Assembly (NCBI RefSeq): GCF_035621495.1
Contig: NZ_CP141821.1
Span: 1,950,760-2,014,759, forward strand
DNA length: 64,000 bases
Direction of reading: 5' to 3'
DNA from: Thermococcus sp. SY098
GTDB taxonomy: Archaea > Methanobacteriota_B > Thermococci > Thermococcales > Thermococcaceae
Under the pieces are notes generated by a model that was not told the DNA's origin, ran no database searches, and was given only the letters and a program-made list of their open reading frames with translations. The stretch's first letter is position 1. The number at the start of each line of letters is the position of its first letter. The translations under genes and the position numbers were made by a program. Below are positions 1-64,000 of this stretch, piece by piece.

Positions 1-179
1 ATTTCACGATAGAAATACGGAGCGTAGTCATAAACTCCTGCTATGGTTGTGCCGTAAATTGTTGGTTCAAGCTCTATCTCTCCTCTGATTCCGATGTATC
101 CATTTCCCAAAGTTAGTATTGTACCATAAACTGCTTCTGCTTTGGGGTCATATTCCTTGAAACCGAAGTGAAACTTCAC
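1..179 (-). CDS. Glycoside hydrolase family 65 phosphorylase, N-terminal part (probably kojibiose phosphorylase)
   Basis: Only about the first 59 codons are in the window; the gene runs off the left edge. The translation contains LGNGYIGIRGE, typical of the N-terminal super-sandwich domain of GH65 disaccharide phosphorylases. The GTG start at 179 overlaps the stop of the upstream beta-phosphoglucomutase in a GTGA, so the two are translationally coupled. GH65 enzymes phosphorolyse a glucose disaccharide to beta-glucose 1-phosphate plus glucose; the neighbour then makes glucose 6-phosphate. Kojibiose is the favoured substrate because the same gene set was described in Pyrococcus sp. ST04. Trehalose or maltose specificity cannot be excluded from this fragment. 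Confidence 0.8.
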   Translation of the reverse strand, partial: MKFHFGFKEYDPKAEAVYGTILTLGNGYIGIRGEIELEPTIYGTTIAGVYDYAPYFYRE

Positions 180-886
180 GCTTCACTCCTCCTTTTTAGT
201 CGATCCAAAATTTTCTCCCAGCTAATCTCCCTGAAGTCCTTGAATGTTAAATCCGCATCAAGTTTTGCCTCCCTTTCATACCCAAGGGTGAAAATCCCAA
301 GTTTTTTTGCTACTTCCACTCCAGTCGGGGAGTCTTCGATCACTATGAAGACTTCAAGTTCTGGAAATTTAGATTTGAGTTCTTTGATTGCCAGCTCAAA
401 CACAGCCTTTTTGGTGGGTGCCCGCCCACTAACATTAACATCAAAAAGCTCAAGAAGGGTTTTTTCTTCTCCTTTGACATGGACGTTAATTTTTTGAGCA
501 AGTTTTGGTGCGTTTTTTGAGGCAGAAGCCAAAGCATGCTTAACACCAGCTTCTTTTGTTTCTATGAGAAATTTTATTGCCTCATTGTTAATGCCGTATT
601 CTCCTCTGTCAAACATTTCGTTTACAAGCTTGTTTTTGAATTCGGCAAATTCTTGGAGAATTTTTTTCTTTTCTTCTTCTGTACGTGCTCCCAATTTCTT
701 ATATATTCCTTTCAGTCTTAGGATATTATCTGCTCCTTCATATCGCGGCTTACCGGAGACATAGTTAACAAAAAAATCATGGTCAAAATCTTTAACACCA
801 TAATGTTCAGCGGCTCTTTTCCAGGCCTCTTCATGAGGAGTAAAAACCAAAACTCCGTCAAAATCCCAAATTATCGCTGCTTTCAA
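176..886 (-). CDS. pgmB: Beta-phosphoglucomutase (HAD superfamily)
   Basis: The protein has 236 residues and the HAD motif DFDGVL at residues 8-13, with D8 as nucleophile and D10 as acid/base. It also has a helical cap domain, a serine-rich motif II (SASK) and the acidic motif IEDSPTGV. That is the layout of beta-phosphoglucomutases. It would convert beta-glucose 1-phosphate from the adjoining GH65 phosphorylase into glucose 6-phosphate in the cytoplasm. The start is TTG at 886, placed by a strong GGAGGG ribosome binding site; no ATG lies nearby. It follows the TrmB-like gene by 16 nt, so it is probably in one operon with it. Another HAD phosphatase role is possible but less likely given the GH65 partner. 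Confidence 0.8.
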   Translation of the reverse strand: MKAAIIWDFDGVLVFTPHEEAWKRAAEHYGVKDFDHDFFVNYVSGKPRYEGADNILRLKGIYKKLGARTEEEKKKILQEFAEFKNKLVNEMFDRGEYGINNEAIKFLIETKEAGVKHALASASKNAPKLAQKINVHVKGEEKTLLELFDVNVSGRAPTKKAVFELAIKELKSKFPELEVFIVIEDSPTGVEVAKKLGIFTLGYEREAKLDADLTFKDFREISWEKILDRLKRRSEA

Positions 887-902
887 GAGGATCCCTCCTT
901 TT

Positions 903-1967
903 CTACTGTTTTTCGATTCTTTCTATAATAACGCGCTGAGCTTCTATATCCTCAACTTCAGCATCAAAGCCTCCAACTGTAACTTCACCATCATTTGTTT
1001 CAAGGACAAAATTGCTTATTATTCCGGAACGATTAACAGAACGTGCTCTTCCCACAATTTTCACTGGAGATCCTTCTTTTACATTTCTGCCTTCAACAGT
1101 TACTATTGGAACATATCCGAGCTTAAAGAGAGCTTCTATTTCGTCAAGCACTATAGAGAATTCTAAGAATGTCTTTGGATAAGTCTCTGGCTCGTAATCC
1201 CAAGAGATTATTTCATTGGCTTTTCTCCATAGGTTGTTATGGATGTTTAGAAGTCTCAAAAGTAGATCTTTTTCTTGAATTTCATACCCGTAGATTTCAG
1301 AATTTGAAAGTGGTAGCTTGTTTGGACTGAAAAATCTTCTTTTTGAATAAACGGCAACTGAAAGGTCTGAAATTACTAAGAGAAAGTTGCCTAACTCGGA
1401 GGTTCTTATTTTCACCTGATTTTTGAACCGTTGGAACTCTCCAAAAGATTCTTTCCCTGGATATACAAGGAGATATAGGTTGACCCCTCTTTGAAGGGCA
1501 CTGAGGAGATATGGTTTTATTGCCTTAAATACGTTATGTGGTACCTCTGCTCTGATCTCAATTTCAGCAGAATTTATTGTCTCAATAACACTTGACATCA
1601 CGCCTTCGAGGCTCCTTACGACTGATATGTATGGTCCTTCTTCCTCTGTTCTGCTCCTGATTTTCATGAGTTCTTCTTTGAGAGTTTCTTTCAGCAAATC
1701 AAGCTTCATCTTATAAACATCAATAAGAGAAACGATGTCTGTGGCTGTGTAAATTCTTGGCCTTCCGGCGGAGGCTTTTACAAAACCCTTTCGTATTAGG
1801 CTTTGGATTATGTTGTAGAGCTGAGGTTGATGGACGTCAAGAGAGTCTAAAAGCTCTTTTACAGTTGCTCCATTCTTTGTCCATATTGTCAGGTAAACTT
1901 CAGCTTCTCTCTTTGTGAGTCCCAACTCTTGGAGTTTTTCAATGAGAGTTGCGGTTGACATTGTCAT
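903..1967 (-). CDS. TrmB-family sugar-responsive transcriptional regulator
   Basis: About 354 residues. The N-terminal winged helix (about 5-75) has the TrmB-type pattern LGLTKREAEVYLTIW, and a long C-terminal domain resembles the TrmB sugar-binding domain. TrmB proteins repress or activate sugar transport and glycolytic genes in Thermococcales according to the bound maltodextrin, trehalose or sucrose. This one lies between the catabolic genes and a divergent ABC transporter, so it is the likely local regulator of both. An in-frame GTG at 1976 sits inside the ribosome binding site GAGGGGTGG, so ATG at 1967 is the better start. The ligand is unknown; kojibiose is an inference from the neighbours. 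Confidence 0.85.
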   Translation of the reverse strand: MTMSTATLIEKLQELGLTKREAEVYLTIWTKNGATVKELLDSLDVHQPQLYNIIQSLIRKGFVKASAGRPRIYTATDIVSLIDVYKMKLDLLKETLKEELMKIRSRTEEEGPYISVVRSLEGVMSSVIETINSAEIEIRAEVPHNVFKAIKPYLLSALQRGVNLYLLVYPGKESFGEFQRFKNQVKIRTSELGNFLLVISDLSVAVYSKRRFFSPNKLPLSNSEIYGYEIQEKDLLLRLLNIHNNLWRKANEIISWDYEPETYPKTFLEFSIVLDEIEALFKLGYVPIVTVEGRNVKEGSPVKIVGRARSVNRSGIISNFVLETNDGEVTVGGFDAEVEDIEAQRVIIERIEKQ

Positions 1968-2006
1968 ATTGACCACCCCTCACTGCATTATATTCTGAGT
2001 TTTTAC

Positions 2007-2016
2007 TATTTAAATA
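2007..2016 (-). promoter_or_regulatory. Putative TATA box of the TrmB-like regulator operon
   Basis: The symmetrical TATTTAAATA lies about 40 nt upstream of the ATG at 1967 and would place the transcript start near 1983. It touches the palindrome at 2015-2031, so binding there could affect both directions. Confidence 0.5.
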
Positions 2017-2031
2017 TTATTGGAAATAATA
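2015..2031. promoter_or_regulatory. Perfect palindrome, candidate operator between regulator and ABC transporter
   Basis: TATTATT-GGA-AATAATA is a perfect 7-3-7 inverted repeat in the divergent promoter region. It sits just upstream of the TATA box of the transporter (2040-2048) and beside the TATA of the regulator. It is a natural site for the TrmB-like protein; the assignment is inferred from position only. Confidence 0.45.
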
Positions 2032-2039
2032 AAGAAAAG

Positions 2040-2048
2040 TTTATATAA
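2040..2048 (+). promoter_or_regulatory. TATA box of the sugar ABC transporter operon
   Basis: TTTATATAA, preceded by the purine-rich AAAGAAAAG that suits a BRE, lies about 50 nt upstream of the binding-protein start at 2097. Transcription would begin near 2070. Confidence 0.6.
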
Positions 2049-2096
2049 TATGATTATAGTATAAAAATCTGAAGACTCCCATATGAGGTGGGTTAT

Positions 2097-3479
2097 ATGA
2101 AAAAAGCATACAGCTTTATTCTGGTCTCTGTGCTTTTAATAGCGGTGGTAGCGGCTGGATGTATAGGTGGTGGAGGAGAAACAACTTCCCCCACACCTAC
2201 AACAGTGACAACAACAAAAATTGAAACACAGACAACAGTTAAAACAGAAACAAAAGTACAAACGGAAACAAAGGTGCAGGAAAAGGTTTTTATAAGATTT
2301 GCTGGCTGGAGTGCTGGAGAGACTGAAATGAAAAACTACCAGAGAATAATTGGAGAATTCGAGCAAAAGTATCCAAACATCGGCGTTAAATATGAGGTAA
2401 TTCCCCAGATGTTCCACGAGAATATCTTAGCATCATTTGGGGCTGGAGTCGCACCTGATGTATTCTACGTTGACAGTTCTTGGGCACCAATATTCATTGA
2501 TAAGGGGGCATTGTACCCAATATCTGACCTTGCTGATAAGAGCTTCATTGACCAGTTCTACCCGTTTCTCCTGAAGCCATTCATGAAGGATGGAAAGCTT
2601 TATGGGCTTCCAAAGGATTGGAGCATGCTTGCACTGTTTTACAACAAGAAGCTGTTTGAGCAAGCTGGTCTCACAAGACCTCCACAGACTTGGGAAGAGC
2701 TCGAAGAGTATGCAAAGATAATTGCTGATAAAACCGGCAAACCAGGTTTGGCTATTTATTTGGGCGGATTTAACAGGTACGTCCCTGTTGCGGTCAGTAA
2801 TGGTGCTCCAAAGCCATGGTTCGAAAAACCGGAGGATGCTTCATGGTTCGACAATCCTGTTGTGAAGGAAACCTTGACATGGTACATCAACCTGTACAAG
2901 AAAGGCAAGATTGAGAGAGAGCAACAAGGGAAAACACCTTACGTTGTCCAGCCAAGCGATGTCGGTGCTGGATGGCTTGGAGATGCTTTTGGACAGCAAC
3001 AGGTTGCAATGGTTATAAGCGGTAACTGGATGATTCCATTCTTAGCAGACCAGTTCCCGGACTTTAAGTACGGAGAAGACTGGGATATTGCACCAGTTCC
3101 TGCTGGGAAGAAAGGAAGAGTTACAATGGCATACACGGTCATTTTAGGAATAAATGCAAAGACCCAGCATCCACAGGAAGCGTGGAAGTTTGTTGAATTT
3201 GTATTGGGGCCTTATGGACAGAAAGAGCTTGTTGTTAAGGCAGGTCATACGTTACCAAGCATAAAAGGCTTTGAAAACGATCCAGACATGTGGCCACAGC
3301 ACAAGAAGACACTTTCTTTCAAGTATGACCAGATGATAGTATTTCTCTGGGGTCCGAAGTCAGGTGTCCTTGAAGGAAAATTCAGTGATGCAATGGCATC
3401 TGCAATGAGAGGGGAAATAACTGTTGATGAGGCTATTGAAGTAATGAAGCAGATCGTTCAAGAAGAATTAAGCAGCTGA
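2097..3479 (+). CDS. Sugar ABC transporter substrate-binding lipoprotein (MalE-like)
   Basis: About 460 residues. The N terminus is a lipoprotein signal with lipobox AAGC (C22), then a glycine run and a Thr/Pro/Lys-rich linker to about residue 60. The rest is a cluster B sugar-binding protein with conserved pieces such as APDVFYVDSSW and GLPKDWSMLALFYN. It would be anchored outside the membrane and hand a disaccharide or oligosaccharide to the two permeases downstream. ATG 2097 is preferred over the in-frame GTG at 2088, which lies inside the GAGGTG ribosome binding site. The substrate is inferred as kojibiose or a related glucoside from the linked GH65 gene. Confidence 0.88.
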   Translation: MKKAYSFILVSVLLIAVVAAGCIGGGGETTSPTPTTVTTTKIETQTTVKTETKVQTETKVQEKVFIRFAGWSAGETEMKNYQRIIGEFEQKYPNIGVKYEVIPQMFHENILASFGAGVAPDVFYVDSSWAPIFIDKGALYPISDLADKSFIDQFYPFLLKPFMKDGKLYGLPKDWSMLALFYNKKLFEQAGLTRPPQTWEELEEYAKIIADKTGKPGLAIYLGGFNRYVPVAVSNGAPKPWFEKPEDASWFDNPVVKETLTWYINLYKKGKIEREQQGKTPYVVQPSDVGAGWLGDAFGQQQVAMVISGNWMIPFLADQFPDFKYGEDWDIAPVPAGKKGRVTMAYTVILGINAKTQHPQEAWKFVEFVLGPYGQKELVVKAGHTLPSIKGFENDPDMWPQHKKTLSFKYDQMIVFLWGPKSGVLEGKFSDAMASAMRGEITVDEAIEVMKQIVQEELSS

Positions 3480-3490
3480 GGTGGCTTTTT

Positions 3491-4432
3491 ATGTTTTCTA
3501 AATTTTCTTCTTTTTATGAAAAGGGTAGAAATAAGGAGATTGTGGCAGGTTTGTCTCTTATCTCGGTTGCAGTTATATTGAATCTTGTTTTTGGGTACTT
3601 TGCAATGATATTTGCCTTTTACCTGAGCTTTTTCAAGTGGGATTATATCGGTCAAATGCAATTTGTAGGATTGAAAAATTTTGAAATTGTGATTAGGGAT
3701 TTAATCAGGGGATTTCATGGCGCTCCCTACCTGCTCTCACCCTTTTACACTGGATTAAAGAACATTTTGATTTACACTGCAATAGTTGTTCCAATTCAGA
3801 CTTTTTTGGCGGTAGTGCTTGCTGCATTTGCTAATCAGAAAATTAGAGGACAGCAATTTTTCAAGGTCTCTTACTTTTTGCCAGCAACGACAAGCTCAGT
3901 TATCGTTGCTCTGATTTTCATTTGGCTTTTCATGAAAAATGGATTTATCAATTATGCTCTCGCTCATATAATCCCAGGCTTCCAGCCGATAGACTGGATA
4001 AATGACAGAAATTATCTGCTTTTGGCAATTGCAATGGTTGCTATCTGGGGAACGAGCGGACATTTCATGGTGTCCTTTCTTGCTGCCATGCAAGCAATAC
4101 CCAGAGAAATCTATGAAGCAGCAATGCTTGATGGCGCTGGCCCAATAAGGAGGTTCTTCTTCATAACAATACCAATGCTTAGGCCCATGATTGTTTATGT
4201 CGTAGTTATGGGATTAATTGGAGCACTTCAGATGTTCGATTTAGCCTGGGTAATGGCTGGAGCCAATGGTGGACCGGGAGGAGCCGGATATACGGTTGCT
4301 TTGGACATATATAATGAGGCATTCACCAGAATACGGCCAGGGGTTGCAGCGGCTAAAAGCTGGTTCCTTTTTGCAATAATCTTTACAACAACCTACCTCT
4401 TCCAGAAGAAGTACGGGAGGGCTATGAGATGA
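3491..4432 (+). CDS. Sugar ABC transporter permease (MalF-like)
   Basis: The protein has 313 residues, about six membrane helices and the EAA loop (EAAMLDGAGP) that docks on the ATPase. It forms the channel with the following permease. The ribosome binding site GAGGTGG overlaps the stop of the binding-protein gene. It ends in an ATGA overlap with the next gene, as expected for one polycistronic message. Confidence 0.88.
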   Translation: MFSKFSSFYEKGRNKEIVAGLSLISVAVILNLVFGYFAMIFAFYLSFFKWDYIGQMQFVGLKNFEIVIRDLIRGFHGAPYLLSPFYTGLKNILIYTAIVVPIQTFLAVVLAAFANQKIRGQQFFKVSYFLPATTSSVIVALIFIWLFMKNGFINYALAHIIPGFQPIDWINDRNYLLLAIAMVAIWGTSGHFMVSFLAAMQAIPREIYEAAMLDGAGPIRRFFFITIPMLRPMIVYVVVMGLIGALQMFDLAWVMAGANGGPGGAGYTVALDIYNEAFTRIRPGVAAAKSWFLFAIIFTTTYLFQKKYGRAMR

Positions 4433-5277
4433 GTCCCAAGGAGAGAGAAAAACTCATTCGTAGAATCTGGATTGTGATAACTTATGTGGTCTTAATAACC
4501 TTTGCACTTGTCTATTTGATGCCTTTTATAAGATCTCTCGTTGCCTCATTTATGACATGGGCTCAAGCTTCTCGTTATCCTCCAGAATGGATTCCTCATC
4601 CTTTCACTCTGGAAAACTATGAAAAGTTATTTAGACTTGAACTTTTCCCCAGATGGATCCGAAATACAGCGCTTTATGCTGGACTTATAGTCGCCGGTAA
4701 TATACTTTTTGCAAGCATGGCAGGTTACGCCTTTGCAAGGCTTAAGTTCCCTGGTAGGGATGCTATATTTTCAGCTCTGCTATCATTGCTAATGATTCCA
4801 ATGTTTGTTACTTTAGTCCCTAACTACATCATAATCTACAAGCTTGGTCTGATTGACAACATCTTTGGTCTCTCTTTGTTAGGTTTAACAAATGTTTCAA
4901 GCATATTTCTGATGAGGCAGTATTTTATGTCGCTATCAAACGAAATCTTTGAAGCAGCACGTTTGGATGGATGTGGACCAATAAAAGCATTCTTTTACAT
5001 TGCATTACCCCTTGCAAGGCCAGCTTTAGGTGCAGTTGCAGTTTACCAATTCTTAGGCTCGTGGAATGCTTTTATAGGACCGTTAATCTTCTTGAGATCT
5101 CCAGAGAACTTTACTCTGCCTGTAGGACTGAGCTTTGCCTTCCAGAGGTCTATGTGGACAGAATACACTCCCATAATTGCTGGCTCTCTTGTGGCATCTG
5201 CTCCCACAATAATCCTGTTCCTTGTGTTGAACAAGTACTTGATTAGGGGTATAGTCATCACAGGAGGGAAGGGCTGA
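4429..5277 (+). CDS. Sugar ABC transporter permease (MalG-like)
   Basis: 282 residues with about six membrane segments and a canonical EAA loop (EAARLDGCGP). It is the second permease of the importer. The start overlaps the preceding gene by 4 nt and the stop overlaps the ATPase start by 1 nt (TGATG), which points to coupled translation and equal subunit supply. Confidence 0.88.
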   Translation: MSPKEREKLIRRIWIVITYVVLITFALVYLMPFIRSLVASFMTWAQASRYPPEWIPHPFTLENYEKLFRLELFPRWIRNTALYAGLIVAGNILFASMAGYAFARLKFPGRDAIFSALLSLLMIPMFVTLVPNYIIIYKLGLIDNIFGLSLLGLTNVSSIFLMRQYFMSLSNEIFEAARLDGCGPIKAFFYIALPLARPALGAVAVYQFLGSWNAFIGPLIFLRSPENFTLPVGLSFAFQRSMWTEYTPIIAGSLVASAPTIILFLVLNKYLIRGIVITGGKG

Positions 5278-6350
5278 TGGCAAGGGTTTTGCTGAAAAAT
5301 GTTACTAAAAAATTCGGCAATGTTGTTGCCGTCAACAATCTCAACCTTGAAATTAGAGATGGGGAGTTCATGGTTCTTCTTGGACCAAGTGGATGTGGAA
5401 AATCAACAACTCTGAGGATGATTGCTGGGTTGGAAACTCCAACAGAAGGGGAGATATGGATTGGTGACCAGCTTGTTAATGACATCGACCCGACCAAGAG
5501 AAATGTTGCAATGGTTTTCCAGAGCTATGCCCTTTATCCGCACATGACTGTTTTTGGAAATATAGAGTTCCCGCTCAGGATGGCTGGCGTTCCTAAGCAA
5601 GAAAGGATTAAAAAAGTCAAGGAGGTTGCTGAATTTCTCGGAATTGCGGATTTATTAAATAGAAAACCAAGTGAGCTAAGCGGTGGTCAGCAGCAGAGGG
5701 TAGCATTGGCGAGGGCATTGGTTAGGGAACCACAAGTATTCCTCTTAGATGAGCCTCTATCAAATTTAGATGCAAAAATCAGGACTCAAATGCGTTTTGA
5801 GCTTAAAAAGTTGTTGAGTTACGAGTTGGGGATTACAACAGTCTATGTGACCCACGACCAAGTTGAAGCAATGACAATGGCAGATAGGATAGCTGTCATG
5901 AACAAAGGTATTCTTCAGCAAGTTGGAACACCTGACGAGATTTTCTACAAGCCAAAAAATACCTTTGTTGCAACATTTGTCGGCAGTCCTCCAATGAACT
6001 TAATTGAGGGCAACATTGTAGAGAAAGATGGTAAAATATTATTTGAAACTGAACACTTCTCCTTACAGCTTCCAAGTGATGTTCCAAAGGCTGAAGAAGC
6101 TATTCTTGGCTTTAGGCCTCAGCATGTGGAAGTCAGCTTAGCTCCAAAAGAGGGTTATGTGAAAGGCAATCTCTTAGGAGTTGAGAAGCTTGGAGTTGAG
6201 AACTATGGACACATAGGCTATGGACGTCTTGAGATTGTTGTTAGGCTTCCAGAGGAGATAAGAGTGATGAGGGGGGAAATCTACTGGAAACCTCAGGAGA
6301 ACAGGATTTACATCTTTGATCCAAAGACCAGAAGAGCCATTTATGGATAG
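5277..6350 (+). CDS. Sugar ABC transporter ATP-binding protein (MalK-like)
   Basis: 357 residues. Walker A GPSGCGKST at 36-44, Q-loop Q82, signature LSGGQQQ at 134-140, Walker B LLDEP with D158/E159, and switch histidine H193 are all present. From about 235 an OB-type (TOBE) regulatory domain follows. It powers the importer and, by family precedent, may energise a sugar uptake system of the maltose/trehalose (CUT1) class. It is a little shorter than typical archaeal MalK (about 370), the difference being in the C-terminal domain. Confidence 0.9.
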   Translation: MARVLLKNVTKKFGNVVAVNNLNLEIRDGEFMVLLGPSGCGKSTTLRMIAGLETPTEGEIWIGDQLVNDIDPTKRNVAMVFQSYALYPHMTVFGNIEFPLRMAGVPKQERIKKVKEVAEFLGIADLLNRKPSELSGGQQQRVALARALVREPQVFLLDEPLSNLDAKIRTQMRFELKKLLSYELGITTVYVTHDQVEAMTMADRIAVMNKGILQQVGTPDEIFYKPKNTFVATFVGSPPMNLIEGNIVEKDGKILFETEHFSLQLPSDVPKAEEAILGFRPQHVEVSLAPKEGYVKGNLLGVEKLGVENYGHIGYGRLEIVVRLPEEIRVMRGEIYWKPQENRIYIFDPKTRRAIYG

Positions 6351-6357
6351 CTGAAAA

Positions 6358-6367
6358 GCTTTAAAAG
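6358..6367 (+). promoter_or_regulatory. TATA box giving a probably leaderless transcript for the tRNA methyltransferase
   Basis: GCTTTAAAAG is centred about 26 nt before ATG 6389, and no ribosome binding site precedes the ATG. The transcript is likely to start at or next to the start codon. Confidence 0.5.
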
Positions 6368-6388
6368 ACCTTCTTCTAATTTTCCATC

Positions 6389-7390
6389 ATGCTTTATGTA
6401 GAAATCCTTGGAAATCTACCGAGCTTGGCTAAAAGTGAAGTTAAAGCGCTCCTTGAGCTTGCAGATAAAAGATTTAAAATTGCTGGGGAGGATTATCTGC
6501 TTCTGGCAATTAGAGGCAACGAGAGAGCTTTTCCTTTTTTAGATAGACTGGGGATGGCTCATGAATATGGAATTTTGCTTTTTTCAGCGGAGAATGTTGA
6601 GGAACTCTATGCCAAAGCGGAAAGCATTGATTGGAGCGAATATATAGCTGGAACTTTCAAAGTTGACAGGGAAACTATGAGAAATTGTGCTCATGATGTT
6701 GAAAATCTCGAAAAGAAGCTCGGCGCGATAATTTACAGACAGGGGTTTAGAGTAAATTTATCTAATCCCAACACCCTTGTAAGAGTTTACTGTGGGAAAA
6801 AGTTGTGGGTAGGAATTAGGGTTAGATTTTTTAAAGCAAAAACCTTTGATGAGAGGAAAGCTGATAAAAGGCCTTTCTATAAGCCAATTGCTCTGCCTCC
6901 AAGAATTGCAAGAGCTATGGTAAATTTAGCAAGGGCAAGAAGAGAAATTCTTGATCCTTTTATGGGAACCGGTGGAATTCTAATAGAGGCTGGATTAATG
7001 GGTTTGAAGGTTTATGGTGTCGATTTGCGAAGGGATATGGTTGAAGGGGCAAGGATAAATCTCGAATATTTTGGGGTTAAATGTTATGTTTTAAAGCAGG
7101 GAGATGCAACCAAGCTTAGGGAAATCTTTCCAGATAAGACTTTTGAAGCAGTGGCAACTGACCCTCCTTATGGCTCCTCAGCAACGTTAGCTGGGAGGAA
7201 GAGAGAGGAATTGTATGAAAAGGCTTTGGAGAGCATTTACGAAGTCCTTGACGGTTATCTAAGTATAGCTTTTCCGGCTGATTTTAATGCTGAGAAAGCT
7301 GCCGAGAAAATAGGGTTTGAGGTTTTGGAGAAGCACTATCAGAGGGTTCACTCTTCCCTTGACAGATATTTCTATGTAATGAAAACATAA
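6389..7390 (+). CDS. trmG10: tRNA (guanine10-N2)-dimethyltransferase, THUMP-type
   Basis: 333 residues. The N-terminal half (about 1-155) fits a THUMP RNA-binding region. The C-terminal half is a Rossmann methyltransferase with DPFMGTGG (SAM loop) and the catalytic DPPYG motif of amino-methyltransferases. This is the architecture of the archaeal Trm-G10 enzyme characterised in Pyrococcus abyssi, which makes N2-methyl- and N2,N2-dimethylguanosine at tRNA position 10. It stands alone, 38 nt after the transporter operon, with its own TATA box and no visible ribosome binding site. Confidence 0.85.
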
Positions 7391-7398
7391 AAAGAAAG

Positions 7399-8061
7399 TC
7401 AGCTTCCAAAGGGACTTTCCTTTAGCTTTTCGTTAACAAATCTGACAATGTGCCTTATGTCATCCTGAATTGTTTCTGGTTCGGGCTTCATTAGGATGTA
7501 AAATACATTTGTTTTTGGGGTTAATGAAACATGCTTAACATTTTCTGGTTTTGAAAAGCCTTGTAGGAATTCTCTAAGTAGCTCAACATCTCTTCGTTTC
7601 TCAAAGAGAGCTTCGTATTCTTTTCCCTCAATCTCAATGACATCCTTCTGGAGAAGTTCCTCATCTTCAATCTTTGGCTTTATGCGGTAATAGCGTTTCT
7701 GAACTAAATGTGCCTCTCTTTTTATCTGCGAATATGGTCTGACAACTATATAGAGCTTGTCATGTCTGCTTATCAACTTTGAAATTGGCATGTAGAATAT
7801 GCTCTGTCTCGGGAGAAGGGTTAATGTATACTCAAACTTATCTATGTTGCCCTCACTAACCTTGTAGTACGCTCTAAACCCGATATACCCGCCAAGCCAC
7901 ACATATTCCTTATCTTTTGGCTTTATTACATCTTCAATTGCCCTTAGGTAGTGTTGCATTAACATTAGGTTTAACTTTCGTCCTTTGAAAAACTGAATTG
8001 ATGCCACCCCAGCTAAAACCATGAGCACCAGCAAAAATTCTGGGGAAACCTTTATGTCCAT
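7399..8061 (-). CDS. Membrane-anchored protein of unknown function in the ArsA-like operon
   Basis: About 220 residues. One hydrophobic segment near the N terminus (about 7-22) anchors a soluble domain rich in charged residues. I recognise no catalytic motif. ATG 8061 follows a strong GGAGGT ribosome binding site; an in-frame TTG two codons earlier is less likely. It is the last gene of a four-gene minus-strand operon with an ArsA/Get3-like ATPase and a DUF59 protein, which suggests a role at the membrane face of that ATPase. This is inference from context. Its 3' end lies 8 nt from the convergent tRNA methyltransferase stop. Confidence 0.65.
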   Translation of the reverse strand: MDIKVSPEFLLVLMVLAGVASIQFFKGRKLNLMLMQHYLRAIEDVIKPKDKEYVWLGGYIGFRAYYKVSEGNIDKFEYTLTLLPRQSIFYMPISKLISRHDKLYIVVRPYSQIKREAHLVQKRYYRIKPKIEDEELLQKDVIEIEGKEYEALFEKRRDVELLREFLQGFSKPENVKHVSLTPKTNVFYILMKPEPETIQDDIRHIVRFVNEKLKESPFGS

Positions 8062-8063
8062 TT

Positions 8064-8357
8064 TCAAACCTCCTCAAGTGGATAGTATCTTTGTAACGTC
8101 ATGCTATCAATTATCTCAAATTCTGGGATTTTGTCCTCTAAAACTTTTACTATTTCCCTGACAATTTTTGCATGAACCGTCCAAGTAATGGCCATTTCAA
8201 ATGGGCTTTGTGGTGTTCTCCGAGCTAAATCGAGATAAATCACTATCTTACCGTTATCTTTAACTATTTTACTGACTATCCCAAGCTTAACTATGTTTTC
8301 CCCACTTATTGGCTCTTTTACCGTTTTAAGGAGTTCATATATTCTGTCAATCTTCAA
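8064..8357 (-). CDS. DUF59/MIP18-like protein
   Basis: 97 residues, resembling the DUF59 (MIP18, SufT-like) domain: helical start, GENIVKLGIVSKIV, then a beta-strand and a segment in which I see no conserved catalytic cysteine. Family members act in iron-sulphur cluster assembly or ride on Mrp/Get3-type P-loop ATPases. Here it overlaps the end of the ArsA-like ATPase gene by 11 nt, with a TTG start at 8357 behind GGAGGAG. The fixed pairing suggests it is an accessory or substrate adaptor of the ATPase. The family call rests on my reading of a short sequence. Confidence 0.6.
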   Translation of the reverse strand: MKIDRIYELLKTVKEPISGENIVKLGIVSKIVKDNGKIVIYLDLARRTPQSPFEMAITWTVHAKIVREIVKVLEDKIPEFEIIDSMTLQRYYPLEEV

Positions 8358-9339
8358 TTATTGCTCCTCCTATTTTTTCGAGCCATTCCAAACCTCTTGG
8401 TTCCTCTTCAAACATCGGGATTTTAACTATATCTACCCCTTTGAATTTATTTTTTATAAGCTCTAAGACTTTTTTCTGAGCTTCAATCTTAACTTTAAGT
8501 TTTGAGGGCAGCTCTTCAAGCTCAAGTACCTTATTGAGAACTATCAGTCTAAAGGATATTTTAAACTTGTTTAGACTTTCATATGCTCTTTCTGTTTCAT
8601 AGAGCGGCAGCATTTCTGGGTTCATCACTGCTACAACAGTAGTTTTCTTGGGATTTGTTATTATCCTATGGACAAATTCAATTTCCTCTTTATATTTCTT
8701 GAGCTCTTTCATTACAGCATCCTCTTCCTCATCACTTGGCAGCTTGTATTCCTCACCTTCTATTACAAACTTTCTTTCACCTTGTATTTTTTCTATGGCT
8801 TTTCTTCTCTCAAGTATCTTTCTTCTTATTTCGATCAGCTTGTTGGTCCATATCAGAGATATTCTCGGTAGAGCAAGCACTCTCAGGGTTAACCCAGTAG
8901 GTGGAGTGTCAAAAATAATGATATCCCATTTTTCCCCATCAATCAAAATCTCTCTAATTGCCTCGAGGGTTGCATATTCCTCGATACCAGGAGAAAATTT
9001 TAAAATTTCAAAATATTTCTCCAAATTTATTACGGTCAGATACTTATACATATGTTTCAGATTCTTTTCTAAATGTTCTAAATAACTCTGGATGAGTTTT
9101 TCCATGTCAAGCTCCATTGCATAGAGATTTTCTATTATTTCCTTGGGTTTGTCATTCAATTTTACCATAAAAACATCTCCAAGGTTATGGGCTGGGTCTA
9201 TTGAAACTATGAGTGTTTTGTATCCTTTCTTTGCGAGTGCTATTGAAGTAGCAGCAGCACTTGTTGTTTTCCCAACACCCCCTTTCCCTATGAAGAATAG
9301 CACTCTGAACTTCTCTTCTGGAATTAAATAACCTTTCAT
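8347..9339 (-). CDS. ArsA/Get3-family ATPase
   Basis: 330 residues with the deviant Walker A GKGGVGKTT at 18-26 and the signature SIDPAHNLGDVF. The switch II motif FDTPPTG and a later charged helical region follow. This is the ArsA/Get3 family, whose members deliver tail-anchored proteins or energise arsenite export. No arsB, arsR or arsenite-binding cysteine cluster is visible here, so arsenic resistance is unlikely. A GAGGTGATAAA ribosome binding site sets the ATG. The neighbours are two small membrane-associated proteins and a DUF59 protein. Confidence 0.85.
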   Translation of the reverse strand: MKGYLIPEEKFRVLFFIGKGGVGKTTSAAATSIALAKKGYKTLIVSIDPAHNLGDVFMVKLNDKPKEIIENLYAMELDMEKLIQSYLEHLEKNLKHMYKYLTVINLEKYFEILKFSPGIEEYATLEAIREILIDGEKWDIIIFDTPPTGLTLRVLALPRISLIWTNKLIEIRRKILERRKAIEKIQGERKFVIEGEEYKLPSDEEEDAVMKELKKYKEEIEFVHRIITNPKKTTVVAVMNPEMLPLYETERAYESLNKFKISFRLIVLNKVLELEELPSKLKVKIEAQKKVLELIKNKFKGVDIVKIPMFEEEPRGLEWLEKIGGAIIED

Positions 9340-9348
9340 TTTATCACC

Positions 9349-9627
9349 TCACGTGATTTCAAACAGTGCAGCCATTTCTCCAAAAATATCGTCCATATTG
9401 ATAGCTCTTTGCTGCATAACGTATATCTCCCTGACCATGTGTGGCATTAACCTCATTACAAGTGTTGTGGGAGGAGAAGGAATGCCGACGAATGCTCCCA
9501 TGAGAAGGAGCGCGAAAACATTTTCTAACTCTCTTTCTTCAAACTCAAGATATTCAGTAGATTGTTGCTTAAATGCGCTGATGAAACCTTTAATGAAGTA
9601 TTTCACATTTTCCAGAATTCTCGCCAT
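9349..9627 (-). CDS. Small conserved protein, first gene of the ArsA-like operon
   Basis: 92 residues with a hydrophobic centre (about 34-60, including LLLMGAFVGIP) and acidic ends. It may be a membrane-associated or helical-hairpin protein. The function is unknown to me. It starts behind GAGGTGGTAAC and ends 9 nt before the ATPase start, so it is the leader gene of that operon. Confidence 0.65.
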   Translation of the reverse strand: MARILENVKYFIKGFISAFKQQSTEYLEFEERELENVFALLLMGAFVGIPSPPTTLVMRLMPHMVREIYVMQQRAINMDDIFGEMAALFEIT

Positions 9628-9679
9628 GTTACCACCTCTCCAAGAAGATTAAGAAAGAAATTAAGAAATGAAAAAGACC

Positions 9680-11380
9680 TCAAGCGGCCGCGTACTCCTT
9701 GGCTGGCTTCTTCCAGGCAGCGTACCAGTCGACGACGAGGAGCAAGTTGAGAATCAAGCCGACGACGGTAATGAGAGACACCCAGAATCCAGGCTTAATG
9801 ACTATGAGGAACCACACGAGGGCTGCTGTCACTGTAATCCACAGGAAGAGTGCGGGGATAACAACTGCCCACTTCCATGCTCCTTCTGGTCTCTGAACCT
9901 TTGCAACCCATAGAGAAGCTGTCATCATCGCAATGCTTGCCAGCATTTGATTCATACCACTGAATGCTGGCCATATGATAAGCCAGCTTCCGCCCCAAGC
10001 CATGTAGATACCGAAGATTGCAAGGATTATTGATGCAATCCATTTGTTCTTTAGAATTTCTGGACCATGAACCATATCCATTATCTCCTGCCATGCGAAT
10101 CTTCCCAGTCTTGTAGCTGTATCAAGGGTTGTCAACGCGAATGCTGAGACCCAAAGGCTTGCAAACACTGCACCGGTCTTGAAGGGAATTCCTAATGCAT
10201 CTTGGAGTCCGTAGGCGTAGCTCTTTGCAAATATTCCGACCTTAATTCCATGCTTCACAACCTGGATTGCGTACTGTGAACCCCAGTTTGTTGTATCAAC
10301 TGGTATGTTCATTGTCTGGAATACTTTAAGACCGTAGACTGCAATCGAAGCAATGACGATTGTTGAAAGGAATCCTTCTGTGAACATTCCACCGTATCCA
10401 ACGAGCAGTCCGTGAAGTTCATTGTCCAGCTGCTTTGACGTTGTACCAGAACCAACGATTGAGTGGAATCCACTCAATGCACCACATGCGATTACCAGTG
10501 GAACGGTTGGCCAGAATGGTGAGGGCTTTCCACCGACAACATTGGCTGACCACGTTGTGAATGCTGGAGCAGAGAATGTTCCAACGCCCTTGAGTCCCAC
10601 GATTATGAATGCAACACCACCGAGGAGCAATCCGAACCAGAGGATGTACGCGTTAAGATAATCTCTTGGTTGCAGGAGAACCCATACTGGGAGTGATGAT
10701 GCTATGACGATGTAAATGCCTAAGACAATCATCCATGTGTGTTTGCTTGCAGCAATGGGGAACTTGAAACCTAACCACACTGCAATAATTAACAGGATGA
10801 TTCCAATGGCAGTTCCTGCATAGAAATTGATCTTCATCTTGTACAGCAGATATCCGAGGATTATTGCATCAATCAAGAACAGCAGTGATGCAGTGGCTGC
10901 TTCTGGAGTTCCAACGAAAATACCGGAGATAACCGCTGCGAAAGCTGCGATAACAAGTACCAGGGCAAACCATACATAGAGCTCAAATGCCATACTTGTT
11001 CTCCTGCTCATTAGCCTGCCTGCAATCCATTGGATTGACTTACCGTCGTATCTTACGGAGGACATTAATGCTAAATAGTCATGAACTGCACCGATGAAAA
11101 CGTTTCCGAACCAAACCCAAAGCAGTGATGGAAGCCATCCCCATGCCATTGCTACCGCTGGACCAACTATTGGACCGGCTCCTGCTATTGAAGCAAAGTG
11201 GTGTCCGTAGAGTACAATTGGGTGGGCTGGGACGTAGTCGACACCATCATACAAACGGTGTGCAGGTGTTGGTCTGTTTGGATCTGCTTTAACTACTCTG
11301 TTCTGGAGGGATCTTCCATAGCTCATGTACAACCCGGCATATATCAAAGCGGCAACCAAAATAATAAGAGTGGAGTTCAT
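9680..11380 (-). CDS. cstA: CstA-family carbon starvation/peptide or pyruvate transporter
   Basis: About 566 residues, almost entirely hydrophobic helices. It carries the CstA signature region near the N terminus (YGHHFASIAGAGPIVGPA) and further family pieces such as GFHSIVGSGTTSKQLDNE. CstA proteins import peptides or pyruvate. ATG 11380 follows GGAGGTGCTAAA; the longer reading from 11410 has no support. It lies downstream of a biotin-dependent oxaloacetate decarboxylase-like gene, which would make pyruvate metabolism a common theme. It has its own TATA box. Confidence 0.87.
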   Translation of the reverse strand: MNSTLIILVAALIYAGLYMSYGRSLQNRVVKADPNRPTPAHRLYDGVDYVPAHPIVLYGHHFASIAGAGPIVGPAVAMAWGWLPSLLWVWFGNVFIGAVHDYLALMSSVRYDGKSIQWIAGRLMSRRTSMAFELYVWFALVLVIAAFAAVISGIFVGTPEAATASLLFLIDAIILGYLLYKMKINFYAGTAIGIILLIIAVWLGFKFPIAASKHTWMIVLGIYIVIASSLPVWVLLQPRDYLNAYILWFGLLLGGVAFIIVGLKGVGTFSAPAFTTWSANVVGGKPSPFWPTVPLVIACGALSGFHSIVGSGTTSKQLDNELHGLLVGYGGMFTEGFLSTIVIASIAVYGLKVFQTMNIPVDTTNWGSQYAIQVVKHGIKVGIFAKSYAYGLQDALGIPFKTGAVFASLWVSAFALTTLDTATRLGRFAWQEIMDMVHGPEILKNKWIASIILAIFGIYMAWGGSWLIIWPAFSGMNQMLASIAMMTASLWVAKVQRPEGAWKWAVVIPALFLWITVTAALVWFLIVIKPGFWVSLITVVGLILNLLLVVDWYAAWKKPAKEYAAA

Positions 11381-11430
11381 TTTAGCACCTCCAGACCAAG
11401 GTTTTATCATTTTCTATTTTTGGGCATTGG

Positions 11431-11439
11431 ATATATAAG
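11431..11439 (-). promoter_or_regulatory. TATA box of cstA
   Basis: On the minus strand CTTATATAT lies about 50 nt upstream of the cstA ATG at 11380. Transcription would start near 11405, giving a short leader that carries the ribosome binding site. Confidence 0.55.
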
Positions 11440-11566
11440 AGTTTTTGAGATGTTCTTGAATAAATCGAATAAAATTTGGAAGATGTTTATCTAATAAATG
11501 TCAAAAAATTTAGAGAAGTGTACCAAAAATTGAATGAAAATTGACAATTGTGTAAAACTTCAAACT

Positions 11567-13357
11567 TCATTCGAGTTCTATTAGTGGTTGGTTTGTGTCT
11601 ACGGTGTCGCCTTCTTTTATGAGGATTTTCTTTACTATCCCGTCTTTTGGTGCTGGTATTTCGTTCTCCATTTTCATTGCCTCAAGCACAAGCAAACCCT
11701 GACCAGTCTTAACTTTCTCACCCTCACTCACCAAAATCCTCAAAACCTTACCAGGCATCGGAGCAGAAACCACATTACCACCCACCGACACTGACGTTGG
11801 AGTTGAAGGTGCTACTGGAGTTGAAACAGGAACTACCGAAGGTGCAGAAGGAGCTGGTGCTGAAGGTTCTGCTGGCTTGATAGCTTCTTGTGTCAGTTGG
11901 GGAGCATATGCTGACATTACAAGATTTTCAAGCTTTACCCCTTCAATGCCAACTTCGTATTCCCTTCCACCAATGTAAATCTTGATGATTTTGCCTTTTG
12001 GTTTCTCTTCAACAGGTTTGAGCTCTCCTTTCTCCCTCAGTTCAAAGAACTCAAGGGCAACTTGGGGGAAGAGTGCATAAGTTAGTATGTCTTCTTCTTT
12101 CTTCAAGTATCCCTTCTCTTCAAGCTCTCTTCTGTATTTTTCGAGTACAGGCTCAAGCAAATCAGCGGGTCTAACTGTTATTGGTTCTTCATCTCCAAGG
12201 ATAAGCTTCTTAATTTCCTCCTTTATTGGTGCTGGTGGCTTTCCATAAAGCCCCCTAACGTAGTTTTTAGTTTCCTCTGTAACCATTTTGTACCTTCCGA
12301 AAAGGACATTGAAAACTGCCTGAGTCCCGATTATCTGTGAAGTGGGAGTAACTAAAGGAGGATATCCGAGTTCTTCTCTAACCCTCGGAACTTCTTCGAG
12401 AACTTCATCGAGCTTATCCAACGCTTTAAGCTCGCTAAGCTGTTTTATCAGATTGGAATACATCCCTCCAGGAATCTGGTGAAGCAGAACATTTGGATCT
12501 CCGTGAAGGGCTCTCTTATTCATTAAATGCTCATATTTCTCGTCAAGGAGTTTCCTTAAATAGCGAGAGATCTGAAAGACGAGTTTCATATCAATTTGAG
12601 GTTTATCAATTTCCTTTAACGCATGATATATTGTTTGTATTGCAGGTTGTGCCGTTCCATTGGCTAAGGGGTATATTGCAGTGTCTATGAGATCTGCCCC
12701 AGCCTCTACAGCTTTTAAATACGTTGCTGATGCCAACCCGCTTGTTGCATGAGTGTGAACATTAACTTTAATACCATAGCGTTCCTTGATCTCTTTCACG
12801 AGTTCATATGCCATTTGAGGATCTAAAAGGGCTGCCATGTCTTTGATAGTAATGTAATCCACATCAAGCTCTATCAGCTCATCCACCTTTTTCATGTAGT
12901 ACTCAATTGTAAATATCGGCCCGGTGGTGTAGCATATTGCTCCCTGAACTTCTGCTCCTACCTCTTTGGCTTTTTTAATCGCTGTTCTCATGTTTCTGAC
13001 GTCATTCAGTGCATCAAAAACCCTGAAAATATCAATTCCATTCTTATATGCTAACTCCACGAACTTTTCTACAACGTCATCGGGATAATGCTTATATCCA
13101 ACGACGTTTTGACCTCTCAGAAGCATTTGGAGCTTTGTCTTTTTTATGTGCTCTCTTAGAGTTCTCAATCTTTCCCAAGGATCTTCTCTTAAAAACCTCA
13201 AGGCGGCATCAAAAGTTGCCCCTCCCCATACCTCCATCGAATAAAATCCTATTCTGTCCATCTTTTCGGCTATGGGAAGCATATCTTTTGTGCTCATTCT
13301 TGTTGCAATCAATGATTGGTGAGCGTCCCTAAATGTTGTATCTATTATCTCAACCAT
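11567..13357 (-). CDS. oadA: Biotinylated carboxyltransferase: oxaloacetate decarboxylase alpha / pyruvate carboxylase subunit B type
   Basis: About 596 residues. Residues 1-460 are a carboxyltransferase TIM barrel and its conserved C-terminal part (DTTFRDAHQSL near the N terminus, TIKDMAALL, metal-binding HTHATSG). An Ala/Pro/Ser linker (about 485-520) follows, then a biotinyl domain with EAMKMEN whose biotin lysine is about K562. It either decarboxylates oxaloacetate as the alpha subunit of a sodium pump or is the B subunit of a two-part pyruvate carboxylase. Neither a beta membrane subunit nor a biotin carboxylase is in the window. Biotin-protein ligase lies 1.1 kb away. ATG 13357 follows GCGGTGATAAAA. 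Confidence 0.85.
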   Translation of the reverse strand: MVEIIDTTFRDAHQSLIATRMSTKDMLPIAEKMDRIGFYSMEVWGGATFDAALRFLREDPWERLRTLREHIKKTKLQMLLRGQNVVGYKHYPDDVVEKFVELAYKNGIDIFRVFDALNDVRNMRTAIKKAKEVGAEVQGAICYTTGPIFTIEYYMKKVDELIELDVDYITIKDMAALLDPQMAYELVKEIKERYGIKVNVHTHATSGLASATYLKAVEAGADLIDTAIYPLANGTAQPAIQTIYHALKEIDKPQIDMKLVFQISRYLRKLLDEKYEHLMNKRALHGDPNVLLHQIPGGMYSNLIKQLSELKALDKLDEVLEEVPRVREELGYPPLVTPTSQIIGTQAVFNVLFGRYKMVTEETKNYVRGLYGKPPAPIKEEIKKLILGDEEPITVRPADLLEPVLEKYRRELEEKGYLKKEEDILTYALFPQVALEFFELREKGELKPVEEKPKGKIIKIYIGGREYEVGIEGVKLENLVMSAYAPQLTQEAIKPAEPSAPAPSAPSVVPVSTPVAPSTPTSVSVGGNVVSAPMPGKVLRILVSEGEKVKTGQGLLVLEAMKMENEIPAPKDGIVKKILIKEGDTVDTNQPLIELE

Positions 13358-13400
13358 TTTTATCACCGCATATTGTTTTTATTCAATATAAACAGTGAGT

Positions 13401-13413
13401 AGGGTATAAAACC
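13401..13413 (-). promoter_or_regulatory. TATA box region of oadA
   Basis: Read on the minus strand, GGTTTTATACCC lies about 50 nt upstream of the ATG at 13357. It is flanked by the inverted repeat at 13416-13437 on its upstream side. Confidence 0.5.
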
Positions 13414-13415
13414 TC

Positions 13416-13437
13416 TTTGAACAAGTTTTTGTTCAAA
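13416..13437. promoter_or_regulatory. Perfect 9-4-9 inverted repeat upstream of the oadA promoter
   Basis: TTTGAACAA, spacer GTTT, then TTGTTCAAA: a perfect inverted repeat directly upstream of the oadA TATA/BRE. The position suits an activator site or an upstream operator. As RNA on the minus strand it would lie outside the oadA transcript. The protein that binds it is unknown. Confidence 0.45.
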
Positions 13438-13537
13438 AGGAGCTTTATTTGAAAATTTTCTTGTCACTTAAAAAATCAATTTGTAGGTTTTTATGTGTTT
13501 TTGGACAAATTTGGATAAAAGTAAAAGAAGAGCAGCT

Positions 13538-14383
13538 TTAAATCAGTCCTTCAGCTTTTGCGGCTTCTTCAGGTTCTTCATTACGGTGGATTACCCTAAG
13601 CAGAGCTTTAATCATGGGTTCTGGATTTTCACGCTGGAATATGTTTCTACCAACGACTGCTCCAGCCCCTCCAGCTTCAATAACCTCGTAAACGACCTTT
13701 AGGAATTCAAGAGGGTTTTTAGCTTTTGCCCCTCCACTTAGAAGGACGGGAACACCAGCGGCAGCATCGACAACTTTGGCAAATGTCTCTTTTGAACCTG
13801 TCCAGTATGTTTTGATCATATCGGCACCCATCTCAGCTGCTGCTCTTGCTCCATACATAACAACTCTATAATCTTCTTTTTTGCCGTATTTTTCGTTGAT
13901 GTAGGGTCCTCTTGGATAGGAAAACTGAACAACAGGCAATCCAAAATCATGTGCAATGCTTGCAATCTCGGCAAACTGCTTCATCATTATATCTTCATAG
14001 GGTGACCCCCAGTAAACTGTTGCTGCAACTGCATCAGCCCCAAGTTTAATTGCATCTTCAACAAAGCCAAGGGGACTCTGTAGGAGCTGGCCCTCCTTGG
14101 GTCTTAAATTAGTCTTGCTTGTGAGCTTAACCATTAAACCAACATTTGGATTCAAAACATCTCCACTTATCCTTGCGATTCCTGGAAGCAGCATGACACC
14201 ATCTACTCCAGCCCTAATTACTTTTTTGAGAATTACTCTGGGGTTTACGTGTTCCCAGACCTCAGTAAAATCTTCTGGACCATGTTCAAATCCATGATCC
14301 ATGGCAAATATTAAAGCTCTGCCATCTCTTCTGAAGAACCTTCTAAGCCTTCTCCTAATCCCAACATTTTGAAGTGCTTCCAT
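13538..14383 (-). CDS. fba: Archaeal class I fructose-bisphosphate aldolase (DhnA type)
   Basis: 281 residues, the same length as the Pyrococcus and Thermococcus enzymes. Recognised parts are [11 protein letters not shown] near the N terminus, DMIKTYWTG with the Schiff-base lysine, and the phosphate-binding LLSGGAKAK and GAVVGRNIF loops. It interconverts fructose 1,6-bisphosphate with dihydroxyacetone phosphate and glyceraldehyde 3-phosphate. ATG 14383 follows AAGGTGATT; the in-frame GTG at 14392 belongs to the ribosome binding site. A near-match to the Thermococcales glycolytic motif covers this leader. Confidence 0.92.
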
Positions 14384-14386
14384 ACT

Positions 14387-14403
14387 AATCACCTTGGGTG
14401 ATA
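14387..14403. promoter_or_regulatory. Near-match to the Thermococcales glycolytic motif at the aldolase leader
   Basis: AATCAC-CTTGG-GTGATA matches 11 of 12 fixed positions of TATCAC-N5-GTGATA, the site bound by the glycolytic regulator Tgr/TrmBL1. It lies downstream of the aldolase TATA, a place associated with repression. One half also forms the ribosome binding site, so part of the match could be coincidence. Confidence 0.4.
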
Positions 14404-14433
14404 TAGTGATTTTTTGAATTTAAGCTTTGCCAT

Positions 14434-14447
14434 GTAATTTAAATTAC
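14434..14447. promoter_or_regulatory. Perfect 14-bp palindrome in the fba/birA divergent promoter
   Basis: GTAATTTAAATTAC is fully palindromic. It contains the probable TATA box for the plus-strand biotin ligase gene, about 36 nt before its ATG. It may be only a symmetrical TATA element. Confidence 0.35.
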
Positions 14448-14476
14448 CTTTTTCTCAAAATTTTTTGGTGATGATC

Positions 14477-15226
14477 ATGTTGGATCTCAATACAAAAATC
14501 ATAGGGAGAAAGATTATATGCATTCGGGAAGTGGATTCTACGAATGAGTTTGCTAAAGAGATAGCTTCCCAGGAAAAGGAAGGAACAGTAGTTGTGGCAG
14601 ATATCCAGAGGAGAGGTAAGGGAAGGAAACTTAGGAGTTGGGTATCTCCGAAAGGTGGACTATGGATGAGTGTTATTTTAAAGCCCAATGCACATCCAGT
14701 GCACATAACGAAGCTTGTATTTGTTTCTGCACTTGCAGTTGTTGAAACTTTGGCGGAATTCGGAATTGAAGGAAAGATTAAATGGCCAAATGATGTTCTT
14801 GTCAATAGGAAGAAAATTTGCGGAATTTTAAGCGAAGGAAAATATTCGACGGATAGCGTGGAGTATGTGGTTCTTGGTATTGGGTTGAATGTTAACAACG
14901 AAATTCCAGCGGATTTGCTGGATGTTGCGATATCCATGAAGGATGTACTGGGGTTTAGGGTTCCGCTTGTTGAGGTTTTTAGGAGTCTTTTGGAAAAGCT
15001 GGACAAGTGGTATTTGAGATATCTTGATGAACAATACGCTCTCATATTGGAAGAATGGAAAGCTTATAGTGCTGTCATTGGAAAGGAAGTTAGAATTGTT
15101 GGGAATAAGGAGGAGATTATCGGCACTGCAGTTGATGTAAGCGATGATGGGTCTCTTATCATTGCATTAAAGGATGGCACACTAAAGAAAATTTACTATG
15201 GGGATGTTTCCCTTAGATTTTCCTAA
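14477..15226 (+). CDS. birA: Biotin--protein ligase (BirA catalytic type, no DNA-binding domain)
   Basis: 249 residues. It has the biotinoyl-AMP loop GKGRKLRSW, GGLWMSV, KWPNDVLV and the C-terminal SH3-like domain of biotin-protein ligases. There is no N-terminal HTH, as in the Pyrococcus horikoshii enzyme, so it is a monofunctional ligase. Its likely substrate is the biotinyl domain of the OadA-type protein encoded just upstream on the other strand. ATG 14477 follows TTGGTGATGATC; two earlier in-frame starts (14465, 14471) lie inside the ribosome binding site. Confidence 0.9.
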   Translation: MLDLNTKIIGRKIICIREVDSTNEFAKEIASQEKEGTVVVADIQRRGKGRKLRSWVSPKGGLWMSVILKPNAHPVHITKLVFVSALAVVETLAEFGIEGKIKWPNDVLVNRKKICGILSEGKYSTDSVEYVVLGIGLNVNNEIPADLLDVAISMKDVLGFRVPLVEVFRSLLEKLDKWYLRYLDEQYALILEEWKAYSAVIGKEVRIVGNKEEIIGTAVDVSDDGSLIIALKDGTLKKIYYGDVSLRFS

Positions 15227-15343
15227 GTTATTATATCAATTGTCGAAGTGATATTAGGCATAATGGAAAATTTAATATACCCAGTGAACATAACTGTCAA
15301 TTGCCGCTTATTGAAGGAGGCATGTGGGTAGAGGTGAATAGCC

Positions 15344-16630
15344 ATGGCACAGAAAGGTATTTTGAGGACATATCTCGACATCCCAGTGCTTCAGAAAATC
15401 TTCGCAGGGCTAATTCTGGGTGTTATTGTTGGTCTTGTCTTGGGATCCTTGGGGTATGCAGATGCAGTGAAGACGTACATCAAGCCCTTTGGTGACATCT
15501 TTGTCAGACTGCTGAAGATGTTAGTGATGCCCATAGTCTTTGCATCCCTTGTTGTGGGTGCAGCAAGCATAAGTCCAGCAAGACTTGGAAGGGTTGGAGT
15601 TAAAATCGTCATCTATTACTTGCTTACATCAGCATTTGCAGTAACACTTGGTATAATAATGGCAAGAATTTTCAAACCAGGGCTTGGGCTACAATTAGCA
15701 ACTGGAGCCAAATTCCAAGCAAAGCAGGCGCCTTCTATGGTTCAGACTTTGCTTAACATAATTCCAAAGAATCCATTTGGAGCCTTAGCTAATGGGCAAG
15801 TACTTCCTACAATATTCTTCGCGATAGTTTTGGGTATTGCACTGACATACTTAATGAACAGCAAGGATGAATTTGTGAAGGACAGCGCCAACACACTTTT
15901 CAAGGCAATAAACGGTCTCGCGGAGGCTATGTACAAGATTGTTGGCGGTGTCATGCAGTATGCTCCAATAGGTGTTTTTGCATTGATTGCTTATGTTATG
16001 GCAGAGCAGGGAGTTAAGGTTGTTGGTCAGTTGGCAAAGGTTGTTGTTGCAGTGTATCTCGGCTTAATCCTTCAGATTGTCTTGGTGTACTTTGTGCTCC
16101 TCAAGATCTTTGGACTCGATCCAATCAAGTTCATCAAGAAAGCTAAGGATGCCATGATTACTGCATTCGTTACAAGAAGCTCAAGTGGTACTTTACCAGT
16201 TACAATGAGAGTCGCTGATGAAGAGATGGGAATAAGCAAGGGTATTTACTCATTCACACTTCCACTTGGTGCAACAATCAACATGGATGGAACAGCTCTA
16301 TACCAGGGTGTCTGTACATTCTTCATAGCCCTTGCAATAGGTCAGCACCTCACCCTCGGACAGCAGCTCACAATAGTTCTCACAGCAGTTCTTGCATCAA
16401 TTGGTACAGCTGGTGTTCCCGGAGCTGGTGCGATAATGCTTGCAATGGTTCTCCAGAGCGTTGGGCTTCCACTAACAGACCCAAGTGTTGCTGCAGCATA
16501 TGCAATGATCCTTGGTATTGACGCTATCTTGGACATGGGAAGAACAATGGTCAACGTTACGGGAGACCTTACAGGTACCACAATTGTGGCAAAGACTGAA
16601 GGAGAGCTTGACTTGAGCAAGTGGCAGTGA
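15344..16630 (+). CDS. Sodium:dicarboxylate/aspartate symporter (GltPh-like, DAACS family)
   Basis: 428 residues, very close in length and layout to GltPh/GltTk. It has eight hydrophobic segments, the hairpin 1 motif SSSGTLP, NMDGT in TM7, the hairpin 2 region GVPGAGAIM and the TM8 motif [12 protein letters not shown]. The last carries the arginine and asparagine that bind aspartate. It imports aspartate with sodium ions. It starts behind GAGGTGAATAGCC. The upstream region has a TATA-like AATTTAATATACC near 15270. Confidence 0.92.
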
Positions 16631-16634
16631 TAGT

Positions 16635-16670
16635 GTTTCTGTTTTCTTTCTTGCTCCCTATTTTCTCTTT
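16635..16670 (+). terminator. Pyrimidine-rich terminator after the dicarboxylate symporter
   Basis: A T/C-rich run with several T4 tracts follows the stop codon, as in U-rich archaeal termination. No stem-loop is needed or seen. Confidence 0.45.
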
Positions 16671-16745
16671 ATGGATTAAGGGATAACGTTAAATACTCAA
16701 ACATAACGCTACTTCTTAGGACATTAATAATGGGGGTTATGAGGA

Positions 16746-18182
16746 ATGAAAAAGTTGGGTGTTTTGGTAGTAATCCTCCTTTTGGGTGTCTCAATGGCTT
16801 ATGCTCAGGAGGTTCCGTTTTATAAGGAGGAGTTTGTATTCACAATTAAGGTTTTGGACAATGGGAATGCTCAAATAACCCTGAAAACCTCTTGGCTTGA
16901 ACCTAAGGATGAAATACAGAAGCAGATTGAGCAAATTCTAAATCAAACAAATCTAACAAAAGAAGAGGCTATAAAGAAGTATGAGAAAGAGCAGCTTGAC
17001 AGGTATATAGCGAGCCTTGCCAACTATGGCATAAAGACCACTAATCAAAGTCTAAAAATTCTGGGAATCGATGAAGGGAAGAATTTAACGGTTGTGTTTA
17101 CGGCTATTGCTGAAAAGTTTGCCAGATATTACTCATACGATGGCTACTGGGAAATCGTGGTTGATCCAACACGAGGTTACGGCACCGCTCCAATACCTGA
17201 TACGGGTCTTCCATATAAGGTTGAGCTTCACAATATCTTCATAATTGAGCTTCCTCAAGATGCCAAGCTCTTGGAGTATCCAAAACCTATAACAAGAGAA
17301 TACAATCAAAGTAAATTCTATGTAAGGTCAAAAGTTGAGGGGAACAAAATAATTGTAACTTCGGATATTTACCTTGAACCTTATCTGAGACCAGAAGGCT
17401 TTAAAGCACTTTTTGGTGATTACAATACATTCTATGTTAGATACACAACACCAAAACCAGGAGAAGAGGGACAGTACCAGAAAGTTGTTTCTGAGCAGTA
17501 TTTGAGAGCACAAATTTTTTCTAATGGCACAACAAGGCTCTTAATCCGGGATAAGTACATTGAACCTGCGGATCAGATTCAACTTATGAAGATGCAGATA
17601 AAGCTAATGGGCGTTCAAAATGTTACGGATTTAATTCTCCAGAATAATATTAAAGCCTTAGGAGGGCAGGGAATTAAAGTGGAAAACGCAAATGCAAAAA
17701 TAATTGGTTTGAACGAAACGGGTCCACTTATCATTGAAGCTAATTATGTTGTCCAGAACTTCACAAAGAAAGTTAACGGAACCTATGAATATTCTTTTGA
17801 TCCGACTCTCGGATACTCCCTTTACAATATAGGCTACAGAGCCCAGAATGAGATAAATCAAACCCTAAAGTTAGAACTCATACTCCCGACTGATGCCAAA
17901 ATAGTTGAAGTTCCCCAGAATATAACGAGGGAACTCAGGGGCAACAGATTCACTTTAACTACACTGGTTAATGGAAATAAAATCTCAATAACCGCAAATG
18001 TCTTTATCAGATATGGTGCCCACCAGGAAGATGTCCAGAAACTTCTTGCTAATATCAGCAGAGCATACATCAGATTTACACTTCCGGAAGCTTCTCAGGG
18101 ACTTAACTATAAGCAAGTAGGGGCAGCGGTTGGTGCACTTGTGCTCATAGGAGCAGCAGTATTCTTGATTAGGCGGAGATGA
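16746..18182 (+). CDS. Cell-surface protein with two related extracellular domains and C-terminal membrane anchor
   Basis: 478 residues. A signal peptide (about 1-20, ending MAYAQE) leads two homologous halves of roughly 220 residues. Matching pieces are WEIVVDPTRGYG versus YEYSFDPTLGYS, and LPQDAKLLEYPKPITRE versus LPTDAKIVEVPQNITRE. A C-terminal helix and the basic tail RRR anchor it in the membrane. Several N-glycosylation sequons (NQT, NLT, NIT) are present. The function is unknown; an S-layer-associated or ligand-binding surface role is inferred. It stands alone with its own promoter region. Confidence 0.75.
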   Translation: MKKLGVLVVILLLGVSMAYAQEVPFYKEEFVFTIKVLDNGNAQITLKTSWLEPKDEIQKQIEQILNQTNLTKEEAIKKYEKEQLDRYIASLANYGIKTTNQSLKILGIDEGKNLTVVFTAIAEKFARYYSYDGYWEIVVDPTRGYGTAPIPDTGLPYKVELHNIFIIELPQDAKLLEYPKPITREYNQSKFYVRSKVEGNKIIVTSDIYLEPYLRPEGFKALFGDYNTFYVRYTTPKPGEEGQYQKVVSEQYLRAQIFSNGTTRLLIRDKYIEPADQIQLMKMQIKLMGVQNVTDLILQNNIKALGGQGIKVENANAKIIGLNETGPLIIEANYVVQNFTKKVNGTYEYSFDPTLGYSLYNIGYRAQNEINQTLKLELILPTDAKIVEVPQNITRELRGNRFTLTTLVNGNKISITANVFIRYGAHQEDVQKLLANISRAYIRFTLPEASQGLNYKQVGAAVGALVLIGAAVFLIRRR

Positions 18183-18258
18183 CGATCTTTTCTTTTTAAT
18201 GTTTTATTAACGCTACCATTATATATCTCTGTTACAAATTTCTTTTCAGGTGATAGAA

Positions 18259-18903
18259 ATGACGAAGAAGCTTTACTATGAGGATGCATATCTAAAAGAA
18301 GCAAAAGCAAAAGTTGTTGAAATAAAAGATAATGCATTGCTTTTGGATCAGACCATTTTCTATCCAACAGGTGGAGGACAGCCGCATGACAGGGGAACAA
18401 TAAATGGTGTTCATGTTTTGGATGTTTACAAAGACGAGGAAGGTAATGTCTGGCATGTTGTAGAAGAGCCAGAGAAATTCAGGATAGGAGATGAGGTTGA
18501 GCTTAAGATAGACTGGGATTATCGCTACAAGCTCATGCGTATCCACACCGCGATGCATCTCTTAGATCATGTGTTGAATGAAATTCTCGGTAAAGACAAA
18601 TGGCAACTTTATGGCAGTGGAATGAGTGTGGAAAAGGGAAGATACGATATTCTCTACCCAGAAAACGTTAACAAGTACAAGGAGCAGATTATTGAGCTTT
18701 TCAATAAGTATGTGGACGAAGGTGGGGAAGTCAAAATCTGGTGGGAGGGAGAGAAAAGGCTCACACAAATCAGGGACTTTGAAGTCCTCCCATGCGGTGG
18801 AACCCATGTAAAGGATATTAAGGAGATTGGGCATATCAAAAAGCTGAAGCGCTCAAGCATAGGGAAAGGCAAGCAGAGGCTGGAGATATGGCTTGAAGAT
18901 TAA
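18259..18903 (+). CDS. alaX: Alanyl-tRNA editing hydrolase AlaX-M
   Basis: 214 residues. The zinc-binding editing motifs are present: HTAMH with H96 and H100, and CGGTH with C179 and H183. An N-terminal beta-barrel with YPTGGGQP matches the AlaX-M class. It hydrolyses serine (and glycine) mischarged on tRNA-Ala. ATG 18259 follows AGGTGATAGAA; the in-frame GTG 18250 is part of that site. Its 3' end overlaps the convergent DUF167 gene by 4 nt. Confidence 0.92.
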   Translation: MTKKLYYEDAYLKEAKAKVVEIKDNALLLDQTIFYPTGGGQPHDRGTINGVHVLDVYKDEEGNVWHVVEEPEKFRIGDEVELKIDWDYRYKLMRIHTAMHLLDHVLNEILGKDKWQLYGSGMSVEKGRYDILYPENVNKYKEQIIELFNKYVDEGGEVKIWWEGEKRLTQIRDFEVLPCGGTHVKDIKEIGHIKKLKRSSIGKGKQRLEIWLED

Positions 18904-19178
18904 ATCCCCAATTTTTCCCTTACTTCCTCTATTGTTGCTCCTTTAATCAGCAAATCCTTTTCCCTTGAGGTCTCTCCTCTGAGTATAACAACCTCTTTTC
19001 CAAGGAGCTTTGAAAGGAACTTTATTAATTCTTTGTTAGCTTTTCCACCAACTGGGGGAGCGCTAATTTTTATTTTAATCCTCCCCTTCCACTTGTCAAC
19101 TCCATCAATGCTGTCCCTTTTTGCATTTGGCTGGACATGAACGAGGAGAATAACACCCTCTTTTGTCTGCTTTATCAT
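18900..19178 (-). CDS. DUF167 (YggU-like) protein
   Basis: 92 residues with the family core VQPNAKRDSI, IKISAPPVGGKANKELIKFL and GETSREKDL. The family is widely conserved, with unknown function. It follows the DUF402 gene with an ATGA overlap, so the two are co-transcribed. Confidence 0.85.
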   Translation of the reverse strand: MIKQTKEGVILLVHVQPNAKRDSIDGVDKWKGRIKIKISAPPVGGKANKELIKFLSKLLGKEVVILRGETSREKDLLIKGATIEEVREKLGI

Positions 19179-19687
19179 TCTCCCCCCTCCAAGTCATATT
19201 TCCATACAATTTTTGGAGGAAACCTCTTTTCTTTTACAGCCATAATTATTTCATCTGCAACTTTGTAGGCGAAATCAAAGGTTTCTTTGTCGATCAGACC
19301 ATAATTGAGAGCCATTTCAAGCTCATCCTCATCTAACAAGAAAGCTTCGCCGTTTGGGAAAATAAAGATGTCCAAAAATAGGTCAAGCATCTCCAAAGTA
19401 TTGTTGTAGCGTTTTGTATATGCCAGAACATCTACGTAGAACCCCTTAAAATTCCCTTGCTTATCGTAAACTTTCAAAACATCGTAATTTTTACTGATAA
19501 AGGCGAAGTAAATCATTGTGTAGTCATTTTCAATGACCTTAACTCCATTTACATAAAGAGGTGCGAGCATTCCATGGAATTTGGACTTGGCAACGATGAT
19601 GTCTCCTAAGTCTGCTATGAGTTCATCGTATCTTTTAAGAACTCTGTTCGGAATGCGCTTATAGATGAGGTGAACTTTTTTGTTCAT
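19175..19687 (-). CDS. DUF402-domain protein
   Basis: 170 residues. The central part fits DUF402: Y-D-K-Q-G-N-F-K-G-F-Y-V-D, then LDLFLDIFIFPNG and LLDEDELEMAL. DUF402 occurs as a phosphatase-like or FAU-1-associated RNA-binding domain; here it stands without the N-terminal S1-type domain of FAU-1. A TATA-like GTTTTTAAACC is centred 28 nt before the ATG and no ribosome binding site is seen, so the message is probably leaderless. Confidence 0.75.
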   Translation of the reverse strand: MNKKVHLIYKRIPNRVLKRYDELIADLGDIIVAKSKFHGMLAPLYVNGVKVIENDYTMIYFAFISKNYDVLKVYDKQGNFKGFYVDVLAYTKRYNNTLEMLDLFLDIFIFPNGEAFLLDEDELEMALNYGLIDKETFDFAYKVADEIIMAVKEKRFPPKIVWKYDLEGGE

Positions 19688-19781
19688 GATAGTTTTATTA
19701 GCAATTTCAGGTTTAAAAACCTCGCCATATTCAAAACTGTTGATATCCTTGGAGCTTAAACAAAATTATGTGTGAGTTAAG

Positions 19782-19883
19782 ATGGATGCAAGATTTGTTT
19801 ACCTCTCTGGCTTCCTAAGTGGTGTTGTTCTTTTCACTGCGGCAGGAATAATTTGGAAAAAAGTCAAGAGGAGCCAAAGATAA
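19782..19883 (+). CDS. Putative 33-residue single-span membrane peptide
   Basis: A short ORF starting MDARFVYL and ending KKVKRSQR, with one central hydrophobic stretch of about 20 residues and a basic C terminus. That is the pattern of a real small membrane protein. A TATA-like GCTTAAAC is centred 25 nt before the ATG, suggesting a leaderless transcript. The last 20 nt overlap the convergent 3' end of the GlyRS gene. The function is unknown, and the ORF could still be chance. Confidence 0.4.
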   Translation: MDARFVYLSGFLSGVVLFTAAGIIWKKVKRSQR

Positions 19884-21576
19884 GCTCCTTCAGCTTCTCT
19901 GGTAATTCATCAATCTTAACCCTAATTTGCTCCCTCGTATCTCTGTCTCTGATTGTTACGGTGTTGTCTTCCGGTGTTTGGTTGTCAATGGTCACACAGT
20001 ATGGAGTTCCAATCTCGTCGTATCTTGCGTATCTCCTCCCTATTGTGTCCTTTTCATCGTAAACTGCTATGAATCCCGCTTTCTGGAGCGTCCTAAAGAC
20101 ATTGTAGGCTATTGTTGTTAGTGGCTCCTTTGCAACTAACGGTAGAACGGCAACCTCTATTGGCGCCATATCCTTCTTTATCTTGAGGTAAATTCTTCCA
20201 TCCTCATCAATTGTTAGTGAGTTCTCAAGGAGTAGATAGAAAGGTCTATCAATACCGAAACTCGGCTCTAAGACGTGAGGAACAATCTTTTCACCGGTTA
20301 TCTTTTCTTCAACCTCTTTGATTATGAAATCCTCTTTTTCAAGCTCGTAACCCTCAATGCTGACTTTACCTTCCTCTTCAAGTTCTTCAACAAGCTTTCT
20401 AAGCTCTTCCTCGCTCATCTCTTTGAGCTTCTCGTTTATTCTTTTTGCATCTTTCTTAAGCTTTGGACCAACTCTCTTCATATTTAGACTAACTTTGAGC
20501 CTTTTCACGGTCTTGGGCTTATCGTAGTGAATCATAACCGTCAAATCGGCACCGCTCATCTTCATGTGTCTGCTCAAGTCGTAATCCCCTCTGTACGCGA
20601 TACCAACACACTCAATCCATCCAAATCTTTCGCTGTAAATCTCAACATCCCATGTATCCTTTGAGTAGTGTGCCCTTTCTTCTGGAAGCTGTTGCCTGAA
20701 TCTTATCGCCTTTTCTGGAATTCCTATGTCAAGGAGAATTCTCTTCACCATAGCCATGTAGTAGGCAAAGAACGTGTTCATGACATATCCTTTTTTAACA
20801 GCTTCCTCAAGAGTTACCTCAATCATCCCCAAGTTCTTGAGCTGGTGTTCGATGGGGTAAAGCCTAACAACTTCGTCTTTGACCTCATCGAAGTGCGGAT
20901 GCTCGGTCTCTTTTGGATTGAAAAATATCTCCACTTCAGCCTGAGTGAACTCTCTAAGCCTGATCATCCCCTGTCTTGGTGAAATTTCATTTCTATAAGC
21001 CTTTCCAATCTGGAACACACCGAATGGGAGCTTGTTTCTCGCAAAGGCATTAAGCCTCTTGAAGTTCACAAAAATACCCTGGGCTGTTTCTGGTCTTAGA
21101 TACCCTTTCTTGTCCTTGTAAGGACCGATGTACGTTTCGAACATCAGATTGAAGTACCAAACATCGCCCAGCTCTCCACCACACTGAGGACACTTTATGC
21201 CGTTTTCCTTTATTATTTTCGTGAGCTCTTCGGCACTCAAGCCTTCAACATCAATGTCCAAGCTCTCCTCGATGAGATGGTCTGCCCTGTATCTTGCGTG
21301 GCACTTGGTACACTCAACTAAAGGATCAACAAACTTCTCAACATGACCTGAAGCTATGAAGACTTCCTCAGGAGTTATGTCCGGAGTTTCAAGCTCAAAA
21401 AACCCCTCTCTCTGAAAGGCTTCTCTGATTTTACGCTCAATCTTTCTCTTTATTGTCGCTCCAAGAGGACCGTAATCGTAGAAACCTCTCGCCCCACCAT
21501 AAATCTCGAAGCTTCCCCATGCAAAGCCTCTTCTCCTCATCAAATCCGAAAGGATTTCATACTTGTCTATCTTCAT
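19864..21576 (-). CDS. glyS: Glycyl-tRNA synthetase (archaeal/eukaryotic class II dimer type)
   Basis: 570 residues. Recognised are the N-terminal LMRRRGFAWGSFEIYGG, two CxxC zinc-type pairs (CTKCHARY and CPQCGGE), class II motif 2 (RNEISPRQGMIRLREFTQAE) and the C-terminal anticodon-binding domain. It charges tRNA-Gly. It stands alone on the minus strand and begins behind GGTGGTTAGGGG. Confidence 0.95.
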   Translation of the reverse strand: MKIDKYEILSDLMRRRGFAWGSFEIYGGARGFYDYGPLGATIKRKIERKIREAFQREGFFELETPDITPEEVFIASGHVEKFVDPLVECTKCHARYRADHLIEESLDIDVEGLSAEELTKIIKENGIKCPQCGGELGDVWYFNLMFETYIGPYKDKKGYLRPETAQGIFVNFKRLNAFARNKLPFGVFQIGKAYRNEISPRQGMIRLREFTQAEVEIFFNPKETEHPHFDEVKDEVVRLYPIEHQLKNLGMIEVTLEEAVKKGYVMNTFFAYYMAMVKRILLDIGIPEKAIRFRQQLPEERAHYSKDTWDVEIYSERFGWIECVGIAYRGDYDLSRHMKMSGADLTVMIHYDKPKTVKRLKVSLNMKRVGPKLKKDAKRINEKLKEMSEEELRKLVEELEEEGKVSIEGYELEKEDFIIKEVEEKITGEKIVPHVLEPSFGIDRPFYLLLENSLTIDEDGRIYLKIKKDMAPIEVAVLPLVAKEPLTTIAYNVFRTLQKAGFIAVYDEKDTIGRRYARYDEIGTPYCVTIDNQTPEDNTVTIRDRDTREQIRVKIDELPEKLKELIFGSS

Positions 21577-21693
21577 CCCCTAACCACCTTAAGGTTTTGA
21601 CACTTCAAAATCCTAAAAACTTTGTGGAGTATCTTTTGACATTCTACCAAAGTTGGTGTTCAACAAGTTATCCCAGGGCTGTTATACGAAAGA

Positions 21694-21702
21694 GTTATAA
21701 AC
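21694..21702 (+). promoter_or_regulatory. TATA box of the LSm-L37e operon
   Basis: GTTATAAAC lies 60 nt upstream of the LSm start, which would place the transcript start near 21722 and leave a leader of about 35 nt with AGGAGGGAA. Confidence 0.5.
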
Positions 21703-21758
21703 CAATTTTCCCGTTATGAATGTGAGCTTCAGCTTTGATTATTTAGGAGGGAAGAGAA

Positions 21759-21989
21759 ATGGCGGAAAGACCACTTGATGTTATACACAGGTCTCTGGAC
21801 AAAGATGTGCTGGTTATACTTAAGAAGGGATTTGAGTTTAGAGGCAAGCTTATCGGTTATGACATTCACCTGAATGTTGTCCTTGCAGATGCTCAGCTTA
21901 TTGAGGGCGGCGAGGTAACAAAGAAGTATGGTAAGATAGTGATTAGAGGAGACAATGTGTTGGCTATTTCACCAGTAGAAACTGAGTGA
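21759..21989 (+). CDS. LSm (Sm-like) RNA-binding protein
   Basis: 76 residues covering one Sm fold. The Sm1 part is VLVILKKGFEFRGKLIGYDIHLN; the Sm2 part is GKIVIRGDNVLAISP. Archaeal LSm proteins form heptameric rings that bind oligo-U RNA. It is followed 11 nt later by L37e, the usual Thermococcales arrangement. The ribosome binding site is AGGAGGGAA. Confidence 0.95.
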   Translation: MAERPLDVIHRSLDKDVLVILKKGFEFRGKLIGYDIHLNVVLADAQLIEGGEVTKKYGKIVIRGDNVLAISPVETE

Positions 21990-22000
21990 GGTGATTCTCG

Positions 22001-22189
22001 GTGGGAAGCGGAACAGCACCCCATGGAAAGAGGAACCGCACACCAACTCATATAAAGTGCAGAAGATGTGGAAGAAAAGCCTACAACGTTAGAAAGAGAT
22101 ACTGTGCCGCTTGTGGATTTGGAAGAAGCAGAAGATTAAGGAAGTACAGCTGGTCAAAGAAGTGGAAAAAAGCTAAGAACGTCCATTGA
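22001..22189 (+). CDS. rpl37e: 50S ribosomal protein L37e
   Basis: 62 residues with the zinc-ribbon [10 protein letters not shown] and CAACGFG and a highly basic C terminus. The start is GTG, placed by GAGGTG just upstream, which itself overlaps the LSm stop. It is part of the large subunit near the 23S rRNA core. Confidence 0.95.
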
Positions 22190-22211
22190 TCTCTTTTTAT
22201 TTTGCTTTTCT
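22190..22211 (+). terminator. T-rich terminator after L37e
   Basis: CTCTTTTTATTTTGCTTTTC follows the stop directly and fits U-rich archaeal termination. Confidence 0.45.
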
Positions 22212-22262
22212 GTATTGGTGGTTTGGGATAATTCTATAAACTTTTGTTTTAAATTCTAAATT

Positions 22263-23267
22263 ATGAGCGCAAAAAATGACATTTTGGAATATTTAAAATC
22301 AAAAGGGCACGATGGAGCTCTTCAGAGTGAGCTGTACAATTTGGGTTACTCTCGTTCGACAATTGCTGAGGCGCTTGAGGCTCTTGAAAAGGAGAAGCGT
22401 ATCGTGAAAAAGAATATCGGAAAAAAAGCATACAGAATATGGGCTATTGATGAGGCACCTTTTCCCATTAAAAATACTCTTAGACTTGGAATTTTAAGGG
22501 CTGTTGAGTACCCACATGCTCTTTTAACGGCTTATGATTTGAGAGAAAAGTACAATGTTAGGGTTTTGGTTTACAATTCTGCCCTTGAGCTTACGAATGC
22601 CCTTGCAATAGGAAAGGTCGATTTGGCGTGTTCGCCGTTAATCACTCAACTCCTCTATTCATTATTAATGAAAAGCATTAAAATTGTCTCTGGTTGTGGA
22701 TTTGCTGGCAGTGGACTTGTTGTGAGAGGAGAGCTCGAAGAAGGAAAAACCATTGCTTCCTCTGAGCTTTCTACAATGGAAACCATGTTAAAATTGTTCC
22801 TTGAAAAAGGAGGATTGAAGAATATAAAGGTGACATATTTTAAAAATCCAGAGAATGCCGTGAGGTCTTTTCTTAGTGGGGAAATAGACGGAATAAGCAT
22901 CTGGGAGCCTTATCTAACTCTGCTTAAAAAGAAGGGCTTTGATGTCTATCACTACTCTAATTATTTTGGAAAATACCCCTGCTGTGCCTTGGGGGTTAAT
23001 TTGAGCTTTTTGGACGTTAATGAGGATATTTTTAAAGAATTCTTTGAAAGATTTAAGTACAACACTGAAAACTTGGAGAAACGAAAAGAGGAAGCTATAC
23101 GTCTAATGGTAGAGGTTATGGACTTTGATGAAAAACTTGTGAGGGAAAGCTTTGGGGGATTTGTCTATGATTACAGACTCACAAAAAAGCAAGTTGAAGA
23201 AATGCTAAATCGATTTGGTCTCAAAGTGTTCAATCTTGAAAAGCTCTTCTTATCGCAAGATTTTTAA
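22263..23267 (+). CDS. Winged-helix regulator fused to a substrate-binding-protein-like domain
   Basis: 334 residues. The first 60 form a winged-helix (ILEYLKSKGHDGALQSELYNLGYSRSTIAEALEALE). From about 70 to 300 there is an NMT1/SsuA-like periplasmic-binding fold, for example IGKVDLACSPLITQL and GEIDGISIWEPYL. No signal peptide or membrane helix is present, so it is a cytoplasmic one-component sensor. The ligand may be a thiamine precursor, sulphonate, nitrate-like compound or amino acid; the sequence does not tell. A TATA box (22231-22242) lies 27 nt before the ATG, so the message is probably leaderless. The neighbouring MATE gene might be a target. Confidence 0.75.
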   Translation: MSAKNDILEYLKSKGHDGALQSELYNLGYSRSTIAEALEALEKEKRIVKKNIGKKAYRIWAIDEAPFPIKNTLRLGILRAVEYPHALLTAYDLREKYNVRVLVYNSALELTNALAIGKVDLACSPLITQLLYSLLMKSIKIVSGCGFAGSGLVVRGELEEGKTIASSELSTMETMLKLFLEKGGLKNIKVTYFKNPENAVRSFLSGEIDGISIWEPYLTLLKKKGFDVYHYSNYFGKYPCCALGVNLSFLDVNEDIFKEFFERFKYNTENLEKRKEEAIRLMVEVMDFDEKLVRESFGGFVYDYRLTKKQVEEMLNRFGLKVFNLEKLFLSQDF

Positions 23268-23313
23268 CTTCCATTTCTCTTTTATCGCTTAGACATTCAT
23301 CTAAGTGATTACC

Positions 23314-24678
23314 ATGGATGGCGAATTAAGGAAGAGGTTATGGGAGCTTGCATGGCCGGCGATATTAGCAAACATATCTCAAACCCTTGTTAACTTAGTT
23401 GACATGATAATGGTCGGACAGCTGGGTGCTCTTGCAATCGCAAGCGTTGGTTTGGGAGCACAGCTTTCGTGGTTCATGATGCCCATAATGTTTGCAATCT
23501 CAACAGGTGTTTTGGCTTTAGTTGCCCGTTTTGTGGGTGCTAAAGAATACGATATGGCTAATTTGACATTGGAACAGGGAATTTACCTTGCTTTTCTGGT
23601 GGGAATACCAGTCATGGTATTTGGATTTTTGTTTGGAGATGATGCACTGAGGATAATGGGAGCCAGTGAAGATGTAATAAAACTTGGCTATGATTACATA
23701 AGGATGTATTTCCTATTCTATCCCATCAATTTCATGGGTTTTGCTGCATTTTCAGCTTTGAGAGGAGCGGGTGATACAAAAACACCAATGAAGCTGAGCA
23801 TCTTAATGAATGTTCTCAATGTTGTTTTGAATTATCTCTTAATTTTCGGAAAGTTTGGCTTTCCAAGGTTGGAAGTTAAGGGGGCTGCATTAGCCTCCGG
23901 ACTTTCAATTGCAACGGCTTTTGTTGTCGGAATGTTCCTCTTCTTAAGCAACAGGCTTGTTTTGAAGCTTAAGCTCAGCTTTAGATTTGATATTTCACTG
24001 ATTAAAAGAATACTAAGAATTGGAATTCCAGCAACAATTGAAAGGATTATCTTCAGCGTTTACAACTTCATCTATATAAGCATCGTTACGAGATTTGGAA
24101 CGGTAGCTTTGGCTGCTCATCAAGTTGGCTTGAGGGTAGAGAGCATAGCTTATATGCCAGCTTTTGGCTTTAATGTTGCCACATCAGCTTTGGTTGGACA
24201 GAGCTTGGGTGAGGGGAATCCAGAAAAAGCTGAGAAAGTTGTGTATGAGTCATTGAAAATGGTAACGGCTTTCATGAGCGTCATGGCTGTAATTTTAATT
24301 GCTTTTCCAAAATATCTCGTTATGCCATTTATAACAAAAAGTGATCCCAATTATTGGCAAGTTATCCGCTTGGCTGCAATCTATCTCATGATTGTGGGTA
24401 TAAGCGAAATCCCATTGGGCTGGCTCTTTGTTCTCAGTGGAGCTTTGAGAGGTGCAGGGGATACGAAGAGTCCAATGTATATAACGGCTGTTAGCAAATT
24501 ACTCTTTAGGATTCTTCCGGCTTATCTTCTGGGATTTGGCTTTGCAATTGGTTCATTCCGCTTTGAAGGGCTTGGGGTTATTGCTGCTTGGATTGCAATG
24601 AGCCTTGAGACATTCACAACCGCTGGCTTTTTCTGGTGGGTGTTTAAAAAGGGGAAGTGGAAGTACATAAAAGTATGA
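23314..24678 (+). CDS. MATE-family multidrug/Na+ or H+ efflux transporter
   Basis: 454 residues in two six-helix halves. Each half has the MATE hallmark: LVDMIMVGQLG early, and the paired ALRGAGDTKTPM and ALRGAGDTKSPM. This internal symmetry is diagnostic. It would export cationic compounds in exchange for ions. ATG 23314 follows AAGTGATTACC; an in-frame GTG at 23305 is part of the site. Confidence 0.92.
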   Translation: MDGELRKRLWELAWPAILANISQTLVNLVDMIMVGQLGALAIASVGLGAQLSWFMMPIMFAISTGVLALVARFVGAKEYDMANLTLEQGIYLAFLVGIPVMVFGFLFGDDALRIMGASEDVIKLGYDYIRMYFLFYPINFMGFAAFSALRGAGDTKTPMKLSILMNVLNVVLNYLLIFGKFGFPRLEVKGAALASGLSIATAFVVGMFLFLSNRLVLKLKLSFRFDISLIKRILRIGIPATIERIIFSVYNFIYISIVTRFGTVALAAHQVGLRVESIAYMPAFGFNVATSALVGQSLGEGNPEKAEKVVYESLKMVTAFMSVMAVILIAFPKYLVMPFITKSDPNYWQVIRLAAIYLMIVGISEIPLGWLFVLSGALRGAGDTKSPMYITAVSKLLFRILPAYLLGFGFAIGSFRFEGLGVIAAWIAMSLETFTTAGFFWWVFKKGKWKYIKV

Positions 24679-24684
24679 CACAAT

Positions 24685-24693
24685 GTTTATAAG
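24685..24693 (+). promoter_or_regulatory. TATA box of the first VapBC module, flanked by GTATGAC direct repeats
   Basis: GTTTATAAG lies 40 nt before the antitoxin ATG. Direct repeats GTATGAC at 24673-24679 and 24697-24703, 24 nt apart, bracket it and are candidates for antitoxin binding. Confidence 0.4.
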
Positions 24694-24724
24694 TATGTAT
24701 GACGAGTATATAAACGGTGATGTT

Positions 24725-24949
24725 ATGGCTGTTGTCAGCATCCGTATTCCTGATGAGCTTAAAGCGAAAATGAAGGAAGTTAATATAAACTGGAGCGAAG
24801 AGATACGGAGGTTTATTGAGATGAAAATACGGGAGCAGGAAAAAAGAAAGTTGCTTGATGAGATTGATGCTTTTCTCGAAAAGGAAGTTCCTCTCATGAA
24901 AAAGGGACAAGCAGTGAAGCTTGTGAGGGATGCTCGTGATAGTAATTGA
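24725..24949 (+). CDS. VapB-family antitoxin
   Basis: 74 residues. It begins with a ribbon-helix-helix-type strand (VVSIRIPDELKAKMKEV) followed by a long charged helix. It overlaps the PIN-domain toxin gene by 20 nt, the usual antitoxin-first order. ATG 24725 lies behind GGTGATGTT; the longer reading from 24683 would run through the promoter. It should neutralise the toxin and repress the operon. Confidence 0.82.
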   Translation: MAVVSIRIPDELKAKMKEVNINWSEEIRRFIEMKIREQEKRKLLDEIDAFLEKEVPLMKKGQAVKLVRDARDSN

Positions 24950-25337
24950 CACTTCGTCTCTAATCAAATATCTCCTCCGCGAAGAGGGCTGGCGTGACGT
25001 TTCGAAGTTTCTTCGTCAGAATCAGTTGGTTTCTTTAGAAATGGCATTGATTGAAGGGGCAAATGCAATTTGGAAGCGTTGTGTTCTTTACCAAGATATT
25101 CCTCTCAAAACGGCAGAGAAATTGCTTGGCTATCTTCACTCAACTAAAGGCATAATCATCTATGAGGATCCAATTGAATACTTGCCTAAGGCGGAAGAAA
25201 TTGCTCTTGAGAATAATGTTACCGTTTACGATTCTCTTTACATCGCTCAGGCTCTCAAATATGGAAAGTTAGCAACCAGCGATGAAAAACAGGGAAAAGT
25301 TGCAGAAAAGCTTGATATTGTGGTGTTCTACCTTTAG
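24930..25337 (+). CDS. VapC-family PIN-domain ribonuclease toxin
   Basis: 135 residues. The acidic residues of a PIN domain can be seen: VIDTSSL near the N terminus, E in MALIEGAN, and D in VYDSLYIAQAL and TSDEK. VapC toxins cleave tRNA or rRNA. The start lies inside the antitoxin gene. The last 4 nt overlap the convergent ferritin-VIT1 gene. Confidence 0.82.
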   Translation: MLVIVIDTSSLIKYLLREEGWRDVSKFLRQNQLVSLEMALIEGANAIWKRCVLYQDIPLKTAEKLLGYLHSTKGIIIYEDPIEYLPKAEEIALENNVTVYDSLYIAQALKYGKLATSDEKQGKVAEKLDIVVFYL

Positions 25338-26428
25338 AGTGTCGAAACGTGGAATAGGGCTTCCATCAAGTGACCAAAGAGGTAGCTAACAAACGCTGCC
25401 CCTAATCCAGTAGTAACCATCTCCGTAACTTTCTTCTTTATTGAGATTCCTGAGAGCACCGATATAAAAGTCGCAACTACTGCCAGCGCTGTTCCCGCTA
25501 ACAATACGGAGAATGGCAGTGCAACCAGTGATGATGATGCAAAGAAATAAGGTGTAACTGGGAACGCTACGCCAAGCAAGTAAAAGCATCCAGTATAAAG
25601 GGCTGCTCTTATCTCGTTCTCATCCTCTTCTTGGACAAGTAGCTTAATTATTGCATCGTGGTTTGAGGATAATTTTTCGGCGACCTCTTTTGCAACATTT
25701 TCAGGCATACCGCTCTCAAGGAGCTTGTCTAAAAGCTCATCTTCTGCTCTATCTGGAGAAACTCTGAACAGGACTTCCATTCTCTGTCTGATGCTCTCGT
25801 TTACCTGCCTCTGAGAGCGAACTGATATGAAAGTTCCAATTGCCATTGAGAGCGCTCCGGCAACTCCAACTATAAGACCGCTAATTCCAACGAGCTTTGG
25901 ATTATACACATAAACTGCTGACAGTCCAGTAACTGCTCCGAGGATCTCAACTAATCCATCGTTCATGCCGAGGACTAAATCTCGGATGTTTTCGACATGG
26001 AGTCTTTTTTTGCTCTCGTAGAAGAACTTCTCGTGTTCAAGCTCATCCAAGATGACCTCACTTAATTCTCTCCTCTCTTCTTTATCGAGCTTCTCTTGAT
26101 ATGTCGTGAGGAATTTGAAGTACTTTTGGATTGCGCTGTTTTCTCCCATCTCGAGGAGTGAAGCAACAGCTCCAGGCCCTAAAATTTTCCTTAAAAGCCT
26201 TATGCTGTAAAGGCTCAGCTTGCTGATTTTCATCCGGGGGGTTCTGACATTTCTCCTTACCAAGAAATCGTGCCAGAACTTTGCATGCTTTGCTTCAATG
26301 TTTGAAAGCCTCAGAAATTCCTTCTTTAAACTCTCGTCTTTTTCAGTTTTAGCAAGCTGAGCATAAAGAATTGAATCGGAGTATTCATCCTCATAAAACT
26401 GAAGTGCCGACTTTATCATCTCGTCCAT
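25334..26428 (-). CDS. Ferritin-like/VIT1 fusion, membrane iron or manganese transporter
   Basis: 364 residues. Residues 1-130 form a ferritin-like four-helix region with diiron-type E/H ligands (EAKHAKFW, LDELEHEKFF). Residues about 145-364 are a VIT1/CCC1-type domain with five membrane helices (GMNDGLVEILGAVTGL, SMAIGTFISVRSQ). This is the membrane-bound ferritin (MbfA, ER-VIT1) architecture, thought to oxidise and export iron from the cytoplasm. With FeoAB at 33 kb it would balance iron uptake. Confidence 0.85.
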   Translation of the reverse strand: MDEMIKSALQFYEDEYSDSILYAQLAKTEKDESLKKEFLRLSNIEAKHAKFWHDFLVRRNVRTPRMKISKLSLYSIRLLRKILGPGAVASLLEMGENSAIQKYFKFLTTYQEKLDKEERRELSEVILDELEHEKFFYESKKRLHVENIRDLVLGMNDGLVEILGAVTGLSAVYVYNPKLVGISGLIVGVAGALSMAIGTFISVRSQRQVNESIRQRMEVLFRVSPDRAEDELLDKLLESGMPENVAKEVAEKLSSNHDAIIKLLVQEEDENEIRAALYTGCFYLLGVAFPVTPYFFASSSLVALPFSVLLAGTALAVVATFISVLSGISIKKKVTEMVTTGLGAAFVSYLFGHLMEALFHVSTL

Positions 26429-26469
26429 CTTCCATCCCCTAAAAAGCTGAACAAAAGAGTTAATTAAAG

Positions 26470-27609
26470 TTACTGTAATGACTTTAAAATCTCAATCACT
26501 TTTTCAAAAGGGGCATTTGTCTTTAGAGCGGTTGGTGAGAAGTGAGTTCTCGTTGCTTTGTAGCCCTCTTCTTCAAGAATCTCAATGATTTTGGCAACTT
26601 TTCTTGCTTCAAGGTTGTTCCTCCTCGCTAATGCATGAGTATCATAGAAAAATGGAATGTTAGGCTCTTCTTTGATAATTCCTAAAAACTTCAGCACTTT
26701 CTTTTTCTCTGCAATCTCCTCTCTCTCTGCCAGCTTATGCATCTCTTCAACAATTTCTTGATTCTTGAGCTCCCCAAGCCACAAAGGCCCATAAGCTTTA
26801 GTTTTGCTTGGCAAAAAGCTCCTCTCAATCTCAAATTTTCCATTCTTTTCATTAAAATACAGATACCCGAGCTTTTCTAAAGTCTCGTCCCCTTTCTTTG
26901 CTCCATCTTTGAACCTTAAGAATACCCTGAAGTAGTGGTCTTTGTAGTACGCAAAAAGAACTTCAAAGCCCATGTCATACTTTGCAACATATCTCGCAAC
27001 GGTTCCTATTAAAATCCTCAGCCCCGCTTCATGGCAGAGCTCGCCTCTTATTGGCACTGCGTTGTATTTTCTTAGACATGCCTTTGGATGAGCTCCGCAG
27101 AGGGGAGCGGTATCTGTTGCGGTTATGGCTAAAACTCCTTTCCGCTTTACACTTCTCAAAGCAGAGTCTAAAAACTCCATTGGAGAACCAAAGGGATCCA
27201 AGTCAATGAAGTCAAAATACCTGAACTGCTCATTCATCAATCTGTTGGCATCTAAGTTTGTTGCAACTAAAACCTTGTTTCCTTTTAAAAATGCTTTCTT
27301 CTCATGTATCTCAATTTTACCAGGGAAGTTGAGTGCCAGATTTTTGATTATCAGCTTAAAGGCATCTGGATTTATGTCATTCATCCAAACTTCAGCTGCT
27401 GGAGTCTCTAAGGCATACCTGATCCCCCTAATCCCTGTAGCACTTAAAGCATCTAAAACTTTCTTTGCTTTAACAACCTTGAGGAGAAGGACGCTTAAAT
27501 CCCTATTCAGAGCCATCATGGGGTTGTAAAAAACTGGAGCATCATAAATACGCTCAGCTTTTGGAACAAGAACCCTTGCTTTTCCTTCATTTATTTCTGT
27601 TAGCTCCAT
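26470..27609 (-). CDS. trm1: tRNA (guanine26-N2)-dimethyltransferase Trm1
   Basis: 379 residues, near the length of the Pyrococcus enzyme. Visible are [12 protein letters not shown], the SAM-binding [14 protein letters not shown], and the catalytic [10 protein letters not shown] with the family's TDTAPLCG nearby. It makes N2,N2-dimethylguanosine at tRNA position 26. ATG 27609 lies behind GGTGGTACC. Confidence 0.93.
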
Positions 27610-27657
27610 GGTACCACCAATCTATTTACAAAAAGCTTAGGCTAAGAAGAAAAGAAA

Positions 27658-27915
27658 TCAGAGAATTTCGACGTAATCACCAAGAGCTTGTCCGGGTAAG
27701 CCTTTTTCGAACCTTACCTTAACCTCGCCCCTAACCCCATGTGGCTTGACAATTTTGCCGGCAATTATCTTTCCGCTCGGGCTCTTCCAAATGACTTTCT
27801 TTCCTATGAGCTTTGCTGCCTCCTCCCTGCTCTCAATTCCGAGAGGCTTGATAATCATGTGGTGGTTGTGCTGATTTTCCTTACTCCTCATGTAGCTTAA
27901 CACTATCCCCTTCAT
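27658..27915 (-). CDS. rpl35ae: 50S ribosomal protein L35Ae
   Basis: 86 residues with the family pieces [29 protein letters not shown] and [25 protein letters not shown]-like AAATTTAAAAG lies upstream. ATG 27915 follows GGTGAGAGCG; the in-frame GTG 27924 is part of that site. Confidence 0.93.
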
Positions 27916-28009
27916 CGCTCTCACCGTTAATGCCTACTGAAGAGAGCTTTTAAATTTATTGATGGAAAGGGTTTTATTCTCTCCCAGCTATTCAGCTTTG
28001 GTGGTGATC

Positions 28010-29059
28010 ATGAAAATGGAAAGAATAAAGAAGCTTCAAAAGTTTATAAACGAGAACTCAATTGATGCAGCGCTCATCTCTAAACGTGAAAACTTGTTCT
28101 ACTTTTCTGGAGCTTCTCTGTTAGCTGGGGGGTATTTAGTTGTTACTCCGGATGAGGCTATAATTTATGTTCCCGAACTTGAATATGAAGCAACAAAGGA
28201 AGAGACTGAACTACCCGTTGAAAAGTTCAAGAGGCTGCCAGAACTTTACGAAAAGCTCAAATCTTACAGTATTTTGGGAATTGAAGGTTCAACAAGCTTT
28301 TCCTTCATGAATGCACTTAAAGAAAAAGCTGAGATAAAGGAGTTCAGGAGCGTTGATGATGTTATAAAAGACCTTAGAATTGTGAAAACCAAAGAAGAAA
28401 TCGAGATAATCAAAAGTGCGTGTGAATTAGCTGACATGGCTGTTATGGTAGCTATTGAAGAAATCAGCGAAGGGAAGAGAGAAAGAGAAATAGCAGCAAA
28501 GGTTGAGTATGTTATGAAGATGAACGGTGCTGAAAAGCCAGCCTTTGATACAATCATCGCCAGCGGTCACAGGTCAGCTCTCCCTCACGGGGTTGCAAGC
28601 GATAAGAGGATTGAGAGAGGAGATTTGGTCGTCATAGATTTAGGGGCACTTTACAGGCACTACAATTCTGACATCACCAGAACCATAGTTGTTGGAAAGC
28701 CCAATGAGAAGCAGAAGGAGATTTATGAGATAGTTCTTGAGGCTCAAAAAACAGCTGTTGAAAAAGCTAAGCCGGGAATGACTGCGAAGGAACTCGACAG
28801 CATAGCAAGGACCATCATAGCGGAATACGGCTATGGTGATTACTTTATCCACAGCCTTGGTCACGGAGTTGGCTTGGAAATTCATGAGCCTCCGAGGATA
28901 AGTCAGTACGATGAGACTGTTCTCAAGGAAGGAATGGTCATAACAATTGAGCCGGGAATTTACATTCCAAAGCTTGGTGGCGTCAGAATTGAGGATACAG
29001 TTGTTATAACGAAGGATGGAGCAGAGAGGCTCACAAAGATGGAGAGAGAGCTGATTTAA
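28010..29059 (+). CDS. pepQ: Xaa-Pro dipeptidase (prolidase, M24B)
   Basis: About 349 residues, matching the Pyrococcus furiosus prolidase (348). The N-terminal creatinase-like domain precedes the pita-bread fold with all five metal ligands: D in VVIDLGA, D in NSDITRT, H in SLGHGVGLEIHE, E in TIEPGIY and E in VRIEDTV. It hydrolyses Xaa-Pro dipeptides with two metal ions. ATG 28010 lies behind GGTGGTGATC; ATG 28016 is possible. Confidence 0.93.
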   Translation: MKMERIKKLQKFINENSIDAALISKRENLFYFSGASLLAGGYLVVTPDEAIIYVPELEYEATKEETELPVEKFKRLPELYEKLKSYSILGIEGSTSFSFMNALKEKAEIKEFRSVDDVIKDLRIVKTKEEIEIIKSACELADMAVMVAIEEISEGKREREIAAKVEYVMKMNGAEKPAFDTIIASGHRSALPHGVASDKRIERGDLVVIDLGALYRHYNSDITRTIVVGKPNEKQKEIYEIVLEAQKTAVEKAKPGMTAKELDSIARTIIAEYGYGDYFIHSLGHGVGLEIHEPPRISQYDETVLKEGMVITIEPGIYIPKLGGVRIEDTVVITKDGAERLTKMERELI

Positions 29060-29430
29060 TTCCTTTTTATTATCTTAACTTTTAATCCATATTCAGTGAA
29101 CAGTCCAAAGTCCTCATCACAGGTAACAAGCATTTTATCGTGAGCTATTGCATTGGCAGCTATCAATAAATCTTTAGCAGGCGGTAGATTGCCTTTTTTC
29201 TTTAAGTCTCTGTAGATCTCTCCGGCAATCTTTGCACTTCTTTCGTCAAAATGCAGTTTTGGTAGCTTTTCAATCATAAGTTCTTCCTTTTCCTTCAGAG
29301 TTCCACAGTAAAGCTCAAAAACTGTGATTGCAGAGAGACCGTAAACCCATTCAGAAGGCAGAGACTTGACGACTTTTGAATTTCCTTTAAAAACCTCAAT
29401 TATCACACTTGTATCAAGGATTGCATCCAT
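29056..29430 (-). CDS. VapC-family PIN-domain toxin (second module)
   Basis: 124 residues with [11 protein letters not shown] in [10 protein letters not shown], and [12 protein letters not shown] plus TCDEDF, the four-acid pattern of PIN RNases. It overlaps its antitoxin gene by 28 nt, and its 3' end overlaps the prolidase stop by 4 nt (convergent). Confidence 0.88.
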
Positions 29431-29624
29431 TTTTGTGCCTCCTTTAATTCCTTCTCAAGCTTTTCGGCTTCTTCCTTACTTCTTGTTCCAAATCCTATTA
29501 GCAGGATGTTGAGATTTCCTTCTTTCTTTATAAGTTCTCTGATAACTTCTGAGAAGCTCTTTTTCCCCTTAATCCTCACAAGCTCCCGATAAACATCATC
29601 TGATATTGTTATTGTTTTTCCCAT
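29403..29624 (-). CDS. VapB-family antitoxin (second module)
   Basis: 73 residues beginning [20 protein letters not shown], followed by [11 protein letters not shown] and a charged tail, like the DUF217/VapB antitoxins of Thermococcales. ATG 29624 follows CAGGTGATTAAA. Reading on from 29657 would start inside the operator palindrome and is rejected. Confidence 0.85.
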
Positions 29625-29635
29625 TTTAATCACCT

Positions 29636-29649
29636 GTGCATGCATGCAC
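29636..29649. promoter_or_regulatory. Perfect 14-bp palindrome, probable VapBC operator
   Basis: GTGCATGCATGCAC is fully palindromic, with a further ATGCAT at 29652-29657. It lies about 25 nt downstream of the minus-strand TATA (29670-29678), that is, over the expected transcript start. Autoregulation by VapBC is the likely role. Confidence 0.55.
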
Positions 29650-29669
29650 GAATGCATGTAATATCGAGA

Positions 29670-29678
29670 TATTTAAAA
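29670..29678. promoter_or_regulatory. Nearly symmetrical TATA element between vapB and pelota
   Basis: TATTTAAAA can serve as TATA box in both directions: about 46 nt before vapB on the minus strand and about 38 nt before pelota on the plus strand. Confidence 0.4.
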
Positions 29679-29711
29679 CCCTTTTCCTCGAGAACATAGG
29701 GGGGTGAGAGA

Positions 29712-30782
29712 ATGAAAATACTTGACCAGAATCCCAAGGAGGGCAAAATTAAAGTTAAAGCCGAAACTCTCGATGACCTCTGGCATCTCTATCACATCAT
29801 TGAGGAGGGAGATGTAGTTTATGCAAAGACCCTCAGAAAGCAGAGTCAGAGAAGTGATTCCCTTAGACCAGAAAAGGTCCAGGCTATTCCGGTGTTTTTA
29901 GGCATTAAAGCTGAAAAAATCAACTTCCACAAGTTTGCAAATGCGTTGAGGATTACTGGTCCAATAGTGTATGCCTCAAGAGAGGAAGTTCCCCTTGGTA
30001 AGTATCACACAATAGCAGTTGAAGAGAACAGCATTATTACAATTCAAAAGCCCAAATGGAAGGCTCACCACTTGGAAAGATTAAAGCAAGCTGTTGAAGC
30101 TTCTCAGAGAGCAAGAATTATGATTGTTGTTGTAGATGATGGTGAGGCCGATATTGCCCTCGTGAGAGAATACGGAGTTGATATAATTGCCAACATAAGA
30201 CACAACCTTGGGGGGAAGAGATACAGCACAAATAGGGAAGCTGAGGAAATGAAGTTCTTCCACGATTTAGCAAAGACAATTGCTGAAATTATGGAGAGGG
30301 AAAAGGTGGATAAAGCTATTGTCGCCGGTCCCGGCTTTGTGAAGGAGAACTTTTACAGGTTCCTTCAGGAGAATTATCCGGAGTTAGCAAAGCGTGTTGT
30401 AATTGAGGACACAAGTGTTACAGGAAGAACAGGGATTTATGAGGTCATTAGGAGAGGAACCGTTGACAAAGTTTACCATGAAAACAGAGTCGCAAAGGAA
30501 ATTCAGCTCGTGGAGAAGGTCATAGAGGAGATTGCAAAGAATGGATTGGTGGCTTACGGTATAAGAGAGGTCGAAGAAGCAGCGAATTATGGAGCAATTG
30601 AGACTCTACTCGTTTTAGATGAGCTTTTGAAGGGAGAGATGAGAGAAAAGATTGAACAGCTCATGGAGTTCGTCAGGCAGATGAGGGGAGAAATAGTAAT
30701 TGTCAGCTCGGAACATGAGGGCGGTGAAAAGCTGAAAGCTTTAGGAGGAATTGCCGCACTGCTGAGGTATAAGATCAAGTGA
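29712..30782 (+). CDS. pelA: Pelota (Dom34) mRNA surveillance protein
   Basis: 356 residues. It has the N-terminal Sm-like domain (DDLWHLYHIIEEGDVVYA), a central eRF1-like domain with NIRHNLGGKRY, and a C-terminal L7Ae-like domain (NYGAIETLLVLDELL). With aEF1A or ABCE1 it rescues stalled ribosomes. The GGQ peptide-release motif is absent, as expected for pelota. Its ribosome binding site is GGGGGGTGAGAGA. Confidence 0.95.
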   Translation: MKILDQNPKEGKIKVKAETLDDLWHLYHIIEEGDVVYAKTLRKQSQRSDSLRPEKVQAIPVFLGIKAEKINFHKFANALRITGPIVYASREEVPLGKYHTIAVEENSIITIQKPKWKAHHLERLKQAVEASQRARIMIVVVDDGEADIALVREYGVDIIANIRHNLGGKRYSTNREAEEMKFFHDLAKTIAEIMEREKVDKAIVAGPGFVKENFYRFLQENYPELAKRVVIEDTSVTGRTGIYEVIRRGTVDKVYHENRVAKEIQLVEKVIEEIAKNGLVAYGIREVEEAANYGAIETLLVLDELLKGEMREKIEQLMEFVRQMRGEIVIVSSEHEGGEKLKALGGIAALLRYKIK

Positions 30783-31769
30783 TTAGTAAATCTCGGCATA
30801 GGCATCGCTTTCAAATCTTGGGAACTCCTCCTCTTCGCTGTTCTTCACTAAAACCCTGTCTTTTTCTTCTGTAAACTCACCAATGATGAAAGCTTTAATT
30901 CCATTCTTAGATAGCTCCTCGATTATTCTTGAGGAATTCCTCCTGGGAGAAATTATCACCAGCGTTCCAGTTGATGAGACAGTTAGAGGATTCACATCAA
31001 AAGCTTCAAGAACTTTTTTGACGAGAGGGGGAATGTAAATTTTGTCATAATAAACTCTAAAGCCAACATTTGAATTGTCGGCAATCTCATGAAGGGCTGT
31101 TAAACCCCCTTCGGTTGCATCATGCATACCTCTCACGAACTTTCTCACAGCAAGGGCATCAGGAACAACAGTTTCAAGCTTATACATCTCTCTGAGCTTG
31201 GCTATTTCGGCTGGGGTTAAAGTTTCTTTAAGATCTTCTTTCTTGAAGTAAGCCGCTCCAACGGCGAACTCTATCCCAATGCCCTTCGTTATTATTATAT
31301 CATCACCGGGTTTTGCTAACGGTAGTCTCAGGTCTTCTTTCTTCACCAATCCAAGTGCCGTTGTGGTGGCGGTTGTTTCTTTAATCGTGGTATAAACTCC
31401 CGTATGTCCCCCGATTACAGCTGTTCCGTATTCTCTGCACTCTTCATTGAGTTCCTCCATTATTTGAGCGAGCCCTTCTTTAGTGGAACCTGGAGATAAC
31501 AATAGGTCAACAATCAGCCATCTCGGCTTAGCCCCAAAAACTGCAACATCGCTTGCTGCGAAATGATACGTGAAGAATCCAAAATGCTCCATTGGAACGC
31601 CTAAAACTGGATCAGTTGCTATGACGAGATAGTTTTCATTGCTATACTCAAGAACTGCTGCATCAAAGCCTTCTCTCGGACCGAAAACAACTTTCGGATC
31701 TTCAATGTTGAGGTGTGGTAAGATGGCTTCATTTAAAATTTCGCCTCTAATTTTCCCGAGCGGTAACAT
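30783..31769 (-). CDS. AIR synthase/HypE-related ATP-dependent enzyme, function unassigned
   Basis: About 328 residues with the PurM/SelD/HypE/ThiL fold. It has FGPREGFDAAVLE, SDVAVFGAKPRW, a conserved GGHTGVY, and a C-terminal HDATEGGLTALHEIAD. It lacks the C-terminal PRIC motif of HypE and has no selenocysteine/cysteine loop like SelD, so neither name is safe. It overlaps the upstream PP-loop ATPase gene by 23 nt. The pair probably works on one substrate by activating acyl- or thio-groups with ATP. ATG 31769 follows GGAGGTTTAGAG. Confidence 0.78.
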   Translation of the reverse strand: MLPLGKIRGEILNEAILPHLNIEDPKVVFGPREGFDAAVLEYSNENYLVIATDPVLGVPMEHFGFFTYHFAASDVAVFGAKPRWLIVDLLLSPGSTKEGLAQIMEELNEECREYGTAVIGGHTGVYTTIKETTATTTALGLVKKEDLRLPLAKPGDDIIITKGIGIEFAVGAAYFKKEDLKETLTPAEIAKLREMYKLETVVPDALAVRKFVRGMHDATEGGLTALHEIADNSNVGFRVYYDKIYIPPLVKKVLEAFDVNPLTVSSTGTLVIISPRRNSSRIIEELSKNGIKAFIIGEFTEEKDRVLVKNSEEEEFPRFESDAYAEIY

Positions 31770-32550
31770 CTCTAAACCTCCTAATGATTTCATCTGCTTC
31801 TCTTAGGATTTTTTCATTACATCCATGGCACATTAACTCTAAACTCGGCACTCTCACGCTCATTCGGACTTTGTATTTTCTCGCAAGCTTGCTTATCTCG
31901 TAGTTTACCTCATAAGCCAAATCGAAATACTCCTGCTTAATGATTTTAAATTTGTCAATATACTGCAGAGGGCAACCCTCTCTCCACTGCCTTCTTCTTC
32001 CATATTCATACATCCTGTAAGGTTTTATACCCGCTTCTTTTACAAGCTTTTCAACTTCTTCAGCAGTGTACTTAATCAGCGGTCTGAATACTGGAATCCC
32101 GATCCTTGGTATCTCACTCAACCTTATGTCCCCCTTCCACTGATCGAGCAGGGCTCCAATTATCTTATCATTTGCATTGTCACCTTTTGCTAAAACTTCA
32201 AAGCCGTTAATTTTTGCAAACCAATAGGCATTTCTTATCATGACTTTTTTGCAGTGGATACATATTGGGCCCTTCCTTCCAATTGAATTCTTGAGAAGTC
32301 CTTCTGTTATATCAATAAGATAATGCTCGACTCTAAGTTTTTCAGTGAACCTCATTCCCCACAGCAGTGTTTCCCTCCAGCTCCATTTGTGGAAGAAGGT
32401 TATGGCAGAAACATCTAAATCAGCTTTTTTCATAATATACAGGGCTAAACTGCTGTCTTTTCCTCCAGAAAACATGAGGAGTATTTTCTTTTTATGAAGC
32501 CCAGTGTTTTCTGCAAACTGTTTTGTCTCCTTTATAATTTCTGCGAGCAT
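31747..32550 (-). CDS. PP-loop ATPase with two CxxC motifs, TtcA/TtuA-like
   Basis: 267 residues. The PP-loop is SGGKDSSLA near residues 29-37. CIHC lies near residue 97 and CHGC near residue 247, with GCPLQY between. This resembles tRNA 2-thiolation enzymes (TtcA, TtuA, Ncs6), which hold an iron-sulphur cluster or zinc between such cysteines and adenylate a base before sulphur transfer. It lacks the outer zinc fingers of TtuA. It is translationally coupled to an AIR-synthase-like gene, which those enzymes normally are not. Its substrate is unknown. Confidence 0.78.
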   Translation of the reverse strand: MLAEIIKETKQFAENTGLHKKKILLMFSGGKDSSLALYIMKKADLDVSAITFFHKWSWRETLLWGMRFTEKLRVEHYLIDITEGLLKNSIGRKGPICIHCKKVMIRNAYWFAKINGFEVLAKGDNANDKIIGALLDQWKGDIRLSEIPRIGIPVFRPLIKYTAEEVEKLVKEAGIKPYRMYEYGRRRQWREGCPLQYIDKFKIIKQEYFDLAYEVNYEISKLARKYKVRMSVRVPSLELMCHGCNEKILREADEIIRRFRDVTAREN

Positions 32551-32587
32551 GATGAAAATGAAAATAAAAAGACTTAAAAATTTAATT

Positions 32588-32956
32588 TCACGAGCTCATC
32601 TTTCTTACCTGATTCTCCGCAATGTCTCCCACAATTGGGAATTTATAGTACTCCCCTTGGTATGCTTTAACTATCCCAAGTATCCACAAGACAAGGGCAA
32701 TTAAACCCAAAAGCATGCCTAAAATTGCTCCCAAAAATGGTATAAACATGAGGATTCTCTGAATTATGAATATTCCCAAGAATGTGATCGTTGACTGCAT
32801 GGCATGGAATCTGACAAAATCACTTTCTTTCTCCAAGAGAAGGAAAATTATGCCTGTCAGGAATCCAAGGACATAAGCCAGCGCCGCTTCAATGTTTTCT
32901 TCAAGTCCTAAAGACGTTTTGCTTTTTTCTACTTCTCCACTTCCATATTCCTCCAC
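32588..32956 (-). CDS. DUF4870-type small membrane protein
   Basis: 122 residues with three hydrophobic segments and the family features FVRFHAMQS (lipid-facing loop) and VKAYQGEYYKFPIVGDIAE. The function is unknown. GTG 32956 lies 6 nt after GAGGTG; the in-frame GTG inside that site (32965) is less likely. Confidence 0.8.
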   Translation of the reverse strand: MEEYGSGEVEKSKTSLGLEENIEAALAYVLGFLTGIIFLLLEKESDFVRFHAMQSTITFLGIFIIQRILMFIPFLGAILGMLLGLIALVLWILGIVKAYQGEYYKFPIVGDIAENQVRKMSS

Positions 32957-33166
32957 TCTCAACACCTCACATAGCAGTATATCAACTTATTTTTAACTTT
33001 CCTGGTTAAATACTTTTCTAAAACTGTTGAAAATGATTTCATGATAGTTGATACTTTTGCATAAATTGTTTTATAATTTTCAAAAAATGTTCGAACCTTA
33101 TTGAATTGGAAAGCATCTTGCTTTGTTTTAAATCTCGAACCCGATGTTTTGTTAGGCTCACCAAAA

Positions 33167-33176
33167 CTTTTTAAGG
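33167..33176 (+). promoter_or_regulatory. TATA box of the feo operon
   Basis: CTTTTTAAGG lies about 30 nt upstream of the operator-like repeats and 60 nt before feoA, placing the transcript start near 33198. Confidence 0.45.
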
Positions 33177-33182
33177 CTTCCT

Positions 33183-33203
33183 ATTCTATTAGTCCTATAG
33201 AAT
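33183..33203. promoter_or_regulatory. Inverted repeat ATTCTAT-N7-ATAGAAT at the feo promoter
   Basis: A perfect 7-7-7 inverted repeat covering the predicted transcript start and sharing a base with the palindrome that follows. It is a second candidate regulator site. Confidence 0.4.
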
Positions 33204-33216
33204 TAGGTTGTCCTAA
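33203..33216. promoter_or_regulatory. DtxR/MDR1-type metal-regulator operator at feoA
   Basis: TTAGG-TTGT-CCTAA is a perfect palindrome matching the TTAGG...CCTAA core of DtxR/IdeR-type iron regulators. It lies between the TATA box and the feoA start, so iron-bound repressor would block transcription. Confidence 0.6.
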
Positions 33217-33227
33217 TGGTGATGATC

Positions 33228-33461
33228 ATGTATGTGCATTTAACTCAGATGAAAGAAGGGGAAGAGGGAGTCGTTGTTGACATCCATGGGGGCATTGGGG
33301 TGAGACAGAAGTTAATCGGAATGGGAATTACTCCTGGAACCAGAATTCGTGTGCTCAAATCTTCGCCTCCCGGACCAATAATCATAGCTGTCGGTTCTTC
33401 ACGAATAGCTATTGGCAGGGGAATAGCGGATAAAATAATCGTCCGGAGGGAACTTCGATGA
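33228..33461 (+). CDS. feoA: FeoA ferrous iron transport accessory protein
   Basis: 77 residues forming one SH3-like FeoA domain, with GVRQKLIGMGITPGTRIRVL and the end GRGIADKIIVR. It assists the FeoB permease encoded next, with a 4-nt ATGA overlap. ATG 33228 is preferred; earlier in-frame starts at 33216 and 33222 lie inside the operator or ribosome binding site. Confidence 0.92.
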   Translation: MYVHLTQMKEGEEGVVVDIHGGIGVRQKLIGMGITPGTRIRVLKSSPPGPIIIAVGSSRIAIGRGIADKIIVRRELR

Positions 33462-35455
33462 AAAAAGTTATTGCCCTCGCTGGTAATCCAAACGTTGGTA
33501 AAACCACACTATTCAATGCCTTAACAGGACTGAGGCAGCATGTTGGCAACTGGCCTGGGGTTACAGTAGAGAAAAAAGAGGGAATAATGAAGTATAAAGG
33601 TAGAGAGTTTTTGGTTGTTGATCTCCCTGGAACGTACTCATTGACGGCTCATTCTGTTGATGAGCTTATAGCGAGAAATTTTATTCTAAATGGGAATGCT
33701 GATGTTATAGTTGATGTTGTAGACTCGTCATGTCTTATGCGAAATCTCTTTCTGACCATGGAAATCCTCGAAATGGGGGTCAAAAATATTGTAATTGCAC
33801 TCAATAAAATTGATCTGGCTGAGAAAAAGGGGATAACTTTTAATTTTAGGAAAATGGAGAAAGTGCTTGGTATCCCAGTAGTTCCAACAAATGCAAAGGA
33901 TGGAACTGGAATTGAGGAACTTAAGAGAAAAATAGTGGCTGTAGCTGATGGTAAAATTACCGTTAATCCTGTTGTTCCTGTTTATGATGATATCATCGAG
34001 AGAGAAATTTCCCATATAAGTGAGATACTAAAAGAAACAGCTTTAGCTGAAAGATACAACCTTAGATGGCTGGCTATAAAACTTTTGACGAGGGATGAAG
34101 AGGTCATAAAACTGGTTCTTTCACATCTTGGACATGAAAAGATGGATGAAATTCTGCACCATATAGGAGAGCTGGAGGAGCATTATAAAAAATCTCTTGA
34201 TATCATTATTGCTAATCAGAAATATGAGTTCATCGATAACTTAATTCATCAGTTTGTTACTCACTTTGCTGAGCAAAAAGAAACGTTAACCGATCAGCTT
34301 GACAGAATTCTGACGCACCCGGTTTATGGTATGCTATCCCTCCTTGCAATCTTTTATTTTCTCTTTAAGCTCGTCTTTACAGTTGGAACGCCACTTCAGG
34401 AAAGTTTAGACTCATTTTTTGGAGTGTTGGGTGATAACATTGGGAGATATATAGTTAATGACACTCTAAGAGGCCTGATTGTTGATGGGATAATTGGTGG
34501 TGTTGGCTCAGTTTTGAGCTTCTTTCCTCTGGTGTTCCTGCTCTTTGTTGCAATGTCTCTCCTTGAAGATTCTGGGTACATGGCAAGAGCGGCTGTTGTC
34601 ATGGAGAGAATAATGAGGAAGTTTAATTTGCCAGGGAAGAGCTTTATCCCAATGGTTTTGGCATTTGGATGTAATGTGCCTGCAGTTATGGCAACTCGAG
34701 CATTAGATGATGAGAGAGATAGAATTCTAACAATGATCATAAACCCTCTTGTGCCGTGCAGTGCAAGAATGGTGGTTATAACTTTTCTTGCTGGAGTCTT
34801 CTTTGAGAGGCATAAAGCCCTTGTTGCCATCAGCATTTATGCAATTTCTCTTGGATTAGCATTGATTTCAGCCCTTATACTGAGTAGATTCGTAATTAAG
34901 GGGGAAGAAAGCCCATTCATAATTGAGCTTCCTGACTACTTAATTCCTTCATGGAAGAGTGTAGTGATTCACTCGTGGGAGAGAAGTAAGGAATTTTTGA
35001 AAAAGGCAGGAACTGTGATTCTTGCTGGGGCAGTTGCAATATGGTATCTGAGCAATTATCCACAGCCTGTTGGTACTGGTTTAAGCTATGCCGAAATCAT
35101 TGGGCGGGCATTAGAACCCGTGACTAAACTAATGGGCCTTGACTGGAAAGCTGCTGTAAGCTTAATTTTTGGGATAATAGCAAAAGAAAATGTTATCGCT
35201 ACGTATGGTGTTATATATGGAATTGGGGGGAATGAAGAAGCATTGGGGGTCTTAATGAGGCAAGCAATGACACCACTGCAGGCGTTTGTTTTATCTCTTG
35301 TAACAACCCTTTACCTTCCCTGCATCGCTACAATTGCTGCAATAAGAGCTGAAGGGGGGACGAAGTGGGCTTTAGTTGCTTCGCTCTACAATCTTATATT
35401 AGCAACCGTGATTGGGATTCTTGTGTATCATCTGGGATTATTTATCTTGGGGTGA
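33458..35455 (+). CDS. feoB: FeoB ferrous iron permease
   Basis: 665 residues. The N-terminal G domain has GNPNVGKT at 9-16, DLPGTYSL and NKIDLAEKKG. A helical GDI region follows, then the membrane part with two Gate domains (FGCNVPAVMATRALDDERDR, with the transport cysteine). It imports Fe(II). It is coupled to feoA and followed 6 nt later by a FeoC-like gene. Confidence 0.95.
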   Translation: MKKVIALAGNPNVGKTTLFNALTGLRQHVGNWPGVTVEKKEGIMKYKGREFLVVDLPGTYSLTAHSVDELIARNFILNGNADVIVDVVDSSCLMRNLFLTMEILEMGVKNIVIALNKIDLAEKKGITFNFRKMEKVLGIPVVPTNAKDGTGIEELKRKIVAVADGKITVNPVVPVYDDIIEREISHISEILKETALAERYNLRWLAIKLLTRDEEVIKLVLSHLGHEKMDEILHHIGELEEHYKKSLDIIIANQKYEFIDNLIHQFVTHFAEQKETLTDQLDRILTHPVYGMLSLLAIFYFLFKLVFTVGTPLQESLDSFFGVLGDNIGRYIVNDTLRGLIVDGIIGGVGSVLSFFPLVFLLFVAMSLLEDSGYMARAAVVMERIMRKFNLPGKSFIPMVLAFGCNVPAVMATRALDDERDRILTMIINPLVPCSARMVVITFLAGVFFERHKALVAISIYAISLGLALISALILSRFVIKGEESPFIIELPDYLIPSWKSVVIHSWERSKEFLKKAGTVILAGAVAIWYLSNYPQPVGTGLSYAEIIGRALEPVTKLMGLDWKAAVSLIFGIIAKENVIATYGVIYGIGGNEEALGVLMRQAMTPLQAFVLSLVTTLYLPCIATIAAIRAEGGTKWALVASLYNLILATVIGILVYHLGLFILG

Positions 35456-35461
35456 AAGGTT

Positions 35462-35734
35462 GTGGTAAACATTGAAGAAGTCCTTGAGCTTATCAAAAGT
35501 GGGTATACAAATCCCAAAGAAATAGCAAGGGTTATGGGTATAAGTGTTGAGGAAGTTAGCGGAATAATAAAAATACTGGAAAGCTTAGGATATATCGAAA
35601 AAGTTGAGTTTGGAAGTTCTGTCTGTAGTAAGTGTCCAATGAAGAAGATATGCTCCGGCTCATGCATTCACTTTAAGGGACAGATTTACCAGATATCCGA
35701 GAAAAATTCATCCAATTCTTCAAAAACACCTTAG
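35462..35734 (+). CDS. FeoC-like winged-helix protein with a four-cysteine cluster
   Basis: 90 residues. A winged helix (about 1-45, NPKEIARVMGISVEEVSGIIK) is followed by C-x2-C-x5-C-x3-C (VCSKCPMKKICSGSC). This is like FeoC proteins that bind an iron-sulphur cluster and tune FeoB stability. The start is GTG. It probably senses iron or oxygen in the cytoplasm. Confidence 0.75.
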   Translation: MVNIEEVLELIKSGYTNPKEIARVMGISVEEVSGIIKILESLGYIEKVEFGSSVCSKCPMKKICSGSCIHFKGQIYQISEKNSSNSSKTP

Positions 35735-35741
35735 GCAGCAA

Positions 35742-35750
35742 AATATATAA
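35742..35750 (+). promoter_or_regulatory. TATA box of the nucleotidyltransferase gene
   Basis: AATATATAA lies about 37 nt upstream of ATG 35783, separating this gene from the feo operon. Confidence 0.5.
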
Positions 35751-35782
35751 GCGTTCGATCTTAATTATTATCGGTGGTGTTA

Positions 35783-37024
35783 ATGAAAGCTGTTATTCTT
35801 GCTGGAGGATTTGGAACAAGACTGAGGCCAATTTCATCAACAAGACCAAAACCAATGGTTCCCGTTCTCGGAAAGCCAAATTTGCAGTATCTCTTGGAAA
35901 ACTTGGAAAAGATAAAGGAGATTGACGAAATAATCCTGTCGGTTCACTATATGAGGGGAGAGATAAGGGAGTTTATAGAAGAGAAGATGAGCGATTATCC
36001 CAAAGACATAAGGTTCGTGAATGATCCGATGCCTCTTGAAACAGGAGGAGCATTAAAGAATGTTGAAGAGTATGTCAGTGATGAGTTCTTAGTAATTTAC
36101 GGAGATGTCTTCACGAACTTCAACTTTGCAGAACTCATTGAGTCTCATAAGAAAAACGATGGTCTTATAACAGTAGCTTTAACCAAGGTCTATGACCCAG
36201 AAAAATACGGTGTCGTAATAACTGATGAGGAAGGAAAAGTTGTAGAATTTGAAGAAAAACCAAAGAGACCAAAAACTAACTTAGTTGATGCTGGAATCTA
36301 TGTGGTTGATAAGGAAATTTTGAAGGAGATACCACGGAGAAAGGAAGTTTATTTTGAGAGGGAAATCCTTCCAAAGTTTGTCAGCCAAGGCTTAGTTTAT
36401 GGTCATAAAATGCCGAAGGAAAACTACTGGGTTGACCTCGGATCTCCAGAGGATTTGTTCTATGCCCATCAAATAGCTCTTGACGAAATTGCGAGGGAAG
36501 ATGGATACTTTACGATAAAAGAGGATGCAGAAGTTCCAGAGGACGTTGAAATTCAAGGCCCTGTATATATTGACAGTGGAGCAAAAGTAGGACATGGGGT
36601 AAAGATCAAAGCATACACATACATTGGACCAAACACAATAATTGAGGATAAAGCTTACTTAAAGAGATCAATCCTCATCGGGAGCGACATAATAAAAGAA
36701 AAGAGCGAAATTAAGGACTCAATTCTTGGAGAAGGAGTAGTAATAGGGAAGAATGTCATCCTCAAAGAGGGCGCAGTTGTTGGAGATTATGCAAAGATTT
36801 ACGACAATTTGGTGATTTATGGGGCGAAGATCCTCCCATGGAAGAAAGTTGAAGAGTACGAAGCATACATCAAGATAAAGCTCGATCCAACGAAAGTGAG
36901 ACCAGAGCTCACCCCAGACAGGTGTCCTCTTGGTCTGCCGGAGTGTATATACAAGAAGTTCAGAGCAATAGCTGGAGAAAAGCCACCCTGTGATGAATGC
37001 ATTGAAAACCAGTGGCTGTTCTGA
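35783..37024 (+). CDS. Sugar-phosphate nucleotidyltransferase with beta-helix and Cys-rich tail
   Basis: 413 residues. The N-terminal nucleotidyltransferase domain has LAGGFGTRLRP and VYGD-type motif IYGDVF, plus EEKPKRP. A left-handed beta-helix of hexapeptide repeats (about 255-355) follows. The C-terminal 40 residues carry C-x6-C-x14-C-x2-C, not part of either domain. It would make NDP-glucose or GDP-mannose for glycan or lipid synthesis. The Cys tail suggests a zinc or iron-sulphur site. Confidence 0.85.
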   Translation: MKAVILAGGFGTRLRPISSTRPKPMVPVLGKPNLQYLLENLEKIKEIDEIILSVHYMRGEIREFIEEKMSDYPKDIRFVNDPMPLETGGALKNVEEYVSDEFLVIYGDVFTNFNFAELIESHKKNDGLITVALTKVYDPEKYGVVITDEEGKVVEFEEKPKRPKTNLVDAGIYVVDKEILKEIPRRKEVYFEREILPKFVSQGLVYGHKMPKENYWVDLGSPEDLFYAHQIALDEIAREDGYFTIKEDAEVPEDVEIQGPVYIDSGAKVGHGVKIKAYTYIGPNTIIEDKAYLKRSILIGSDIIKEKSEIKDSILGEGVVIGKNVILKEGAVVGDYAKIYDNLVIYGAKILPWKKVEEYEAYIKIKLDPTKVRPELTPDRCPLGLPECIYKKFRAIAGEKPPCDECIENQWLF

Positions 37025-37043
37025 GTGTTCCATATTTTTATTT

Positions 37044-37850
37044 TTAATATCTCATTCTGGGATTATACTCGAGGATTATCTCGCCATTTTTAAATACCCT
37101 AATTACTCCGCTTTCCGAGAGTGTTATTGCTGTTGCTTTTGTTTTCTTTGAGATAGCTGCGGCTGCAAGATGCCTGCTCCCCAGCCCCGGAGGTAAGTGG
37201 ACATCAAGCTTTTTTGGGTCAACATCAAGATATCTGCCTGCTGCCACGATCCTTCCGGTGTTGCTGATTATAAATGCCCCGTCAAGGGTTGCAAATTCTT
37301 TTATAACACCCTTAATGTTCTTATCCAGCACATTCAGCTTATGCCCCCTGAAGGGGTTTGGGACTATCTGATGAGAGTACTTCAGAACATTTTTTGTGTC
37401 TCCGACCACAAATATTGTTCCAACAGGATATCCTTCCTTTCCCTCTAAGCTTAATTCCACTGCTATTTCAAGTAGCCTTTGAAGCACGGTTTGGGCTTCC
37501 TCAAAGAAACCCTTTGTAGTTGCTATGGTTCTTTTTACAGTTCTTATCCCGAGGGTATTTGGAGTGATGTAGAGGAATGTTTCTCCGTTAGATATAATGT
37601 TGTTCTCAACAAGAAATGCGGAAATGAGATTTACCACGTTCTTTATCCCTAAAGATAGCGGTAAGGGGATTTTTTTAATCCTTTCATCGGAGATATCAAA
37701 GTCCTTACCAACAAGTATAATGGGGACTTCAACTTCAGGTATTTTCCCTTCAAATGAGGGGGTTATCAGTACCAGTGCTTTAGCATCAATTTCTTTAATT
37801 ATCTCTAAGGCTTTATTGAGAAGAACTTTGGTGTATCCACTCTTCTTCAT
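37044..37850 (-). CDS. dacZ: Archaeal diadenylate cyclase (c-di-AMP synthase, DacZ type)
   Basis: 268 residues. The N-terminal part resembles the pyruvate-kinase-like domain of archaeal DacZ. The C-terminal DAC domain has LDGAFII (DGA motif) and GLGSRHLAAAAISKK (RHx motif), followed by TLSESG. It condenses two ATP to c-di-AMP, a signal tied to potassium and osmotic balance. ATG 37850 follows GACGGTGTAAAA, with a TATA-like ATTTATAAAT at 37883-37892. Confidence 0.85.
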   Translation of the reverse strand: MKKSGYTKVLLNKALEIIKEIDAKALVLITPSFEGKIPEVEVPIILVGKDFDISDERIKKIPLPLSLGIKNVVNLISAFLVENNIISNGETFLYITPNTLGIRTVKRTIATTKGFFEEAQTVLQRLLEIAVELSLEGKEGYPVGTIFVVGDTKNVLKYSHQIVPNPFRGHKLNVLDKNIKGVIKEFATLDGAFIISNTGRIVAAGRYLDVDPKKLDVHLPPGLGSRHLAAAAISKKTKATAITLSESGVIRVFKNGEIILEYNPRMRY

Positions 37851-38009
37851 TTTTACACCGTCTTATAGTATTACCGTTTGATATTTATAAATGTTGTTCG
37901 TTAAATCCTGATTCTAATAATGAAAAACGTTTAATACTTTGGATAACCTACAAATTAAGGGGTGTTAATAGTTAAAAATCATAAAAATGCGGTCTTCAGT
38001 GGTGGGAGT

Positions 38010-38543
38010 ATGAGAATTGTGGTGGGAATAACAGGAGCAAGTGGCGTAATTTACGGGCTCCGGCTTGTGGAAGTTTTGAGAAAGCTGGGGCATGATGTTA
38101 TTACAGTTGCGTCAGAAACAGGACTGGCAGTAATTCGTCATGAGGTTGGTATCAATTTTGAGCCAGATTACAGGGAAGACGAGCTGTTTGCACCAATTGC
38201 TTCCGGTTCATACAGATTTGATGCAGTTGTAATCGCCCCATGTTCTATGAAGACCCTAAGTGCTGTGGCAAATGGTTATGCTGACAATTTGATAACGAGA
38301 GTTGCTGATGTTGCATTGAAAGAGAGGAGAAAGCTGATCCTGCTTGTTAGGGAAACTCCATTGAACTTGATCCATATTCAAAATATGTTGAAAGTTACAC
38401 AAGCTGGTGCCATAGTTATGCCAGCATCTCCAGGATTTTACCATAATCCTAAAAAATTAGACGATATAATAAACTTTATAATTGGTAAAATCTTAGACAT
38501 TTTAGGTATCCCCTATGATTTATACAAGAGGTGGGGTGAATAA
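38010..38543 (+). CDS. ubiX: Flavin prenyltransferase UbiX
   Basis: 177 residues with the UbiX pattern [16 protein letters not shown], the S/C-rich [16 protein letters not shown] and [13 protein letters not shown]. It joins dimethylallyl phosphate to FMN, giving the cofactor for UbiD-type decarboxylases; no UbiD is in the window. ATG 38010 follows GGTGGGAGT; the upstream extension from 37962 is unsupported. It is the first gene of an operon with an Lrp-type regulator and a CYTH protein. Confidence 0.93.
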
Positions 38544-38545
38544 AA

Positions 38546-39028
38546 GTGTTACAGTTAGATGATCTGGATAGGGCAATATTGAAGTTGCTCAAAGAGGATG
38601 CCAGGTTGACTATCTCTGAAATCAGTGAAAAGCTAAACAAGCCAGAATCCACTATACACTTCAGAATCAAGAAGCTTCAGGAAAGGGGCATAATAGGAAG
38701 ATATACAATTATCCTTGGAGAAACTCTTAGGCCCAAACATATTGCTTTCCTGATTTTAAGGGTTGAAAAACCTGTCATTGAGGATTTCCTTGAAAGATAT
38801 CTTGAATACATAACAAAGACCCTTGCAATGCTGCCAAATGTTCTCATGGTCGCTAAAAGCGAGGAAGACAAAATAATTGCCTTGGTTGGAGATGAGACTC
38901 AAGAAAAGCTCGAGAAGTTTATAGAGGACAATATAAAAACCATACCGACTCTGAAGGAGGTACTGGTGTTCCCAGTTAGAACGTTCAAGAAGGGTGGGGA
39001 AATTATTGGATTCCTTGCGGGGATTTGA
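38546..39028 (+). CDS. Lrp/AsnC-family transcriptional regulator
   Basis: 160 residues. The N-terminal HTH is LDDLDRAILKLLKEDARLTISEISEKL, then the family STIHFRIKKLQERGII and a C-terminal RAM-like ligand domain. It starts with GTG 3 nt after the UbiX stop and is immediately followed by the CYTH gene. Its targets are unknown. Confidence 0.9.
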   Translation: MLQLDDLDRAILKLLKEDARLTISEISEKLNKPESTIHFRIKKLQERGIIGRYTIILGETLRPKHIAFLILRVEKPVIEDFLERYLEYITKTLAMLPNVLMVAKSEEDKIIALVGDETQEKLEKFIEDNIKTIPTLKEVLVFPVRTFKKGGEIIGFLAGI

Positions 39029-39550
39029 ATGGAAATTGAGGTAAAATTTAGGGTTAACTTCGAGAACATCAGAAGAAAAATCGAAGACTTAGGGGCTAAA
39101 TTTGTAGGAGAGGAAGTTCAGGAGGATTTATATTTCGCCCTTCCATCAAAACAGCTTTTGAGGATTAGGAAAATTGTTAATCTGGACGAGGTCATCCTTG
39201 GATATAAGCAGATTAAAGATGAAAGGAACGAAGAATTTGACGAAATTGAAGTTAAAGTTGAGGATTTTGAAAAGATGAGAATTATTTTAAAGCGTTTGGG
39301 ATTTACGGAAGATGTTTGGGTTAGGAAGCATAGATTTGTGTACAAGCTTGGAGATATTACTTTTGAGCTTAATAAGGTTGAGGGACTGGGGGATTTCTTG
39401 GATATTGAGGTTATAGCCGAGGATGTCCAAGAGGCAAAAAGGAGAATTTGGGAAGTTGCAAACATGCTGGGGCTGAGAGAAGAAGATGTGGAGCAGAGAT
39501 TATATCAAGAAATGCTTAAAGAACCTCTCAAACATGTACAGAAAGAGTAA
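39029..39550 (+). CDS. CYTH-domain protein (CyaB/thiamine triphosphatase type)
   Basis: 173 residues starting with the diagnostic EIEVKFR and ending with strand-rich ELNKVEGLGDFLDIEV. CYTH enzymes bind triphosphates in a tunnel with divalent metals and act as adenylate cyclase 2, thiamine triphosphatase or tripolyphosphatase. Which one applies cannot be read from the sequence. The ATG abuts the stop of the regulator gene. Confidence 0.9.
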   Translation: MEIEVKFRVNFENIRRKIEDLGAKFVGEEVQEDLYFALPSKQLLRIRKIVNLDEVILGYKQIKDERNEEFDEIEVKVEDFEKMRIILKRLGFTEDVWVRKHRFVYKLGDITFELNKVEGLGDFLDIEVIAEDVQEAKRRIWEVANMLGLREEDVEQRLYQEMLKEPLKHVQKE

Positions 39551-39594
39551 AATATTATCACTTAATTTCATTATATTCTATATGGTGAGAAGAT

Positions 39595-40029
39595 ATGTGG
39601 ATTAGGAAGGGTCAAGGCTCTCTTGAGTATCTTTTTATTGTTGCTTTGGTGATCATCATTGTTGCTATTGGAGTTAGGTACCTTAAAGGGGCTGCCAAGG
39701 AGGTTCCCTATTATAATGAAATAACCTTAGATCCGGGGCTCTTTAACAACATAACTGCCGATTATGGAGATATAAAAGTTGAGGCATATTTAATAGATAA
39801 TGGTGATGGAACGTATAAAGTTGAGTACAAAATCTGGGCAATAAAAGTCCCTATAAGAAAAGCCCAGTTGGCACTAATATGCATGAATAAACCGCCTAAT
39901 GTGGCGGGGTATAAGGTAATAACGCATGAAGGTCTACTTACGCCGGTAAATTATTGGGCTAATTATTGGACTCCAATTCCGGAGGAATATTTCCCCTGTG
40001 AGATAAGATTCTATATTTGGAAAGAGTAA
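39595..40029 (+). CDS. Pilin-like protein with class III signal peptide
   Basis: 144 residues. The N terminus KGQGSLEYLFIVALVIIIVAIG is a class III (type IV pilin-like, FlaK/EppA-processed) signal: charged start, Q-G-x-x-x-E, then a hydrophobic helix. The rest is a small extracellular domain with two cysteines. It may be a pilus or surface-filament subunit. It precedes a secreted GH114-like gene by 10 nt. Confidence 0.75.
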   Translation: MWIRKGQGSLEYLFIVALVIIIVAIGVRYLKGAAKEVPYYNEITLDPGLFNNITADYGDIKVEAYLIDNGDGTYKVEYKIWAIKVPIRKAQLALICMNKPPNVAGYKVITHEGLLTPVNYWANYWTPIPEEYFPCEIRFYIWKE

Positions 40030-40039
40030 GTGATTTCAA

Positions 40040-40981
40040 ATGAAGAGATACTTAACATTTATAGTCTTTATCCTTATTTTCCTTCAGCCCCTTGTTTATG
40101 CAAGTTTTGCGGTTTATTATGGTGATGTATCCCCTTCCAATATAGGTGAACTCTCAAAGTTCAATCTTCTTATTCTTTCTCCTTTAGTGGGAGAAAATTA
40201 TATAAAAGAGCTGAAAGCCAAAAACGTAACCGTTGTGGGCTATTTAAGCTTAGCAACTATTGGCGGCTGGGAGCCTTGGGCTGAGGATGTTCCTGATAGT
40301 ATAATAATAGGACATTGGGAAACATGGAATGAGAAAGAGGTTGACTTTTCATCTCCACAGTGGATGGACATAGTTCTCAATGAAGCTGTCCCGTATATCC
40401 TCTCAAAAGGTTTTGATGGTGTCTTTTTGGACAATTTGGACTACGTTGATAAGTATCCCGAAAAGAGAGAAGCAATGGTTAAACTAATTAAAGCAATTCG
40501 TGAAAAATATCCGGATATAGTTATTGTAGCAAACAGGGGCTTTTCAATAACCAAAGAAATTGCCCCCTATGTTGATTATGTCCTCTTTGAGGATTTCATA
40601 ACATATTACGATTTCAATGACAATAAATACAAGATTTATCAAGATGGTGATCTGCAGTGGGTTCTTGCTCAGGCGGAAATGCTGAAGAAGCTGAAGGTTA
40701 AAGTTTTGGCTTTAAGCTATGTGGATTTAGATAATGAGAAGGAGGTAGAGGAATTTTCCAAAATCGTTTGCAAATATGCAGATGAGTACGGCTTTGAAGT
40801 TTATATGGCAGATATAACCCTTCAAAGAATTGGGTTTAACCCATGTGAGAACTTCACAAAAAGCCAAGTTGCTTCAAGCGAGGCAAAAATTGGGGAGGAA
40901 AATAAAAACATCTGCGGATCGGGATCAATTTTGCTGGTGATATTCCTTCCGCGCTCACTTAGAGAACTCATCTTGCGGTAG
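40040..40981 (+). CDS. Secreted GH114-like (endo-alpha-1,4-polygalactosaminidase type) protein
   Basis: 313 residues. A signal peptide (about 1-21) leads a TIM-barrel domain resembling GH114/TM1410: VGYLSLATIGGWEPW, GFDGVFLDNLDYVD (acidic), VIVANRGFSI and VDYVLFEDF. The C terminus ends CGSGSILLVIFLPRSLRELILR-like, a decayed form of the CGP-CTERM sorting signal. It may process a cell-surface polysaccharide. The end overlaps the convergent GTPase gene by 14 nt. Confidence 0.78.
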   Translation: MKRYLTFIVFILIFLQPLVYASFAVYYGDVSPSNIGELSKFNLLILSPLVGENYIKELKAKNVTVVGYLSLATIGGWEPWAEDVPDSIIIGHWETWNEKEVDFSSPQWMDIVLNEAVPYILSKGFDGVFLDNLDYVDKYPEKREAMVKLIKAIREKYPDIVIVANRGFSITKEIAPYVDYVLFEDFITYYDFNDNKYKIYQDGDLQWVLAQAEMLKKLKVKVLALSYVDLDNEKEVEEFSKIVCKYADEYGFEVYMADITLQRIGFNPCENFTKSQVASSEAKIGEENKNICGSGSILLVIFLPRSLRELILR

Positions 40982-42161
40982 CCACGATTTTTATAATATC
41001 GTTGAATTGAAGTTCATAATCTTCACCAACTCTTCTGTGCGTTCTTGCATTTACCGCATAGAGGAACGTCTTACCCAAATCGGTGTGCACTTTGAATGCT
41101 AAGTCTCTCGGTGTTGAACCTTTTTTCATTAAGAACACATGAGGCAAAACGTTTCCAAAGCTATCCGTAAGTTTATGCTCATCCTCAACGGGATAAACTG
41201 GAATCAACTGCAGTAATTCAAAAACAGCTTTATTGATGACCTCCTGAACTCCCGTTGAGCCAAATCTATCGAGAACTTTTTCTTTGATGAGTTCCAGTGC
41301 TCTCTGCTGCTTTGGGCTGAGAGGTTTTAAAATTTTGAAATTGCTTTGACCTGGAAGATAATCTATATAGCCTGCTTTTGCCGCCTTTCTGAGGGTTAAC
41401 TCTGCAGCAGCTGAAGTTGGCACGACAATGTAGTTTCTCTTCTTCCCCTCTTCAATAAGCCTCTTTATCTGCTCATCGCTTGCCATGTCTGCTTTGTTTG
41501 CAGCTATTATTATTGGCTTATTTATCCTTCTAAGTTCGCTGACAAAGTTATACAAATCTTCATCGCTCCATTTCGTTGGGTCGTTGCTTAAGTTCGTTTT
41601 GTGCAAAGCTTCGAGGATATCCTCCTCGCTGACTCCAATTCCAGTTAGCTGATCTGCAATGGCTCTTGCGAGATTTAGATGTTGAAGTTTAACCCTTTTA
41701 GCAAATTTTTCCCAGTTCTTCTTTAAAATTCCATATATCCAGTAGTTTATCTCCTTCTCCAGAAACTCAATATCTTCAACTGGGTCGTGATAATCTGTGG
41801 GCTGTCCTTCAGCATCGGTCTTTCCGCTTGCATCAACTATGTGAATCAGTGCTGATGCCATTCTTAAGTCATCTAAAAATTTGTTTCCCAGACCCCTACC
41901 TTCATGTGCACCGGGTACAAGTCCAGCCACATCAATCATTTTTATTGGAATTAGAGCAAGTCCATCTCTGTATTCGTAGTTCTGCGGATTTGGAGCACAG
42001 CCAAGCTCTCTGCATGGATGTTCTGCTATAACATAGCTAACTCCAACATTTGCTTCAATAGTGGTGAAGGGATAATTGGCTATTTGAACGTCAACTAAAG
42101 TTGCCGCAGAGAAAAAGGTTGATTTCCCGACATTTGGCTTTCCTACAACGCCGATTTCCAT
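40968..42161 (-). CDS. YchF/OLA1-type GTPase/ATPase with TGS domain
   Basis: 397 residues. G1 GKPNVGKST near residue 7, DVAGLVPGAHEGRGLGN (G3), NKADMAS (G4), and a C-terminal TGS domain. This archaeal branch of the Obg-related family binds ribosomes. The ATG follows GGTGATGAAAA. Confidence 0.92.
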   Translation of the reverse strand: MEIGVVGKPNVGKSTFFSAATLVDVQIANYPFTTIEANVGVSYVIAEHPCRELGCAPNPQNYEYRDGLALIPIKMIDVAGLVPGAHEGRGLGNKFLDDLRMASALIHIVDASGKTDAEGQPTDYHDPVEDIEFLEKEINYWIYGILKKNWEKFAKRVKLQHLNLARAIADQLTGIGVSEEDILEALHKTNLSNDPTKWSDEDLYNFVSELRRINKPIIIAANKADMASDEQIKRLIEEGKKRNYIVVPTSAAAELTLRKAAKAGYIDYLPGQSNFKILKPLSPKQQRALELIKEKVLDRFGSTGVQEVINKAVFELLQLIPVYPVEDEHKLTDSFGNVLPHVFLMKKGSTPRDLAFKVHTDLGKTFLYAVNARTHRRVGEDYELQFNDIIKIVATAR

Positions 42162-42210
42162 TTTTCATCACCACTCACTCTAAGCCAGTTTTGTCTTATA
42201 AAGTTGAGGA

Positions 42211-43262
42211 TTAAAAGATGAGGAATTTCCCTTTCTCCATTATCCTCTCTCCGTCAACTTCAACCGTTGGATCGAGAATGAGACAATCAAAGTGATTCAA
42301 AGCTGGAGCATCATTATCGTAGTTTGCCCCAATTGCTATATGGACTGTATTTCTGAGCTTCTCATCCTCAAGGAGCTTTCCACTCATCTTTGCTCTTGGA
42401 TTTAGTCCTATGCCAAGTTCCCCCAAATGCCATGCATTTTTAGCCAATTCTTTTTTCCCATTTTAAGCGCTCTCTTCTCAGCTTCCTTTATAGCTTCTTC
42501 AAGCTTTTTAGCTTCCTCTTTACCTTCAATCTTCTGCACAAAACCTTCTTGGACATGCACTTTTACAGGATTCTTAGGAAGTACGCTTTCTCCCCCCAAT
42601 CCCATAGTTCCATCAAAAACTATCACTCCCTCACTTTTTCCAACTGCCGGAGAAATGAATACCTCTCCAGCGGGCAAGTTGCCGCCTTTTCCAGGTTTTC
42701 TAAAATCACCGTCGTCTTTGAATGCCTTTCTTCCTTTAATGTTTACCCACAAATCTGTTCCTTTTTCAGTTGCTACATGTACTTCTTTCCCTTTATCAAG
42801 AATTTCTGCTAAGACTTGTGCCTCATACCTAAGCCTCTCATAATCAATTGGAACAGCCCTCAAATACATCTCTACAGTGATTCCAGGGCTCCAGAAGGAG
42901 CGAATCCTTTTATCCCCCCATAGAAGCTTTTCAAAAATGTGCGTATATTTTTGGTTGTCCCTGCCCACATATCCGATATTTAATCCGAATGCATCTTTGC
43001 CTAATTTTTTCTCAGTTATTGAGATCACTATGTCCGGTTCACTTTTTATAGCTTCAATTACACTTCTTTCTGCAAATTCGAGTGAGGTCTTTGGCTCTTG
43101 AATAATGATAGTAGGCTTGGCGTGAAATTCCTTAGCAGCACTGAAAAGGCTCAGCGAGATATCTAAGACTTCTCCGGGGTTAGTTATTATCAGGACTTCC
43201 TCACCTTTCTGAACATCAAGAACTTCATGCATGGCTACCTTTGAGACATCCCTTAGCTTCAT
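42211..43262 (-). pseudogene. M29-type metallo-aminopeptidase, split by a -1 frameshift
   Basis: Two reading frames make one protein of about 350 residues: an N-terminal part from ATG 43262 (stop within 42408-42410) and a C-terminal part ending at 42211. The breakpoint fits the A run at 42451-42456 (sense strand AAAAAA). One extra A would join MGKK to ELAKNAWHLGELGIGLNP without loss. The metal-binding region of M29 peptidases, with HLGELGIG, HIAIGAN and NHFDCLILD, is in the second frame, so the first product alone should be inactive. It may be a true mutation, a sequencing error, or slippage on the A run. Confidence 0.8.
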
Positions 43263-43378
43263 AGAACCACCTAAACAAGGTTTGTTTTCAGTTTTAATAA
43301 CAATTATGGAAAAGCATAATTACCTTGAGTTCCTAATTTTCTGGTGGCGCCTTTGCTGAGTATCAGTAGGTGTTAAAA

Positions 43379-44347
43379 ATGGAGAATCCACAGATTACGC
43401 TCTTTGCATATTCAAAGAATAAATTCACGGAAAAGAGGCTTGAAAGTCTCGAAGAAGTCTTTAATTACAAGGATTACCCTGTGGTGTGGGTAAACATTGA
43501 TGGTATTGCTTATCTGGACGAATTAAGGAACATCTTTGGTTTTTATGACACCTCAATAAGGTTGATCCTTCGTTCAAAAAGCAGACCAAAAGTTGAAATT
43601 TTCGGAGATTATCTGTTTATCCTCATCTATCAGGTCTATGAGTCCTCTGGAGGATTGAAAAGAGAGAAAACTGCAATATTTCTGAAGGATAACTACGTGA
43701 TAACTCTGCAGGAAGTAAAAGGTGATGTTTTTAACTCCATTAGGGAAAGCATTAGAAAAGGAGAGGGTCTTGTTAGGGAGAAAAGAGCAGATTATTTGGT
43801 TTTCCTTCTCCTCGATGCAGTGATCAACAACTATATCCCAATTTTGGATAAGATAAATGCCAAAATGGAAGCGATAGAAGATAAAATACTCCGCAACAGC
43901 GACAGAGAAATGCTCAGGAAAATTCACACAATACGCAGAAGAATCCTCTTTATGAGGCGTGCTATTTTTCCCCTGCTTGAGGTCTTTAGGGAGCTACAGC
44001 TTGAAGGTACAAGGTTCTTTGAAGAGGACATAAAGCCGTATCTTAGAGAGCTTAATGCCCACGTTCTGGAAGTTCTTGACCTAATAGAAAGCCAGCGTGA
44101 AATGGCGAATGGTCTCATAGATATTTACTACTCTACAATCTCAATGAAGATAAATGAGATCATGAGGGTATTAACAGTAATTTCCACAATTTTCATACCT
44201 CTAACCTTTATAACTGGACTATACGGCATGAACTTCCGCTACATGCCGGAGCTGACTTGGCGTTATGGATACCCTGCAGTTCTGCTGATTATGTTGATGA
44301 TATCACTTAGCATGCTCTATTATTTCAAAAGAAAAGGATGGCTTTAG
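43379..44347 (+). CDS. corA: CorA-family magnesium/cobalt transporter
   Basis: 322 residues. It has a cytoplasmic alpha/beta domain, a long helix and two C-terminal membrane helices with the pore motif YGMNF at about residue 281. It imports Mg2+ (or Co2+/Ni2+) as a pentamer. ATG 43379 follows GGTGTTAAAA; the in-frame GTG 43370 is part of that site. Confidence 0.92.
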
Positions 44348-45033
44348 AGATTCAGAGCAAGCTTCACAGCTTTTTCAGCTATAACATCCATCGGATCAAT
44401 TAGTGGAACTTCCAAATCCTCGGGTTTCAGTGCAACACTCACCTCAGTGCAGCCAGCTATGATGCCTTCACTCTCCTTTTCAAGCTTTTTAGCTATCTCC
44501 AGCAAGAGTTCCCTTCCAAACTCGAACTTGTTAGCTTTGATTCCCTCATAGATGCCTCTCATGACTCTCTCCTGCTCTTCCTTATTTGGTATTATCACTT
44601 TTATCCCCCTCTTTTCCAAGGCTTTCTGGTAGATTCCGCTAACCACTGTTCCTGTCGTTGCCAGCAGTCCAACCCGTTTAATCCCCAGTTGCTTAACATA
44701 TTCGGCGGTCTCCTCAATCATGTTGATTAGCGGGATGTTTATTGCTCTCTGAATCTCATCGGCGAAGAAGTGTGCTGTATTGCAGGGCATTATTATAAAA
44801 TCTGCTCCCCAGTTTTCAAGCTTTTTTGCACTGTCAATGAGTTCTGGCAAGGGGTTTTCACCTTCGCCGAGAATGTACGCTGTCCTATCGGGAATTTTTG
44901 GATTGTTGTAGATTATAATCCTCGGATGATCCTGGTCTCTTTTTGCTGGGGTTTTCAGGACTATTCTTTTAAATAACTCAACAGTTGCCATAGGGCCCAT
45001 ACCGCCAAGGATGCCTATTATTTTTTCTCCCAT
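44344..45033 (-). CDS. Aspartate/glutamate racemase family protein
   Basis: 229 residues, near the length of the Pyrococcus horikoshii aspartate racemase. The two catalytic cysteines are in [10 protein letters not shown] and [25 protein letters not shown] opens the fold. It is pyridoxal-independent. It shares an operon with the cobalamin adenosyltransferase 6 nt upstream and overlaps CorA by 4 nt (convergent). ATG 45033 follows GTGATTAAA. Confidence 0.88.
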
Positions 45034-45038
45034 TTTAA

Positions 45039-45563
45039 TCACTCAGCTTTTGCATATCTGAGTTTGCCCTCTTTCCACTCAATATAGCGTGCCATAATAA
45101 ACAGCAAGTCGCTTAAGCGGTTGAGGTATTTTAGGGCATCTTCCCCAAATCCATATTCCAAAAGGAGCCTTGCAACTTTTCTCTCTGCCTTTCTCACAAC
45201 AGCCCTACAGACGTCAAGTTTTGCGCTCGCTATTGTTGAGCCAGGGATTACAAAGGCTTTTAGCTGAACCTCGTTCTCGAATTTTTTAATCAAGCTTTCC
45301 ATCCATTCTACTTCTTTCTCTCCAATCTTCTTGTATTTGCCTTTGCTTGCTATCTCTGCCATGAGAGAATATAAATCAATCTGAACCTTCTCTACAATGC
45401 CTCTAAGCTCCTCATCCTCAATGTAGTGCTTTGCTTCTCCAAGAAAAGAGCTCGCTTCATCAATTGTTCCGTTGGCTTCGATGATTGGGGAGAACTTTGC
45501 CAGTCTTTCTCCAGTAAAGATTCCAGTGGTTCCTTTATCACCAGTTCTTGTTGTAATTGGCAT
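45039..45563 (-). CDS. ATP:cob(I)alamin adenosyltransferase (PduO type)
   Basis: 174 residues with the PduO/MMAB signature [29 protein letters not shown] and the C-terminal [12 protein letters not shown]. It transfers adenosine from ATP to corrinoid to form coenzyme B12. The ribosome binding site is TTGGTGATCAT. Confidence 0.92.
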
Positions 45564-45674
45564 ATGATCACCAAGTTTAGTTGAAAGCCTTGATCTTTTT
45601 ATTCCTTTTGTTGCTTTTTTGTTGTCTAATGCAGCTGTATATACACTGCTGGTGATACAAAAACATTGGGAAAA

Positions 45675-45684
45675 GTTATTTATA
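45675..45684 (+). promoter_or_regulatory. TATA box of the large secreted protein gene, near palindrome TGTATATACA
   Basis: TTATTTATAC-like element about 38 nt before ATG 45717. A perfect 10-bp palindrome TGTATATACA lies upstream at 45636-45645. Confidence 0.45.
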
Positions 45685-45716
45685 CTTAGGAGCGTTTTTA
45701 AAATTTTGGTGATGCT

Positions 45717-47780
45717 ATGAAGAGGTGGAGTCTGTTTTTGATTATTGTAATGATTTTGAGCATAGTCCCAGTAAGTACAATAGGCTTTGTGAATGCAGCG
45801 ACGTATGTTCCAATACCAGAAATACAGGGGTACAGTAGTAGCTCACCTTATGTGGGACAAACAGTGATTACGACTGGTGTGGTAACAGCAGTTGCTTCAA
45901 AAGGATTTTTCATACAAAACGGAACAGGTCCTTGGACAGGAATTTATGTGTACTTGGGCTCAACACCTTCGGTCCAAATTGGAGACCTTGTAGAGGTTAG
46001 AGGGTATGTCAAGGAATACTATGGATTAACTGAAATTTCGGTTAATCCCAAATATGGGGATTATGTTAAGGTACTTGGCACGGCACCGGTGCCAGAGCCG
46101 GTTACCCTCCCATCAGGAAATGTTTCACAAGAGCAATGGGAAAGTGTTTTGGTAAAGGTCGTTGGTGTTACGGTGGTTGATCCAGACTTGGGTTATGGTG
46201 AGTGGCTTGTTGACGATGGAAGCGGCCCAGTTAGGATAGACGATTTAATTTATAGATACACCCCCGAATATGGGCAGAAGTTTGACTATATAATTGGTCC
46301 AGTTTATTATTCCTATGGTAACTTTAAGATTGAGCCAAGAGGACCAGAGGACCTAAAGGAGTACATTCCAGAGATAAAAATTGCTGAACTCAATGTAGAT
46401 AGATCCCTTGTTAAAGGTGTTCCAGCACCAATTAGTGTTCTTATAAAGAACGACGGTATATTCAGTGAAAATGTAACATTACTTATTTATGCAAATGATG
46501 AAATCCTGTTAAATACAAGCCTAATTTTGGATCCAGGGATGAACTATTCCACAACCATTACATGGACTCCATCATCCACTGGGGATGCAGTAATAAGAGC
46601 CGAAATTGTTGGATATGATGAAAAATATGTCCCTGTTACTGTATATGAGAATCCACAGACTGTGGCGTTTACCATTGTAACATACTACCACTACCGTTAT
46701 GAGAAGTATTGGACGATCCTTTCTCCGCTTTATGAGCAGTTTGATGCATTGATAACCGAGCTCCAGCAGTATAATGTTGACTTAGGCCCTCTTCAAGATG
46801 AGATAGAAAAAATTGAAAGCAACATGCAGCAGATAAATGAAGAATACTCAAAGTATGAAAGTCTCAAGATATATACAAGGAATGGTTATTATCTTCCACT
46901 TATGCCACACATAAGAAAAGCAGCGCTGTTAAGTAGGGAAACAATCTCAATGATTAACGACGTGCTTCCACTCCTGAACTCAACTCTCGAACAAGTTAAA
47001 GCAATGATTCAACAGCAGCAGAATGTAACTGGTGGAAATGAAACGACAGTGCAGAATGTCACCGTGACAGTTCCAAAGCTTGTTAAGGTTCTCATAGACT
47101 CGGGACACAACCAGTACTATAATGACGAAAAAATGAGCAGTTTGATAAACAAAATTGAAGAAGAGCTTGGCTGGAAAGTTGAGATCAACCGTGGAACACT
47201 AACAAGCGAAAAGCTCCAGGAGTACAACATTCTCATTATAACAAACCCAAGGACTGACATAACTGATGAAGAAGCACAGGCAATTAAAGAATTCGTTAAG
47301 AACGGGGGAGGGTTGCTGATACTTGGAGACTGGTACAAATACGTGAACACAAAGAGCTTGAACAAAGTTGTTGAAGAATTTGGCATCAGATTCAATAAGG
47401 ATGAGCTCATGGATAATGACCGCAACACCGGAAGGCCGTACTTCCCACTTGTTGGTGAATTCAACTTTGAGCACCCAGCAACTAAATTCCTCAACGAGAC
47501 ATCAGAACTCTATTACAACGGTGACACGCTTGATGTCTCTGGAGATGTGGTCTGGCTCATCAGAGGCTATGACAGCTCATATGCCGTTGATCCGACAGGA
47601 AAGGTTACAAAGGAAAAAGGGTCCAAGCCAATAGTTGCAGCGGCAGTTGAAGTTGGAGAAGGCAGAATTGTAGCCTATGGCTCAAGCAAGGCAATAAGTG
47701 ATGACTACTATGGCAGATATATTACAACAAACTGGCCGTTCATTAAGGGAGTACTTCTCTGGCTTGCAGGGGAGATTTGA
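45717..47780 (+). CDS. Large secreted multidomain protein (OB-fold, CARDB-like, coiled coil, GATase-like)
   Basis: 687 residues. A signal peptide (about 1-27) leads an OB-fold domain (about 35-215) like those of secreted nuclease-associated proteins. A CARDB-like beta domain (about 220-310) follows, then a coiled-coil region (about 340-430). The C-terminal alpha/beta domain (about 440-687) has VLIDSGHNQYY and EFVKNGGGLLILGDWY, like DUF4350/GATase folds. There is no C-terminal membrane anchor. The function is unknown; binding surface DNA or polysaccharide is possible. It has its own TATA box and a T-rich terminator. Confidence 0.75.
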   Translation: MKRWSLFLIIVMILSIVPVSTIGFVNAATYVPIPEIQGYSSSSPYVGQTVITTGVVTAVASKGFFIQNGTGPWTGIYVYLGSTPSVQIGDLVEVRGYVKEYYGLTEISVNPKYGDYVKVLGTAPVPEPVTLPSGNVSQEQWESVLVKVVGVTVVDPDLGYGEWLVDDGSGPVRIDDLIYRYTPEYGQKFDYIIGPVYYSYGNFKIEPRGPEDLKEYIPEIKIAELNVDRSLVKGVPAPISVLIKNDGIFSENVTLLIYANDEILLNTSLILDPGMNYSTTITWTPSSTGDAVIRAEIVGYDEKYVPVTVYENPQTVAFTIVTYYHYRYEKYWTILSPLYEQFDALITELQQYNVDLGPLQDEIEKIESNMQQINEEYSKYESLKIYTRNGYYLPLMPHIRKAALLSRETISMINDVLPLLNSTLEQVKAMIQQQQNVTGGNETTVQNVTVTVPKLVKVLIDSGHNQYYNDEKMSSLINKIEEELGWKVEINRGTLTSEKLQEYNILIITNPRTDITDEEAQAIKEFVKNGGGLLILGDWYKYVNTKSLNKVVEEFGIRFNKDELMDNDRNTGRPYFPLVGEFNFEHPATKFLNETSELYYNGDTLDVSGDVVWLIRGYDSSYAVDPTGKVTKEKGSKPIVAAAVEVGEGRIVAYGSSKAISDDYYGRYITTNWPFIKGVLLWLAGEI

Positions 47781-47808
47781 TTCTTTACTTTTTATTTTTA
47801 TTTTCCAT
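47781..47808 (+). terminator. T-rich terminator after the large secreted protein
   Basis: A run of T tracts broken by single A or C bases follows the stop codon. Confidence 0.45.
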
Positions 47809-47884
47809 TTCAACATTCATCGAAGCGAAATGATTTTATATTTAAGGATTGTACTTTTCTATGCATGGATGAGAGGTGAAGGCT

Positions 47885-49303
47885 ATGCATGAACTTGTTG
47901 AGTTTGCTGTTGAAAAAGCTTTGGAGCTTGGAGCAGAATATGCAGAGGCAAGGTTTGAGGAGCATAGTGGGGTAAATATCGTCATGAAGAACGGCAATCC
48001 AGAAGGAGTAGGTATAAGAGCCGACAGGGGAATTGGAGTCAGGGTTCTTGTAAATGGGGGAATGGGATTTGCATCAACAAACATCCTCACAAAGGAAAAC
48101 GTTGGCGAAGCTGTTAAGAAAGCCATTAAGCTTGCAAAGGCTGCTTCAAAAGTTAGAAACATACCAATAAAGTTCAGCGAAGAGAGGTTTCATGAGGTTT
48201 ACTACGAAGTAAGAATGAAGAAGGACTTCAGGGACTATTCCGGGGAGGAAAAGATGGAGTACCTAAGGCTCATTGAGGAGGAAGTTCTGAACAGTGGGAT
48301 CAAAGTCCCAATGAGATTCTTGAGCTACCAAGACTGGATTGCCCACAAGTATTTCGTCAACAATGAGGGGGCAAAAGTTGAGAGCGTCATTCCAAGGGTT
48401 TCAATAACATACAATTTAGTTGTTTTTGAGGAGGGTCAAGTTGAGCAGGCTCCGTTCGTTCAGACTGCTTTTACAGGTGGTCTTGAGCTTATTGAGAGAG
48501 CAGAGCCATGGAAGAAAGCATTAAGTGATGTTAAAGCCTTGCAAAGGCTAATAAAAGAAGGAAAGAAGCTACCAGAAGGGAAGGTTGATGTTGTTATAAG
48601 CCCAGAAGTTGCAGGAATAGCTGTTCATGAGAGCGTTGGACATCCATATGAAGCGGATAGGATTTTTGGGAGGGAAGCAGCGCAAGCTGGAGAAAGCTTT
48701 GTTAAGCCAGATATGTTAGGAGAGAGAATTGGAAGCGAGGCAGTAACTGTTATTGAAGACCCAACGATACCAAACAGCTGGGGTTTCTACTTGTATGATG
48801 ATGAAGGCGTCAAAGCTCGTCCAAGGTACCTAATCAAAGATGGAATAATAACTGAGTTCTTAATGAATAGGGAATATGCTTATTACTTAGGTACTAATTC
48901 TAATGCTGCAGCAAGGGCGATAAACTACGACAGAGAGCCCATAGTGAGAATGGCCAACACATACTTGGCTCCAGGCGATTATTCCTTTGAGGAGCTGATT
49001 GAAGATGTAAAGCTTGGTGTTTACATGGTCTCTTTTAACGAATGGAACATTGACGACAGGAGATACCAGCAGAGATATATTGGCAGAGAAGCTTACCTGA
49101 TTGAAAATGGTGAGATAAAACATCCAGTAAGGAGACCTATTCTTGAGATTACAACAAAAGGTCTGTGGAGCAGTGTTGATGCAGTAGGAAAAGAGGTTGA
49201 ATTCTATCCGGGAACATGCGGAAAAGGTGAACCTGGTCAAGGAGTTCCAGTATGGATGGGGGGAGCAAGCGCAAGACTTAGGGACGTTGTATTGAGGAGG
49301 TGA
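47885..49303 (+). CDS. tldD: TldD-family metalloprotease subunit
   Basis: 472 residues with the metal-binding HESVGHPYEADR (HExxxH). The C-terminal GTCGKGEPGQGVPVWMGG is typical of TldD. With TldE it forms a heterodimeric protease acting on small or modified peptides. ATG 47885 follows GAGGTGAAGGCT; the in-frame GTG 47876 is part of the ribosome binding site. Confidence 0.95.
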   Translation: MHELVEFAVEKALELGAEYAEARFEEHSGVNIVMKNGNPEGVGIRADRGIGVRVLVNGGMGFASTNILTKENVGEAVKKAIKLAKAASKVRNIPIKFSEERFHEVYYEVRMKKDFRDYSGEEKMEYLRLIEEEVLNSGIKVPMRFLSYQDWIAHKYFVNNEGAKVESVIPRVSITYNLVVFEEGQVEQAPFVQTAFTGGLELIERAEPWKKALSDVKALQRLIKEGKKLPEGKVDVVISPEVAGIAVHESVGHPYEADRIFGREAAQAGESFVKPDMLGERIGSEAVTVIEDPTIPNSWGFYLYDDEGVKARPRYLIKDGIITEFLMNREYAYYLGTNSNAAARAINYDREPIVRMANTYLAPGDYSFEELIEDVKLGVYMVSFNEWNIDDRRYQQRYIGREAYLIENGEIKHPVRRPILEITTKGLWSSVDAVGKEVEFYPGTCGKGEPGQGVPVWMGGASARLRDVVLRR

Positions 49304-49307
49304 GAGG

Positions 49308-50633
49308 ATGTTTGATGTTAATGAGCTCATTTTAAAGAAGGCCAAAGAGATTGGCTTTGGAGACGTTGTTGTTCTATCATATGAGACACAGAGAAGACAG
49401 GTCAGATTTGCAAACAATGAGATTACCGTCGCTAAAAACTGGCACTATCAGAAATCTGCAATTTTTGCTGAATATGAAAAGAGGCTTGTCTCGACAGAGC
49501 TCACAACCCTTGATGAAAAAACAATCGAAAAGACATTGAAAATGCTCTTCAAGACGGCAAAGGCGATGGAGCCAAAGAAGGACTATTACGGCATAGCAGA
49601 AGGTCCATTTGAATATAAAGACATTCCAGAGACTTTTGACAAAAAGATTGTTGAACTTGATGAGCCGAATGAATACGTTGAGATTGCCATAAACTCAGCA
49701 TTGGAAGAAGGTGCTAAGAGGGTTGCTGGAGTTCTCTATACGGATTACAATAAGCTCTACTTAACGACGAGCAACAATGTTGAGGCTTTTGATGAAGGGA
49801 CGGGGATAGAAATCAGTGTTAGGGCTTTCGTCGATGAGCTATCAAGCGGACATGGGACGAACTCAGTTAGAGTTTTGAAAAAGTTCGACCCGGAAAGTGC
49901 TGGAAGAAAGGCTGGAGAGATAGCAAAGCTTGCCGTTAATCCGGAAGAGGGAGAGGCTGGCAAATACGACGTCATTTTTGACCCCTTAGCATTCGCAAAT
50001 CTGCTTTCATACATGAGCTTCATGACATCAGCTTTTGCTGTTGAAGCAGGATTCAGCTTTTTAGTTGGCAAGCTTGGACAGAAGGTTGCGAGCGAGGGCA
50101 TCGTTTTGAAGGATGTAGGAAACATGCCAAACGCTTATGGAACGAGGAAATTTGATGACGAGGGTGTTCCAACTCAAGAAACAACGATAATCGAAAACGG
50201 GGTTTTAAAGACCTATCTCCTTAACACAAGCCTTGCGAGAAAATACAGCACTAAAACAACAGCTAACGCAGGTCTAACAATGCCAAGAGCTTGGAACATC
50301 TACCTTGAGGCTGGGGACTACTCAAAAGAAGAGCTCTTCAGCGAGGTCAGGAGGGGAATCTACATAACAAACGTTTGGTACACAAGGTTCCAGAACTATG
50401 TTGCCGGTGACTTCTCGACGATTCCAAGGGATGGAGCGTTCTTAATTGAAAATGGTGAGATCGTTAAGCCGATAAGGAACATCCGCGTAAGCGACAACTT
50501 CCAGCGCATCTTGGGGAGCATAGCTGCCTTAGGAAAAGAACTCTACCATATCCACTGGTGGGAAGTTAGAACGCCAGTATTCACCCCTTATGTTCTGGTT
50601 AAAGATGTTGGCATAACGAAGGCTACAAAGTGA
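49308..50633 (+). CDS. tldE: TldE/PmbA-family protease subunit
   Basis: 441 residues, a homologue of TldD without the HExxxH site, as expected for the partner subunit. FDDEGVPTQETTIIENGVLKTYLLN and NAGLTMPRAWNIY match the family. The gene begins 4 nt after the TldD stop, with GAGGTGAGAGG as ribosome binding site. Confidence 0.93.
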   Translation: MFDVNELILKKAKEIGFGDVVVLSYETQRRQVRFANNEITVAKNWHYQKSAIFAEYEKRLVSTELTTLDEKTIEKTLKMLFKTAKAMEPKKDYYGIAEGPFEYKDIPETFDKKIVELDEPNEYVEIAINSALEEGAKRVAGVLYTDYNKLYLTTSNNVEAFDEGTGIEISVRAFVDELSSGHGTNSVRVLKKFDPESAGRKAGEIAKLAVNPEEGEAGKYDVIFDPLAFANLLSYMSFMTSAFAVEAGFSFLVGKLGQKVASEGIVLKDVGNMPNAYGTRKFDDEGVPTQETTIIENGVLKTYLLNTSLARKYSTKTTANAGLTMPRAWNIYLEAGDYSKEELFSEVRRGIYITNVWYTRFQNYVAGDFSTIPRDGAFLIENGEIVKPIRNIRVSDNFQRILGSIAALGKELYHIHWWEVRTPVFTPYVLVKDVGITKATK

Positions 50634-50650
50634 TCTCTTTTCTTTTTTCT
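50634..50650. terminator. T-rich stretch between convergent TldE and ASCH genes
   Basis: CTCTTTTCTTTTTTCTT after the plus-strand stop; it would work for the plus-strand transcript and is A-rich in the other direction. Confidence 0.4.
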
Positions 50651-51222
50651 TAAATTATTCCTTTAGCATAAAGCTCATGATAAGCTTTCAGCAATGCGTC
50701 TCTAACCCTCTTTGGCCCATATCTCTTCACTGCGGCTTTTAATCCTTCCTCATGGACTTTTTTCACAATTAAGTCAATATCTGGAGAAATTTTCAGGTTG
50801 TTTTCGACATAAAGCTTGGCTATCTCATAGGGGTCTCTGTAATTCAAGCCCTTGAGCCATTTTAGGGGTACTCCCTCTTTGAACTGTTTTATAACTTCAA
50901 ACTCAATGATCGTAATTTCATCATCTCCGTAAAGCTCTCCGTAAATTTTGTTTAAGACCCTTAAAAGCTCTCTAACGTCTTTAAAACCATCCCTCTTTGC
51001 ATCCTCGTTGGTGAGATCTTTGACCTTCTTTTTTGTGATGCCTTTTATCTTAGCTTTAGCTATTGCTGTATCGCTTGGGGTTATGACTATGTAAACCTCG
51101 CTACCCTCTTCGGCTTCATATTTTCCATATCTAATTGTTGTGACTTTCTTCCCCTTCAAAATACGCTCTTTGTATGCATTATCTATCAGCATGAACTTCC
51201 TTATTTGAATCGTCTTTGCCAC
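50650..51222 (-). CDS. ASCH-domain protein with C-terminal helical extension
   Basis: 190 residues. The first 110 are a PUA-like ASCH domain ([25 protein letters not shown]), thought to bind RNA. The last 70 are a helical extension. The GTG start lies 44 nt inside the HAD gene, behind GAGGTGCTGAACA, so the two genes are coupled. ATG 51192 is an alternative start. Confidence 0.8.
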
Positions 51223-51907
51223 TGTTCAGCACCTCTATTATTTTCGGAACGTCAAGCAGATCGGTGATTTCATAGTCTGCGTATTCTCTGTATTCCTCTT
51301 CTCTGTTTGCATACTTTCCATAGCGGAACCAGACTGTATGCATGCCCACGCTTTTTGCTCCATAAATATCTGAATAAAGCCTGTCTCCGACCATTACAGC
51401 TTCTTGAGCTTTAACTTCAAATATTCTAAGTGCTTTCTGGAAAATCTTTGGATGCGGCTTCTTAACTCCCTCAAAGTCGGATATAACAACATGCTCAAAG
51501 AAATCATCTAAATCCAAGCGCAGAATTTTTTCCCACTGCTTTATTGGGTCTCCGTCTGTTATTATGCCGAGCCTCAAACCCATCTCCCGAAGCTTAAGGA
51601 GGGTTTTCCTCACATGCCTCACTTCTCTTAGATAAGCGAATTTTGTATTGTGGTAAGCAATTACCCCAGCAGCGACCCACTTTGGATTGTACTTTAAATC
51701 CAAACGCCTAAGGAGGTAGTCAAAGTGCCTTGGAAAGTTGCTTCCATACTCGTTAATGAGTTCTAAAAGCTCGCTATATGCGGTATCAAAATCAACTGGC
51801 ATGCCATGTCGGATCATGTTTTCTATTGCATTTTTCCTTGCCATTTCGGCAAGTTTTGTTGTATCAGCTATCGTATCATCTAAATCAAAGAATACAACCT
51901 TAATCAT
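51179..51907 (-). CDS. HAD-superfamily hydrolase (TIGR02253-like)
   Basis: 242 residues. Nucleophile motif [13 protein letters not shown] near residue 7, motif [10 protein letters not shown], and motif [16 protein letters not shown]. It resembles the magnesium-dependent phosphatase PH1421 of Pyrococcus horikoshii. Its substrate is unknown. It ends 44 nt inside the ASCH gene. Confidence 0.9.
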
Positions 51908-51941
51908 ACCCCTCCCCGTTTCGTTTTTGACAACGATATAT

Positions 51942-52337
51942 TTAACCTTTCCCGATGTCCAGATACAGTTTCTTTTGCTGTGCTTCTTTTCTCTTCAATT
52001 CTTGGAAGTATTCATCTTCACGAATAAGCTCTTCAAGCAGATCCTCAAGCTTCCATGTGAGTGAAGTTGGCGTCGTGGTTGCAAAGATTATTTTTCCGAG
52101 GTTTAAGGACTTTATTTTGGCTAAAACTTCCTTAATTTGAGGATTTTTAAGATCGTGCATTAGAATGAACTTTTTGAGATGCCAGTTGCATGAACCTTCA
52201 AGCTCTTCCGCTTTCTCCACTATGCTCTGCACACTCCAGTCCTTGCAGTACTGGGGAATTTCATAAACTTTCAGCTCACTAAGCATTTCTCTGATTTTCT
52301 TAACTTCATTCTCGTCAAATCCAATCAAAAATATCAT
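51942..52337 (-). CDS. DUF3783 protein
   Basis: 131 residues, a small alpha/beta domain with [27 protein letters not shown] and a charged C-terminal helix, matching DUF3783. The function is unknown. It overlaps the Sir2 gene by 4 nt (ATGA), so it is co-transcribed with it. Confidence 0.8.
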
Positions 52338-53089
52338 CCTCTCAGCTCCTCAACTTTTTTCAAAAGCTCTTCCATAGCCTCTCCAGCTTTTCCCCTTATG
52401 AAGATGTCAGCTATTGGTGTGATGCCGCTTTCACTTGGATTGATTTCAATCACATAACCGCCATTATCTTTGACTATATAGGGTATGTATGCCGCTGGAA
52501 ATACCTGTCCGCTCGTACCTATAACTAAACACACATCGGCTCTCCTCGCTAAGTTGAATGCTTTACTCAAAGCACCTTCAGGCAAAGCCTCTCCGAACCA
52601 AACGACATCTGGTCTTAAAAGAGAGCCGCACTTTGGACATTTGGGTAACTCTTCATCCTCAAGGAACTTTTCAAGTCTTCCGCTTTCTTTGAGATTCTCT
52701 CTGTAATCACAACGTATGCACTTGACCCTAAAGATGTTACCGTGCAACTCGATGATGTTTTTGTTCCCAGCTTCTCTGTGCAGATCATCAACATTCTGGG
52801 TTATAACGGCTTTGAGAATCCCCATCCTCTCAAGTTCAGCCAGAGCTAAGTGGGCTTTGTTTGGTTTAGCTTTTGATATAATCCTCATCCTCCATCTGTA
52901 AAACTCCCACACAAGCTTTGGATTTCTGGCAAAAGCTTCAGGTGTGGCGAGTTCTTCCGGGCGGTACCGCTTCCACAGTCCGTTCTTCCCTCTAAACGTA
53001 GGAATTCCGCTCTCAGCACTTATTCCCGCTCCAGTGAAAGCTATTAAAAACCTTGAACGTGCAATTATTTTTGCAGCCTCCTCTATCAT
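52334..53089 (-). CDS. cobB: NAD-dependent protein deacylase (Sir2/CobB)
   Basis: 251 residues. It has the NAD motif [17 protein letters not shown], the catalytic QNVDDLH and ELHGN, and the zinc pairs CIRCDY and CPKCG. It removes acyl groups from lysine, for example on chromatin protein Alba. ATG 53089 gives the normal length; the longer reading from 53152 runs through the probable promoter (TTTTAAAGCC). Confidence 0.9.
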
Positions 53090-53225
53090 CCCGTTCCCCA
53101 ATATTTTTCGTATTTTTGGCTTTAAAATCTTAACATATGTAATGTCCACCATTAAGGCTGTCTAAAGCAACCTTTAAATTACATGGCAGTGAAATATTTC
53201 ATGCATAAACCTTTGGGGTGATACT

Positions 53226-54503
53226 ATGAGCTATGCAGAATATAAGGATAAGGTTCTGGAGTTTGTTGAGATGCACGAAAAGTGGAGAGCATCAACAATT
53301 AATTTGATTGCAAGCGAAAACGTAACCTCTCCAAGTGTCACAAGGGCTGTGGCGAGTGGTTTCATGCATAAATATGCCGAAGGCTGGCCGAGGCAGAGAT
53401 ATTATCAGGGATGTAAGTACGTTGATGAAGTTGAGCTTATTGGTGTTGACCTCTTCTGCAAGCTCTTCAAGAGTGATTTTGCAGATCTGAGACCGATTTC
53501 AGGTACAAACGCAAACCAAGCCGCATTCTTTGGCCTCACACAGCCTGGAGACAACGTTATAGTCCTTCACACCTCTCATGGTGGACACATAAGCCACATG
53601 CCATTTGGTGCAGCTGGTATGAGAGGTCTCAACGTCTTCACATGGCCATTTGACAATGAAAGCTTTAACATTGACGTTGACAAAGCAGCTCAGCTCATCA
53701 GAGAGAAGGAGCCAAAGCTTATAGTCTTCGGCGGTTCTCTGTTCCCGTTCCCACATCCAGTCAAAGAGCTCGCTCCAGTAGCTAAAGAGGTTGGAGCATA
53801 TGTTATGTACGATGCAGCACACGTTCTCGGATTGATCGCTGGAGGAGAGTTCCAAGACCCACTTAGAGAAGGTGCTGATATAATAACCTCTTCAACCCAC
53901 AAGACATTCCCAGGCCCACAGGGCGGTGTGATTCTCTACAAGAACTTTGGTGAGGATGTTGCAAAGCTCCAGTGGGCAATCTTCCCGGGAGTTCTCAGCA
54001 ACCACCACCTCCACCACATGGCTGGAAAAGTCATCACAGCGGCGGAGATGCTTGAGTACGGTGAAGCTTACGCAAAGCAGATTGTAAAGAACGCAAAAGC
54101 TTTAGCTGAGGCTTTGGCCGAAGAAGGATTCAACGTCATCGGTGAAGACCAAGGCTACACCAAGAGCCACCAGGTTATAGTTGATGTTAGCGACCTTCAC
54201 GAAGCAGCAGGTGGATGGGCGGCGCCGCTCTTAGAGGAAGCGGGAATAATCCTCAACAAGAACCTCTTACCATGGGATCCGCTTGAAAAGGTCAACACAC
54301 CAAGCGGATTGAGAATAGGTGTCCAGGAGATGACAAGAGTTGGAATGATGGAAGACGACATGAAAGAAATTGCAAGGTTCATGAGGCGCGTACTGATTGA
54401 CAAAGAGGATCCAAAGAAGGTCGAGAAGGAGGTCTTCGAGTTCAGAAAGCAGTTCCAGAAGGTCTACTACTCCTTCGACTACGGCTTGCCAATGAAGGAG
54501 TGA
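53226..54503 (+). CDS. glyA: Serine hydroxymethyltransferase
   Basis: 425 residues. The PLP lysine is in SSTHKTFPGPQGG. LIASENVTSPSV and YAEGWPRQRYYQGCKYVDE mark the substrate site. It interconverts serine and glycine, in archaea with a modified folate. The ribosome binding site is TTGGGGTGATACT. Confidence 0.95.
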   Translation: MSYAEYKDKVLEFVEMHEKWRASTINLIASENVTSPSVTRAVASGFMHKYAEGWPRQRYYQGCKYVDEVELIGVDLFCKLFKSDFADLRPISGTNANQAAFFGLTQPGDNVIVLHTSHGGHISHMPFGAAGMRGLNVFTWPFDNESFNIDVDKAAQLIREKEPKLIVFGGSLFPFPHPVKELAPVAKEVGAYVMYDAAHVLGLIAGGEFQDPLREGADIITSSTHKTFPGPQGGVILYKNFGEDVAKLQWAIFPGVLSNHHLHHMAGKVITAAEMLEYGEAYAKQIVKNAKALAEALAEEGFNVIGEDQGYTKSHQVIVDVSDLHEAAGGWAAPLLEEAGIILNKNLLPWDPLEKVNTPSGLRIGVQEMTRVGMMEDDMKEIARFMRRVLIDKEDPKKVEKEVFEFRKQFQKVYYSFDYGLPMKE

Positions 54504-54530
54504 TTTTTCTCTTCTTTTTCTTTTGGTTTC
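54504..54530 (+). terminator. T-rich terminator after glyA
   Basis: Several T4 and T5 tracts broken by C follow the stop codon. Confidence 0.45.
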
Positions 54531-54596
54531 GATTTGGGTTGAAGCTGTCGAGAAGTTTATATTGTTGTGGCATTATACTTCACAATAGTGGTGATG

Positions 54597-55400
54597 ATGA
54601 AAACGGTTATTTATACAGTGTTTCTGTCACTTATGGTTGCACTTGCATATCTAACCATTTCACCCGATGATACGGAGAAATATGGTCAAAAAATGCTCCC
54701 CTGTGAGATTCCTTCAGAGCCTTTACGCCCTTCCTATAACCATTCCTTCTTCTGTTGTCCTGGAAAGGTAGGCTACTGGATAAGTGCAGGTTACAAATCT
54801 CCGGGAGAAATAATTGGGTTTAGTGCTCGGAATGTTCCTCTAAACCACAATGGCACAGTGGTTTTTGTTATCTACAAGAAAACTAAGGATGGCTGGAAAA
54901 TTATCTACACCGAAAATGACTGGCATGCTGAATTTATTCTCCCGTCTGAGCAGAACGTTACTTATGCTTTATCTGTGTATGTTTTTGACAAGGACTGCAA
55001 TTTGATTGACAGCTTGTATTCTACAGTTTTTGTCCCAATTCAAAAGCTCAATGTCGAATTGTATCTTGATAAAAGGATTTACAAACCAGGTGAAACTGCA
55101 AAGCTGACAATTAAAAATACAGGCAAAGCACCGATACTGGTGGGGAATCCATATGAGATTTATAGATTCGAAAATGGAAGCTGGGAGAGAGTTAAGCTGG
55201 GGGTGTTCTTCACCTTAGAGGGGTATGAAATTATGCCAAGGCAATCTTGGACTCAGAAAGTTGGGTTGATGTATTTCAATGAGAGCACTTGGAACTCATA
55301 TCCTTTACCTCCTGGAAGATACAAAGTAATAAAGGAAGTACTCGGGATAGGAGTTGAGGAAAAGCTAACACTTGAGGTGGAGTTTGAGATTAGGGAATAG
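54597..55400 (+). CDS. Secreted or membrane-anchored protein with Ig-like domain
   Basis: 267 residues. A signal anchor (about 1-20, MKTVIYTVFLSLMVALAYL) precedes an extracellular region with a FCCPGKVGYWISAG cysteine pair and a C-terminal Ig-like domain (YKPGETAKLTIKNTG). The function is unknown. ATG 54597 lies behind GTGGTGATG; the extension from 54567 is unsupported. Confidence 0.75.
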   Translation: MKTVIYTVFLSLMVALAYLTISPDDTEKYGQKMLPCEIPSEPLRPSYNHSFFCCPGKVGYWISAGYKSPGEIIGFSARNVPLNHNGTVVFVIYKKTKDGWKIIYTENDWHAEFILPSEQNVTYALSVYVFDKDCNLIDSLYSTVFVPIQKLNVELYLDKRIYKPGETAKLTIKNTGKAPILVGNPYEIYRFENGSWERVKLGVFFTLEGYEIMPRQSWTQKVGLMYFNESTWNSYPLPPGRYKVIKEVLGIGVEEKLTLEVEFEIRE

Positions 55401-55537
55401 TCACGTATATCCTGGTTCTATTCACTTCAATGTCGAAGTTTTTACTCATCATCAGTGCTCCATAAGATTATTCCAAGTTGGCAAAACTTTTTATCCTCTT
55501 TTACCATACCTAACCCTCGGCTAAAGGGGTGAGAAAA

Positions 55538-55867
55538 ATGGTGAAGTTCTGCCCAAAGTGCGGAAGCATAATGCTCCCTGATAGAAAGAGAGGAGTCTTT
55601 GTTTGCAGGAAGTGTGGCTATGAGGAGCCTCTAAACCCAGAGGCTGCTAAGGCTTACCGCCTAACCCAGAAAGTTGAGCACAAAGTTGAAGACATTCCAG
55701 TAATTGAGCAGGATTTGGCGACACTGCCGAAGGTGAAGATAACCTGTCCAAAGTGTGGAAATGACGAAGCCTACTGGTGGGAGCTGCAGACAAGGGCTGG
55801 GGATGAGCCCTCAACTATATTCTACAGATGCACAAAGTGTGGCTATACATGGAGGAGCTATGAGTGA
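55538..55867 (+). CDS. tfs: Transcription elongation factor TFS
   Basis: 109 residues. Two zinc ribbons: N-terminal CPKCGS...CRKCGY and C-terminal CPKCGNDEAYWWELQ...CTKCGY. The acidic DEP hairpin that enters the polymerase active site to stimulate RNA cleavage is present. It heads the replication operon: its stop overlaps the small ORF by 1 nt. ATG 55538 follows GGGGTGAGAAAA. Confidence 0.95.
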   Translation: MVKFCPKCGSIMLPDRKRGVFVCRKCGYEEPLNPEAAKAYRLTQKVEHKVEDIPVIEQDLATLPKVKITCPKCGNDEAYWWELQTRAGDEPSTIFYRCTKCGYTWRSYE

Positions 55868-56040
55868 TGAGCATGAGAGAGGAAGTTGAAGTCTTAAGAA
55901 GGCTCGCAGAAAAGGCTTTAAAGGAGTTGGATGAAGCATATAAAAGGATACCTGATGTGAACAATGGAAAAACTTATCTACTTCGTGGAAAAGAAAGGGT
56001 TAGATTGATGCTCAAAATTCTCAACGATATGGAGGTGTGA
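55867..56040 (+). CDS. Small 57-residue helical protein between TFS and PCNA
   Basis: Too short for many gene callers. The product starts MSMREEVEVLRRLA and ends LMLKILNDMEV, highly charged and predicted helical in its first half (about 3-28) and at its end. It overlaps the TFS stop by 1 nt (TGATG), and its last codons carry GGAGGTG, the ribosome binding site of PCNA. It is therefore translated with the operon. I do not recognise a family. It might be a small partner of PCNA or of RNA polymerase, which is inference from position. Confidence 0.7.
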   Translation: MSMREEVEVLRRLAEKALKELDEAYKRIPDVNNGKTYLLRGKERVRLMLKILNDMEV

Positions 56041-56042
56041 AG

Positions 56043-56795
56043 ATGCCGTTTGAGATTGTTTTTGATGGGGCAAAGGACTTTGCAACTTTGATAGCAACTG
56101 CAAGCAATTTGATTGATGAAGCAGCCTTTAAGGTTACTGAAGATGGGATAAGCATGAGGGCAATGGATCCAAGCAGAGTCGTTCTTATTGACCTCAACCT
56201 GCCGGCTGGAATTTTCTCAAAATATGAGGTTGATGGGGAAGAAACAATCGGCGTTAATATGGACCACTTCAAGAAAATCCTCAAGAGAGGAAAGAGCAAG
56301 GACATTCTTATCCTTAAAAAAGGTGAGGAGAACTTCCTTGAGGTAACCCTTCAGGGAACAGCAACAAGGACATTCAGACTGCCGCTCATCGAGGTCGAAG
56401 AGCTTGAGCTTGAGCTTCCAGAGCTGCCCTTCACAGCAAAAGCAGTTGTTCTGGGTGAGGTTCTCAAAGAAGCCGTTAAGGATGCATCACTCGTCAGCGA
56501 CAGCCTGAAGTTCATCGCAAAAGAGAACGAGTTTATAATGAAGGCTGAAGGAGAGACTAACGAGGTTGAGATAAAGCTCACACTTGAAGACGAAGGCTTG
56601 CTTGACCTTGAAGTCCAGGAGGAAACAAAGAGCGCCTATGGAATCAGCTATCTCGCTGATATGGTCAAGGGAATTGGTAAGGCAGATGAAGTCATCATTC
56701 AGTTTGGAAACGACATGCCCCTTCAGATGGACTATCCAGTAAGAGATGAAGGAAAGCTGACCTTCCTTCTTGCACCAAGAGTTGAGGAGGAGTGA
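56043..56795 (+). CDS. pcn: DNA polymerase sliding clamp PCNA
   Basis: 250 residues, almost identical in plan to Pyrococcus furiosus PCNA: FKVTEDGISMRAMDPSRVVL, the interdomain connector around PLIEVEELELELPELPF, and the C-terminal TFLLAPRVEEE. It forms a trimeric ring for PolB, PolD, FEN1 and ligase. ATG 56043 follows GGAGGTGTGAAG. Confidence 0.97.
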   Translation: MPFEIVFDGAKDFATLIATASNLIDEAAFKVTEDGISMRAMDPSRVVLIDLNLPAGIFSKYEVDGEETIGVNMDHFKKILKRGKSKDILILKKGEENFLEVTLQGTATRTFRLPLIEVEELELELPELPFTAKAVVLGEVLKEAVKDASLVSDSLKFIAKENEFIMKAEGETNEVEIKLTLEDEGLLDLEVQEETKSAYGISYLADMVKGIGKADEVIIQFGNDMPLQMDYPVRDEGKLTFLLAPRVEEE

Positions 56796-56813
56796 TTTTC
56801 TTATTCTTTTTTA
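56796..56813 (+). other. T-rich spacer between PCNA and GINS
   Basis: TTTCTTATTCTTTTTTAT lies between the two genes. It could be a weak terminator that lowers GINS expression relative to PCNA, or simply a spacer, as the GINS ribosome binding site follows at once. Confidence 0.3.
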
Positions 56814-56825
56814 TAGGTGATTCAT

Positions 56826-57398
56826 TTGGACATTGTAAAACTTAGGGAACTCCTTGAAAGAGAGCTTTCATCTAATGAGCTTGCTCCCCTTGATGAGGAA
56901 TTTTACAAGGAGTTTGATAGCTTAGTTCGAGCGTTAAAGCTCAGAGCAGAGAGTTCAAAGGAAAGGGGAGAAACCGTTGAAGAGAGGCTTTATTTGGCTG
57001 AACTCAACATTGCAGAGAATTTAATGAAGGAAATAATCAAAATAAGGCTTCACAAGATAGTAGATTTGGCTTTTGAGGGAAGACCTCAGAGTTTAGTAAG
57101 TGAAGAAAAGAAGATATTTGCAATTCTCATGGCATTTATAAATCGCGAACCTCTGCCTCTCTCTGGTGAAGTGGAATTTGAAGAAGTTGCTGAAGAGGAG
57201 GGTAAAATTAAAGCACCTGTTGGTAAACGCGTTATCTGGGAAGCTTATCTAATCAAAGTTGATATCCCCAAAGTTCTTGATGAAAAGCTCAGGGAGTATG
57301 GGCCATTCAAGGCTGGTGACCTTGTAACACTCCCAAAGAGCATTGGAAGAATCCTTGTGGAGAGAGATGCCGCGAAGCTTATAGACATAAACCCGTGA
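56826..57398 (+). CDS. Archaeal GINS subunit (Gins51/Gins15)
   Basis: 190 residues with the alpha-helical A domain first (MDIVKLRELLERELSS, RLYLAELNIAENL) and a small C-terminal B domain (GPFKAGDLVTLPKSIGRILVERDAA). That A-B order is the Gins51 type. It joins MCM and GAN in the replicative helicase. TTG 56826 follows TAGGTGATTCA; the in-frame GTG 56817 is part of that site. Confidence 0.88.
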   Translation: MDIVKLRELLERELSSNELAPLDEEFYKEFDSLVRALKLRAESSKERGETVEERLYLAELNIAENLMKEIIKIRLHKIVDLAFEGRPQSLVSEEKKIFAILMAFINREPLPLSGEVEFEEVAEEEGKIKAPVGKRVIWEAYLIKVDIPKVLDEKLREYGPFKAGDLVTLPKSIGRILVERDAAKLIDINP

Positions 57399-57404
57399 TG
57401 GAAA

Positions 57405-59312
57405 ATGTTTTCCGTGTGCATGAGAGATTGTTATGATACCTGCTCAATCATAAGTGAAATTAGGAGGGGTAAACTTTTTGTTAGAGGGAATCCCGAACAT
57501 CCGATAACTCAAGGCTTTTTGTGTCCTAAGGGAGCCTTGCTGCCGAAGTGGTTCCACAGTGAAGAGCGATTAAAGGTCCCTCTCATAAGAGAAGGCGAAA
57601 GGGGGACAGGAAAATTCAGGGAAGCAACTTGGAGTGAGGCCATACGCTTAGTTGCGGATAAGATTAAAGAAACAATCAAGAGATATGGAAGCGAAAGCAT
57701 ATTGGTTTACAACTATGCTGGTGATAGGGGTGTTGTTAATTTCTACTTCCCAATGAGGCTTTTCCACTATTTGAATGCAAGCTTTTTGGACTACGGAATA
57801 TGTGATAGGGCTGGACAAGAAGCTTTGAAAGATGTCTATGGGACGGCGGTGGGCTTAGACCCAGAAGAGCTGAAAAATCAAAAGCTAATTGTTTATTGGG
57901 GAATAAATGCTTTTTGGACTAATCTTCACGGTTTCATGCTTGCCAAAAAGTATGGCTTGGAGATTTGGGCAGTTGATGTTGTAAGAACTGAGACTGCAAA
58001 AAGAAGCAACAAATTCTTCCAAATAAAGCCCAACACAGATGTTCTCTTTGCTTTGGGAATTGCGAGAATCATAATCGAGAATGAGCTGTATGATGTGGAC
58101 TTTATTAGAAAGAATGTTTATGGATTTGATGAATTCAAGAATTATGTAAAAAAGATTGACTTGGACTTTGTTAGCAGGGAAACTGGTGTCGAGAAAAAGC
58201 AGATTGAAGAGTTTGCTTTTGAATACGCAGAAAAAAGAGGGGTTATTCATATAGGCTACGGCTTCCAGCGTTCTTTGGCTGGGGGAGAAGCAGTTAGGGC
58301 AATTTCTCTTTTGCCAGCTTTAGTTGGTCATGAGTTTGGCTTTATCTATGACATGAAAACCATTGACAAGAGCTATGCTGAAGGAGCTTTTCTGAGAACC
58401 CAGCCAGCAAGAAGAATTCCGCAGATGAAGCTGGCGGAATATGTTGAAAGGGGAGAAATCAGGTTTCTCTACATTTATAATTCAAACCCTTTGGCTTCTC
58501 TCCCAAATCAGAATCGCCTAAGGAAGGCATTAAAAGAGAGTGACATCTTTGTTGTTGTTCATGACATCTTTTTAACCGATACAGCTCTTTTTGCAGATGT
58601 TGTTCTGCCAGCAAACACATTTTTCGAGCGCTTGGATATAGCGGATTCCTACTATCACCGCTATGTCGCACTAAATGAGCCAGTTGCGAAGCTTTATGGG
58701 AGGAGCAACAGGGAAGTGACTGTAATGCTGGCAAAAGCCCTTGGGATTGATAATCCCTATCTTTACGAAACTGAGGAAGCCATTATTAGAAAAATCCTTC
58801 AGCAAAATGATTTAAGCTGGGAGGAGCTTAGAAAGAAAGGATTTCTAAAAGTACCTGAAAAGCCAAGAAAATATCACACCCCAAGCGGAAAGATTGAGTT
58901 CTACTCCCAAAGAGCAGTTAAGAGAGGGCTTTCACCATTTCCACAATATACGCCGCTCAAAGGGGAGTATCCATTGCTGCTTCTCAGCCCAACATACAGA
59001 ATGACAATAACAAGTCAGTACCATAACACCTATGGAATTATAGACCCCTACTTGTACATGAATCCTAAAGATGCTGAGGAGAGAGGAATTAAAAATGGTG
59101 ACTTGGTGGAGGTTTACAACGAATATGGAAGAATAAAAACCGCAGTAAAATTAACTGAAGATGTTCCTGAAGGAGTTGTTGTCCTATACAAAGCTTTTTG
59201 GATTTCAAAGCTTGGCTGGAATGTCAATGTACTCACTGCTGACAGCACTGTTGAAAAATATGGAAATGCATCGGCATATCATTCAACTTGGGTAGAGATA
59301 AGGAAAATTTAA
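57405..59312 (+). CDS. Molybdopterin (Mo/W) oxidoreductase, DMSO reductase family
   Basis: 635 residues. The N terminus carries C5, C9, C13 and C40 for a [4Fe-4S] cluster. The metal-ligand region is DYGICDRAG (cysteine about 133). YNSNPLASLPNQ and LFADVVLPANTFFE are typical of the family, and the C-terminal MGD-binding domain begins near 520. There is no twin-arginine signal, so it is cytoplasmic. No electron-transfer or membrane subunit is adjacent. Substrate unknown. It starts 7 nt after the GINS stop. Confidence 0.85.
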   Translation: MFSVCMRDCYDTCSIISEIRRGKLFVRGNPEHPITQGFLCPKGALLPKWFHSEERLKVPLIREGERGTGKFREATWSEAIRLVADKIKETIKRYGSESILVYNYAGDRGVVNFYFPMRLFHYLNASFLDYGICDRAGQEALKDVYGTAVGLDPEELKNQKLIVYWGINAFWTNLHGFMLAKKYGLEIWAVDVVRTETAKRSNKFFQIKPNTDVLFALGIARIIIENELYDVDFIRKNVYGFDEFKNYVKKIDLDFVSRETGVEKKQIEEFAFEYAEKRGVIHIGYGFQRSLAGGEAVRAISLLPALVGHEFGFIYDMKTIDKSYAEGAFLRTQPARRIPQMKLAEYVERGEIRFLYIYNSNPLASLPNQNRLRKALKESDIFVVVHDIFLTDTALFADVVLPANTFFERLDIADSYYHRYVALNEPVAKLYGRSNREVTVMLAKALGIDNPYLYETEEAIIRKILQQNDLSWEELRKKGFLKVPEKPRKYHTPSGKIEFYSQRAVKRGLSPFPQYTPLKGEYPLLLLSPTYRMTITSQYHNTYGIIDPYLYMNPKDAEERGIKNGDLVEVYNEYGRIKTAVKLTEDVPEGVVVLYKAFWISKLGWNVNVLTADSTVEKYGNASAYHSTWVEIRKI

Positions 59313-59368
59313 GCAACACAAGTTCTCGCCTTTAACTCTTCTACTGGAATTTCAGCCTGATATTTTTA

Positions 59369-59383
59369 GGTTAGGTCTTAACC
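59369..59383. promoter_or_regulatory. Inverted repeat GGTTA-N5-TAACC upstream of the peroxiredoxin promoter
   Basis: A perfect 5-5-5 repeat 56 nt upstream of the peroxiredoxin TATA. It could be a binding site of a redox regulator; it does not match the SurR pattern GTT-N3-AAC. Confidence 0.3.
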
Positions 59384-59438
59384 CTTTAAGATAGCTTTGG
59401 ATATTAAACATGCTAATAATGTTAGGCAAACCGAAAAA

Positions 59439-59447
59439 TTTATATAT
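59439..59447 (+). promoter_or_regulatory. TATA box of the Prx6-type peroxiredoxin gene
   Basis: TTTATATAT preceded by GAAAAA lies 55 nt upstream of ATG 59494, a strong promoter form for this group. Confidence 0.55.
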
Positions 59448-59493
59448 TCGAACCATTTAGGTTATGATGAGAAAACAAACAAGGGTGATTGGA

Positions 59494-60144
59494 ATGGTTG
59501 TGATAGGGGAAAAGTTTCCGGAAGTTGAAGTTAAGACGACCCATGGGATAATTAAACTTCCAGACTACTTTGCGGAAAGGGGCAAGTGGTTCATATTATT
59601 CAGCCACCCAGCCGACTTTACACCAGTGTGTACAACCGAATTCTATGCAATGCAGAAAAGACTTGATGAATTTAGAGAGCTTGGTGTTGAACCTATCGGG
59701 CTCAGTGTTGACCAAGTTTTCAGTCACATCAAGTGGATGGAGTGGATAAAGGAAAACCTTGGCGTTGAGATTGAGTTCCCGGTTATAGCCGACGATCGCG
59801 GTGAGCTCGCTGACAAGCTTGGCATGATACCAAGCGGCGCAACAATCACAGCAAGGGCAGTCTTCATCGTTGACGACAAGGGAATCATAAGGGCAATTGT
59901 CTACTATCCAGCCGAAGTTGGAAGGGACTGGGATGAGATACTCAGATTAGTTAAGGCACTCAAGATAAGCACAGAGAAAGGCGTAGCACTCCCGCACAAG
60001 TGGCCAAACAACGAGCTCATCGGTGACAAGGTTATCATTCCACCAGCATCAACAATTGAAGAAAAGAAGCAGAGAGAAGAAGCAAAGGCTAAGGGAGAAA
60101 TCGAGTGTTATGACTGGTGGTTCTGCTACAAGAAGCTTGATTGA
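59494..60144 (+). CDS. Peroxiredoxin, archaeal Prx6 (ApTPx) type
   Basis: 216 residues, the same length as Pyrococcus PH1217. The peroxidatic cysteine C46 is in [14 protein letters not shown]205 and C211 in the tail CYDWWFC act in resolving, as in the Aeropyrum enzyme. It reduces peroxides and forms decamers. ATG 59494 follows GGTGATTGGA; the longer start at 59464 lies on the predicted transcript start and is unlikely. Confidence 0.93.
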
Positions 60145-60170
60145 TTTTTCTCTAACCTTTCTCTTCTCTT
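60145..60170 (+). terminator. Pyrimidine-rich terminator after the peroxiredoxin
   Basis: TTTTCTCTAACC followed by TTTCTCTTCTCTT after the stop; typical archaeal U-rich signal. Confidence 0.45.
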
Positions 60171-60206
60171 AACCTTGGGATAATTTTGAAATAAAACTAA
60201 AGAGGA

Positions 60207-60731
60207 TCAGAAATTGAAGTTGATATCCTTCATAAGCTGGTCGTAGAATTCTTCCTTGTAAATCTCCGGATAGCGTGTTATGTACTTGTACTGTTTTTTG
60301 AGGATATTATAATGGTTTTTCTCCATATCAGCAAGCATTTCAAGAAGAAGCTTGGTTTTTTCGGTGGCAGCATATCTGGCAAGCTCCTTGTAGAGTTTTT
60401 CACTAACAAGCTCAGCCTGCATAGCAATTTCGTAAACCTCGGTGATCTCTGTATCCTGTTTTTGAATAGCATCGCCCATTTTTTCTGCAATGACTTTAAA
60501 CTCGTCTATAATTTCAATATCAACTTTTTTGGGTTCTGTTTCTTCACTTCCTAATTTTTCCCTGATTTTTTCAACTATTCTGCGATGTTTGTCCTCTTCA
60601 TTGGCCAAGAACATGAGTTCGTCCTTTATGAGGTCACTTTTGACTAAGGAAGCGAGTTTTTCATACATCTCCTTAGTTCTGATTTCGGAGTTAACAGCTA
60701 TCTCAAAAACCTCCTTGTCTGTGATCTTCAT
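60207..60731 (-). CDS. Rubrerythrin-like ferritin-fold diiron protein
   Basis: 174 residues in a four-helix bundle with E and ExxH ligands: AVNSEIRTKEMYEKLA, FLANEEDKHRRIVEKI, EIAMQAELVSEKLYKELA and LADMEKNHYNILKK. There is no rubredoxin domain. It probably scavenges peroxide or binds iron, consistent with the neighbouring peroxiredoxins. ATG 60731 follows TGTGGTGATAGCT. Confidence 0.85.
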   Translation of the reverse strand: MKITDKEVFEIAVNSEIRTKEMYEKLASLVKSDLIKDELMFLANEEDKHRRIVEKIREKLGSEETEPKKVDIEIIDEFKVIAEKMGDAIQKQDTEITEVYEIAMQAELVSEKLYKELARYAATEKTKLLLEMLADMEKNHYNILKKQYKYITRYPEIYKEEFYDQLMKDINFNF

Positions 60732-60920
60732 AGCTATCACCACATTCAATTTTATTGTTTGATGTTATTAATGTTTCTACTTTAAACTATTAGGGATTTC
60801 AGCAGTTTATCTCTGGAAATTATCCAAGGAGTTACTTATCATTGTGCAGTTTTTGGATTCTCTATACATTTGCTAAGTTAGAACAGTCCAGCAACGTTTT
60901 CAAAAATTGATAAAATAAAA

Positions 60921-60929
60921 CTATATATA
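60921..60929 (+). promoter_or_regulatory. TATA box of the 2-oxoacid oxidoreductase operon
   Basis: CTATATATA, preceded by a run of A/T that suits a BRE, lies about 60 nt before ATG 60986. Confidence 0.55.
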
Positions 60930-60985
60930 CCCCATAGAGAAAACTTAACTATACGAAAATCAAACTTATTTGAGAGGGATTTGGT

Positions 60986-62698
60986 ATGCCGAAGTTTATA
61001 AAAGATGTTTCTATTGTTTTGGGTGGTGCAGCTGGACAGGGGATACAGACTGTTGAAGAAACCCTTACCAGAGTTCTAAAGCTCTCTGGTTACAACGTTT
61101 ATGCAAACAAAGAGTACATGTCCCGAGTAAGGGGAGGGGTGAACACCACGGAGATAAGGGTTTCATCAGAAAAAGTTAGGGCATTTGTCAGAAGAATAGA
61201 TATCTTAATACCTTTTAAGCGTGGGGTTCTACCATGGGTTGAAAAGAGAATATCAAAGAATACTGTTGTCCTTGGTGAAAAAGAAAACGTTGAAGAGGAA
61301 TTCTTAGAAAATGTAACCTTTATTGAGGTTCCATTGAGCAAAATATCTAAGGAGGTTGGAAGCTCTCTTTATCTAAACACCGTTGCTGCGGGTGTAATAG
61401 CGGGCCTTTTCCACGCTGACATCAAAGTTCTGGAGGAATATCTAAGAAAAAGATTTGGAGGCAAAGGGGAGGAAATTGTTGAGAAGAATATTGAAGCAGC
61501 CATAAGAGGATACACTCTGGGCAGAAAGCTGTGTGAGGAGAAAAAAGTGGAAATTGAAGTGTCCAAAGATGAGAGTGTCAAGGATGATATTCTTCTCAGC
61601 GGAACTGAAGCCATAGCCTTGGGAGCATTAGCTGGGGGAATGAACTTTCTCAGCTTCTACCCAATGTCACCCTCAACTGGAGTAGCTGTTTTCTTAGCGC
61701 AGCATGCAGAGGATTTTGAAATAATTGTTGAGCAGGTTGAAGATGAGATTTCTGCTATAAACATGGCTTTGGGTGCATGGTTTGCTGGAGCAAGGGCTAT
61801 GGTAACAACATCTGGTGGTGGCTTTGCTTTAATGACAGAGGCAATAAGCTTGGCAGGCATGGCCGAGAACCCCGTGGTTGTTCATCTTGCCCAAAGACCT
61901 GGTCCTGCCACTGGTCTGCCAACAAGAACAATGCAGGGCGACCTCAATCTGGCTTTGCATGCAGGTCATGGTGAATTTCCAAGAATCATCTTAGCACCGG
62001 GCACCATTGAGGAGGCATTCTACCTCACGGCAGAGGCATTCAACTTAGCCGATAAATATCAAGTTCCCGTTATAATAATGACCGATGAGTATCTTGTGGA
62101 CACTTACTACAACATCCCCGACATTGAATTCGACAGAATTAAAGTGGAAAAGTATGTGGTGGAGGCAGAAGAAGACTACAAAAGGTACAAGCTTACAGAA
62201 GATGGTATTTCTCCAAGGGCTATTCCAGGATATGGAAAGGGTATAGTAGTTGCCAATGGAAATGAGCATGATGAGTATGGGGATATAACTGAAGATGAAG
62301 AACTTTCAAGGATAATGCAGGAGAAAAGAGCCATAAGAAAGCTTGAAACCATTAAGAAAAGCGCAAAACTTCCAAAACTTATCGGGGATGAAAACGCCAG
62401 ATATCTCGTAATAGGCTGGGGATCAACCTTCCATGTAATAAGGGAAGCACTTGAGCAGCTTAATATAGATGATATCGCGTTTCTGCACTTCTCATGGGTG
62501 TATCCTCTCAGAGAGGATATCAGGGAAATGTTTGATGGAAGAGTGATCATTGACATTGAAAGCAATGTAACGGGTCAGTTTGCCCAGCTCCTGAAGAGAG
62601 AGCTCGGTGTTGAGGTTGATTATAAGATCCTCAAGTATGATGGAAGACCCTTTTCTGTTGAAGAAATCTGCAATGCCCTTAAGGGGGTGTTAAAATGA
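60986..62698 (+). CDS. korA: 2-Oxoacid:ferredoxin oxidoreductase, fused gamma-alpha subunit
   Basis: 570 residues. Residues 1-190 are the gamma domain (VLGGAAGQGIQTVEETL). From about 205 the alpha domain begins with the pyrimidine-binding FYPMSPSTGVA. With the beta subunit it oxidatively decarboxylates a 2-oxoacid such as 2-oxoglutarate to acyl-CoA, reducing ferredoxin. The two-subunit form differs from the four-subunit KGOR, VOR and POR of Pyrococcus. The ribosome binding site is GAGAGGGATTTGGT. Confidence 0.9.
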   Translation: MPKFIKDVSIVLGGAAGQGIQTVEETLTRVLKLSGYNVYANKEYMSRVRGGVNTTEIRVSSEKVRAFVRRIDILIPFKRGVLPWVEKRISKNTVVLGEKENVEEEFLENVTFIEVPLSKISKEVGSSLYLNTVAAGVIAGLFHADIKVLEEYLRKRFGGKGEEIVEKNIEAAIRGYTLGRKLCEEKKVEIEVSKDESVKDDILLSGTEAIALGALAGGMNFLSFYPMSPSTGVAVFLAQHAEDFEIIVEQVEDEISAINMALGAWFAGARAMVTTSGGGFALMTEAISLAGMAENPVVVHLAQRPGPATGLPTRTMQGDLNLALHAGHGEFPRIILAPGTIEEAFYLTAEAFNLADKYQVPVIIMTDEYLVDTYYNIPDIEFDRIKVEKYVVEAEEDYKRYKLTEDGISPRAIPGYGKGIVVANGNEHDEYGDITEDEELSRIMQEKRAIRKLETIKKSAKLPKLIGDENARYLVIGWGSTFHVIREALEQLNIDDIAFLHFSWVYPLREDIREMFDGRVIIDIESNVTGQFAQLLKRELGVEVDYKILKYDGRPFSVEEICNALKGVLK

Positions 62699-63570
62699 AT
62701 TTAGACCCAAAAATTTTTGAGCCTAAAAGACCGGGGAGTCAAGATGTTGCATGGTGCCCCGGGTGTGGAAACTTTGGAATTAGGAATATCCTGAAGAGAG
62801 CTTTTGTTGAGCTTGGGCTAAATCCTTGGGAGGTTGTTATCATCAGTGGTATAGGGCAGGCAGCCAAGATGCCTCACTACATCAATGTTCATGGCTACCA
62901 CACCCTCCATGGAAGGGCAATCCCAATCGCAACTGCAGTTAAGGCATCAAACCCCGAGCTTACAGTCATAGCTGAAGGCGGAGATGGAGATATGTATGCT
63001 GAAGGCGGGAACCACTTGATTCATGCAATAAGAAGAAACCCAAACATAACGGTCCTCATACACGACAACCAGATTTATGGTTTGACAAAGGGACAGGCAT
63101 CCCCAACTACAATGCTTGGAATGAAAACTCCGACACAGCCCTGGGGTGTTTTTGAAGAACCCTTCAACCCAATTGCCCTCGCTGTGGCTCTCAATGCTTC
63201 ATTTGTTGCAAGAACGTTCATGGGGTACTTCAAGGAAAGCGTGGAAATTATAAAGGAGGCAATTCAGCATAAAGGTCTTGCTATAGTTGACATACTCCAT
63301 CCATGTGTGAGCTTCAATAAATTAAACACCTACACTTGGTACAGGGAGCATACATACTGGATGAAAGATCATGATCCATATGATAGAGAGGAGGCTTTTA
63401 AGAGGGCAATTGAAAAAGATCCCTTGCCCCTGGGCATCTTTTATATAAATAAAAGACCAACGTTTGAGGAAATGTCCCCTGCATATAAAAAGGATAAAAC
63501 CCCGCTGTGGAAGAGGGTTCCGAAGGTTGAAGAAATAAAAAGAATTTTGGATTTAAAGAGGAGGTTTTGA
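62695..63570 (+). CDS. korB: 2-Oxoacid:ferredoxin oxidoreductase, beta subunit
   Basis: 291 residues. CPGCG gives C21 and C24; the TPP-binding GDGDMYAEGGNH starts at 97; a late cysteine C204 is in HPCVSFN. The position of the third cluster cysteine (GIGCS in related enzymes) reads GIGQA, with Q55. The start overlaps the alpha stop by 4 nt. The substrate is probably 2-oxoglutarate or a broad range of 2-oxoacids. Confidence 0.9.
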   Translation: MNLDPKIFEPKRPGSQDVAWCPGCGNFGIRNILKRAFVELGLNPWEVVIISGIGQAAKMPHYINVHGYHTLHGRAIPIATAVKASNPELTVIAEGGDGDMYAEGGNHLIHAIRRNPNITVLIHDNQIYGLTKGQASPTTMLGMKTPTQPWGVFEEPFNPIALAVALNASFVARTFMGYFKESVEIIKEAIQHKGLAIVDILHPCVSFNKLNTYTWYREHTYWMKDHDPYDREEAFKRAIEKDPLPLGIFYINKRPTFEEMSPAYKKDKTPLWKRVPKVEEIKRILDLKRRF

Positions 63571-63571
63571 A

Positions 63572-64000
63572 ATGGTAAAAGTTGGCGACACTGCTCCCGA
63601 TTTTAGTCTAAAGGATCAAAATGGAGAAGAATTTAAGCTATCGGACTATAGGGGAAAGAAAGTTCTGCTTTCCTTTCACCCCCTTGCATGGACGAGCATC
63701 TGTGCTCAGCAGATGAAAGACTTAGAGAGAAATTACAAGCGTTTTGAAGAGCTAAATGTGGTTCCAGTAGGAATAAGTGTTGATTCAGTTCCATGTAAGA
63801 AAGCATGGGCTGATCACTTAGGACTAAGAAAACTGAGGATTTTATCGGACTTCTGGCCTCATGGGAAAGTTGCTAAGCTTTACGGAGTCTTTAGAGAGAG
63901 CAATGGCTTTTCTGAGAGAGCAAATATAATAGTGGACGAAGAGGGGAAGATAGTGTTTGTCAAGGTATATCCTATCAGGGAGTTGCCTGACATTGAGGAG
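63572..64000 (+). CDS. Peroxiredoxin (AhpC/TSA family), 3' end missing
   Basis: 143 codons are present before the window edge. The active-site motif is HPLAWTSIC, which fits P-x3-T-x2-C with the peroxidatic cysteine near residue 48. Another cysteine follows in SVDSVPCKKAW. ATG 63572 lies 1 nt after the korB stop behind GAGGTTTTGA, so it belongs to the 2-oxoacid oxidoreductase operon. It may protect that oxygen-sensitive enzyme; this is inference. Confidence 0.85.
   Translation, partial: MVKVGDTAPDFSLKDQNGEEFKLSDYRGKKVLLSFHPLAWTSICAQQMKDLERNYKRFEELNVVPVGISVDSVPCKKAWADHLGLRKLRILSDFWPHGKVAKLYGVFRESNGFSERANIIVDEEGKIVFVKVYPIRELPDIEE

Follow-up and report, generated by a model that had tools for sequence, protein, structure and literature searches.

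Two overlapping genes of Thermococcus sp. SY098 encode P2, a PP-loop ATPase, and P1, an AIRS-fold protein resembling HypE and SelD. Judged from its sequence and predicted structure, P2 may well be an RNA thiolase of the [4Fe-4S] type that is facultatively linked to P1. The proposed mechanism is as follows. (i) P2 would be an ATP-using PP-loop enzyme of sulphur insertion, most likely holding a [4Fe-4S] cluster on cysteines C97, C100 and C193. (ii) The free iron site of this cluster would take sulphide. (iii) P2 would adenylate a ring carbonyl, after which the oxygen would be replaced by sulphur. (iv) The substrate would be tRNA, with 2-thiocytidine (s2C), which is reported at position 17 of Thermococcales tRNA, as the foremost candidate product. 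(v) P1 would act separately, as an ATP-using enzyme of the HypE/SelD type, and has a paralogue that occurs throughout the Thermococcales. The assignment of s2C to P2 is tentative. A second PP-loop family, L011, is a serious rival for this modification, and the readings of P2 as a thiolase, of P2 as the s2C enzyme and of L011 as the s2C enzyme overlap in part.

Gene organization

The window is the whole stretch of 64,000 nucleotides that was analysed; it belongs to a Thermococcaceae genome of 2,033,621 bases on one contig. P2 (31747..32550, minus strand) is a protein of 267 amino acids with an SGGKDS motif and the CXXC-C cysteines C97, C100 and C193. P1 (30783..31769, minus strand) is a HypE/SelD-like protein of 328 amino acids. 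An earlier, sequence-only reading of the window had given these coordinates, the strand and the two folds (PP-loop and HypE/PurM-type AIRS), all of which are borne out. It had also described an overlap of 23 nt between the 3' end of P2 and the 5' start of P1 (31747..31769, minus strand). This holds for a P1 start codon at 31769 (ATG), as is suggested by an upstream AGGAGG Shine-Dalgarno-like site (31777..31782, minus strand), which lies within the P2 coding sequence, and by the onset of sequence conservation at this codon. An alternative upstream start at 31793 (minus strand) would give a P1 of 336 amino acids and an overlap of 47 nt. RNA folding ahead of the P1 start revealed nothing. In most genomes the two genes probably share a transcript.

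A DUF4870 membrane protein is encoded on the same strand 37 nt upstream of P2 (32588..32965, minus strand), and is possibly the product of the first operon gene in genera g1 and g4. The gene for pelota (29712..30782, plus strand) is convergent with P1 and adjoins it in the loci inspected from genera g1, g4, g5 and g6. Further neighbours of the pair are Trm1 and ribosomal protein L35Ae, joined in genus g5 by methyltransferase and L15e genes. Feo genes and DUF4870 also lie nearby, and a PhnP-like hydrolase adjoins P2 in genus g3. No consistent functional partner emerges from these neighbourhoods, with PP2C, the PhnP-like hydrolase, Feo and DUF4870 considered. Elsewhere in the window are two PIN-domain toxin-type genes (24683-25337 and 29056-29657), each with a small partner upstream, that of the second being VapB-like, and a DacZ-type diadenylate cyclase (37044-37850).

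P2 as a candidate cluster-bearing thiolase

The three cysteines C97, C100 and C193 are invariant in 17/17 aligned Thermococcales P2 sequences. Their codons, worked out by hand from the ORF coordinates, lie on the minus strand at 32251..32262 for the CIHC motif (C97-C100, the first two predicted cluster ligands) and at 31972..31974 for C193, in the motif REGCPLQY. The protein has five cysteines in all, and the remaining two, C241 and C244, form a second CxxC that is lost as a unit in two of the 17 orthologues. Of the two CxxC pairs noted earlier, the first is invariant and the second is not; the third invariant cysteine is C193. The same 17 sequences share the invariant motifs SGGKDS, KGDNAND and RRRQWREGCPLQYID.

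The spacing of C97/C100/C193 resembles that of the [4Fe-4S] cluster ligands of NcsA (142/145/233; excerpts of PMC10067955) and of Thermotoga LarE (92/95/172; excerpts of PMC9283937). C97 and C100 align with the CSYC of the TtuA and NcsA-like proteins of the window genome itself. All three proteins have an ExCP motif at the third cysteine, a correspondence seen by eye, MAFFT having displaced C193. The closest solved sequences are those of Pyrococcus TtuA (3vrh/5mko, profile E 7e-9). Pfam matches are to weak PP-loop families, and PHROGs matches to remote PP-loop families. P2 reaches the curated cut-off of 0/11 NCBIfam models among the matches listed, and P1 that of 0/15. On the matches listed, both proteins stay outside the curated families, which agrees with the earlier reading.

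The AlphaFold model of P2 is of moderate quality (mean pLDDT 74.5), and falls below 50 at residues 180-195, around C193. It matches NcsA (6scy: Z 17.3, rmsd 3.7, 181 aligned) and TtuA (5mkq: Z 17.1, rmsd 3.7, 185 aligned) in VIA-align, with structures of TilS and GMP synthase tying as top matches over residues 1-204. Since NcsA, TtuA, TilS and GMP synthase match about equally, the fold alone does not discriminate; the cysteines do. By appearance P2 belongs with the TtcA/TtuA/NcsA/LarE thiolases, as the TtcA/TtuA-like label of the sequence-only reading implied.

Likeness to TtuA and NcsA (Ncs6) extends to the SGGKDS PP-loop and the CXXC-C cysteines; TtuA is nearest in sequence and both are among the top structure matches. 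P2 differs from them in having neither the N- nor the C-terminal zinc finger described in excerpts of PMC10067955. It also has GDNAND where they have GHNLDD, an extra RRRQWREGCP stretch and a C-terminal part of its own. Against the TtuA NCBIfam model P2 scores 29.8 bits (cut-off 450), and the NcsA model is absent among the matches listed. The window genome encodes TtuA (546 bits) and an NcsA-like protein (287 bits, below the cut-off of 500) in separate genes, and three ThiI-type proteins away from P2. At L007 and L008 (about 719-720 kb of G000:C1) a ThiI gene is followed by one for a ThiI-like PP-loop protein that lacks the N-terminal half; a further ThiI-type gene lies in L010.

TtcA lacks zinc fingers, as P2 does, and both have the features of the CXXC-C thiolase group. 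Bacterial TtcA, the s2C32 enzyme, is placed in the same cluster-bearing subgroup in excerpts of a review (PMC8584467). P2 does not match the TtcA family models of NCBIfam at E 0.01, and TtcA acts at tRNA C32, whereas in archaea s2C is known from position 17 (excerpts of PMC7668247).

LarE of the [4Fe-4S] type also shares the CXXC-C cysteines, the PP-loop and a similar length with P2, and LarE structures match the model at up to Z 16.1. A role as LarE in making the nickel-pincer cofactor is nevertheless extremely unlikely and strongly disfavoured. The LarE profile gives P2 30.2 bits against a cut-off of 150, no LarE scores above its cut-off in the 94 Thermococcales genomes, and LarC (PF01969) is found in 0/94 by a search whose control was positive in 6/14.

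The reading of P2 as an RNA thiolase is favoured by its basic charge (pI 9.5, compared with 5.0 for the acidic P1), by the neighbouring pelota, Trm1 and L35Ae genes, and by the separate genes for TtuA, the NcsA-like protein and the ThiI proteins. The low pLDDT around C193, the lack of zinc fingers and the equally high scores of GMP synthase and TilS are counted against it. Defence and viral families were considered for the pair and rejected: PADLOC gives no defence match, and P2 relatives were found neither on plasmids nor on viral contigs, where 37 pattern stretches were inspected.

Candidate enzymes for 2-thiocytidine

The tRNA of T. kodakarensis contains m5s2U, cnm5s2U, s4U, s2C and methylthio-adenosines, and its s2C level stays the same when the ubiquitin-like sulphur carriers are mutated (excerpts of PMC11323500). 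The discussion in these excerpts names ttuA and ncsA alone as possible 2-thiolases. s2C17 occurs in P. furiosus, M. maripaludis and tRNA-Trp of T. kodakarensis (excerpts of PMC7668247). No enzyme for the Thermococcus/Pyrococcus s2C is named in the excerpts of these two papers, and a review of thermophile tRNA enzymes (PMC6313347) mentions neither thiocytidine nor TtcA. Among the papers listed for s2C and Thermococcus, titles and abstract openings disclose no archaeal s2C enzyme. The papers listed for PP-loop proteins with HypE, AIR synthase, SelD or COG1973 include none on the P1/P2 pair.

In the window genome 44 tRNA genes were found, 40 of them with position 17; C17 is present in 32/40, and the substrate for s2C17 is therefore available. 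P2 itself occurs in 77/94 Thermococcales genomes. This amounts to 77/115 genomes of the phylum, with 0/21 outside the order. In a species-genome collection two strict peptide patterns recovered 18 loci, all from Thermococcaceae. P2 is thus found in Thermococcaceae alone, the search having covered strict patterns outside the phylum, plasmids and viral contigs. This range counts against the s2C17 assignment, as s2C17 also occurs in Methanococcus. The range within one family, together with the absences of P2, suits a dispensable or lineage-specific thiolation.

Comparison of tRNA genes is also counted against P2, though the C17 counts carry little information. The P2-less genome G079 (presumably T. 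sibiricus) keeps C17 in 30/41 tRNAs with position 17, compared with 33/41 in its P2-bearing relative G078 (presumably T. litoralis) and the 32/40 of the window genome, which also bears P2. A D-arm pattern with T17 has matches in 36/94 genomes. When matches were sorted by eye to real D-arms, T17 was present in 8/17 P2-less and 7/77 P2-bearing genomes (Fisher p 0.0007), in a test that covered the T17 pattern only. It is given little weight because six of the eight genomes belong to one genus, the P2-bearing G086 and G002 also have T17, and the sorting was by eye.

L011 (L231; G000:C1:864313-865059) is a second orphan PP-loop family with CXXC-C cysteines. It is quite possible, though short of probable, that L011 makes s2C17 and that P2 would thiolate another nucleoside or a small molecule. 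L011 occurs in 105/115 genomes and 12/12 genera of the phylum, and 13 aligned sequences show conservation of its cysteines, in CGxC and GC. It has no Pfam match at 1e-5 and no NCBIfam match at 1e-20. As s2C17 is also found in Methanococcus (excerpts of PMC7668247) and P2 was seen in Thermococcaceae alone, L011 is better suited to a shared modification. Presence does not discriminate, for G024 has P2 as well as L011. This genome is, we assume, that of T. kodakarensis, a member of the group with a genetic system. The candidates for the s2C enzyme are thereby narrowed to two CXXC-C PP-loop families without curated names, P2 and L011.

P1 and its paralogue

P1 is probably a separate HypE/SelD-like ATP enzyme. 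It has AIRS domains in Pfam and matches an AIRS family of unknown function in PHROGs. Its model (pLDDT 88.4) has the AIRS fold of HypE, which is the closest match (Z 33.2, rmsd 2.0, 292 aligned), followed by SelD, ThiL and PurM. Identity to HypE is 24%, and HypE is also the best curated profile. An auxiliary HypE function in hydrogenase maturation, which these top-ranking matches would suggest, is nevertheless highly doubtful. The profile score of 111.5 bits is below the cut-off of 251.6, the window genome has a true HypE gene (350 bits) at another place, and no hydrogenase gene is recognised among the annotated neighbours of P1. The C-terminal PRxC cysteine tail of HypE is also missing, as had been noted earlier: P1 ends in AEIY, whereas the HypE of the window genome ends in PVPRVC.

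The fold is similar to that of SelD, against whose profile P1 scores 81.3 bits (cut-off 125). P1 was previously said to lack the SelD active-site loop, which is correct for the catalytic Cys/Sec, there being no cysteine before residue 119. Part of the loop is nevertheless kept, in the form of an invariant N-terminal GK (G13-K14) whose position corresponds to that of the lysine in SelD. This N-terminal lysine is essential in SelD. K14 is invariant in 13/13 aligned rows, and the match of the P1 profile to E. coli SelD begins at profile position 11 (equal to K14 by our own offset count) and chain residue 20.

The window genome has six AIRS-type genes, read as PurL, PurM, HypE, ThiL, P1 and a P1 paralogue; HypE is named from its model, and PurL, PurM and ThiL from length and sequence. 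No SelD is recognised among these AIRS proteins. The selenium link that had been suggested for the pair finds no support here, and a selenium role is rejected on this ground. The paralogue (L002:1510-2502) likewise has no family over cut-off. It is 38% identical to P1 and present across the Thermococcales, each of the six genera included. Identity to a cyanobacterial plasmid protein is 39-41% for the paralogue; haloarchaeal plasmids encode proteins, assigned by annotation to the AIR synthase family, that share 31-33% identity with P1. Pairwise identities alone were used for these comparisons, the AIRS tree having long branches and few supported forks.

HypE dehydrates its substrate to a cyano product. 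By analogy, P1 or the universal paralogue might form the nitrile of cnm5U at tRNA position 34 through a HypE-like ATP-driven dehydration. This is improbable. For P1 the idea is attractive because cnm5U is present, along with cnm5s2U, in T. kodakarensis tRNA (excerpts of PMC11323500); otherwise it draws on the close fold match to HypE and on phyletic range, with P1 relatives on haloarchaeal plasmids. Against it, no gene link to U34 modification is seen, P1 is absent from genus g3 among the matches listed, and a relative also occurs on a cyanobacterial plasmid. It is more doubtful still that the pair forms an operon for tRNA modification in Thermococcaceae, with P2 as the missing archaeal s2C synthase and P1 or its paralogue the missing nitrile-forming enzyme of cnm5U. 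If true, P1 or the paralogue would be an AIRS enzyme acting on RNA.

Facultative coupling of the two genes

P1 orthologues, separated from the paralogue by an identity of at least 50%, are found in 77/94 Thermococcales genomes among the matches listed; a weak P1 fragment could lie below these. G086 has one unclear P1 match and is scored as lacking P1; G061, G064 and G086 have P2 fragments only and are scored as bearing P2. On P1 matches listed, 66 of the 94 genomes have both genes, 11 P2 only, 11 P1 only and six neither. The corresponding counts for the 74 good genomes are 58, eight, six and two. Co-occurrence gives a Fisher p of 0.29 (n=74) or 0.07 (n=94), phylogeny being ignored, and is no more than the near-universality of each gene would produce. 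Phylogenetic profiling had been put forward as a check on the pair, and it does not bear out a dependence of one gene on the other.

Where both genes are present they are adjacent in 56/66 genomes, 751-761 nt apart in 9/66 and unlinked in one (G002). With P2 present in 77/94 genomes, the pairing is not a chance arrangement. The sequence-only reading had suggested that P1 and P2 could work together by a two-ATP route, in a sulphur or selenium pathway not yet assigned. That both are obligate steps of such a pathway is unlikely. The frequent adjacency, the gap of a single gene's size in nine more genomes and the P1 Shine-Dalgarno site inside P2 speak for such a pathway, and the paralogue, present in all six genera, could substitute for P1. 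Against these stand the Fisher test and the good genomes with one gene only, P1 in 6/74 and P2 in 8/74 among the P1 matches listed. In four examined g5 genomes (G076, G079, G080 and G085) P2 is cleanly missing, and P1 remains in place, with pelota on one side and the same methyltransferase gene on the other. P1 is lacking in 9/9 genomes of genus g3, which we take to be Pyrococcus, among the matches listed. From the P1-only and P2-only genomes, and from P1 in place without P2, it follows that each gene was lost, or never gained, independently. The coupling is facultative, and neither gene requires the other. A gene overlap can mislead: operon coupling of PP-loop and AIRS proteins is attractive yet facultative here, and caution is warranted when pathways are inferred from it.

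In G022 the gene that separates P2 from P1 encodes an Stp1-like PP2C phosphatase (L103:7645-8400), and a gap of the same size is present in eight other genomes.
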